The position numbers and the translations under genes are program-made. This document shows, in pieces, positions 1-44,342 of a stretch of DNA of 44,342 nucleotides (within the stretch, counting starts at the first letter, position 1; every line of letters starts with the position of its first letter). The notes under the pieces are model-generated. The model ran no database searches. It was given only the letters and a program-made list of their open reading frames with translations, and was not told the DNA's origin. The stretch is from Methylococcaceae bacterium (GTDB taxonomy: Bacteria; Pseudomonadota; Gammaproteobacteria; Methylococcales; Methylococcaceae): the NCBI GenBank assembly GCA_004299145.1, contig SCQD01000317.1, positions 1 to 44,342 of the forward strand. The letters run 5' to 3'.

Positions 1-67
1 CCGCTCGCTTGTCCAACCGCTTGTCGCCCAAATCAATACCCTTGAACTCTTCCTTCGCCCAGCTCAC
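1..67 (-). mobile_element. N-terminus of an IS4/Tn5-like transposase, truncated by the window edge
   Basis: Minus-strand translation from a GTG at 67 reads (M)SWAKEEFKGIDLGDKRLDKRA, matching the N-terminal transposase DNA-binding motif 'WAeeEF..iDLGDkRL.kR' of IS4/Tn5-type transposases. Not in the ORF track because it runs off the edge. Confidence 0.75.
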
Positions 68-221
68 TACGACCTCGCTTACCTCGTGAAGTCAGTAGCT
101 TACGCGGCAATGCTCAAGTTGTGTGTAATGGTATGGGTTACACCCCGTTCCGTACGTTTTCCATGCTGCCGTTGCGATTGCACCAGGTTCTGCGGGAAAA
201 CGAAAGCAAGTGTCGTACGCG

Positions 222-446
222 CTATGCGGCAAATGCCTTGAACAGCAGCGTTACCATACCGGCAACAAGAAAACTAAGCATCCACTTCAAAACAACCACT
301 TCCGCTTTGAGCAGAGCCATGTCCTGGTCAATTTTATTAAATCGGGAATCATAATCCGCCATGGCTTTGGCGGCGGCACGCGATTTTTCCTCCGAAGCTC
401 CTGCGTCCAGAAATGCATCGTAAAGTTCAGTAATCATGGTGCTCAT
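222..446 (-). CDS. Small coiled-coil protein with C-terminal TM segment (DUF1640/CCDC90-like)
   Basis: 74 aa; charged/heptad-like N-terminal part followed by hydrophobic C-terminus LKWMLSFLVAGMVTLLFKAF. Confidence 0.5.
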   Translation of the reverse strand: MSTMITELYDAFLDAGASEEKSRAAAKAMADYDSRFNKIDQDMALLKAEVVVLKWMLSFLVAGMVTLLFKAFAA

Positions 447-590
447 GGTTTAATCCTCACGTCGTAACTTTCTGATTCGAATATACCACAATCAGTCTGT
501 AGGCTGAGCTACAGCTGCAACGCCGGCTGTTGGGAACCTGAGCATAAACGCCTATCATAGGCGCATCTTAATCAGCGCATTTCGTCGTGC

Positions 591-1220
591 ATGGATAAAG
601 AACAGCGCCCCGTCCGGCGGCAAGGCAAATCCGCCAGCCGGGGCTTTACTTTGATCGAAGTGCTGATCGCCATCACCCTGCTGGCGGTCATCGTCACCGT
701 CGGCTTCGCCGTGGTGCGCACCGGCTTTAATAGCTGGAACGCGGGCGAGGCGCGCTTTCAAGTCGCCGAGCAACGCGCAGCCGGCATCGGCTTTTTGCGC
801 AACTACCTCGCCAACGCCCTGCCTTTGCCCAGCACGACAACGGACAACAAGCCGGTGTTCAGCTTTATCGGCGGCACGCAATCGCTGCAGTTTCTCGCCT
901 TCCCCCCCGACCACGTGGCGCACGGCATGATTTATCAATTTGCGCTGTCGTTCGAAAACGGCGCCCTGCGCGTCGCCATGCAGCCGTTTGCCAAACCGCT
1001 GCTCACGCCGCTGCTGCAACCGGAGAGGGTGGTGATCATGGAGGGCATACGCAAAGCGGGCTTTGCCTATTTCGGCCGAGACCGCGGCAAACCCGGCAAA
1101 TCCATCTGGCACAATGAATGGCAGCAACCGCAGCTGCCCGACTTGATCGGCATCCACATCGAGGACAACGCCGGCGTGCTGGACCTGCAAATCGCCCCAC
1201 GGCGCGGAGGCGGCTTGTGA
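591..1220 (+). CDS. gspJ: Type II secretion minor pseudopilin GspJ
   Basis: Prepilin-peptidase motif RG^FTLIEVLIAITLLAVIVTVGFAVV; first gene of a gspJ-K-L-M-D order. Confidence 0.8.
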   Translation: MDKEQRPVRRQGKSASRGFTLIEVLIAITLLAVIVTVGFAVVRTGFNSWNAGEARFQVAEQRAAGIGFLRNYLANALPLPSTTTDNKPVFSFIGGTQSLQFLAFPPDHVAHGMIYQFALSFENGALRVAMQPFAKPLLTPLLQPERVVIMEGIRKAGFAYFGRDRGKPGKSIWHNEWQQPQLPDLIGIHIEDNAGVLDLQIAPRRGGGL

Positions 1221-2185
1221 GCCGTCAGCGTGGCATTGCGCTCATCCTGGTGTTGTGGCTGACCACCCTGCTTACCGTCATGGCGGCGGCGTTTACGCTC
1301 AGCGCCCGGCGCGAAACGCAGCTGCTCAGGGGAACCCGCCTCAACGCTCAGGGCGCCGCTTTGTGTGAAGGCGCCATGCACTACGCCATGGGGCGGCTCG
1401 GCGCCGGCAATCCCCTGCTGCGCTGGCGCGCCGACGGCTCGGTCTACGAACTGATTTACGGCGGCGGCCGGGTGCGCGTGCAATTGCTGGATGAAGCCGC
1501 CAAAGTGGACCTGAATGCGGCGCAGGAAAAAATGCTCCAGGGCCTGCTGCTCGCCGCCGGGTTGGAGCAAGAAGCCGCCGCCCGCATGGCCGATGTTATA
1601 ATGGACTGGCGCGATGCCGATGAAGTGCGGCGCTTTCAGGGCGCGGAAGCGGAAGACTACCGCTTGACGAGCCGCAACTTTGGACCACGCAACAAACCTT
1701 TTTATGCGATCGAGGAACTGCAAACCGTGCTGGGCATGACGCCTACCCTCTACCAACGCCTGGCCCCCTGGATTACCGTGCATTCCAGACAGCCCGGCAT
1801 CAATCCCCGCCTGGCTCCGGCCGAATTGCTGCGGCGTCTGCCCGGCATCGACCAGCAGGCCTTGGGAAATTATCTGCAAGCCAGGGCGCAACCCAACATC
1901 GAGCCCACCGCGCAGGCCGGCGGCCGCGCGCCGGCCCAGCCGCCATTACCTCCCCTGCCTGCTCCACCGGGCATTATCTTTGCCAACAGTTCTCAACGTA
2001 CCGTCGGCGTGCACGCCGAAGCCATGCTGGGCGAGGATACCGCCACGGCCATCGATGCCGTGGTCGGGCTGGGCGGCGGACGCCAGCCGCTCACCGTCTA
2101 CCGCTGGCGTGAATCCAGCGCCGGCGCAGCGCTGTTCCAGCGCCCCGTCGAGGCCAGCGTGGCCCTGGATTTGCCGATACCATGA
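1217..2185 (+). CDS. gspK: Type II secretion minor pseudopilin GspK
   Basis: GTG start overlapping the gspJ stop; QRGIALILVLWLTTLLTVMAAAFTLSARRE N-terminus; VDLNAAQ...MADVIMDWRDAD typical of GspK. ORF track start (1118) is upstream of the likely start. Confidence 0.85.
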   Translation: MSRQRGIALILVLWLTTLLTVMAAAFTLSARRETQLLRGTRLNAQGAALCEGAMHYAMGRLGAGNPLLRWRADGSVYELIYGGGRVRVQLLDEAAKVDLNAAQEKMLQGLLLAAGLEQEAAARMADVIMDWRDADEVRRFQGAEAEDYRLTSRNFGPRNKPFYAIEELQTVLGMTPTLYQRLAPWITVHSRQPGINPRLAPAELLRRLPGIDQQALGNYLQARAQPNIEPTAQAGGRAPAQPPLPPLPAPPGIIFANSSQRTVGVHAEAMLGEDTATAIDAVVGLGGGRQPLTVYRWRESSAGAALFQRPVEASVALDLPIP

Positions 2186-3402
2186 AGCCAACCGCGCTAT
2201 TGAGCACATGGCGGGGATTCGATTTCCGGGCTGCCTCGGAAAGCGCCGCACCGGCAAAGCTGTGGCACTGGTGGACCGGAGAACTGGCTTTTCTGCTGCC
2301 GGAAGCCTTGCTGCGCTGGTGGCGGCGGCGCAACAACCGCGTGCTGCTGCGCGTCGGCGATGGCGCGCTGGACGTTTATCTGCAATCGGCAACCGGCACG
2401 AAACTGCTGGGCCATTGCAGCCTGGATGAAGACGAAGGCGCCGCGCCGGGCGCGCTGATCGCCGCCGAAGCCGAGGCGGAAACGGCCGAACGGGTGTTGC
2501 TGCTGAACAGCGCGCCGATTTTATGCCGTTCCATCGTATTGCCGGCGGCGGCGAAGGAAAACCTTATCCCGGTGGTGGGGTTCGAACTGGACCGCTACAC
2601 GCCGTTCAAGGCCGCCAAGCTGTATTACGACGCGCGCCTGACCGAAACCCTGGCGGATGGCGCGCGGATTCGCTGCGAATTTGCCGCCGTGCCCAGGGAC
2701 TACCTGGACGCGCTGCTGACCCGATTGGCGGTGGCGGGGATCAAGCCCGACCGCGTGGACCTGGAAAGCGGCGACTCGCCCCAGAGCTTTCATGCCAAAG
2801 GCTTCAATTTGTTGCCGGAACACTACCGGCCGCGCAGCAACGGACTGGCGTTGCGTCTGACGCAATTGTTCGCCGTGTTGTTGTGCCTTTTGCTGAGCGC
2901 CTTGGGCGCGGTACCGGTGGCCATGGACGACAGCTTCGTCGAACAACTGCGCGAAGACCTCAGACGCGCCACCAAAGCCGCCAAGCAGGTGGAAGCGTTG
3001 CGCGAAGAAACCGAGCAATTGGGCAAAGCGGCGGCTTTCGTGCTGGATAAAAAGCTGGGCCAGCCGCCCCTGGTGTTGGTCCTGGAAGACCTGACGACGC
3101 GCCTGCCGGACGATGGCTGGGTCAACGCCATGCAGATTCGGGAAAAGCGCCTGGAAATGCAGGGCCAGGCCAAAACCGCCTCGGCCTTGATCGCCTTGCT
3201 GGAAGACTCGCCCTATTTGCGCAATACCACCTTTCTGGCGCCGGTGACGCCCGATGCGGTCAGCAAAATGGAGCGTTTTCGCATCGGTGCGGAAATCGTC
3301 AACCCGACGGAACAGGAACGCAGCGCCATGGAGGAAAAAGCCGGAGCGGCAACCGACGGCGCAACCCCGCTGGTGGAAGAGGACGTCGATGACCAAGAGT
3401 AG
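2182..3402 (+). CDS. gspL: Type II secretion protein GspL / PilN-domain protein
   Basis: ATGA overlap with gspK; actin-like N-terminal domain, single TM near residue 220-240, PilN-like C-terminus. Confidence 0.75.
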   Translation: MKPTALLSTWRGFDFRAASESAAPAKLWHWWTGELAFLLPEALLRWWRRRNNRVLLRVGDGALDVYLQSATGTKLLGHCSLDEDEGAAPGALIAAEAEAETAERVLLLNSAPILCRSIVLPAAAKENLIPVVGFELDRYTPFKAAKLYYDARLTETLADGARIRCEFAAVPRDYLDALLTRLAVAGIKPDRVDLESGDSPQSFHAKGFNLLPEHYRPRSNGLALRLTQLFAVLLCLLLSALGAVPVAMDDSFVEQLREDLRRATKAAKQVEALREETEQLGKAAAFVLDKKLGQPPLVLVLEDLTTRLPDDGWVNAMQIREKRLEMQGQAKTASALIALLEDSPYLRNTTFLAPVTPDAVSKMERFRIGAEIVNPTEQERSAMEEKAGAATDGATPLVEEDVDDQE

Positions 3403-3934
3403 AGCGTTGGCGCTGGGCTTGCTGGTGTTGGCGCTGCTGAGCGGTGGTTTGCTGCTGGGCTATCCGCTGTTGCTGTTGTTGAATGGGGCGGCGGAAGACA
3501 TCGACGACCTGCTGTTCCGCACGCAAAGGCTGCGCAATATCGCCGCCAGCGCGGAAAGCTGGCACAGCCGCGCCGAAGCGATACGCCGCCAAGTGGCGGA
3601 AGAAGAGCAATTTCTCGACGGCAACACCCCGGCGCTGGCGGCGGCCACCTTGCAAGCCAACCTCAAAGAAATGATAGGCACGGCGGGCGGCACGGTGTCC
3701 AGCAGCCAGGCCACCCCGGTCAAGGAAGAACAGGGTTTTACCCGGGTGGGAGTGCGCACGGTGCTGACCGGCGGCATCACCACTCTGCGCGACCTGCTGT
3801 ATGCCGTCGAATCTTCGCGGCCTTTTTTGCTGGTGGGCAATTTGAACATCACGCCCCAGCGCGGCGGCGTGGCCGGCAAAAAAGGCCTGATGACCATGGA
3901 TATCGAGATATACGGTTATTTAAAACCGCAGTAG
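3389..3934 (+). CDS. gspM: Type II secretion protein GspM-like (PilO-like)
   Basis: ATG at 3389 overlapping gspL end; N-terminal TM, coiled coil, ferredoxin-like C-terminus; gene order. Confidence 0.65.
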   Translation: MTKSRALALGLLVLALLSGGLLLGYPLLLLLNGAAEDIDDLLFRTQRLRNIAASAESWHSRAEAIRRQVAEEEQFLDGNTPALAAATLQANLKEMIGTAGGTVSSSQATPVKEEQGFTRVGVRTVLTGGITTLRDLLYAVESSRPFLLVGNLNITPQRGGVAGKKGLMTMDIEIYGYLKPQ

Positions 3935-3942
3935 TGATCTTT

Positions 3943-4319
3943 GATCGTTCCCACGCTCTGCGTGGGAAAGCCGCCGCGAAGCGGAATAACTAAGGCATTC
4001 TTGAATGCAGCCCGGGACGCTCCGCGTCCCGTATTCGCTGGGAGTTTGTCGGAGTATGGCGGGACGGGGTTTGAACCCCGTCCCGAACCTTTGTATACAC
4101 CCATGCGTTTCGTCGTAAATATCGACGCCTGGGATGCAACAAACGTGGCGAACGGGGTGAATATTGGGGCGGGATAGGGTTTGAACCCCATCGCAAACGT
4201 TTGTATACACCCATGCCTTTCGTCGTAAATATGGATGCCGGAGGCTGGTAAATGGACTGACAATAACACGGGACGCGGAGCGTCCCAGGATGCATTCCCA
4301 CGCAGAGCGTGGGAACGAT
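3943..4319. repeat. Composite palindromic repeat element with inverted ends and internal 110-bp-offset direct repeats
   Basis: Left end: cgttcccacgctctgcgtgggaa (3946-3968) + cgggacgctccgcgtcccg (4013-4031). Right end: cgggacgcggagcgtccc (4269-4286) + ttcccacgcagagcgtgggaacgat (4295-4319), inverted. Core has two direct copies (about 4060-4135 and 4170-4245) each with tttgtatacacccatgc.tttcgtcgtaaatat. Confidence 0.9.
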
Positions 4320-4395
4320 GCGATCTTCGTGTCCTTCGTGGCGTACATTGAAGCGGCTGTTTTAAAGCGTACTGAGTCATTACCCAATTTTTCCT

Positions 4396-5037
4396 ATGCG
4401 CATCGCCCGAGAATACGAAACCCCTTTATTGCTGGGTTGCCTTGCACTGCTGCTGGCGCTGGCCGTGGCCGGCGAATGGCTGTGGAAAAGCGCCGGCCAG
4501 CGCAGCCTGCGTGCCCAACTGAGCGGCAGCGGCGGCACGGCCGGCGTTTCCACGGAGGCGGCGAACGCCAAAGCGTTCGAGCTGCCGCCGCTGGAGCACT
4601 TCGACGCCATCGTCGAACGCCCCTTGTTCATCCAGGGGCGCAGACCGGTTTCGGCCGAAGAAGCGGTGGCGGCGACGCCGGATAAGCCGTTCGACTGGCA
4701 GCTGCACGGTATCGTGAAAGGACCGGACGGCGCATTGATCCTGCTGAAGGACAAGGCCGGACACCATCATAAATTGCCAGCCGGCGAAAAGCTGGACGGC
4801 TGGGAATTGGCGGAAATCGCCGATGACCGCGTGGTTATGCTGCGCGGCGAAGCCAGACAAACGCTGATGCTGCAAAAGCCCAAGCCCAAAACCCCGGCCA
4901 AGCCGGAACCCAAGCCCCAGCAGGCACAGAATCAAGACTCCACCGATGAGCCGGACGATGAATCAGTCGAGGATGAAGACCAACCCGACGACAATAACGT
5001 CAGACTCCATAGAAAACCACCGGATAGAAGAAGATGA
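4396..5037 (+). CDS. GspC/GspN-like type II secretion component (HR-like domain, no PDZ evident)
   Basis: N-terminal TM; 'HFDAIVERPLFIQGRRP' motif and HR-like beta domain 'LHGIVKGPDGALILLKDKAGHHHKLPAGEKLDGWEL'; immediately upstream of gspD. Confidence 0.7.
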   Translation: MRIAREYETPLLLGCLALLLALAVAGEWLWKSAGQRSLRAQLSGSGGTAGVSTEAANAKAFELPPLEHFDAIVERPLFIQGRRPVSAEEAVAATPDKPFDWQLHGIVKGPDGALILLKDKAGHHHKLPAGEKLDGWELAEIADDRVVMLRGEARQTLMLQKPKPKTPAKPEPKPQQAQNQDSTDEPDDESVEDEDQPDDNNVRLHRKPPDRRR

Positions 5038-7448
5038 CGGGATACGCTGATATGATACCGCCGCGTAGAGGAATCGCTGCTAAAAAACTGTTTGGCTGGA
5101 CCGGCATGGCCTTGACGTTGCTGAGCCTGACGGCTTGCGAACTGGTCGGCCCCCAGGTCGACGAAAACCCTCTGGTGTTGCCCGAATCCCAGTCGATCAA
5201 TGAGGCATCCACGCAGCCGCTGCCGGCGGCGACGCATTTTGAGTCGAAAAATCAGCTCAGCGCCCCCGAAGTGTATCGGGCCAGCAGCGGGCGCGTCGGC
5301 AGAGCGCCCAAACCAGTGGCGGCACCGGCTGAAGACGGCGAGTTCGTGCTGAATTTCGACGACGCGGATTTGGGCGAAGTCGCCAAGGTCATCCTGGGTG
5401 AATCGCTCAAAAAGAACTTCGTGCTCAGCCCCAAGGTCAGCGGCAAAGTCACCCTGCGCACCGTGCAGGCGCTCAAAGCAAGCGAGCTGCTGCCCACGCT
5501 GGAAATGATTTTGCGCATGAACGGCGCCATCCTGGTGCACGACAAAGGCGCTTACCGCATCGAGCCCGACGCCGACGCCGCGCGCCACGGTGGCTGGGGC
5601 CAGGCGGGCTATCGTTTACAGGTGGTGCCGCTGAAATACGTTTCCGCCCAGGAAATGCAGACCGTGCTGCAACCCATCCTGCCGGCCAACGCCATCCTCA
5701 AAATGGACACGGCGCGCAATCTGCTGTTTCTGGCCGGTTCCGGCGAAGACATCGAGCGGGTCATCGAAGTGGTGCAGGTTTTCGACGTGAACTATCTGCA
5801 AGGCATGTCGTTCGGCATTTATCCGCTGAAAAACGTCGCGGTCAACACCATTTTTGCCGAAATGCAGGCCATGTTCGGCGAAGGCGCCGGCGGTCCGCTG
5901 GCCGGCACCATCCGCCTGCTGCCCATCGAACGACTGAACGCCGTCATGGCCATCACGGCACAGCCCGCTTACCTGGAAGAACTGCGCACCTGGGTCGACC
6001 GGCTGGACCGTTCCAATTCCTCCGGCGGCGGCAATATGCACGTTTACCGCGCCCAGCACGTCGACGCCGTGCAACTGGCCGCCACGCTGAGCCAGGTGCT
6101 GGGCGGCGGTGGCAGCTCCGGTTACAGCCAGGGCGGCGGTCTGGCGCCGGGCTTGACTTCCACCACTTTGAGCGGCGCTGCCGGCGGCAGCGGTCTGACT
6201 GGTGGCTTGGGCGGCTCAGGCACGGGCAGCAGCGGCTTGAGCGGCGGCCTCAACAGCAGCAGCGCCGCCGGCAGTTCGGGTTCATCCGGCTTGAGCAGCA
6301 GCGCCAACAGAAGCTCAAGCAGCGGCGGTTCCGGCAGCAGCCTGCTGGGCAGCGGCGCTGGCGGCTTGGGTAGCACTGGCTCCTCTATGGGGATGAGCGG
6401 TGCGGGAACGTCGGGCAGTGGCTTTGGCGGAGGAACAGGCGGCTACAGCGGCTTCGGCGGCGGCAGTGCCGGACTGGGAGGCATGAGCAGCAGCGGCGGC
6501 TCAACCGCCGGCGGCGTGCGGGTAACGCCCGATCCGTCCAATAATGCCGTGGTTATTGTGGCGCCGCCGTTCGAATACCAGGCCATCGAAAAATTGTTGC
6601 GCGAACTGGACGTGATGCCCCTGCAAGTGCTGGTCGACGCCATGATCGTAGAAATCAAGCTGGACGACACTCTCAAATACGGTTTGCAGTGGCTGTTCAA
6701 GCACGGCAATGCCCAGCAATTTGCCTTGGATACCAGCAAGGGCGATATCCTGACAGCCGCCGCCGCAGCAGCCAGCGGCGGCTTTGCCTACAGCTTCCTG
6801 ACTAAAAACATCGAAGTCACCCTGGATGCCCTGGCTTCGGCAAAAAAGCTCAACGTATTGTCCTCGCCCTCGCTGATGGTGCTCAACAACCAGCAAGCCA
6901 CCATCAAAGTCGGCGATCAGGTGCCGATCCGCACTTCGGAAACCACCAATACCAGCAGCCTGACCCAGCAAGCCGCCAACGGAACGGCCAGCGCTTTAGT
7001 CACCGGCCAGATTCAAATGCGCGATACCGGCGTGCAACTCGTGCTCAGGCCGCGCGTCAACAAAGGCGGGCTGGTGATCATGGACATCCAGCAGCAAGTG
7101 GACGACGTATCCGAAACCACATCCTCCAAAATCGATTCACCGACCATCACGCAACGGCAAATCCAAAGCTCCGTGGCCGTCAAAAGCGGGGATACCGTCG
7201 TGCTCGGCGGCTTGATCAAAGAAAGTCGCGTGAAAGGCAACGACGGTTTGCCCTGGCTGTCCAATCTGCCGTATATCGGCGCCTTGTTCGGCACCGTCAA
7301 CCGCGAGTTGCGCCGCACCGAACTGGTGGTACTGATCACCCCCCACGTCGTGGAAGATAGAAACACTCAGTTATCGGTTACCGAAGAATACAAGGCGCGC
7401 TTAAAAGGTTTGCAGGCAAGACCGGAGGATGCCGGCATACTACGTTAA
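5034..7448 (+). CDS. gspD: Type II secretion secretin GspD (lipoprotein form with long Gly/Ser linker)
   Basis: Lipobox LSLTAC; N0-N3 domains; secretin core VLSSPSLMVLNNQQATIKVGDQVPI...GDTVVLGGLI...LVVLITPHVV. Confidence 0.95.
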   Translation: MTGYADMIPPRRGIAAKKLFGWTGMALTLLSLTACELVGPQVDENPLVLPESQSINEASTQPLPAATHFESKNQLSAPEVYRASSGRVGRAPKPVAAPAEDGEFVLNFDDADLGEVAKVILGESLKKNFVLSPKVSGKVTLRTVQALKASELLPTLEMILRMNGAILVHDKGAYRIEPDADAARHGGWGQAGYRLQVVPLKYVSAQEMQTVLQPILPANAILKMDTARNLLFLAGSGEDIERVIEVVQVFDVNYLQGMSFGIYPLKNVAVNTIFAEMQAMFGEGAGGPLAGTIRLLPIERLNAVMAITAQPAYLEELRTWVDRLDRSNSSGGGNMHVYRAQHVDAVQLAATLSQVLGGGGSSGYSQGGGLAPGLTSTTLSGAAGGSGLTGGLGGSGTGSSGLSGGLNSSSAAGSSGSSGLSSSANRSSSSGGSGSSLLGSGAGGLGSTGSSMGMSGAGTSGSGFGGGTGGYSGFGGGSAGLGGMSSSGGSTAGGVRVTPDPSNNAVVIVAPPFEYQAIEKLLRELDVMPLQVLVDAMIVEIKLDDTLKYGLQWLFKHGNAQQFALDTSKGDILTAAAAAASGGFAYSFLTKNIEVTLDALASAKKLNVLSSPSLMVLNNQQATIKVGDQVPIRTSETTNTSSLTQQAANGTASALVTGQIQMRDTGVQLVLRPRVNKGGLVIMDIQQQVDDVSETTSSKIDSPTITQRQIQSSVAVKSGDTVVLGGLIKESRVKGNDGLPWLSNLPYIGALFGTVNRELRRTELVVLITPHVVEDRNTQLSVTEEYKARLKGLQARPEDAGILR
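6101..6524 (+). other. gspD: Low-complexity Gly/Ser-rich segment inside gspD
   Basis: About 140 codons almost entirely G/S/A/L/T (GGGGSSGYSQGGG...GGMSSSGGSTAGG). Confidence 0.9.
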
Positions 7449-7463
7449 GGCTTACGGCGCTTT

Positions 7464-7679
7464 GTGCTAGACTATTGCTTTCCGTTTAAGTACAGGAAAG
7501 TGCGCAATTTCAAGAAGCTGTTTCCCATCTACAAAAACTACAAACTCTACGCAGCCCTGGCCAGCTTCCACGTCAACGACGACGCCCGCGCCGAAGCATT
7601 AAAACGCGGTTATTTTGTCTTGCAGCGCCGCGGCAAGCTCATCCATGCCGAGTCCGGCGATACCCCGACGGCTTTTTAG
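7464..7679 (+). pseudogene. C-terminal remnant of a DUF3782-like / PD-(D/E)XK-superfamily protein
   Basis: 71 aa 'VRNFKKLFPIYKNYKLYAALASFHVNDDARAEALKRGYFVLQRRGKLIHAESGDTPTAF' resembles only the C-terminal end of such proteins (FPeYk.kk.ygAvA...A...GlfVi...G); no upstream catalytic part present. Confidence 0.45.
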
Positions 7680-7828
7680 CCGACGCCGTAGGGTGGGCAC
7701 CGCCCACCACAACCTTGACAGACAACCATCCAGTCCTTGCTCGATACACGGGCTTTCGCTGGGCGGTGTCCCCCTTGCGAGAGAGTTTCTCCCCTCCCTG
7801 TCGGCGATGCGATCCAAATTTGCAGGGC

Positions 7829-8692
7829 TTAGCTTGCTACATAGGCTCCCAGCGCCTGCCCCATGCGCACCGCCGTGCCTGCACTCAAATCCGCCCGCCA
7901 AGCCATGCGATCCTTGGCAAACAGCACGATGATGGTGGACCCCATATTGAAACGGCCCATTTCCGCGCCACGCTCCAAGTTCAAAGGCGCATCCCGGTAG
8001 TCCCAACGCTGCACGGCGTCGGCGCTGGGCGGCGTAACCGTGCCGTGCCAGACCGTGTCGATGCTGGCGACAAAAATAGCGCCCACCAGGATCAGTGCCA
8101 TGGGGCCGGCCTCGGTATCGAAAATCGCGATCACCCTTTCGTTACGGGCAAACAAGTCGGGAATCACGCGCGTGGTGGCGCTGTTGACGCTGAACAACCG
8201 GCCCGGCACGTGCAGCATTGCCCGCAACCGGCCCGCCAAAGGCATGTGCAGCCGGTGATAATCTCTGGGTGATAAATAGACGGTGGCAAATTGCCCGTGC
8301 TGAAACTCGCCGGCCAGCGCCTCGTCACCGCCCAGCAAATCCGTCAACCGGTAATCGCGGCCTTTGGCCTGAATCAAACGATCACTATCGACGGCGCCAA
8401 ACTGGCTCAGCACGCCGTCGGCGGGGCAAACCAGCGTGTTATCGCCCTCGGCCGGCGGCCTGGCACCGGGCTTGAGCGCGCGGGTAAAAAAGTCGTTGAA
8501 ACAGGCATAAGCGGCGGGATCTTCTTGCGCCGCCTCCGCCATGTTGACGTTGAAAAGGCGAATAAACCGCGGAATAAACCAGTTTTTAAACGTTGGATTA
8601 GTACTGCGCGTCACGTACCCCATCAAGCGGGACAAGGCGTGGTGCGGCAAAGGGTATTGGGATAAGGCAAACAGGGTTTCTGAAAAGTTCAT
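7829..8692 (-). CDS. psd: Phosphatidylserine decarboxylase proenzyme
   Basis: MNFSETLFALSQYPLPHHALSRLMGYVTR; YLSPRDYHRLHMP; autocleavage region GRFNMGSTIIVLF. Confidence 0.97.
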   Translation of the reverse strand: MNFSETLFALSQYPLPHHALSRLMGYVTRSTNPTFKNWFIPRFIRLFNVNMAEAAQEDPAAYACFNDFFTRALKPGARPPAEGDNTLVCPADGVLSQFGAVDSDRLIQAKGRDYRLTDLLGGDEALAGEFQHGQFATVYLSPRDYHRLHMPLAGRLRAMLHVPGRLFSVNSATTRVIPDLFARNERVIAIFDTEAGPMALILVGAIFVASIDTVWHGTVTPPSADAVQRWDYRDAPLNLERGAEMGRFNMGSTIIVLFAKDRMAWRADLSAGTAVRMGQALGAYVAS

Positions 8693-8730
8693 ACCGGTCT
8701 CATATCGAAAGTCTGAGGTACGCCGTAAGC

Positions 8731-8836
8731 CTTCACCTCCCCCTTTGGAAAAGGGGGCAGGGGGGATTTTCTAAAGCAGCTTCCGAGGCAAAACCCGGAA
8801 ATCCCCCCCTACCCCCCCTTTTAGGAAAGGGGGGGT
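8731..8836. repeat. Inverted-repeat element (C-rich/G-rich arms)
   Basis: Left arm cctccccctttggaaaagggggcaggggggatttt (about 8737-8770) and right arm aaatccccccctaccccccctttttaggaaaggggggg (about 8799-8836) are inverted copies around a short core. Confidence 0.8.
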
Positions 8837-9041
8837 AACGGTTACGCTACGCTCAAAGGCGCGCACAGCGTACCCTACGTTTCAAAAATTCGCCAAACTC
8901 CCGTATAGTGCAGCGCTGACGCGGCCTTCCACGCAGCTTCGTTGTCAAACCTTAACAATCGCCTGGAATAATCGCTCGTCGCTGGCTGGCTGCGCAGCAT
9001 GCAGCTGATGTTCACCCCCTATTCTTTCAGACGGCCCCTTG

Positions 9042-10757
9042 ATGCCCAATAGTCCCACCCCCCTCAAAGTCGTGTTGTGCTGGCACATGCACCAGCCGGA
9101 ATACCGTGACCTGCGCGATGGTCGTTACCTGTTGCCCTGGACCTATCTGCACGCCACCAAAGACTACATCGACATGGCGGCGCACCTGGAAGCGGTGCCG
9201 CAGGCGCGCGCCGTGGTCAATTTCGCGCCCATCCTGCTGGAACAAATCGACGACTACGCGCGCCAAATTCACGATTACTGCCACGGCAGCGGCGCCTTGC
9301 GCGACTCCCTGCTGGCGGCCCTGGCGGAACCCGCCACCCCCACGGATGCGCTGACCAAGACCGGGCTGGTCAAAGCCTGTCTGCGCGCCCAACGAGAGCG
9401 GCAAATCAACCGCTATCCGGCATTTCGCCACCTGGCCGAACTGGCGGATCGTTTATTGATCCATCCGGACGATGCCCGTTATCTCAACAGCCAGTTTCTG
9501 ACCGACCTGCTGGTCTGGTATCACCTGGTCTGGCTGGGCGAAACCATCAAGCGCAACGACATCCGCGCCCAGCATTTGCTCGCAAAAGCGCACGGCTATA
9601 GCCTGGAAGACCGCCGCATGCTGCTGGAAATCATCGGCGAACAACTCGGCACGGTGCTGAGCCGCTACCGCGTGCTGGCCGAACGCGGTCAGGTGGAATT
9701 GTCAGTGACGCCTTATGCCCACCCCATCCTGCCGTTGCTGCTCGACATTCAATCGGCGCGAGAAGCCATGCCCGAAGTACCCCTGCCACTGCTGGAACGT
9801 TATCCGGGCGGCGAGGAACGGGCGCGCTGGCACATCCAGCGCGGCCTGGAAGTATTCAAGCGCCATTTTGGCTTTATCCCGCAAGGCTGCTGGCCTTCGG
9901 AAGGCAGCGTCAGCACCGCCACGCTGAACCTGCTGGGTGAATCGGGTTTTCGCTGGGCCGCCAGCGGCGGCAATGTATTGCAGGCCAGTCTGCACGCCTC
10001 CCCAGTCCAGCCTACAGCCAAAAACGCCCTGTTTCGGCCTTACCGCCTGGCCGGCTCCAGCACCGCCTGCTTTTTCCGTGACGACGGCCTGTCCGACCTG
10101 ATCGGCTTCAGCTACGCCGACTGGCACGCCGACGACGCCGTGAGCGATTTTATCCGCCACTTGGAAAACATCGCCGCTGCCAACCAAGACCGGACGGACG
10201 CCATCGTGCCCATCATCATGGACGGCGAAAACGCCTGGGAGCACTACCCGGAAAACGGCTATTACTTCCTCAGCGCGCTGTATCAGCGCCTGTCGAATCA
10301 TCCCAAGCTGGAATTGACCACTTTTTCGGCCTATCTGGCGAAAAACCCGCACACCTGGACCCTGCCCAAGCTGGTCGCGGGCAGTTGGGTATACGGCACT
10401 TTTTCCACCTGGATCGGCGACTCCTATAAAAACCGCGCCTGGGATATGCTGGGCGCCGCCAAACAGTGCTATGACCGGGTCATGCTCAGCAAGCGCCTGT
10501 CGGCGGCACAATGCGAAGCCGCCGCCTTGCAATTGGCCGTCTGTGAAGGTTCCGACTGGTTCTGGTGGTTCGGCGACTACAACCCGGAAGACGTGGTCAG
10601 CGATTTTGAACGCCAGTTCCGTTTGAATCTGGCCAATCTTTATCAGCTGCTGGGTGAGGAGCCGCCCGCCATGCTGGCGCAAGTTTTTGCCCACGGTGCC
10701 GGCACATCCGGCAAAAGCGGCACCATGCGGCAAAGCAGTCCACAGCAGGGACACTGA
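9042..10757 (+). CDS. Glycoside hydrolase family 57 protein (alpha-amylase/4-alpha-glucanotransferase-like)
   Basis: N-terminal LKVVLCWHMHQPEYRD; GCWPSEGSVS (nucleophile region); IMDGENAWEHYPENGYYFLSALY; ATG at 9042. Confidence 0.9.
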   Translation: MPNSPTPLKVVLCWHMHQPEYRDLRDGRYLLPWTYLHATKDYIDMAAHLEAVPQARAVVNFAPILLEQIDDYARQIHDYCHGSGALRDSLLAALAEPATPTDALTKTGLVKACLRAQRERQINRYPAFRHLAELADRLLIHPDDARYLNSQFLTDLLVWYHLVWLGETIKRNDIRAQHLLAKAHGYSLEDRRMLLEIIGEQLGTVLSRYRVLAERGQVELSVTPYAHPILPLLLDIQSAREAMPEVPLPLLERYPGGEERARWHIQRGLEVFKRHFGFIPQGCWPSEGSVSTATLNLLGESGFRWAASGGNVLQASLHASPVQPTAKNALFRPYRLAGSSTACFFRDDGLSDLIGFSYADWHADDAVSDFIRHLENIAAANQDRTDAIVPIIMDGENAWEHYPENGYYFLSALYQRLSNHPKLELTTFSAYLAKNPHTWTLPKLVAGSWVYGTFSTWIGDSYKNRAWDMLGAAKQCYDRVMLSKRLSAAQCEAAALQLAVCEGSDWFWWFGDYNPEDVVSDFERQFRLNLANLYQLLGEEPPAMLAQVFAHGAGTSGKSGTMRQSSPQQGH

Positions 10758-10759
10758 TT

Positions 10760-12244
10760 TTGGAAACCCCATTGCACCCTGAGCACCCCATACTCGACCG
10801 GCGCAGAGCCGGTGTCCTGCTGCACGTCACTTCCCTGCCCGGTCGCTACGGCAACGGCGATTTCAGCCATGACGCCTACCGCTTCGTGGACTTTCTCGCT
10901 GACGCCGGCTTCAGCGTCTGGCAAACCCTGCCGCTGGGACACACCCTCAGCGACGGCTCGCCCTATCAATGCTTGTCGGCCCACGCCGGCAACCCGCTGC
11001 TGATCAGCCTGGACTGGCTGGTGGACCGAGGCTGGCTGGACGGCCCGCTGACGCCGGACATCGATACGGCCAAATGGCGTAGCGCCCGTTTGCGGGAGGC
11101 CTACCAAAACTTCCTCGCGCGCGCCGACGCAGCCAGCCGCCACGACCTGACGGAGTTTGCCATGCAGCACGCGCACTGGCTGGCCGACTACGCCCTGTTC
11201 ATCGCCCTGCGCGAAGCTTCGGACCGCAAGCCCTGGTGCGATTGGCCCAAAGGCTTGCGCGAGCGTAATCCGGCTGCTTTACAAAAAGCGCGCACCAAAC
11301 ACGCCGCCGCTATCGGCCAATACCAGTTCGAACAATGGCTGTTTTTCACCCAATGGCTGGAATTGCGCCGCTATGCCGCCGGGCACGGCGTATTCATGTA
11401 CGGCGACCTGCCGATATTTGTGGCGGGTGATTCCGCCGACGTGTGGTCCAAACGCAAATGCTTTTTGCTGGATGAGCAAGGCAAAGAAACCGTGGTGGCG
11501 GGCGTGCCGCCGGATTATTTTTCCGAACTGGGCCAGCGCTGGGGCAATCCGTTGTTCAACTGGGAGTGCATGGCAAAAGACGATTTCCGCTGGTGGCATG
11601 AGCGGGTGCAAAGCCAGCTGGAACTGTTCGACTGGATACGCATCGACCACTTCCGCGGCCTGGAGGCTTACTGGGAAATCCCCGCCATAGAAGCCAACGC
11701 TATCCGTGGGCGCTGGGTAAAAGCGCCGGGACAGGCTTTGCTGGACTCCCTGCACCGGCATTTTGCGCAGCTGCCGCTGATTGCCGAAGACTTGGGCATC
11801 ATCACCCCGGAAGTGCAAGCCTTGCGCGACCGCTATGACATACCCGGCATGTTTGTCCTGCAATTTGCTTTCGACGGCGATCCGCATAATTTCTATCTGC
11901 CCCACAACCATCGGCCCAACGGCGTGGTTTATACCGGCACGCACGACAACGACACCACCCTGGCCTGGTACCAGGGACTGTCTCTGGAACAGCAGCAGGC
12001 GGTTTATGCTTATCTGGGTAATGTTGCCGATCCCATGCCGCTGGCCTTGGCCCGTTGCGCCCTGGCCTCCTGCGCCAAAATGGCCATACTCCCCATGCAG
12101 GACATCCTGGAATTAGGTGCCGGTGCGCGCATGAATACGCCCGGCACCGTGGTCAACAACTGGAATTGGCGATTTGCATGGCCGCAGGTTTCCACAACCG
12201 CTGTGGACTGTTTGAGGCGCTGGATCAGGTTGTATGGGCGTTAG
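10760..12244 (+). CDS. malQ: 4-alpha-glucanotransferase (amylomaltase)
   Basis: RRAGVLLHVTSLPGRYGNGDFS; RIDHFRGLEAYWEIPA; AEDLGIITPEV; YTGTHDNDTT. Confidence 0.97.
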   Translation: METPLHPEHPILDRRRAGVLLHVTSLPGRYGNGDFSHDAYRFVDFLADAGFSVWQTLPLGHTLSDGSPYQCLSAHAGNPLLISLDWLVDRGWLDGPLTPDIDTAKWRSARLREAYQNFLARADAASRHDLTEFAMQHAHWLADYALFIALREASDRKPWCDWPKGLRERNPAALQKARTKHAAAIGQYQFEQWLFFTQWLELRRYAAGHGVFMYGDLPIFVAGDSADVWSKRKCFLLDEQGKETVVAGVPPDYFSELGQRWGNPLFNWECMAKDDFRWWHERVQSQLELFDWIRIDHFRGLEAYWEIPAIEANAIRGRWVKAPGQALLDSLHRHFAQLPLIAEDLGIITPEVQALRDRYDIPGMFVLQFAFDGDPHNFYLPHNHRPNGVVYTGTHDNDTTLAWYQGLSLEQQQAVYAYLGNVADPMPLALARCALASCAKMAILPMQDILELGAGARMNTPGTVVNNWNWRFAWPQVSTTAVDCLRRWIRLYGR

Positions 12245-12376
12245 GGGTTAGGGATCAGGCCGGATGGGGTATTCCCCCGTCCGTTGCGTTTGTTGCATCC
12301 CATGCGTTGACATTGAACGCCAAGCTAGCGGGGGCAGCAGCGGACTTGGGGAACCCAGGGAGCCGCAGCTTAGCTT

Positions 12377-13300
12377 TCACTGAAATACTGTATCGATTTG
12401 ATCACTGGCAAAAGCTCGATCAAACCATGTCGATAACGTTTCTTCATCGGCGGATTGCACCCGCAGACGCACAGCATCGGAAACCACGCCAAAGCGCTTT
12501 TCCAACAAACGCAGCAACATCATGGCTTCACCTTCTTGCCGCCCTTCCTGTCGTCCCTCTTGCCGTCCTTCCTGTCGTCCTTCCTGTCGTAGTATTTGTG
12601 ACAAACCCATGATTTCACCCCTTTCGGTAAAGTATTGTTCACGATAAGTGCCAATCTCCTCATCGGTAAGATCGGCATAATCGTCGATAAAATCGGCATA
12701 TTTCAACTGTCGTTCCCGGTCGGGTTCAAGTTGCGCCAGTCCAGCACGCGCCGCCGCATAAACGGCGAGGCGATCCGCATCGGAATAACGCATGTTCGGC
12801 AAATTGATGCGTGCAACGATATTATCGCTGTCGCAATAATCCTTCGCCGCTAATCCTTTCAATTCGCACGCCAAATAATGAAAATCCAGATAGCAGTGCC
12901 GGTCGCCACCCAAGGATAAGCGAGCAGGCCGCGCTCCGTGGCGCAAGAATATGACGACCGGAACAACCCGGTTGGTATTCATCAAATCCGACAAGTCCAG
13001 GCAGTAATGCGCCAAGCGGTGGATGGAAAAACGCCGTGCTTCTGTTTCTTCTTCCACCACGAACAACAACGCTGCCCGCTCGCCGTCAGGCCATTCGACC
13101 TGCAACGGCACGTCCAGTTCGCGGAAACGCTCACCCAAGCGTTCCTGGAGTTGCTCCTGACGAATCGGCGTGATTTTCGCCGTTGCCATGGCCTGCGCTT
13201 CCGCGCCGGCAAAAAACGCCAGCGCTTCGTGCGGGTAATCAAGGATCAGGTTTTTGAAGTTTTGATCGTGCATGGCATTAGCCTGTGCGCATAAGTTCAC
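12377..13300 (-). CDS. Rpn-family (recombination-promoting nuclease/putative transposase)-like protein with DUF4351-like C-terminus
   Basis: PD-(D/E)XK-like N-terminal part (VEWPDGERAALLFVVEEETEA...SIHRLAHYCLDL), RQEG tandem repeats, C-terminal LLRLLEKRFGVVSDAVRLRVQSADEETLSTWFDRAF. Confidence 0.75.
   Translation of the reverse strand: MNLCAQANAMHDQNFKNLILDYPHEALAFFAGAEAQAMATAKITPIRQEQLQERLGERFRELDVPLQVEWPDGERAALLFVVEEETEARRFSIHRLAHYCLDLSDLMNTNRVVPVVIFLRHGARPARLSLGGDRHCYLDFHYLACELKGLAAKDYCDSDNIVARINLPNMRYSDADRLAVYAAARAGLAQLEPDRERQLKYADFIDDYADLTDEEIGTYREQYFTERGEIMGLSQILRQEGRQEGRQEGRQEGRQEGEAMMLLRLLEKRFGVVSDAVRLRVQSADEETLSTWFDRAFASDQIDTVFQ
12530..12590 (-). repeat. In-frame 12-bp tandem repeat encoding (RQEG)n
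   Basis: ttcctgtcgtcc/cttgccgtcc-type units; protein ...RQEGRQEGRQEGRQEGRQEGEAMM. Confidence 0.85.
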
Positions 13301-13333
13301 TCATCGCCTACCGCCACTCAAGCGGCCAAGGCA

Positions 13334-13657
13334 TTATACAATTCGTAGACGTGGCAAAATCTGCACCACGCAAACACCGGCTTGCCTGGCCATCGCCGCC
13401 AATGCCGTTTCAGTCGCCACCCAATGATCTTGCAGCAACTTTTCAGCCCCGACGTCGGATTGTCGAGTACCAATAGCGACGACCAACCCCTGCAAGTCCT
13501 GCAACACCGCCAGCACGTGACGCATACCCCATACCAGCGCATCGGCTTGCAGGCAAATGGGCGGCATCGGCATATCCGCCATCGCCATGGCCTGTGCCAG
13601 CAGGTATATTGGCTCGACTTCATACAAATGAGTGTGTAGATACGTCAAACTCCACAC
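13334..13657 (-). CDS. Hypothetical protein
   Basis: 107 aa with protein-like composition, same strand and just upstream of the Rpn-like gene; no family recognised. Confidence 0.4.
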   Translation of the reverse strand: MWSLTYLHTHLYEVEPIYLLAQAMAMADMPMPPICLQADALVWGMRHVLAVLQDLQGLVVAIGTRQSDVGAEKLLQDHWVATETALAAMARQAGVCVVQILPRLRIV

Positions 13658-13714
13658 TGTAACGGCAAGCTAGATAATTGGTATATCCTTCGCCGGAACC
13701 CCGCTGAGTTTTCT

Positions 13715-15325
13715 ATGCCCTATACCTTTAACACCACCGGCCCCTCCGTACCCGGTCAGCACTATATGCTGGACCCTTTGGCGCGCATCGACCTGCCCGA
13801 AGTGGAGTATTTGATCGCCCAGGGCAAATATTTTGTTTTGCACGCCCCCCGTCAAACCGGTAAGACCACTTCCCTGATCGCTTTGGCAAAGCATTTGAAC
13901 GCACGCGCCGACTATGCCTGCGTGTTTTGTAATGTCGAAGCGGCGCAAACGGCGCGGCACGACGTGGCGCGGGGGGTGGCAAGCGTGATCGCGTCGCTGG
14001 CGAGCGCGGCGGCCAGCCAGTTGGGCCAGGCTCAACTGACTCTGTGGCGCCAGGAATTGGCCGCCAGTGGCGAGGCGCCGGATAAATGGTTGCAGCTGTT
14101 GTTGCAGCGCTGGGCGGCGGTTGCCGGCAAACCTCTGGTGCTGCTGTTCGATGAAATCGATGCTCTGGTGGGCGACACGCTGGTTTCGGTGCTGCGCCAA
14201 TTGCGGGGCGGCTATACCGAACGGCAGATGACGCCGTTCCCGCTGTCCGTGATTCTTTGTGGCGTGCGCGATGTGCGCGATTACCGCATACACGTCGGTA
14301 GCGGCGACATTATCACCGGCGGTTCCTGTTTTAATATCAAAGCGGCCTCGCTGCGTTTGGGCAACTTTACCCAGGATGAATCGCAAGCGCTGTGGTTGCA
14401 GCATACGGCCGATACCGGACAGGTGTTTGCAGCACCGGTTTTTGCCCGATTGTGGGAGGACACGCGCGGCCAGCCGTGGCTGGTAAACGCGCTGGCGGAT
14501 GAATGCACCTGGCAAGACCGTGCAGCGCGGGATCGGTGCGTGACTATCTCGTTGGAACGCTATTGCGCGGCGCGCGAACGCTTGATTCAGTCTCGCGCCA
14601 CGCATTTGGATCAGCTTACCGACAAGCTGCGTGAAGCGCGGGTGCGCCGGGTGATGGCGCCGTTGCTGGCGGGTGAGGCCTTACCGGGCACCATCCCGGA
14701 AGATGATAGGGAATACTGCATCGATCTGGGGCTGGTGGCGCGTTTTGACCAGCAATTGCAAGTGGCCAACCCCATCTATCGCGAAGTCATTCCGCGCGAT
14801 TTAACCAGTGTTTTGCAAGACTCGCTGCAGGGCTTGGCGCAGCAGGCTTGGTATCTCACGCCCGAGGGGCGCTTGGACGTTCCGCAATTGCTGGCCGCGT
14901 TTCAGCAGTTTTTCCGTGAACACGCGGAAAGCTGGCTGGAACGTTACGCCTATAAAGAAGCCGGTCCGCAATTGCTCATGCAGGCGTTTTTGCAACGCAT
15001 CGTTAACGGTGGCGGGCGGATCAGTCGCGAATACGGTTTGGGGCGGCGGCGTACCGATTTATACATCGAGTGGCCGCTAAATAAAGCATCAGGTTTTAAC
15101 GGCCCGCTGCAACGTGTCGTGATCGAACTGAAAATCCTGCGTAAAACCTGGGAGGCGACGGTAACCGACGGCTTGGCGCAAGTAGCCGATTATGCCGACA
15201 AATGTGCCGCCGATGAGGTGCATTTGGTTGTTTTTAATCGCGATCCGAATATCAGTTGGAACGATAAGACGATTCGGCAACAGGTGGCGTTTCGCGATAA
15301 GGTCATTGATGTGTGGGGGGCGTGA
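13715..15325 (+). CDS. AAA-like ATPase fused to a C-terminal PD-(D/E)XK nuclease-like domain
   Basis: Walker A APRQTGKTT, Walker B LVLLFDEID, C-terminal RRTDLYIEWP...RVVIELKIL. Confidence 0.8.
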   Translation: MPYTFNTTGPSVPGQHYMLDPLARIDLPEVEYLIAQGKYFVLHAPRQTGKTTSLIALAKHLNARADYACVFCNVEAAQTARHDVARGVASVIASLASAAASQLGQAQLTLWRQELAASGEAPDKWLQLLLQRWAAVAGKPLVLLFDEIDALVGDTLVSVLRQLRGGYTERQMTPFPLSVILCGVRDVRDYRIHVGSGDIITGGSCFNIKAASLRLGNFTQDESQALWLQHTADTGQVFAAPVFARLWEDTRGQPWLVNALADECTWQDRAARDRCVTISLERYCAARERLIQSRATHLDQLTDKLREARVRRVMAPLLAGEALPGTIPEDDREYCIDLGLVARFDQQLQVANPIYREVIPRDLTSVLQDSLQGLAQQAWYLTPEGRLDVPQLLAAFQQFFREHAESWLERYAYKEAGPQLLMQAFLQRIVNGGGRISREYGLGRRRTDLYIEWPLNKASGFNGPLQRVVIELKILRKTWEATVTDGLAQVADYADKCAADEVHLVVFNRDPNISWNDKTIRQQVAFRDKVIDVWGA

Positions 15326-15402
15326 GCGAGTGACTCGGACGGGAGCGCGGCTGCATTAGCGTAACTGGATTATTTTCTGCATGATGGCCGATTAACCTGA
15401 AA

Positions 15403-16041
15403 ATGAAAAATTCCATGAAGCACACGGGTCAAATGCTGCGCTGGACGCGGCTATTAGCTATGGCGGGGGGGCTGTTTTTGGTCGGATGCATGACGATCAA
15501 CGAGGCGATGTTGCGCAAGGTCAGCGTGTTTCCTGAGCATCGCTCCGTTGCCGTCGTCGAAGTCAGAACGGGTGAACTGCGGCAGCAGTTGAATGGAGAA
15601 GGGCAAAATAAAGGCGCGTTTTCCGGTTCGCTGGTGCTGGATTCCGTGGCTAATTCGATGATGGCGCGCTGGAAAAGCAAAAACATCATTGCCGATTACG
15701 CTTTTACCAGCGAATTGAAAACCACGCCGGATTACACGGTGACCCTGTCCGGCGTGCGCCGGGAGGACTCGTCGATCAAGGGCTCGATTTATAGCGGGCT
15801 GACGCTGATGTTGTTCCCTGCGTCGGCCAAGCTGACTTACGATCTTAAGCTGGAGTTCGTCAACCAGCACACGCAGCGGCGCTATCTGGTGAAAGTGAAA
15901 AACGCCGCCACGACCTGGACGCAGCTGTTGTTGTTGCCGGCCGCGCCGTTTGCGTGGCTGGGCGGCAAGCACATGGTGGAAGACATGGCCGATTACGCCT
16001 ATGACGAACTGCGCCTGCAAGGGGCTTTTGCTGGATTGTAG
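15403..16041 (+). CDS. Predicted lipoprotein
   Basis: Signal peptide with lipobox LFLVGC; 212 aa. Confidence 0.65.
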   Translation: MKNSMKHTGQMLRWTRLLAMAGGLFLVGCMTINEAMLRKVSVFPEHRSVAVVEVRTGELRQQLNGEGQNKGAFSGSLVLDSVANSMMARWKSKNIIADYAFTSELKTTPDYTVTLSGVRREDSSIKGSIYSGLTLMLFPASAKLTYDLKLEFVNQHTQRRYLVKVKNAATTWTQLLLLPAAPFAWLGGKHMVEDMADYAYDELRLQGAFAGL

Positions 16042-16058
16042 GATACCGGCAACACAAA

Positions 16059-16877
16059 CTATTTTTTCAGCGGCGGCTCGAAGCGGGTGGATGGGTAGCC
16101 TTGTATGTCTTCCATCTGGGCTTCTATCCATGCTTCCGCCAGTGCGACGATTTCCTGCGCTTTGTGCTGTTTGGCATCGATAGGCGGGCCGATGCGCACC
16201 TGGATGACGCCGGGGTATTTGATAAAGCTGTTGCGCGCCCAGAACTCCCCGGCGTTGTGAGCCACCGGCACTACCGGGCAGCCGGCGCGCTGCGCCAACA
16301 TGCCGCCGCTGCCCATGTATTCGCCGCGCTGGCCGGGCGGCACGCGCGTGCCCTCCGGAAATAGCACGATCCAGCGCCCCTGCTTGAGGCGTTCGGCCCC
16401 TTGCGTCAGTAATTGCTTGAGCGCGGCGGATTTGGCGTCCCGGTCGATGGCGATGGGGTCGCAAGTGTCCATGGCCCAGCCCCAGACGGGAATGTTCAAC
16501 AGTTCCCTTTTCAACACAAACGCCATGGGCGGGAAAATGGCCTGTATGGCGATGGTTTCCCAGGCGGATTGGTGTTTGCACAAAATAATGCCGCTGTGTG
16601 GCGGGATGTGCTCGGCGCCTTGCACGGCAAAGCGCAGGCCGCACACTTTATCCAGCGCCAGCAGTACAAAGCGCACCCAATACTGCGCCAGGCCGTAGCG
16701 GGTGCTGAACGGGGCGTGACGGTGCAGCACCATCAACGGACAAACGACGAGGGTGGTCAGGACCATGGCGGCATAGAACACGGCCGAGCGCAGTATCAGC
16801 CATCCCCAGTCCAGCCAGGCAAGGGGTGGGCGTGGTGGGCAGGAGGGCTCAGGCGATGAGGTGCTGGGCGGCGTCAT
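16059..16877 (-). CDS. plsC: 1-acyl-sn-glycerol-3-phosphate acyltransferase
   Basis: KHQSAWET (HX4D-like variant), FPEGTRVPPGQ, CPVVPVAHNAG. Confidence 0.9.
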   Translation of the reverse strand: MTPPSTSSPEPSCPPRPPLAWLDWGWLILRSAVFYAAMVLTTLVVCPLMVLHRHAPFSTRYGLAQYWVRFVLLALDKVCGLRFAVQGAEHIPPHSGIILCKHQSAWETIAIQAIFPPMAFVLKRELLNIPVWGWAMDTCDPIAIDRDAKSAALKQLLTQGAERLKQGRWIVLFPEGTRVPPGQRGEYMGSGGMLAQRAGCPVVPVAHNAGEFWARNSFIKYPGVIQVRIGPPIDAKQHKAQEIVALAEAWIEAQMEDIQGYPSTRFEPPLKK

Positions 16878-17379
16878 ATAAATCCTCGTAAACGGGGTAG
16901 GGGAGGTGGGGGTGCTGGGCCAGGGTGCGGCGGCCTTTACCGGTTTTTACCAGTATGGGCTGGCAGCCCACGGCGGCGGCGGCTTGCAGGTCGCGGTACG
17001 AGTCGCCGATGGCGGGTAGGTCGCGCAAATCCGCCCCGGTGTCGGCGGCAAACTGCTGGAACAGGCCGGGTTTGGGTTTGCGGCACGCGCAGCCGTCATC
17101 CGGGCCGTGTGGGCAGACGTAGATGCGCTCGACCCGCCCACCCGCCTGTTGCAGCAGGCGATGCAGTTTATCGTGCATGGCCGCCAGGGTGGCTAAGTCG
17201 AAATAGCCGCGGGCGATGCCGGACTGATTGGTGAGCACGGCGATTCGAAAACCATGCCGGTTCAACAGCGCCATGGCTTCGATGCTGCGCGGCAGGGGGT
17301 TCCATTCGGCGGGGGATTTGATGAAGTTATCGGAGTCCTGGTTGATGACGCCATCGCGGTCGAGGATGATCCAGGGCAT
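16849..17379 (-). CDS. gmhB: D-glycero-beta-D-manno-heptose 1,7-bisphosphate 7-phosphatase
   Basis: ILDRDGVINQDSDNF; LTNQSGIARGYF; CPHGPDDGCACRKPKPG; IGDSYRDLQAA. Likely ATG at 17379 (shorter than the ORF-track start). Confidence 0.95.
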   Translation of the reverse strand: MPWIILDRDGVINQDSDNFIKSPAEWNPLPRSIEAMALLNRHGFRIAVLTNQSGIARGYFDLATLAAMHDKLHRLLQQAGGRVERIYVCPHGPDDGCACRKPKPGLFQQFAADTGADLRDLPAIGDSYRDLQAAAAVGCQPILVKTGKGRRTLAQHPHLPYPVYEDLYDAAQHLIA

Positions 17380-17380
17380 G

Positions 17381-18013
17381 TCAGCGAAATGCCGTCCGCA
17401 GTTGCTGGTTGATTTCTTCCATGTCAAACGCCGCCGGGTCGAACGCGCCGCCTATCCATTCCAGATAGGCGTCATGTTCTTCATGGTCAGGATCCTGGAT
17501 GGCGTCCAGAAACCCGGCGTATCCATATATGCCGCCCACGTCCTCCGGCGGACCGGCCATTTTTCCTTTGATGCAAACCGGGTAATGCGCCTCGGCATCC
17601 GGCAACAGGATTTGCTCGACGACGATCTGGTGCAGCCAGTCGTCGCCGAAATCGTAGATATATTTGAACTTATCGTGTTTCTGGATGCCGAGTTTTTGCA
17701 GGGTAATGCGGCGTTCATCCTGTACGGGTTCCCAGTCATCCGCCGAGGGTCTGCCGTAATTGACGAAATCTATCGTGAATTGGTGCAGGTGATAGTCTTC
17801 CCAACCCATGCAGATTTGAATGGCTTCGTGCAATTGCGCCAGCGTAAAAGTATCCGGCACCAGCAGGCGTCGCCAGATGGGTGGCTTGCAGCCCGACAGG
17901 GTGATTTTCAGTTGGTAAATAGCCTGGGGTTGTTTGGCGGATTTGCGTGTCATGACGGCGCGTAGCGGTGTTGGACGGCGGATTAGCATATCCGCTGGGC
18001 CAGGAACTGACAA
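17381..18013 (-). CDS. Plasmid pRiA4b ORF-3 family protein
   Basis: IYQLKITLSGCKPPIWRRLLVPDTFTLAQLHEAIQICMGWEDYHLHQF; YDFGDDWLHQI. Confidence 0.9.
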   Translation of the reverse strand: MSVPGPADMLIRRPTPLRAVMTRKSAKQPQAIYQLKITLSGCKPPIWRRLLVPDTFTLAQLHEAIQICMGWEDYHLHQFTIDFVNYGRPSADDWEPVQDERRITLQKLGIQKHDKFKYIYDFGDDWLHQIVVEQILLPDAEAHYPVCIKGKMAGPPEDVGGIYGYAGFLDAIQDPDHEEHDAYLEWIGGAFDPAAFDMEEINQQLRTAFR

Positions 18014-18031
18014 ACCGCCGCAACCGTCTGC

Positions 18032-19402
18032 TCAAAAAGCATCCAGCGCTTCCCGCAGCGTCTTGACCGCCAATACCTGCAAGCCTGCTATCGCTAGTCT
18101 GGGCGCGTTTTTATGCGGCACCAGCGCGGTTTTGAAGCCGTGCTTGGCGACTTCTTTCAGCCGCTCGTCGCCGTTGGGCACCGGGCGCACCTCGCCGGTC
18201 AGGCCCAGTTCGCCGAACATCACCCAATCGCGCGGCACCGGCTTGTCCCGGTAGCTGGACAGCGCGGCCATCACCACCGCCAGATCGCCGGCGGTTTCGG
18301 TCAGGCGCACGCCGCCCACCAGATTGATGAACACGTCCTGATTGCCCATGGGCACGCCACCGTGGCGGTGCAGCACCGCCAACAGCATCGCCAGCCGGTT
18401 CTGCTCCATGCCCAGCGTCACGCGGCGCGGCATGCCGGACTGGCATTCGTCCACCAAGGCTTGTACTTCCACCAGCATGGGGCGGCTGCCTTCGCGCGTC
18501 ACCGTTACCACGCTGCCCGGCGTTTCGCCTTCGTGGCGCGATAAAAATATGGCGGAAGGGTTTTTGACTTCTTTCAAGCCGCCTTCGGTCATGGCGAATA
18601 CGCCCAGTTCGTTCACCGCGCCGAAACGGTTTTTGAAAGCGCGCACCACGCGGAAACGGCTGCCCGGATCGCCCTCGAAATACAGCACCGTATCCACTAT
18701 GTGTTCCAGCACGCGCGGCCCGGCCAGCGCGCCTTCCTTGGTGACGTGGCCGACCAGAAACACCACGGTATTGGTCTGTTTCGCCAAACGCACCAATTGC
18801 GCCGCGCATTCGCGCACCTGCGCCACCGAACCCGGCGCGGATTGCAGCAACTCGCTGTAGACGGTCTGGATGGAGTCGACCACCAAGACTTGCGGCTTGC
18901 GCTCCTGCACTTGGGCGGTGATGCGTTCCAGCGAAGTTTCCGCCAGGGCGAATACCCGCTCCACGCCCAGCTCCAGCCGCTTGGCGCGCAGGCTCACCTG
19001 CTGCACCGATTCCTCGCCGGTCACGTACAGCGTCGAAAGCCGTGCGCTCAACGCCGCCACGGTTTGCAGCAGCAGAGTGGATTTGCCGATGCCCGGGTCG
19101 CCGCCCAGCAGCACCGCCGAGCCCGGCACCAGGCCGCCGCCCAACACGCGGTCCAGCTCCTGCGTTCCGGTCAGTACCCGCTGGACGTCTTCGGCAGCCA
19201 CCGACGCCAGCGATACCACCGTACCGCCCGCCGCCCCGGCATAACCACCGCGCCGCGCCGGCTGGGCCGGGGCCGGGGATTCCAGTGATTCCACCAGGGT
19301 GTTCCAGCCGCCGCAGCCCGGGCACTGCCCGGCCCATTTGGGCTGTACGTGGCCGCACTCGGTGCAGCGGTGGACGACGGTGGCGGGTTTGGTGCGGGAC
19401 AT
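18032..19402 (-). CDS. radA: DNA repair protein RadA
   Basis: Zinc finger CTECGHVQPKWAGQCPGCGGWNT; Walker A GDPGIGKST; KNRFG motif; Lon-like C-terminus. Confidence 0.98.
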   Translation of the reverse strand: MSRTKPATVVHRCTECGHVQPKWAGQCPGCGGWNTLVESLESPAPAQPARRGGYAGAAGGTVVSLASVAAEDVQRVLTGTQELDRVLGGGLVPGSAVLLGGDPGIGKSTLLLQTVAALSARLSTLYVTGEESVQQVSLRAKRLELGVERVFALAETSLERITAQVQERKPQVLVVDSIQTVYSELLQSAPGSVAQVRECAAQLVRLAKQTNTVVFLVGHVTKEGALAGPRVLEHIVDTVLYFEGDPGSRFRVVRAFKNRFGAVNELGVFAMTEGGLKEVKNPSAIFLSRHEGETPGSVVTVTREGSRPMLVEVQALVDECQSGMPRRVTLGMEQNRLAMLLAVLHRHGGVPMGNQDVFINLVGGVRLTETAGDLAVVMAALSSYRDKPVPRDWVMFGELGLTGEVRPVPNGDERLKEVAKHGFKTALVPHKNAPRLAIAGLQVLAVKTLREALDAF

Positions 19403-19453
19403 GGATGCTCGATATTGGCTGGATTGAAAGCCTCAACCCAGCGTTGCGGGTTC

Positions 19454-20089
19454 TTAGAAGAAATCGACGGCGGTGGGGGCGGGCACGCTGATGGTATCGA
19501 TGTACTTGGTTTCTTGCTCGGCGATGATGTTGGTGTGCAGCGAGCGCACGCGCTTGACCAAGACTTCGCCTTTGGCGGGAAGGTAAACGACGATGCGCGG
19601 ATGAATGCTGCCGACGTCTTCCGACAGCACCGGCAGGTTTTCGGTTGCCAGGTATTCGCGCACAAAGCTGATGTTGCGCGCGCCGACATCCGACAGTCTC
19701 GCAAGGATGCGGCCACCGCCAAAAATCTTGGCTTCCAGGTTTTTGCGCGCGCCGCCGTTTTTCATGATCTCGTTGATCAAGTGCTCCATGGCGTAATTGC
19801 CGTACATGGTGGCGGCGGAGCCCCAATCGCGCTGCTCGGCCATTTCCGGCGTGAACGGCAGCATGAAATGATTCATGCCGCCGACGCCGCTCACCCGGTC
19901 CCTTATGCACGCCGCGACACAGGAGCCCAGCGTGGTGTAGATGGCTTCGTCGTTGCGCGTGACGTAAAACTCTCCGGGTTGCAGACGGGCCAGGGGTTTG
20001 GCCAGTTTCTCGTCCCAGGTGCGCTTGATGTGCTCAAAACCGCGCAAAGACGGCGGCAGCGGGGGATTATCGGTGGCTGGAAGATACAT
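19454..20089 (-). CDS. cheD: Chemoreceptor glutamine deamidase CheD
   Basis: LGSCVAACIRDRVSGVGGMNHFMLP; GGARKNLEAKIFGGG. Confidence 0.93.
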   Translation of the reverse strand: MYLPATDNPPLPPSLRGFEHIKRTWDEKLAKPLARLQPGEFYVTRNDEAIYTTLGSCVAACIRDRVSGVGGMNHFMLPFTPEMAEQRDWGSAATMYGNYAMEHLINEIMKNGGARKNLEAKIFGGGRILARLSDVGARNISFVREYLATENLPVLSEDVGSIHPRIVVYLPAKGEVLVKRVRSLHTNIIAEQETKYIDTISVPAPTAVDFF

Positions 20090-20127
20090 GTTCCGCTGAC
20101 ACTCTGCTGAAGCGACGCATTAGGCCG

Positions 20128-21051
20128 TCATGACAGGCAAGCCTGATCGGCCTGATGAGCATTGAGAAAAGCTTCCACGGCCAGGCGCTTGCCGCCGGGC
20201 AATTGCACTTCATCCAGGCGCAGCATGCCATCGCCGGTGGCCACGTGCATGGTTTTGCCGCAGACGGTCACGCGGCCGGGTTCGCCGTGGGCTGATTGCG
20301 GCAATGCCTGGGCGCGCCAAATGCGCAGCTGTTTGCCTTGAAAGCCGGTTTCCGCCACCGGCCAGGGGTTGAATGCCCGCACCAGCCGCTCCAGGTGTGC
20401 CGCCGGTTGTGTCCAGTCGATGCGCGCTTCCTGTTTGCTGAGCTTTTCCGCATAAGTCACCAAGGCGTCCTGCTGTACTTCCCCGGCCAGCTTTTCAGCC
20501 CACAGATCGGGCAGGGCAGTGCGCAGCAAATCGGCGCCGAGCAACGCCAGACGGTCGTGCAATTCTCCGCCGGTTTCATCGGCGCCGATGGGGGTGACGG
20601 ATTTTTTCAACATGGGGCCGGCATCCAGTTTAAGCTCGATGCGCATCAGCGTAACCCCGGTTTGCGGATCGCCGGCGAGCAGGGCCCTTTGGATGGGCGC
20701 CGCGCCGCGCCAGCGCGGCAGCAGGGAGGCGTGCAGGTTGACGCAGCCCAGGCGCGGTGCGTCCAGTACCGTCTGCGGCAGCAACAGGCCGTAGGCCACC
20801 ACCACCATCAGATCGGCGTTCAGCGCTTGCAGGTTTTCCACGGCACCGGGCTCTTTGAACGAAACCGGCTGTAGTACCGGCAAGCCGTGCCGTAGCGCCA
20901 GTTGCTTGACCGGGCTGGCCAGCGCGTGCCGGCCCCGTCCGGCGGGCCGGTCCGGCTGGGTATAGACGGCGCACGGCGCATGGCCGGCATCCAGCAGCAT
21001 CTGCAGGGTAGGCACGGCAAAATCCGGCGTACCGGCGAAAATGATCTTCAT
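20128..21051 (-). CDS. fmt: Methionyl-tRNA formyltransferase
   Basis: MKIIFAGTPDFAVPTLQ; LGCVNLHASLLPRWRGAAPIQRALLAGD. Confidence 0.98.
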   Translation of the reverse strand: MKIIFAGTPDFAVPTLQMLLDAGHAPCAVYTQPDRPAGRGRHALASPVKQLALRHGLPVLQPVSFKEPGAVENLQALNADLMVVVAYGLLLPQTVLDAPRLGCVNLHASLLPRWRGAAPIQRALLAGDPQTGVTLMRIELKLDAGPMLKKSVTPIGADETGGELHDRLALLGADLLRTALPDLWAEKLAGEVQQDALVTYAEKLSKQEARIDWTQPAAHLERLVRAFNPWPVAETGFQGKQLRIWRAQALPQSAHGEPGRVTVCGKTMHVATGDGMLRLDEVQLPGGKRLAVEAFLNAHQADQACLS

Positions 21052-21086
21052 ATCAGCAAGGCGTTGGGGTGTAGCCGGTGAAGCGG

Positions 21087-21629
21087 CTAGATCGGAGCGG
21101 CGTGCGAACCGGGCTTGGCGCGCGGTTCATGTTTTTGGCGATGGGCTTTTTGGATTTTTTTGCGCGCCATGTGCCGTTTCAAGGGTGATAGATAGTCGAC
21201 GAACAGCTTGCCTTCCAGGTGATCCAGTTCGTGCTGGATGCACACCGCCAGCAAGCCGCCGGTTTCCAGCTCGAATGATTGGCCGGTACGGTCTTGCGCG
21301 CGCACCGTGATTTTTTCGGCCCGCGTGATTTTTTCGAACACGCCGGGTACGGATAAACAGCCCTCTTCGGACTCTTCCTCGCCTTCCTTGCTGATGATTT
21401 CCGGGTTGATCAAACACAAAGGCGAGTTTTTTTCTTCGGTGACGTCGATCACCACCACGCGCTTGTGAACGTTGACCTGGGGCGCGGCCAGTCCAACGCC
21501 CGGTGCTGCGTACATGGTTTCCAGCATATCGTCCAGCAATCGCCTGGCGGCATCGTCCACCACCGCTATGGGCTGGGCTTTTTTGCGCAATCGTTCGTCG
21601 GGGAATTCAAGGATGGTCAGAATGGTCAT
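21087..21629 (-). CDS. def: Peptide deformylase
   Basis: [40 protein letters not shown]. Start ATG at 21629 preferred. Confidence 0.98.
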
Positions 21630-21764
21630 GTCGTTGGTTGCCAGGTCATGTGCTGTATGCAATTCTAACGGAATTTCTCTACACTTGGCAGGAAACCCGC
21701 CCACCGACGCCGCATAAATGAAGGGTTAGCCGGGGGTATAGCGCTGAATTCGGAACTTTTGCCC

Positions 21765-22826
21765 ATGAATATACGTATTACCCTGATCGGCTTGTTGACA
21801 CTGACTATCGGCACCGGCGCGATGGCGGAAAAAAAAGAACTGGTGCTCAATCCCCAGCATCCCGAGCAATACGTGGTGGCTCAAGGCGATACCCTGTGGG
21901 ATGTGGCGGGCAAATTTCTCAAAGATCCCTGGTTGTGGCCGGAATTGTGGGCCGCGGGGGACGGAAGCACGCGCATTTTGCACCCCGGTGACGTGTTGAG
22001 GCTGAGCCAGGTCGACGGTAAACCGCGTTTGTTGTTGAATGATCCCGGCACTGCGCCGCGCCGTCGTGGTGGCGCACTGCCCGTGGTCAAGCTGTCGCCC
22101 AAAGTACGCGCCACCGATATCAGCGGGGAAATACCGGTTATCCCCCTAAGCACCATCCGCGCTTTCCTCAGTTCGCCCAAAGTCGTGGAAGAAAGCACGC
22201 TGGATAACGCGCCTTATCTGCTGGCATTGGCTGATGGGCGCAGCGTCGCCGGAACCGGCGAAAAAATTTATGTGCAAGGCGTGGATGCCGCCGATCAATC
22301 GGCTTATGGCTTGTTCCACAAAGGCAAGCCCTTTCTGGACGGCGACAGCGGCGACGAACTGGGTTATGAAGCCATCCAGGTAGCCGACGTCAGCCTGCTG
22401 CAGGAAGGTGATCCCGCCATATTCCAGATAAACCACGCTTTCAGGGAGGTGAAGGCCGGTGACCGCTTATTGCCGCTGGACGATGAGCGGGTGCCGTCCC
22501 GCTATGAACCCCATGCACCCGATGTTGAATTGAAAGGCCATATCGTCGGCATCATGGGCGATGCGCCGCACGTGGGGCATTATTCCGTGGTGGTGGTGGA
22601 CAAGGGCGGCAACGATGGGCTGGAAGTCGGTCACGTGTTGGACGTGACCCGCAACAACCGCGTCGTACCCGATACGCGCAGCAACAACCCCTATGAAGAA
22701 ATCACCCTGCCGCCGGAAGTCGTGGGTAATCTGTTGATTTTCCGCACTTTCGAGCGCGTCAGTTTTGGCTTGATCATGAAAGCCAGCCTCGGCTTGACGG
22801 TGGGCGACGTGGTGCAAACCCCATAA
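21765..22826 (+). CDS. LysM peptidoglycan-binding domain protein
   Basis: Signal peptide; YVVAQGDTLWDVAGKFLKDPWLWPELWAAG; divergent from def and upstream of dprA as in many gammaproteobacteria. Confidence 0.9.
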   Translation: MNIRITLIGLLTLTIGTGAMAEKKELVLNPQHPEQYVVAQGDTLWDVAGKFLKDPWLWPELWAAGDGSTRILHPGDVLRLSQVDGKPRLLLNDPGTAPRRRGGALPVVKLSPKVRATDISGEIPVIPLSTIRAFLSSPKVVEESTLDNAPYLLALADGRSVAGTGEKIYVQGVDAADQSAYGLFHKGKPFLDGDSGDELGYEAIQVADVSLLQEGDPAIFQINHAFREVKAGDRLLPLDDERVPSRYEPHAPDVELKGHIVGIMGDAPHVGHYSVVVVDKGGNDGLEVGHVLDVTRNNRVVPDTRSNNPYEEITLPPEVVGNLLIFRTFERVSFGLIMKASLGLTVGDVVQTP

Positions 22827-22861
22827 CAACTGGGCAGCGCCCCAGGTCGGCATCATTTCCC

Positions 22862-22954
22862 GTGTTCTATCTCGACTTGTTTTTTGCGCTTTCGCGCCAT
22901 AACGTGGATTACGTGGTGATCGGCGGCTTGGTTGCCATAAAAGCAGGGGCGTGA
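22862..22954 (+). pseudogene. N-terminal fragment of a nucleotidyltransferase-like gene
   Basis: Frame reads VFYLDLFFALSRHNVDYVVIGGLVAIKAGA*; 'L...L..h.VdYvvIGG.A' is the N-terminal signature of MNT/AbiEii-type nucleotidyltransferases; stops after about 30 codons. Confidence 0.5.
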
Positions 22955-22980
22955 ACGACGACGTCGACTATGGGTTAGAC

Positions 22981-24081
22981 ATGCGCACATCCGAACCGAA
23001 TACACTGCGGGACTGGCTGGCCCTGGTGCGCGCGCCGGGTGTGGGCAGCGTCTCCTGTCTCAAACTGCTGGAACGCTGGGCCACGCCGGCTGCGGTATTG
23101 GCGCAAACGGAAGCCGCGTTGCGTGAATTCGGGCTGGCTCCGGAAACCGTGGCCTGTCTGCGCCAACCCGACTGGCAGACAGTCGACGCCGATCTGGCCT
23201 GGCTGGAAGCGGAAGGTTGCCACGCCATTACCCTGGCCGATGCCCTGTACCCGCCGCTGCTCAAGCAAATCCACGATCCTCCCGCCGTGCTGTTCGTGCG
23301 CGGCGATCCGGCAGTGCTGTCCCTGCCGCAACTGGCGGTGGTGGGTAGCCGCAATCCTACTCCCCCCGGCGAACAAACCGCCCTGGACTTCAGCGCCGCC
23401 CTCGGCCGGGCCGGCTTTGTCATTACCAGCGGCATGGCACTGGGCATCGACGCCGCCGGCCATCGCGGGGCGCTGGCCGGCGGCGGCAATACCGTGGCTG
23501 TGGTCGGCACCGGTCTGGATAGGGTCTATCCGGCGCGCCACCGGCGATTGGCCCACGATATTGCTGAACACGGTGCGCTGGTTACCGAGTTTTTGCCGGG
23601 CACGCCGGTGTTGCCGGGCAATTTTCCGCGCCGCAATCGTCTTATCAGCGGCCTTAGCCTGGGGGTGTTGGTGGTGGAAGCGGCGGCGCAAAGCGGCTCT
23701 TTGATTACCGCGCGTCTGGCGCTGGAGCAGGGGCGCGAAGTGTTCGCCATTCCCGGTTCCATTCACAATCCGCTGGCCAAGGGTTGTAACGCCTTGATTC
23801 GCCAGGGCGCCAAATTGGTGGAAACGGTGGAGGATATATTGGAAGAGCTGGGCGCTTATGCGGGTCCGGCTTTATCCGGGGAAAACCCGCCGTCAGGCGC
23901 GCTGGAACCCTCCGCCGAACACCTGCGTCTGCTCAAATTTGTTGCCTATGAGCCCACCACAGTAGATACTCTAGTCGCGGCCAGCGGTGAAACGCCTGAA
24001 GTTGTTGCTTCCACGTTGCTATTGCTGGAGTTGTCGGGACACATTGCTTCCGCTGCAGGTGGTCGCTATTACCGGTTGTAA
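22981..24081 (+). CDS. dprA: DNA-processing protein DprA
   Basis: AVVGSRNPTPPGEQTALDFSAAL; SGMALGIDAAGHRGAL; VVGTGLDRVYPARH. ATG at 22981 preferred over GTG at 22951. Confidence 0.96.
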   Translation: MRTSEPNTLRDWLALVRAPGVGSVSCLKLLERWATPAAVLAQTEAALREFGLAPETVACLRQPDWQTVDADLAWLEAEGCHAITLADALYPPLLKQIHDPPAVLFVRGDPAVLSLPQLAVVGSRNPTPPGEQTALDFSAALGRAGFVITSGMALGIDAAGHRGALAGGGNTVAVVGTGLDRVYPARHRRLAHDIAEHGALVTEFLPGTPVLPGNFPRRNRLISGLSLGVLVVEAAAQSGSLITARLALEQGREVFAIPGSIHNPLAKGCNALIRQGAKLVETVEDILEELGAYAGPALSGENPPSGALEPSAEHLRLLKFVAYEPTTVDTLVAASGETPEVVASTLLLLELSGHIASAAGGRYYRL

Positions 24082-24133
24082 CAGACCACACCCAGGCTCT
24101 CCGCCTGATAACCCATGAAAACCAGCCCACTCG

Positions 24134-24598
24134 ATGAAAGAAAACGTATTTGACATCCTGATCTACCTGTTCGAAAACTACATTGACGACGACAGCAATC
24201 GGGTATCCGATCCGGACGTCATCAATAACGAATTGGTGGAAGCCGGTTTTCCCCAAGCGGTCATCAACAAAGCATTTTATTGGCTGGAGTCCCTGGCTGA
24301 ACAGCGCACCGTCAAAACCAGCCTGTCCGCCTGCCGCATTTATTGCGAAGAGGAAATGGCGCGCCTGGATGTGGAATGCCGGGGGTTTCTGCTGTACCTG
24401 GAACAGTGCGAGATCCTCAACGCCACCAGCCGTGAATTGATCATCGATCGGCTCATGGCGCTGGAAGAAGACGACATCACCCTGGACGACCTCAAGTGGG
24501 TGGTGCTGCTGGTGTTGTTCAGCCAGCCCGACGAGGAAGTGGCTTTCGCACGCATGGAAGACCTGGTGTATGGCACTATTCCCCAGCAATTGCACTAA
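24134..24598 (+). CDS. smg: Smg/DUF494 family protein
   Basis: MKENVFDILIYLFENYIDDD; located between dprA and topA. Confidence 0.93.
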   Translation: MKENVFDILIYLFENYIDDDSNRVSDPDVINNELVEAGFPQAVINKAFYWLESLAEQRTVKTSLSACRIYCEEEMARLDVECRGFLLYLEQCEILNATSRELIIDRLMALEEDDITLDDLKWVVLLVLFSQPDEEVAFARMEDLVYGTIPQQLH

Positions 24599-24634
24599 AC
24601 CATCGTTTTTCGCTTCATCCCTTATTCTGTCTCC

Positions 24635-26941
24635 ATGAGCAACAATCTCGTCATCGTCGAATCGCCCGCCAAGGCCAAGACCATCGAAAAATACTTGGGC
24701 AAGGACTTTCACGTCCTTGCTTCTTACGGCCACGTGCGCGACTTGATCCCCAAGGAAGGCGCGGTAGATCCTGAACACGACTTCGCCATGCGCTACGAAG
24801 TCATCGAAAAAAACAGCAAATACGTGCAAGCCATCGCCAAGGCTGCCAAAGACGCCGATGCGCTGTATCTGGCGACCGACCCTGACCGCGAAGGCGAGGC
24901 CATTTCCTGGCACATCCACGAAATTCTGCGCGAAAAAAACGTGCTGAAAGACAAGCCGGTGTACCGCGTGGCTTTCCACGAAATCACCAAGCGCGCCATC
25001 ACCGAGGCTATTGCCGATCCCAAGCTCCTGTCCATGAATCTGGTCAACGCCCAGCAGGCGCGCCGCGCTCTGGACTATCTGGTCGGCTTTAATCTTTCGC
25101 CGCTGCTGTGGAAAAAAATCCGCCGCGGCTTGTCGGCGGGCCGCGTACAAAGCCCGGCCTTGCGCATGATTGTCGAGCGGGAGCTGGAAATCGAAGCGTT
25201 CCAGACCCGCGAATACTGGACCATAGACGCCGCCGCGCAAACCGCCAAGGCGCAGGAGTTCAAAGCGCGCCTGACTTATTACGCCAGCGACAAACAAGAG
25301 CAGTTCAGCGTCACCAACACCGAGCAGGCCGCGCAAATGCGCGCCGAACTGCTGAACGCGGCGGCGGGCAGTTTGCGCGTATCGAAACTGGAAAAGAAGC
25401 AGCGCAAGCGCAATCCGGCCCCACCGTTCATCACTTCGACGCTGCAACAGGAAGCCGCGCGCAAGCTGGGTTTCACCACCCGCCGCACCATGACCGTCGC
25501 CCAGCAATTGTACGAAGGCATCGACATCGGCGGCGAAGCCGTGGGTCTGATCACCTATATGCGTACCGACTCGACGGCGCTGTCGGTGGATGCCGTAACG
25601 GAGATTCGTCAATTGATAGGCGAGCGTTTCGGCAATGAAAATCTGCCGGACGCGCCGCGCATCTACAAAACCAAATCGAAAAACGCCCAGGAAGCGCACG
25701 AAGCCGTGCGCCCCACTTCGGCGTTGCGCGTGCCGGAAAGCCTGAAAAGCTATTTGAGCGCGGACCAGGTCAAGCTGTACACCCTGATCTGGAAGCGCAC
25801 CGTCGCCTGCCAGATGATCCACGCCACCATCAATACCGTGGCGGCCGACCTGGCGGGCGGTGAAGGCCACGTATTCCGCGCCACTGGTTCCACCATCGCC
25901 CATCCCGGCTTTATGGCGGTATACCTGGAAGGCCGCGACGACGCTGCGGCCGATGATGACGAAGAAAGCGTGCTGCCGCCCTTGCAGGAAGGCGAAGACG
26001 TGGACCTGCTGGACGTTATCACCGCCCAGCACTTTACCGAACCACCACCGCGCTACACCGAAGCCAGTCTGGTCAAAACCCTGGAAGAACACGGCATCGG
26101 CCGGCCTTCCACCTATGCTTCCATCATTTCCACCTTGCAGCAGCGCGAATACGTCACGCTGGACAGCAAGCGCTTTTACCCGACCGACGTGGGGCGCATC
26201 GTCAATAAATTTCTTACCGAGCACTTCACCCAATACGTCGACTACAACTTCACCGCGCTGCTGGAAGACGACCTGGACGCCGTGGCGCGCGGTGAAAAGC
26301 AGTGGGTGCCGCTGCTCAAGCAATTCTGGGTGCCGTTCACCGGCCTGATTTCCAGCAAAGACGAAAGCCTCAAGCGCCAGGACGTCACCCAGGAAGCCAT
26401 GGACGAAGCCTGCCCGGAATGCGGTTCCAAGCTCTCCATCCGCCTGGGGCGCAATGGCCGCTTTGTCGGCTGCACCAACTATCCCGAGTGCAAATACACG
26501 CGCAACCTCAACCCGGAAGCCAACACCGAGGAAGTCAAGCCGGAAATCGTCGAAGGCCGCGTCTGCCCCGAGTGCAGCCTGCCTTTGGTCATCAAAACCG
26601 GCCGTTACGGCAAGTTCATCGGTTGCAGCGGCTATCCCAAGTGCAAGTTCATCGAACCGTTGGTTAAGCCCGCCGACACCGGCGTGACTTGTCCCGAATG
26701 CAAAACCGGCACCCTGCTGACGCGCAAATCCCGCTTCGGCAAGCTGTTCTATTCCTGTTCGACTTATCCCAAGTGCAACTACGCGGCCTGGAACCCGCCC
26801 ATCGCCGAGCCGTGTCCCAACTGCGGCTGGCCGATACTGACGCTGAAAACCACCAAGCGGCGCGGCACTGAAAAAGTCTGCCCGCAAAAAGACTGCGGCT
26901 ATGCCACGCCTTATGAAGGCGTAATGCCGGAAGGGGTTTAA
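24635..26941 (+). CDS. topA: DNA topoisomerase I with C-terminal zinc ribbons
   Basis: MSNNLVIVESPAKAKTIEKYLG; GLITYMRTDST; several C-terminal Cys4 zinc ribbons. Confidence 0.99.
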   Translation: MSNNLVIVESPAKAKTIEKYLGKDFHVLASYGHVRDLIPKEGAVDPEHDFAMRYEVIEKNSKYVQAIAKAAKDADALYLATDPDREGEAISWHIHEILREKNVLKDKPVYRVAFHEITKRAITEAIADPKLLSMNLVNAQQARRALDYLVGFNLSPLLWKKIRRGLSAGRVQSPALRMIVERELEIEAFQTREYWTIDAAAQTAKAQEFKARLTYYASDKQEQFSVTNTEQAAQMRAELLNAAAGSLRVSKLEKKQRKRNPAPPFITSTLQQEAARKLGFTTRRTMTVAQQLYEGIDIGGEAVGLITYMRTDSTALSVDAVTEIRQLIGERFGNENLPDAPRIYKTKSKNAQEAHEAVRPTSALRVPESLKSYLSADQVKLYTLIWKRTVACQMIHATINTVAADLAGGEGHVFRATGSTIAHPGFMAVYLEGRDDAAADDDEESVLPPLQEGEDVDLLDVITAQHFTEPPPRYTEASLVKTLEEHGIGRPSTYASIISTLQQREYVTLDSKRFYPTDVGRIVNKFLTEHFTQYVDYNFTALLEDDLDAVARGEKQWVPLLKQFWVPFTGLISSKDESLKRQDVTQEAMDEACPECGSKLSIRLGRNGRFVGCTNYPECKYTRNLNPEANTEEVKPEIVEGRVCPECSLPLVIKTGRYGKFIGCSGYPKCKFIEPLVKPADTGVTCPECKTGTLLTRKSRFGKLFYSCSTYPKCNYAAWNPPIAEPCPNCGWPILTLKTTKRRGTEKVCPQKDCGYATPYEGVMPEGV

Positions 26942-26952
26942 TCGTGAGGTTA

Positions 26953-27221
26953 ATCGTTCCCACGCTCTGCGTGGGAATGCAGCCCGGGACGCTCCGCGTC
27001 GCGCGACTGCTGGGGATGTTGCTTTTTGCAAGTTACCGAATGCTTAATCAAAGCCGCCGCGTCAGTCGTAGGCTACGCTTACTTTGCGGCGCTTAAAGTA
27101 CCATTCTCAGCTTGATAGTCGATTAAAACGGCAGTGAAGTACCTCGCAAAAATATCCGCCTGTGTGGATACGGGACGCAGAGCGTCCCTGGCTGCGTTCC
27201 CACGCAGAGCGTGGGAACGAT
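26953..27221. repeat. Second composite palindromic element with the same inverted ends as 3943-4319
   Basis: Left atcgttcccacgctctgcgtgggaatgcagcccgggacgctccgcgtc (26953-27000); right cgggacgcagagcgtccctggctgcgttcccacgcagagcgtgggaacgat (27171-27221), inverted; different core. Confidence 0.9.
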
Positions 27222-27270
27222 AAAACAATAAAATAGTCACCCTAATTTTCAACTTGATCAGGTGCAAACC

Positions 27271-27783
27271 ATGACCAACCCAACTTCTTTTGTCGCCGTA
27301 TTAATGGGCTCCGATTCGGACCTGCCGGTGATGCAAGCCACGCTGGATGTGCTCACACAACTGGGGGTAGCGCATGAAGTACGCATCACCTCCGCCCACC
27401 GTACGCCGGACGCTACCCGTGCTTACGTGCAGGAAGCCGACCAGCGCGGCTGCGACGTCTTCATCGCCGCCGCCGGCATGGCCGCCCATCTGGCGGGCGC
27501 TGTGGCCGCCCACACGCTGAAGCCGGTGCTGGGCGTGCCGCTGGACGCCAGTTCGCTGCAAGGCATGGATGCGTTGCTGTCCACCGTGCAAATGCCCGGC
27601 GGCATACCGGTGGGCTGTCTGGCGGTGGGCAAGGCCGGTGCCAAAAACGCCGGCTATCTGGCCGCGCAGATACTCTCCATCAACGACCCCGTCCTGGCGC
27701 AAAAGCTGCGCGCGGACCGCGCCAAAACCGCCGACGAAGTCATCAGGAAGAATGCTGAATTGCAGACAAAACTGGCTGTATAG
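27271..27783 (+). CDS. purE: N5-carboxyaminoimidazole ribonucleotide mutase
   Basis: VAVLMGSDSDLPVM; SAHRTPD; AAGMAAHLAGAVAAHT; LLSTVQMPGGIPV. ATG at 27271. Confidence 0.97.
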   Translation: MTNPTSFVAVLMGSDSDLPVMQATLDVLTQLGVAHEVRITSAHRTPDATRAYVQEADQRGCDVFIAAAGMAAHLAGAVAAHTLKPVLGVPLDASSLQGMDALLSTVQMPGGIPVGCLAVGKAGAKNAGYLAAQILSINDPVLAQKLRADRAKTADEVIRKNAELQTKLAV

Positions 27784-27798
27784 ATCGAGCGGGTCGAG

Positions 27799-27828
27799 CT
27801 GGTTCCCAAGCTCCAGCTTGGGAACCAG
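27799..27828. repeat. Perfect 30-bp palindromic hairpin
   Basis: ctggttcccaagctccagcttgggaaccag just downstream of purE. Confidence 0.85.
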
Positions 27829-27886
27829 CCGGAAACCAGTCAAAGATGACGGCGCGTACCACTTCTGACCATAAAGTATTTAAGCC

Positions 27887-28435
27887 TTGCTCACCCCCTG
27901 GCAACTACGCCTGACCGTCCGGCGGCTCAACGCCGGCGGCATCATCGCCCACCCTACCGAAGCGGTGTACGGCTTGGGCTGCGATCCTTGCAACGAACGG
28001 GCCGTGCAACGCCTGCTGGCGCTGAAAACGCGCCCGGCCCATAAAGGCTTGATCCTGCTGGCCGGTGATTTCGTGCAAATCCAGCCTTACCTGAATATCC
28101 CGCCGGAACGCTATGCGCAATTGCTGTCCAGCTGGCCCGGTCCGGTGACCTGGGTGGTGCCGGCCAGTTCCAGGCTGCCAAGCTGGCTGGGCGTCGACGG
28201 TACCATCGCCGTGCGCGTCACCGCCCACCCGTTGTCCGCCGCATTGTGCCGCGCATTCGGCGGCCCGCTCATTTCCACCAGCGCCAATCCCGGCGGCAAA
28301 CGCCCGGCCCGCGACGCGCTCAGCGTCAGGCGCTATTTTCCCGAAGCAAACGTGTTGATTGTGCACGGTACCACCGGCGGCGCGGCGCGGCCTTCGGCCA
28401 TTTATGACGCGGTCAGCGGTGCCCGGTTGCGCTGA
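27887..28435 (+). CDS. tsaC: L-threonylcarbamoyladenylate synthase (Sua5/YrdC/YwlC)
   Basis: GGIIAHPTEAVYGLGCDP; LKTRPAHKGLILLAG; PGPVTWVVPAS; STSANPGG. Non-ATG (TTG) start. Confidence 0.93.
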   Translation: MLTPWQLRLTVRRLNAGGIIAHPTEAVYGLGCDPCNERAVQRLLALKTRPAHKGLILLAGDFVQIQPYLNIPPERYAQLLSSWPGPVTWVVPASSRLPSWLGVDGTIAVRVTAHPLSAALCRAFGGPLISTSANPGGKRPARDALSVRRYFPEANVLIVHGTTGGAARPSAIYDAVSGARLR

Positions 28436-28450
28436 GCGCGGTAGGGAATA

Positions 28451-29485
28451 TCAGCCGTTATTCAAACCGGCAAGTACCCGTTGCAGTGTGATCAACGCGA
28501 TGGGGCGCTTTTGCTCTTCCAGATAAGCCATCAGCTGTTCGATATAAGCGTCGAACTCCACCAGCCCCAGCGCCCGCGCCGACTCCGTCGCCAGTTTGAA
28601 CCACTCCACCGCTGATTCCAAAAAAGCGCGCAGCAGACCTTGGTTATACAACGCTTTTCTCAGTTGTTCTTCGATGGCTTCGATACTGTCCGCCGCCGTG
28701 TCGTTCCGCCAGCCGGCTGCAGCGAGCAAATAGGTGCGCTGGCCGGAACGCAGGTCGCGCGGCCAGCCCATCACGTCGTTGATCAGGCCGAACGCAACCC
28801 CCAGCCTGTTAATAAGCTCGGCGATCAAGGCATCCCATTGATTTTGCCCGGCGAGAGCGGCGACGGCCAACACCGGGGTTTGCGCAAAAGCGACTTTGCG
28901 GGCGTGGTTTTCAAACAAGGCACGAGGATAAGGTTGATCGGACAGCACTTGCGTGCGTTCTTCCAGCGTAGCGGCGGTAAATTCCAGCCAGACCCGGTCG
29001 AATCCGCGCCAGAAATCTTCCGCCTCGGGCAGCGCCCAGCGATACAGCCGGTACATTTCGGCGCAGCAGACGTTGCCGAACAACGACAAATCCTGTTCGG
29101 CCAGGCGGGGATCGTCGAGCAGATCGTCCTGGATGCGGATGAAGATATAACCCCACATCGTCGCCGCCAGGATGGCATATAGCGCCTGATCAGCATGAGC
29201 GTTTCTCTCACCCCGTCCCGCTCCCGGAGGGCGAGGGGGAATAAGGTCGCCGCGATTTTCATAACAACCTTCGCGTTTCAGGCGCAGATACAGCCAAAAC
29301 GGAATGTGCAGCAAAGGCGCTGAACGCGGGCGGGAAAAATAGGAGCGGTAACCGGTATCCGGTTCGCTGACCTTGTCCAAAAAACGCCGTGCCAGCGCGG
29401 CGAGCGAATCCGGCAGTTCGGCAAGCCGCTGCTCCATGATGTCCCAGGCGGCGCCGATTGCGGCATCCAGGGTCAAATCAGGCAT
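28451..29485 (-). CDS. Class I isoprenoid synthase-like protein (trans-IPPS/terpene synthase fold)
   Basis: [11 protein letters not shown] (Asp-rich motif) and [21 protein letters not shown] (second metal-binding-like motif); start overlaps the stop of the upstream hybrid kinase gene. Confidence 0.6.
29194..29268. repeat. 75-bp dispersed repeat inserted in-frame in the isoprenoid-synthase-like gene (copy A)
   Basis: Gapless alignment to 42504-42578 with 57/75 identical by hand count; contains ctcacccc(g)...cggaggg(c)gaggggg; encodes [23 protein letters not shown] on the minus strand. Confidence 0.85.
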
Positions 29486-32400
29486 CTGACCTGATTCCTG
29501 CCAGCCGCTTTGGCGGCATAAAGCGCTTTATCGGCCATATCGGTCAGCATTTGCTCGGTCATTTGCTCGGTGGGCACGATGGAGGCGACGCCTATGCTCA
29601 AAGTGACGCAGTCCGATATGGATGAGTTGCGGTGCGGAATATTCAATTTTTCGACGTTCAGGCGCATGGTTTCAGCCAGCGACTTGGCGGATTCCAAATG
29701 TGTGTCCGGTAGTAACACGACAAATTCCTCGCCGCCGTAACGGGCGACAAAATCCGGGGATCGTTTGATGGTTTTGCCGAGCACGCCGGCTATGTTGATC
29801 AAACACTCGTCGCCCGCCAAGTGTCCGTATGAGTCGTTGTATTTTTTAAAGTCGTCGATATCGACAAATAATAACGACAGCGGTGCGTGATTACGCAGTT
29901 CCCGACTCCATTCCAAAGCCAACATTTCGTCGAATCTGCGGCGATTGGGAATGCCGGTAAGGCCGTCCAGGCAGGCGATTTTTTCCAGCAAATCGCTTTT
30001 ACGCTTGAGTTCCAAATGGGTTTTTATGCGCGCCTGCACCACAGGCAGGTTGAACGGTTTGGTGATGTAATCCACCGCGCCCAGCGACAAGCCATCCAAT
30101 TCGTCCTTGGCATCCACTCTGCCGGTAATAAATATGACCGGGATATTATGGGTGTTTACATTGGCTTTAAGTTTTTTGCATACCGTGTAGCCGTCCATTT
30201 CAGGCATGCCGATATCCAATAGAATCAAATCCGGCAAATCGCTGGCGGCGGCCAGCTCCAGGGCGCTACGGCCATTAATGGCGACGATGATTTCGTAGCT
30301 TTGTTTCAGCGTTTCCGCCAGCACTTTGATATTGGTCGGCTGATCGTCGACGATGAGTATTTTTTGCCGTGTTTTCTGGCTGGGCGGCGTTTCAACCTCG
30401 ATGAGTTCCCCCTGGGGCAGCAGCATGGCCAGGGCGGATGGGTAATCCAGTTTCTTTATCGCCCCTTCAAGCTGGACCATTTCATCGCTGGACAGTTTGT
30501 CGGCGAATTCAGGACGGAGCTTGTCGAAATAGGGTTCGACATCGATCCGTCCTTCCTTCAGCAGCAGAATAAAATGTTGTAGTGAAGGCTTGGCAGTCAA
30601 ATGATCGGCAGGTACAAGAGCGGCATTTGCCATCTCAGGCCGCTGGTGCATGGGCGGAATTTTTTTGATCGAGTCGATCACGCGTTTAAGGGCCTGCTCA
30701 CAATCCGCCAACAGGGTGTGCACGTCGTTGCGTTGGCCGATAATCGCCGCTTCCAGCGCTTTGGCCGCATCAAACACGGAAGTGATGGCCAGATTGCCGG
30801 CGACGCCTTTTAAGCCATGGGTTAATTGCTGGGCGGCAGACGCATCCCCCGCCAAAAGCAAGCTATGGGCTTTGGCCGGCATCCCTGCAAAATCCTCGGA
30901 AAATTGACTCAGCAATTCACGATAAATTTGGCCATTGCCGGCAACGTTTTTGATGCCCTGTTGGACGTCGACGTCGACCAGCACGTCCTGCCAATCGTCG
31001 GCGTCCAGGGTTTCCTGTAAAGGTTTCAGGCTCTGCGTTTTGCAGATTCCCGCTGGGTCGATGTATTGCACCAGAACGTCCAACAGCTTATCGATGTTGA
31101 TCGGTTTGGTCACGTAGTCGTTCATGCCCGCCTGCAGGCATTTGTCCCTGATGCCGGACATGGCGTGCGCCGTCAGTGCAATGATGGGCAGATGCTGGTA
31201 GCGAAGGTCGGAACGAATAATGCCGCAAGCTTCGTAGCCATCCATTTCCGGCATTTGCAAATCCATGAGTACCGCATCGAATGGCGAATTTTTGATTTGC
31301 GAAATAGCGTCCGGACCGCTGCCGGCCAAACAGACGTCAAACCCTTCGGATTCCAGCATTTCCTTGGCAACCACCCGGTTGGCAAGGTAGTCGTCCACGA
31401 CCAGCACTTTGGCGCCGCGAATACTGTCCAGATTATTTTGGGCCTGGGCACCGGCGCTGGTTTTGCTGATCTCCCCCGTGCCGGGCAGCGCAACCCCCAG
31501 GGTTTTGGCGATGGTTTCGAACAGGACCGACGGGTTGATCGGCTTGACGAGCAGACCGTCCAAATCGAAGCCGTTCACATAATTCATGATTTCGTCCTTG
31601 TTATAGGCCGTCACCATGATGATGGTGGGAATGGATTTGATCACGGGACTGCTTTTGATGCGCCTGGCCGCCTCGATACCGTTCATGCCCGGCATTTTCC
31701 AATCCATCAACACCAGTGCGAAAGGCGAATCGGCGTCCTGGTTTTCCAGAATTTGTATCGCCTGGTCTCCCGAGTGAGCGATGGCTACGTCAAATGCAAA
31801 AGACTCCAGGTAAGTTTGCAGAATTTCCAGCGAAGTCGCATTGTCGTCGACCACGAGAATTCTGGTGCCGCTATACGCCTCGAAAATGCCCTGATGCCTT
31901 TTGCTGAATTCATTGGCCAGCCCCAGCCGGCAAGTAAAGCTGAAATTACTGCCCTTGTTGAGCTCGCTCTGCACGGTGATGGCTCCGCCCATCATTTCGA
32001 CCAGACGCTTGCAGATCGCCAAGCCCAAGCCCGTGCCGCCGTATTTTCGCGTCGTGGAGATATCCGCCTGACTGAACGCGACAAACAGCTTGTCGATTTG
32101 CGCGGCATCCAGCCCGATGCCGCTGTCGATCACCGAAAACTTAAGCGTCACGCTTTCCAGCAGGTTTACCGAGGTTTCGTCGGGCCGGCATTCGATTTTG
32201 ACCAGAATCTCGCCGGAGTCGGTAAATTTGATGGCATTATTGACCAGGTTAAGCAGTACCTGACCCAGCCGCAACGAATCGCCGCGCAGATACATCGGGA
32301 CATCGGGCGCGATCGAGTAATTCAGGTCCAAGCCTTTTTCGTCGGCTTTTATGCAGGTTATCGTCGATATATTGTCCAGGACTTCTTCGAGGTTAAAATC

Positions 32401-33537
32401 GGTGGTTTCAAGCTCCAGCTTGCCGGCTTCGATTTTCGAAATGTCCAGTATGTCGTTGATGATGCCCAGCAGCGAGGCGGCGGCGGCATCCACCCTTTTG
32501 AGATAATCCGCCTGTTTGGGGGTGAGTTCTGTTTTTAACGTCAGCTGAGTCATGCCGATAATGGCATTCATCGGCGTGCGGATTTCATGGCTGACCATGG
32601 AAAGAAATTCGGATTTGCTGCGATTGGCGATAACCGCCTGGTCTCTGGCATCGGCCAATTCAGCCGTGCGGGCCGCCACATCCTGTTCGAGCGATTGGTT
32701 GTAATTTTCGAGTTTGATGTAGGAGTCGTGCAATTGCCCCGACATGTCCACAAAAGCAGCGGCCAAAACGCCAATCTCATCGTTGGTGTTTACATCGAGA
32801 TCTTCGGTTGCCGAAAATTCGCCGCGCGCCAAGCGGTTTGCCACTCGCGTCAGTTGTATCAGCGGGCGGGAGAACCTGACCGACAAACCGACGAGGATGA
32901 GGGCGGAAAAAAGAATGAACGCTACCGCGGTAATCAGCGATTTTTCCATCATCTCCTGAATGCGCTGATCGTTTTTCGCGTGCGAGTTTACGATTTCCTG
33001 GTTGAGCTGGTTCAGCGAGAGCACCAGTCTCAGCACACCCCAAGGTTCCGCGCTGATTTTGACGGGCTGTATCAATTCGATGACGTGACGGCCGTCGCTC
33101 TCGTATTCGTTGACGCTGGTGGCAGGTTGCCTGGCCGCATAAACGCTGGCCGCATCATTCGCGATTTCCTGTTCCAGCGCGGGGTTTTGGGTATGAATAA
33201 AAACCACATTGGAAGCATTCATCAAAATGATGCTGTTCAATTCCTTGTTTTCCACGACGGACTTATTGAGCAATTCCGATACCAGGGAAAAATTATAGGT
33301 GGCGAGCCCATTTTCAACCTGATCGGTCAAACTGCCGGCGGTAATTTTGGCGCGTTCGATCAATTGTTCCGTCATGAGCAGGATCCTATGCTCCAGTTCC
33401 TGATTAAGAATTTTCTTTTGCTCTGCAATCTGGATGTAAGTCGATACCAGCAGCAATACCAAAATCAAACCACTCATGGTAGACAGCAGTTTCCAGCGGA
33501 TGCCTCGCTTTACTTTCCGGCTATGCATGGCGTTCAC
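29473..33537 (-). CDS. Hybrid histidine kinase-phosphorelay-diguanylate cyclase (TM-sensor-TM-HAMP-HisKA-HATPase-REC-REC-Hpt-REC-GGDEF)
   Basis: His[20 protein letters not shown]1 [13 protein letters not shown]2 [10 protein letters not shown], Hpt [15 protein letters not shown]3 [29 protein letters not shown] (active site plus RxxD I-site). Confidence 0.95.
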
Positions 33538-33543
33538 TATGCG

Positions 33544-34509
33544 TTATTCGATGACTTGATTGACGGAATCCAGCGCGTCCTGGTTTAACCGTACGTTAAA
33601 GCTGTTAAGCGTCTTCATGTTGAGAATGACGTGGGATCCGGCCGGGCTTACCACTTTTTCCGTGATTTTGGTGCCGGTCAGCAAATCATCCACCAATGCC
33701 GCCGCCTGTCTGCTGATGGTATAGATATCGGGGGAAATAATCAGCAGCGCGCCCAAATCCGTGTAAATTTTGTCATAAGCAAACACGGGTTTTTTCATGG
33801 CGTTGCTTTGCCCGAAAATCTCCATGGTGGCATCCTTGCTGGATAAAACGCTGGGGTCGGAAATCAGCCACAAGGCATCGACTTTTGGCAGCAATGAGCG
33901 TAATGCCGGGGCTAACTCGGTGTGGTCGTCGATCGATTTTCCGATAATTTCGATGCCGGCGTCCCTGGCGGATTTAACGGCTTCCGCCACCCATTCCTCA
34001 TTGAATTTTTCGCTGTAAACAATGCCGATTTTTCTGACGTCCGGAAATAGATAGCGGAACGTCATCAATTGCATGCCAGCCGGCAGCTCATTGGATACCC
34101 CGAAAGTATGATCTTCCAGCGGCAGCCGCTGCCAGTTGATGGCGGACGAAAATATGATTTTGCTGTCCGCGGCCAGCTGATTGATCAGCATGTAGGCGTT
34201 CGAGCCTATGGCATAAGTGATTTTTATCTTGCTTTGCTGGAATAACTTCTGAATGACTTCGTCGTGCGGCTGTCCGTCACCCAGGTCGATGATGATTTTC
34301 TCGCCGGTTTGGCTGGCTTCGAAGGTGCTTTGCGCCAGGGCGTACCTGCCGACGCTGTTGTCGGAGTTGAGTATAAGCACGGCATTGCTGGGGTCGGCAG
34401 GCAGTTGCATCGACAATATTGAGCACGTCATTGCGGCAGCGGCTAATAAGCGGGTTTTAAATCCGTGCTTGGCAAGACGAATAATCTTTGCAGTCAATAT
34501 TTTATTCAT
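33544..34509 (-). CDS. ABC-type substrate-binding protein (ABC_sub_bind/TrpX-like)
   Basis: FRYLFPDVRKIGIVYSEKFNEEWVAEAVKSARDAGIEI; ALWLISDPSVLSSKDATMEIFGQSNAMKKPVFAYD. ATG at 34509 in an ATGA overlap with the upstream gene. Confidence 0.85.
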   Translation of the reverse strand: MNKILTAKIIRLAKHGFKTRLLAAAAMTCSILSMQLPADPSNAVLILNSDNSVGRYALAQSTFEASQTGEKIIIDLGDGQPHDEVIQKLFQQSKIKITYAIGSNAYMLINQLAADSKIIFSSAINWQRLPLEDHTFGVSNELPAGMQLMTFRYLFPDVRKIGIVYSEKFNEEWVAEAVKSARDAGIEIIGKSIDDHTELAPALRSLLPKVDALWLISDPSVLSSKDATMEIFGQSNAMKKPVFAYDKIYTDLGALLIISPDIYTISRQAAALVDDLLTGTKITEKVVSPAGSHVILNMKTLNSFNVRLNQDALDSVNQVIE

Positions 34510-35351
34510 TTCCCTTTGACCTCCGTGACATTTAATGTCGCAAGCTCTGACGGCGTCAGCGGCCTCCAATCATCCAGCCCCAGCATGCGTAATTTGAGTT
34601 TGCCGTCCGGATTTGTGCTCATTTTCATCAGCGTTGCCAGCAATTTTGCGGCACCGGCATCCGCTTTCTGATGAACGACGGCCAAAGTCAGCAATATTTC
34701 CTTGCTGATGCCCAGCTGTCTTAGCTGTGAATATTGTTTTTCATTGATGTCTTTGAAGTTTTCCAGGCTTTTTTCGCTGGTCAATGCGGCGGAAGCGATG
34801 CCGAAACCGACGGCCATCAGCGCGTCTATGTCCTTGGGTACCAATACGAATTTTACGCTGCTGACAACGTCTTCGTTGGCACTGCCGACCATTTCCCTGA
34901 GTAGGTTTTCCGAATAGCTGATATTGCTCGCCGTTGCGATCTTTTTTCCTTTCAGATCGTTGATGCTTTCAATGTCATGTTGTGTCGAAAGAATTTTTCG
35001 TTGAGTCGTTTTATTGTTGGAAACCCCGATCAAGGCGGGTACCAATGATGCCTGGTCCTTGAGCATCGAGTAATGCCAGCTGGAAAGCAGCATGACTCCC
35101 TTGTCGTTTTCCGCCACAAAGCTTTCGAAATTACTCTGGTCGCTGAACGGTTGAAAGTAGTAATCGCCAAACTGCGATAAATAGGTGTCGAATGTGATTT
35201 TTAGGGAAACAAAATTGTTGATATTCGTTTCTGAATTATAAAAATAGAGAATGGACTGCGGTTCTTTTTCACCGGCTCCTGGGTAACAGGGCACGGCAAA
35301 AAACCACAGCAGTACTGCCAGAACGAAATACTTGATCAACGTTGTTTTCAT
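34506..35351 (-). CDS. PhnD-like phosphate/phosphonate-type periplasmic substrate-binding protein
   Basis: Signal peptide; SINDLKGKKIATASNISYSENLLREM; PhnD-type pattern LVPKDIDALMAVGFGIASAALTSE. Confidence 0.8.
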   Translation of the reverse strand: MKTTLIKYFVLAVLLWFFAVPCYPGAGEKEPQSILYFYNSETNINNFVSLKITFDTYLSQFGDYYFQPFSDQSNFESFVAENDKGVMLLSSWHYSMLKDQASLVPALIGVSNNKTTQRKILSTQHDIESINDLKGKKIATASNISYSENLLREMVGSANEDVVSSVKFVLVPKDIDALMAVGFGIASAALTSEKSLENFKDINEKQYSQLRQLGISKEILLTLAVVHQKADAGAAKLLATLMKMSTNPDGKLKLRMLGLDDWRPLTPSELATLNVTEVKGK

Positions 35352-35427
35352 GGTTGGATGGCCGACAGATCCCTCTACATTTTCACGGCATCAAGCCGGA
35401 GAGCTGCCGTATTGCCAAAAATTGCTT

Positions 35428-35643
35428 TCAAGCCGATGTGGGAGGCTGGGTGGCGCGGGGAAAGCAGTCGGCAAACTTTGCGCCAAAAAACATGGCGATG
35501 TAAACCAGCATGCCGACCAGGATCAGCGACAAAATGAAGGGGAAGCGGGAATGCACAAACAGCACCAGGGCAAAATCCGTCACGAACAGGCTGGTTAATA
35601 CCGGGTGTTCCAGGAATTTTTTTACTGAGAATTTACAGGCCAT
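35428..35643 (-). CDS. Small membrane protein, hypothetical
   Basis: 71 aa, two predicted hydrophobic segments (VLTSLFVTDFALVLFV; FILSLILVGMLVYIAMFF); lies between pqqE and the SBP genes on the same strand. Confidence 0.55.
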   Translation of the reverse strand: MACKFSVKKFLEHPVLTSLFVTDFALVLFVHSRFPFILSLILVGMLVYIAMFFGAKFADCFPRATQPPTSA

Positions 35644-35705
35644 GTTGTTACCTCTTGATGTTGGTATTGTTTGAATAACGGTACTGTAGGTAAATCTGCA
35701 GCCGA

Positions 35706-36830
35706 TCAGTGCGGGCTTTGGGATTTCTCCACAAAGATTTTCGAATTTCGCGAGTGCCTGAATACCAATGGCCGGCTGGTCGCTGCGGTGTGATCTTTAT
35801 TGGCTGCCGCGATGGCGGCATCGATTTTGGCTCGATCGGCCGACAAGCCGCAAACGGGGTCGGTGGCATACATGTCGCCCGTCATCAAATAAGCCTGGCA
35901 GCGGCATCCGCCAAAATCCTTGTGTTTTTCCGGGCAGCTTTGGCAAGGTTCCGGCATCCACGCATCACCGCGAAAGCGGTTGAACGCGGGCGAGTCCTCC
36001 CAGATGGTTTGTATGCTGTAATCCCGCACGTTGGGGCAGTTCAGTCCCGGCAATACCCTCGCTTCATGGCAGGGCAGCGCCTGGCCGTCAGGGGCTATGG
36101 TCAGAAACGTCGTGCCCCAGCCGTTCATGCAGGCTTTGGGCCGGTCTTCGTAGTAATCCGGCACGACGTAGTAAATTTTCATTTTGCCGGCCATCCGCGT
36201 TTTGTATTCCTGCGCGATGGCTTCCGCTTCGATGAATTGCGCCTGGGTAGGCAGCAATTGGTCACGGTTGAGCAGCGCCCAGCCATAGTATTGGCAGTTG
36301 GCCAGCTCCAGATAATCCGCCCCCAGTTCCACCGCCATATCCAGGATTTCGCGCATCTGATGGATGTTTTGCCGATGGATGACCACGCACAGCACCATGG
36401 GATAACCGTGCCGCTTGATCAGGTGCGCTACGGCTTTTTTGTGCTCGAAGCTTTCCGTGCCGGCCAGGAAATCGTTCAGCGTTTTTTCCGGGGACTGGAT
36501 GCTGATCTGAATATGGTCCAACCCGGCGCTTTTCAGAGCGACGATTTTAGGTTCATCCAAACCATAGCCGGAACTGATCAGGTTGCTGTAATAGCCTAAA
36601 TTCCTGGCGTGTTGCACCAGTTCCGGCAAATCCGGGCGGATCAAGGGTTCGCCGCCGGAGAGCCCCAGTTGCACGGCCCCCATGGCGCGGGCCTCACTGA
36701 ACACCCGTTTCCACTCGTCCGTCGTCAGCTCATTGCTGTGGGCGACATAGTCCAGTGGGTTGGAACAGTAAGGGCATTGCAAGGGGCAGCGGTAGGTCAG
36801 CTCCGCCAGCAGCCAGCGTGGTTTAGTCAT
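35706..36830 (-). CDS. pqqE: PqqA peptide cyclase (radical SAM)
   Basis: [22 protein letters not shown] (CX3CX2C); C-terminal SPASM-like cysteines [32 protein letters not shown]. Confidence 0.97.
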
Positions 36831-37134
36831 CGTGTTGCCGAATCCAGCCGTTGGCAAGCGCTACTTCCAGAAACTCGGTCACGTCGTTTTTGAGTTCGGA
36901 AGCGTTGAACTGGGCTTCCAGCGCCGCCACCAGTGCATCCAGGCTGCGACCGTCACACAGCTTGAGGATTTCGGCGGCGCTGGGGTTAAGTTCCACCATG
37001 CCTTCCGGATAAAGGATGACGTATTTTTGCTGGGCATCTTCCCATTGCAAGCGATGCAGCGGTGAAAACCGCAGGCGGCAATCGGAGCGGAGCTGGCCGT
37101 GGTTGCCGGTCGGGGGAGGGGGGGTGTCGCTCAT
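36823..37134 (-). CDS. pqqD: PQQ biosynthesis peptide chaperone PqqD
   Basis: [43 protein letters not shown]; overlaps pqqE. Confidence 0.95.
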
Positions 37135-37337
37135 GGAAGGTTTCTTTTGGCGTACTTCAAAAACGCTATCGTAGCATAACCAGTCCGCCGAAAAGCACAG
37201 CTCCAGCCGTCCAGAGCGCAATATACATAAGCCGGGGCTTCACCGGTCGCCGCGCGCTCGTCGAATGGGGGCATTCGATAAGCTCACGGCTCGCTGCCAA
37301 CGGCTTAATTTGAGATATTGCCGGCCGGGTGGGAAAA

Positions 37338-38246
37338 CTAAAAATACCCTTCCATTTTTTTCTGCTCCATGGAGCCGGCCTGATCGTGGTCTATCATGCG
37401 GCCCTGGCGCTCCGAAGTGGTGGTGAGCAGCATTTCCTGGATGATTTCCGGCAGGGTGGTAGCGCTGGACTCCACGGCGCCGGTGAGCGGATAGCAGCCC
37501 AGGGTGCGGAAACGCACGGTTTTCATTTCCGGCACTTCGCCGGGTTCCAGCGGCATGCGCTCGTCGTCGACCATGATCCAGGTGCCGTCGCGCAGCACGA
37601 CCGGACGCGGTTTGGCGAAGTACAGGGGGACGATGGGGATGCTTTCCAGATAGATGTATTGCCAGATGTCCAGTTCCGTCCAGTTGGACAGGGGGAACAC
37701 GCGGATGGATTCGCCTTTGTTGATCTTGCCGTTGTACAGGTTCCACAGTTCGGGGCGCTGGCTTTTCGGGTCCCAGCGGTGGTTTTTGTCGCGGAATGAG
37801 TAAACGCGCTCTTTGGCGCGGGATTTTTCTTCGTCGCGGCGGGCGCCGCCGAAAGCCGCGTCGAACTGGAATTTGTCCAGCGCTTGCTTGAGCCCTTCGG
37901 TTTTCATGATGTCCGTGTGCTTTTTGCTGCCGTGGCTGAATGGACCTATGCCTTGGGCCACACCTTCCTCGTTGATGTGCACGATCAGATCCAGCCCCAA
38001 TTCCTGGGCGCGCTGGTCGCGGAATTCAATCATTTCGCGGAATTTCCAGGTGGTGTCGACGTGCATCAGTGGGAACGGCGGCTTGCCGGGATAAAAAGCC
38101 TTCATGGCCAGGTGCAGCATGACCGCCGAGTCTTTGCCGATGGAGTACAGCATGACGGGGCGTTCAAATTCGGCTGCGACTTCACGGATGATGTGAATAC
38201 TTTCTGCTTCCAGTTGTTTGAGGTGGGTCAGTTGATAATGGGTCAT
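37338..38246 (-). CDS. cysD: Sulfate adenylyltransferase subunit 2
   Basis: [68 protein letters not shown]-terminal [24 protein letters not shown]. Confidence 0.98.
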
Positions 38247-38326
38247 GAGATAAGTCGTTGCGAGGGGACCGTCCAGCGGGATGTTTGGGATTTTAACAAA
38301 AACCAGGGGGGCTGGGCAGCGTAGTC

Positions 38327-39553
38327 ATGGTGTTGTTTGTTGTAAGTCATTATCATTTGTTGCTCTTTGCAACGCCTGTGAGATTTTCCTTGTCAACCTT
38401 CGACCCGCCCTTTCGTTTTTTGCCCCGCCCGGCGTTGCTGCTGGGAGCGTTCATACTGCTGTCGTTTGCCCCGCCCAGTCGGGCCGAGTTACGCACTTAC
38501 TACATTGCCGCCGAGGAAGTGCTGTGGGATTACGCGCCGTCTTATCCTGTCGACCCCATGCACGGCACGGAGTTTGGCGACAAGGAAAAAGTTTTTTTGG
38601 AAGGCAATGAAAAAGACCGCATCGGCCACCGCTATTACAAAACCCATTTTGTGGAATATACCGACGCCGCTTTTGCCACGCCCAAGCCACGCGGGCCGGA
38701 GTGGCTGCATTTGGGATTGCTGGGACCGGTGATTCGCGGCAGCGTGGGCGACACCATCAAAGTGGTGCTGAAAAACAAAACCGATAATCTGCCGGTGTCT
38801 TTGCATCCGCACGGGCTGTTTTACCGCAAAAACAGCGAAGGCACGCACTATAACGACGGCACGCTGGGCGCCGACAAGGCCGACGATCACGTGGCGCCGG
38901 GCCAGATTTACACCTATACCTGGGAAGTCCCGGAACGGGCCGGACCGGCGCCGGAAGATCAAAGCTCCATCGTCTGGCTGTATCACTCCCACGTCGATGA
39001 AACCGCCGACACCAATACCGGTCTGGTGGGGCCCATCATTATCTCGCGCAAGGGCGAACTGGATGCCAAGGGCAAGCTGCGCGGCATCGACCGCGAGTTC
39101 GTGGTGTTGTTCAGCGTGTTCGACGAAAACAAAAGCCTGTTGCTGGAAAAAAATATGGAAGAATTCGCGCCGCGCATCGACCCGGACGATGCGGAGTTCC
39201 AGGAAAGCAATCGCATGCACGCCATGAACGGCTATGTGTACGGCAATCTGCCGGGGTTGACCATGCGGGAGGGAGAAAAAGTGCGCTGGTATCAACTGGC
39301 GTTGGGGACGGAAGTCGACCTGCACACGCCGCATTGGCACGGCAACACGCTGACCAGCGATGGCCACCGCATCGACGTGCTCAACCTGCTGCCGGCTACC
39401 CATGCCACGGTGGACATGACGCCGGACAATCCCGGCGTCTGGATGTATCACTGTCACGTCAATGATCACATCGAAGCCGGCATGATGGCCGCTTATACCG
39501 TTTTGCCGAAAAGCGATAAAGTTGCGGCAAAAGGCAAGACCGGCAAGCAGTGA
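38327..39553 (+). CDS. Two-domain multicopper oxidase, ceruloplasmin-like
   Basis: TYYIAAEEVLWDYAPSYP; copper-binding HxH motifs LHPHG, YHSHVDE, HTPHWHG, MYHCHVNDHIEAGM; predicted signal peptide. Confidence 0.93.
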   Translation: MVLFVVSHYHLLLFATPVRFSLSTFDPPFRFLPRPALLLGAFILLSFAPPSRAELRTYYIAAEEVLWDYAPSYPVDPMHGTEFGDKEKVFLEGNEKDRIGHRYYKTHFVEYTDAAFATPKPRGPEWLHLGLLGPVIRGSVGDTIKVVLKNKTDNLPVSLHPHGLFYRKNSEGTHYNDGTLGADKADDHVAPGQIYTYTWEVPERAGPAPEDQSSIVWLYHSHVDETADTNTGLVGPIIISRKGELDAKGKLRGIDREFVVLFSVFDENKSLLLEKNMEEFAPRIDPDDAEFQESNRMHAMNGYVYGNLPGLTMREGEKVRWYQLALGTEVDLHTPHWHGNTLTSDGHRIDVLNLLPATHATVDMTPDNPGVWMYHCHVNDHIEAGMMAAYTVLPKSDKVAAKGKTGKQ

Positions 39554-39660
39554 ACAGCCTGCTGGACGGCTTGACGCCGGCCATGGAAAATGGCGGCGCT
39601 GATTGCAGCACTACAGTGCTGGTTTATTAACTTTGTGTTTCAGACGGATGAAGCGTAGCA

Positions 39661-40572
39661 GTGCCCGATAAAAAACCCCTGGTCCTCATCGTGGACGACT
39701 CCCCCCTGAACATTCAAGTGCTGGGAGAGGCGTTGCGCGCGGATTATCGCTTGAAAGTCGCCTCCAACGGGGCGTTGGCGCTGCAGTTGGCTGCCGACCA
39801 GGATGCGCCGGATTTGATTTTGCTGGACATCATGATGCCGGACTTGGACGGTTATGAAGTCTGCAAACGCTTGAAGGATAACGACGTCACCAAAAACATC
39901 CCGGTAATTTTCGTAACGGCGAAAAACACCGGCGAGGAGATGACCAAAGGCTTTGCGCTGGGTGCGGTGGATTACATCGTCAAGCCGTTTTATACGCCGG
40001 TGGTGCTGGCCAGGGTGCGCACCCACGTTAATCTGAAGCTGAAGGCGGAATTATTGGAGTCTTTGGTGATGCGGGACGATCTTACCGGCATTCCCAACCG
40101 GCGATATTTCAACGAAGCCTATGATACCGAATGGAAGCGCGCCCAGCGGGCCGGCGATTGGTTGGCGGTAATCGTCATGGACGTCGATCATTTCAAGGAC
40201 TACAACGACAACTATGGCCATGGTCTGGGGGATGTGTGTCTACGCAAAGTAGCGACGGCTCTGGCCTTCAGCGTGGCGCGGCCGGGTGATTTGGTGGCGC
40301 GCTACGGCGGCGAGGAATTTTCCGCGATTTTGCCGAAGACCGACCTGGTGGGGGCCAGGGATGTCGCCGAACGGTTTCGCGCCGGCGTGGAAGCCGTACG
40401 CATCGCGCATTCCCATTCCAAAGCCTCCGCCGTGGTGACCATCAGCGTCGGCTATGCCGCCGCCATACCGGCCAACAGCCTCACGCCGCCGGAGTTGCTG
40501 GGCGTGGCCGACCGCATGTTGTACCGGGCCAAGCGGGGAGGGCGCAATTGCGTGAGTGGCCCGGATTTGTGA
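39661..40572 (+). CDS. Response regulator diguanylate cyclase (REC-GGDEF, PleD/WspR-like)
   Basis: GTG start; [44 protein letters not shown] (GGEEF active site, RxxD I-site). Confidence 0.95.
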   Translation: MPDKKPLVLIVDDSPLNIQVLGEALRADYRLKVASNGALALQLAADQDAPDLILLDIMMPDLDGYEVCKRLKDNDVTKNIPVIFVTAKNTGEEMTKGFALGAVDYIVKPFYTPVVLARVRTHVNLKLKAELLESLVMRDDLTGIPNRRYFNEAYDTEWKRAQRAGDWLAVIVMDVDHFKDYNDNYGHGLGDVCLRKVATALAFSVARPGDLVARYGGEEFSAILPKTDLVGARDVAERFRAGVEAVRIAHSHSKASAVVTISVGYAAAIPANSLTPPELLGVADRMLYRAKRGGRNCVSGPDL

Positions 40573-40860
40573 TATTCAGTGTTTGATTGTTCCGTCACAA
40601 ACCGTTATTAGAGCTTGGTTATCTTTGTGCCGACATACACGATATAAAGGTGTTCGTCGGCTTGAGTGGGATCGGAAAAATGTACGCGCATAGGGGGTGT
40701 CCGAACCCGTCTACAACAATCATACGTCCTTGCTCATTTTCCCCGAAATAGAAGACAGGCGCTGCACGGGAACGCCAATGCCGGTCAATGTGCGATCGAG
40801 TTGCCTTATTCCTGACCCTACAGGTACAGTGACCCCATTTTTCTCGTGGGGAGCAGGGCG

Positions 40861-41388
40861 ATGACGGCGTTATATAAACCAAGGTGGCAAAGAGGGTGTT
40901 GGCTGCTGACTATGGCATTGCTGGCGGGCTGTGCCGGCACCGCCACCGTACGGCATGAACCTGTCGGCGTCGTACGAGCGACGCCGCCATCGCCGCCGGC
41001 CCAGGTGGGCGTGGTTACCCAGCCCTTGCCGGAACGCAGCGGCGAACGCCTGGTTGTGCCGGCCATGCCGGCTGCGGTGGTGGCGCTGCTGGATGAAGTG
41101 GAAACGGCGCAGCAGGCGGGCCAGTGGGAGGAGGCCGCCGCCACGCTGGAACGGGCGCTACGGGTACAGCCCAACAACGCCTGGCTGTGGCAGCGCTACG
41201 CCGAACTGCGCCTGCAGCAGGATAAGCCGCAACTGGCTTTGGATTTGGCGCTGAAATCCAAACTGTTGGCGGGCAGCGACCGCGCTTTGCTGCAAAGAAA
41301 CTGGACGTTGATCGCCGCCGCCAAGCGCCGCCTGGGCGATGTGGCCGGGGCCGAGGCTGCGGAAAAACAAGCGGGCGGGCTGCCTTGA
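40861..41388 (+). CDS. TPR-containing lipoprotein
   Basis: Lipobox MALLAGC; TPR-like AQQAGQWEEAAATLERALRVQPNNAWLWQRYAELRLQQDKPQLALDLALKS; overlaps the helicase start. Confidence 0.75.
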   Translation: MTALYKPRWQRGCWLLTMALLAGCAGTATVRHEPVGVVRATPPSPPAQVGVVTQPLPERSGERLVVPAMPAAVVALLDEVETAQQAGQWEEAAATLERALRVQPNNAWLWQRYAELRLQQDKPQLALDLALKSKLLAGSDRALLQRNWTLIAAAKRRLGDVAGAEAAEKQAGGLP

Positions 41389-43418
41389 GCAAACTGGACG
41401 CTGTTTTTTCCGTCGGCGGTGCTTTGGCCGCCAAGCTGGACGGCTATGCGCCGCGCATCCAGCAGCAGGAACTGGCCCAGGCCGTCGGCGACGCCATAGC
41501 ACAACGCCAGGTGTTGGTGGCGGAGGCGGGCACCGGCACCGGCAAGACGTTGGCTTATTTGATACCGGCGGTCATGTCCGGCCAGCGGGTGGTGGTGTCG
41601 ACCGGCACCAAAAACCTGCAAGACCAGTTGTTCCAAAAAGACATTCCTTTACTGCGCCGCGCCCTCAACCTTCCGTTCAAAGCCGCATTGCTGAAAGGCC
41701 GGGCCAATTATTTGTGCCTGCACCGCTTGAACGTCTCGGAGGGCTACGAGTTGCACGGCTCGCGTTCCGATCTGGCGGACTATCAAATCATCCGTTCCTG
41801 GGCGGGCCGCACCCGTAGCGGCGATATCGCCGAAGTCAGCGGCGTGGCGGAAAAAGCCATGGTGTGGATGAGCGTGACTTCCACCGCCGACAACTGCCTG
41901 GGCCAGGAATGCCCGGAACTCGAGCAGTGCTTTTTGCTGAAAGCGCGCCGCCAGGCCCAGGAAGCCCGCGTGGTGGTCATCAACCATCACCTGTTATGCG
42001 CCGAATGGCGATTGCGCCAGACCGGGTTTGGCGAGTTGTTGTCCGGCGGCGATGCCGTCATCGTCGACGAAGCACATCAGTTGGCGGAAACCGCCAGCCA
42101 GTTTTTGGGGCTAAGCGTCACCGGCCGGCGCCTGGTGGAACTGGCGCGCGACACGTTGCTGGAGCAACGCAGCAACGCCGGCGACATGGGCGATTTGCAG
42201 ATCGCGGCCGAACAACTGGAGCACTGGGTGCGCGAATTGCGCCCTGCGTTTGGTCAGGAACTACGGCGTGGCTCGTGGTCGGAACTGGAAAGCAACCAGC
42301 CTTTGCTGAATGGCCTGGCCGGCTTGCTGGAGCGGCTGGAAGCCTTGGGCGCGGTGTTGCACACGGCGGCGGAGCGCAGCAAGGGCTTGGAGTCTTGCTG
42401 GAATCGCTGTGAAGAATTGCAGGAAAATCTGCAAATCCTGTTGCACGACGACGACAACGATCCTGGCGCGCATGCCGTCCCTGATATTGAACGTCACACG
42501 CGCCATGATCGTTCCCCTCACCCCGGCCCTCTTCCCGAGGGAGAGGGGGAGCAAGCTCGCCGCAGTTCTTATGGTAACTGGGTGCGCTGGTTCGAAACCT
42601 ATCCCAAGAGCTTTGCCCTGCACCGCACGCCGCTGGAAATCGCCGCGCAGTTCCGCGAATTCATGCAAGCCTTTGGCGGCGCCTGGGTGTTTACCTCGGC
42701 CACCCTCAGCGTGGCGCAGCGTTTCGAGCACTTTACCGCCAGCCTGGGGTTGCAGGAAGCCGCCACCCAGCGCTGGGAAAGCCCGTTCGACTATCCCAAT
42801 CAGGCATTGCTCTACCAGCCGCCCGGCCTGCCGGACACCTCGCATCCCGACTACACCTACGCCGTGGTACAGGCGGCCTTGCCGGTGCTGCAAGCCAGCC
42901 GTGGCAGGGCGTTCATGCTGTTCACCAGCTATCAGGCGCTGCGTGACGCCGCGTCCTTGCTGGAAGGGCAGCTGCCTTATCCTTTGTATATCCAGGGTAC
43001 CCAGCCCAAGGGCGTGTTGCTGGAACGCTTTCAGCGCGACGGCAACGCCATATTGCTGGCCACCGCCAGTTTCTGGGAAGGCGTGGACGTGCGCGGCGAA
43101 GCGCTGTCCTGCGTCATCATCGACAAACTGCCGTTTGCCGCGCCGTCCGACCCGGTGTTGAAAGCCCGCATCGACGCGCTCAAGCGGCGCGGCGTGGAGC
43201 CCTTCGTCGCTTTGCAACTGCCCCAGGCCGTGATTGCGCTGAAACAAGGCGCGGGCCGCTTGATACGCGACGTCAACGACAGAGGGGTGTTGATGCTGTG
43301 CGATCCGCGCCTCAAAACCAAATCTTACGGGCGCGTGTTTCTCAACAGCCTGCCGCCGATGCCGGTGACGCAGCGGTTGGAGACGGTGCAAGCGTTTTTT
43401 GCGGAAAAATCGACCTGA
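41385..43418 (+). CDS. ATP-dependent DNA helicase, YoaA/DinG family
   Basis: Walker A EAGTGTGKTLAYLIP; Fe-S-type cysteines CLHRL...CLGQECPELEQC; VIDEAHQL; ATASFWEGVDVRG; QGAGRLIR. TTG start. Confidence 0.95.
   Translation: MSKLDAVFSVGGALAAKLDGYAPRIQQQELAQAVGDAIAQRQVLVAEAGTGTGKTLAYLIPAVMSGQRVVVSTGTKNLQDQLFQKDIPLLRRALNLPFKAALLKGRANYLCLHRLNVSEGYELHGSRSDLADYQIIRSWAGRTRSGDIAEVSGVAEKAMVWMSVTSTADNCLGQECPELEQCFLLKARRQAQEARVVVINHHLLCAEWRLRQTGFGELLSGGDAVIVDEAHQLAETASQFLGLSVTGRRLVELARDTLLEQRSNAGDMGDLQIAAEQLEHWVRELRPAFGQELRRGSWSELESNQPLLNGLAGLLERLEALGAVLHTAAERSKGLESCWNRCEELQENLQILLHDDDNDPGAHAVPDIERHTRHDRSPHPGPLPEGEGEQARRSSYGNWVRWFETYPKSFALHRTPLEIAAQFREFMQAFGGAWVFTSATLSVAQRFEHFTASLGLQEAATQRWESPFDYPNQALLYQPPGLPDTSHPDYTYAVVQAALPVLQASRGRAFMLFTSYQALRDAASLLEGQLPYPLYIQGTQPKGVLLERFQRDGNAILLATASFWEGVDVRGEALSCVIIDKLPFAAPSDPVLKARIDALKRRGVEPFVALQLPQAVIALKQGAGRLIRDVNDRGVLMLCDPRLKTKSYGRVFLNSLPPMPVTQRLETVQAFFAEKST
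42504..42578. repeat. 75-bp dispersed repeat inserted in-frame in the helicase gene (copy B)
   Basis: Encodes [25 protein letters not shown]; gapless match to 29194-29268 (57/75). Confidence 0.9.
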
Positions 43419-43448
43419 GTCTGTGTTTTATAATAAATATCTTATAAA

Positions 43449-43838
43449 ATGAATTTCGAGCTGTACGACTACGTCGATGCACAGGATCGCAACCTTTTTG
43501 CGCAATGGACCCAAGGCTTGGAAAAACCGCAGCGCGCCAAGCTGAATGCGCGCCTGGACCTGTTGCAGCAACAAGGCGACGGGCTGTTGCCGGAAATGCT
43601 TACCGGCTCACCCACGCCCGGCATTCTGAAATTGCGCTGCCGCGGCAACGTGCAGTTGAGGCCGCTGCTCTGCAAAGGCCCCATAGACGTCGATCAGGAA
43701 TACACCTTGCTGATCGGCGCCATAGAACGCAGCCGCAAGTTCGATCCCGCCAAGGCCGACCAAACCGCCGCCGAGCGGAAAAACGCCGTCCTGGCCGCGC
43801 CCACCCGCAGGAGATGCCCGCATGAACGCATTGCTTGA
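43449..43838 (+). CDS. RelE/ParE-superfamily (HigB-like) toxin
   Basis: LFAQWTQGLEKPQRAKLNARLDLLQQQGDGLLPEMLTGSPTPGILKLRCRGNVQLRPLLCKGPIDVDQEYTLLIGAIERSRKFDP. Confidence 0.8.
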   Translation: MNFELYDYVDAQDRNLFAQWTQGLEKPQRAKLNARLDLLQQQGDGLLPEMLTGSPTPGILKLRCRGNVQLRPLLCKGPIDVDQEYTLLIGAIERSRKFDPAKADQTAAERKNAVLAAPTRRRCPHERIA

Positions 43839-44342
43839 AACCCTGATCCAGGAGTTTAGCGACAAGGAGTATGCCCACGCTTATATCGAAGAAAACGCCA
43901 ATCTGCGGCTGGCCGCGCAAATTCGCGCGCTACGCTTGCAACGCCGCTTATCCCAGGTTGAATTAGCCCAACTGGCCGGCATGGCGCAAGAGCGCATTTC
44001 CAAAATCGAAAGCGCCGATTTCGATTCGCTGACTCTCAAAACCCTGCGCAAATTTTCCCAGGCCTTCGACGTACACCTGCGCATTGGTTTCGAAAGCTTC
44101 AGTCAGGCTTTACAGGACTTTGCCGAGCTGTCGCGCGAACAATTGGAGCGGCCGTCGCGCGCGGAAGATTTGGCGCAACGGCAAATGCAAATCCAGGAAC
44201 CCAGTGCGCCCAGCCTGGAACGCAAAATGCTGCCCATTCAATTACCGTCGAGCGTCGACCCTGCCATGCGCGCTGCGTTGTCCACTTTTAAACCCGATCC
44301 CAACGCGATGAAAGTGGGCGAATTCCGCATGACGGAAAACCT
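43823..44342 (+). CDS. XRE-family HTH antitoxin (HigA-like), truncated by window edge
   Basis: ATG at 43823 overlapping the toxin end; reads MNALLETLIQEFSDKEYAHAYIEENANLRLAAQIRALRLQRRLSQVELAQLAGMAQERISKIESADFDSLTLKTLRKFSQAFDVHLRIGF...; open to the window end, hence not in the ORF track. Confidence 0.85.

Follow-up and report, generated by a model that had tools for sequence, protein, structure and literature searches.

The window, that is, the 44,342-nucleotide stretch of DNA which was analysed (contig SCQD01000317.1 of the Methylococcaceae assembly GCA_004299145.1), carries a yoaA gene with a palindromic repeat inserted in frame. The open reading frame of 677 amino acids is named YoaA by NCBIfam NF053712 (861 bits, cut-off 680), its closest solved relative is DinG of E. 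coli (6fwr), and it is the sole full-length YoaA match in the genome. This genome has two pmoA genes (PF02461), and the host is therefore a methanotroph. The features of the locus are as follows.

41385–43418, + strand: yoaA, DNA repair helicase, 677 aa with the insert and 638 aa without it (NCBIfam NF053712)
42456–42578, + strand: full-length palindromic element, copy B, 123 bp, AACGATCC...TATGGTAAC; covariance-model match of 126 bits; alignment of 20 genomic copies
42456–42513, + strand: left module, 58-bp palindrome AACGATC..(loop)..GATCGTT; in RNAalifold columns 1–15 pair with 45–61, with several compensatory changes
42459–42575, + strand: net inserted DNA, 117 bp, codons 359–397; empty in 28 of 28 aligned homologues
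42514–42550, + strand: right-module hairpin CCCCTCACCCCGGCCCTCTTCCCGAGGGAGAGGGGGA of the CCCTC…GAGGG type (RNAalifold)
42551–42578, + strand: right tail GCAAGCTCGCCGCAGTTCTTATGGTAAC with a small terminal hairpin, conserved (copy alignment, RNAalifold)

The original prediction placed a repeat peptide at 42504–42578, preceded by an acidic linker. This peptide is indeed encoded at that place in the YoaA reading frame, and the presence of a repeat in yoaA is borne out. The span, however, has to be corrected, as the alignment of 20 genomic copies (A1) shows that the 123 bp of copy B begin already at 42456. About half of the supposed acidic linker LLHDDDNDPGAHAV is already part of the element, and the host contributes LLHDDD(N) only.

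By aligning 29 YoaA proteins from the order (this one and 28 homologues) we found that residues 359–397 are absent from all 28 others and that there is otherwise no change in length nearby. The orthologue from the same genus (83% identity) differs by exactly 39 residues and reads HDEDSE-WVRWFET, compared with HDDDN-(39)-N-WVRWFET here. The homologues fix the size of the insert. A target duplication would amount to at most about 3 bp between empty and filled sites (AAC/AAC or AAC/AAT), and none is clear. As AAC flanks both sides, the boundary of the insert is ambiguous by about 3 bp. An AlphaFold2 model computed from the 29 proteins, an alignment which has no depth at the insert, reaches a mean pLDDT of 83.8; residues 358–397, between helix 333–353 and strand 399–406, lie below 50, and the remainder is mostly above 80. 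A low pLDDT is to be expected here anyway because this stretch has no aligned relatives. Thus the model supports, without proving, a disordered loop at 358–397. We predict that the insert forms a 39-residue hydrophilic loop rich in Pro, Gly, Glu and Arg in the linker ahead of the strand starting with WVRWFET. The empty sites of the relatives and the low-confidence loop of the model support the earlier proposal that a mobile element has been put into a linker.

The consensus unit of the extended copy alignment is 123 bp long and comprises a AACGATCATGGCGCG...CGCGCCATGATCGTT-type palindrome, a CCCTCACCCCGGCCCTCTCCC AGA GGGAGAGGG hairpin and a AACAAGGTCGCCGCGACTTTCATGGCAAC tail. Both hairpins of the element are backed by RNAalifold with several compensatory changes in the alignment of the genomic copies. 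Terminal inverted repeats spanning the whole element are not evident in the alignment of the copies from its own genome; the left module is itself palindromic. The right module is also found standing alone elsewhere in the genome. A search of Rfam gave no family above its gathering score, the best match being mir-598 with 18 bits against a cut-off of 69. In several composite copies (L095, L101, L102, L023, L029, L098, L099, and L103) the right-module hairpin holds nested repeats, for example, ATGCCGGACTGTCCTGTCCGGCACCCTGCGGGCAAGTGC or CCCAGGAACCTGCGGTT..., and the TrmB reading frame with copy L102 seems to contain more than one insertion.

A second copy in the window, copy A, is a right module only.

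29194–29268, + strand: copy A, right module only (consensus positions 49–123), antisense-read as a 23-residue peptide
28454–29527, − strand: open reading frame holding copy A, 358 aa, without Pfam or NCBIfam family

Copy A is thus read antisense in a minus-strand frame, and copy B has the opposite orientation, as predicted. A homologue of the reading frame holding copy A, which could have provided an empty site for this copy, was sought in 10 relatives and none was found.

The repeat is abundant in its own genome. Within the window it exceeds chance, as shuffles of the window give an expectation of 0 matches. With a query of 90 bp around the peptide region of copy B, blast of the genome returned 41 matches. 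The covariance model has 149 matches at E ≤ 0.01, the weaker of which include overlapping and opposite-strand ones, and roughly 50 exceed 58 bits; this census is drawn from genome stretches and is bounded by the scoring limits of the search tools. Scores in a genome of the same genus (G001) are at most 64 bits. When 61 related genomes were searched with the element peptide (E ≤ 0.01), matches were found in 16 with a patchy distribution, and at most 18 matches occur in any other genome compared with 74 in the own genome. Right-module peptides lie within long open frames of the genomes G001, G014, G018, and G012, for example, frames of 958 aa (G001:C1:3158670), 896 aa (G001:C1:3695206), and 535 aa (G014:C1:4014737). 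In-gene copies are thus probably spread across the family.

Within the methanotroph genome at least 10 copies lie in frame in recognisable genes and are bounded by coding sequence at either end. According to Pfam and NCBIfam matches, the hosts encode a PgaB deacetylase, two RND transporters, an Rpn-family nuclease, an NtrY-like kinase, PBP1C, PanC, RecD, a HvfB-type maturase, TrmB, a GH94 enzyme, and a molybdopterin oxidoreductase. A DedA protein and an ExbB/TolQ-type protein each have an in-frame copy close to the C-terminus. In the genic copies examined, homology extends over both flanks in the same reading frame. Comparison with empty sites shows a gain of exactly 39 codons in yoaA, an acrB-like gene (two relatives), and pgaB, and of 38–40 codons with small adjoining indels in the gene of the NtrY-like kinase, panC, and pbpC. 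The gain of recD is 47 codons relative to its relatives, and that of the molybdopterin oxidoreductase, which carries a right-module-only copy, is 17 codons relative to three relatives. The insert-bearing panC is the sole panC of the genome. Two loci deserve separate mention. In the GH94 reading frame (L104, contig C347) two tandem right modules are visible by eye with CGACGGAAC repeated between them; nothing else hints at a longer target duplication. At L012:342-1589 (contig C225) an antisense element lies directly upstream of anmK, and the start codon of anmK apparently comes from the CCATGATCGTT of the element (ATG ATC GTT GAA CAC TAC GTC GGC..., by eye in the translation).

A typical full-length 123-bp copy has four of its six frames free of stop codons, two per strand. 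Coding status was set by hand from open reading frames, Pfam or domain matches and relatives, prior to the count of frames. All nine full-length coding copies are read in the hydrophilic frames, six sense and three antisense (50% expected, P = 0.002). Over all coding copies, including the right-only, composite, and C-terminal ones, 17 of 19 are read in one of the two hydrophilic frames, whereas the openness of the right modules as a whole would predict 34% (P = 1.0e-6). Only L092 and L104 depart from this pattern. The used frames, one per strand, have a consensus GRAVY of −1.76 and −1.31, compared with +0.37 and +0.59 for the two open frames which full-length copies in conserved genes leave unused. 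This disuse indicates that filtering takes place at the protein level after insertion. As about 11 of the coding copies are sense and 6 antisense, the original prediction was right that both strands of the element tolerate translation. In the sense-frame coding copies the substitutions by codon position number 15/24/30, a lean toward the third position with a chi-square of about P = 0.08, and there may be weak constraint on the inserted peptide.

Starting from the observed insertion, copy number, in-frame position and frame bias, we suggest that copy B very probably arose when a non-autonomous REP/MITE-like palindromic element inserted here, and that random insertion and survivorship have left a neutral or mildly harmful loop. 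Such an element would spread through the methanotroph genome by means of an enzyme supplied in trans, probably with broadly random or weakly targeted insertion. A gene hit by such an insertion retains its frame, since the gain of 117 bp is a multiple of three and the GC-rich palindromes leave few stops. Gene-breaking copies would be removed by natural selection. Judging from the use of the frames, the survivors would be the intergenic copies and those genic copies which are read in the two hydrophilic frames. To YoaA itself the loop most likely makes no difference or does slight harm, and brings no new function.

The original prediction had offered two readings, a mobile element under selection to keep at least one open frame in each direction, or the survival of linker insertions only. 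Our results favour the latter, as conserved genes use hydrophilic frames only among the full-length copies. Under the former reading, genic insertion is tolerated and genic as well as intergenic sites become usable, because the element itself has been selected for one open frame per strand. That both used frames are hydrophilic and fall one on each strand would suit this reading, and the coding 123-bp copies do have slightly more open frames than dinucleotide shuffles (mean 3.67 versus 2.87, with 3% of shuffles reaching 3.67). This excess, however, is expected from survivorship, and it is not a property of the whole family: the non-coding copies of the 123 class are not significantly above shuffles (15%), and the abundant siblings of 124–129 bp are below them (seven non-coding copies with a mean of 1.57 open frames versus 3.42). 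In the latter a change in the loop breaks the frame, and no such copy was seen within a conserved gene. In addition, the two hydrophobic frames are open too, which would be needless under such selection. We therefore regard selection for one open frame per strand as disfavoured and rather unlikely. Selection on the element to keep its frames open is possible and unneeded, because only the coding copies exceed the shuffles, as survivorship predicts. A narrower version, also unlikely, is that the 123-bp subfamily is a selfish repeat selected for a harmless hydrophilic reading from either strand and thereby fit for essential genes and intergenic sites. If true, it would constitute a dual-strand, protein-compatible insertion module and a general bacterial route to new disordered loops.

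The other explanations concern the peptide or the assembly. It is very unlikely that the peptide has been adopted by YoaA for a useful role, for example, as a flexible contact loop. The reading frame is intact, the insert lies in a conserved and otherwise length-invariant linker, and third-position substitutions are slightly enriched in the sense-frame copies; nevertheless this bias is not significant, no homologue shares the peptide and the same peptide occurs in the unrelated RecD, PanC, PBP1C, PgaB, and RND pumps. The fragmentation of the assembly into 353 contigs might raise the suspicion that reads were falsely joined at a repeat. Such a join would unite unrelated sequences, but in yoaA and at least nine further genes the two flanks are parts of a single gene, read in the same frame, which makes an artefact highly improbable. 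The idea that the stretch is ancestral YoaA sequence could appeal to the clean reading frame, but homologous helicases would then share the peptide at this site, and it is found in none of the 28, the same-genus genome included. Given in addition that roughly 50 strong copies of this repeat exist in the genome, the chance of an ancestral origin is negligible and the idea is refuted within the order sampled.

The insertion-and-survivorship reading has its closest counterpart in the Rickettsia palindromic elements (Ogata et al. 2000, 2002), which are reviewed as palindromic repeats of 105–150 bp, both intergenic and in frame in unrelated conserved genes, adding about 30–50 residues to proteins which apparently survive, and for which no transposase is known (PMC2229807, PMC10969869). 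The present element is likewise palindromic, with 123 bp, two hairpins and roughly 50 strong copies, and several unrelated conserved genes whose homologues are empty carry it in frame. It differs in being GC-rich and two-module, in having a gammaproteobacterial methanotroph as host and in its coding copies in both orientations, one hydrophilic frame each. By description, it works like a Rickettsia element. The NEMIS/Correia repeats of Neisseria occur in an open 107-bp form in genes and in a stop-rich form of 155 bp that is nearly confined to intergenic DNA (PMC2229807). Length variants which differ in location are a parallel to our 123- and 124-bp forms, but NEMIS has terminal inverted repeats of 24 bp, TA ends, and a target duplication, none of which is evident here. 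The ERIC/RU repeats of enterobacteria are also small and palindromic with open frames fused into some genes (PMC2759123, PMC2229807), but differ in sequence, size, and taxon, and their reported terminal inverted repeats and target duplication are not evident in our element. Finally, short palindromic hairpins with modular and nested copies are reminiscent of REP/BIME moved by RAYT (PMC3733652). A GTAG/CGTC tag beside the palindrome was not found in the copy alignment, where the element starts with AACGATC. A link to RAYT was considered and rejected: the genome has three Y1_Tnp loci, and none is flanked by a convincing element match. No parent transposon or mobilising enzyme came to light in the analysis.

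Related elements with the same GCCATGATCGTTYCCCTCACCCC junction are numerous in one Sulfuricella MAG and also occur in Gallionellaceae. They share the two-module layout, a AACGATCATGG palindrome followed by a CCCTCACCCC hairpin, but stem, loop, and tail differ. The betaproteobacterial sample comprises 33 loci from Sulfuricella, Gallionellaceae, and Sideroxydans MAGs (L134–L166), most of them outside conserved reading frames; the copies start with (T)AACG and often end with CGTTA. Of 10 reading frames tested, five had Pfam matches, always to one side of the element, and none had the element between Pfam domains. A T precedes AACGATC in 23 of 30 cases and a C stands one base further out in 24 of 30, which suggests a CT^AA target preference. 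Literature searches, which covered few subscription journals, gave, among the matches listed, neither a published description of this element family by peptide or short DNA strings nor any link between Methylomonas-type methanotrophs and REP repeats.

Palindromic repeats lying in frame within conserved genes are already known as a curiosity best documented in Rickettsia, and a 2024 review considered it conceivable that such insertions occurred in other prokaryotes too (PMC10969869). Here a free-living methanotroph has them in at least 10 two-sided genes, with empty sites in relatives, and they follow a measurable rule: among the open frames only the hydrophilic ones persist. This pattern, on both strands and confined to hydrophilic frames, is in our view the most interesting feature. 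As one defined peptide is found in many known enzymes, the system allows a direct test of protein tolerance and of repeats seeding disordered loops. It is also a warning for annotation, as peptides of the SPHPGPLPEGEG type derive from repeats and are not domains. The window contains a further palindromic repeat (ATCGTTCCCACGCTCTGCGTGGGAA...CCCGGGACGCTCCGCGTCCC) in several copies at 3940–4320 and 26950–27225. At 26950–27224 its inverted arms of 54 nt are 91% complementary, and within the same repeat-rich region as 3940–4320, at 4058–4239, two 72-bp copies (GGCGGGACGGGGTTTGAACCCCGTCCC...) are 88% identical and 110 bp apart.
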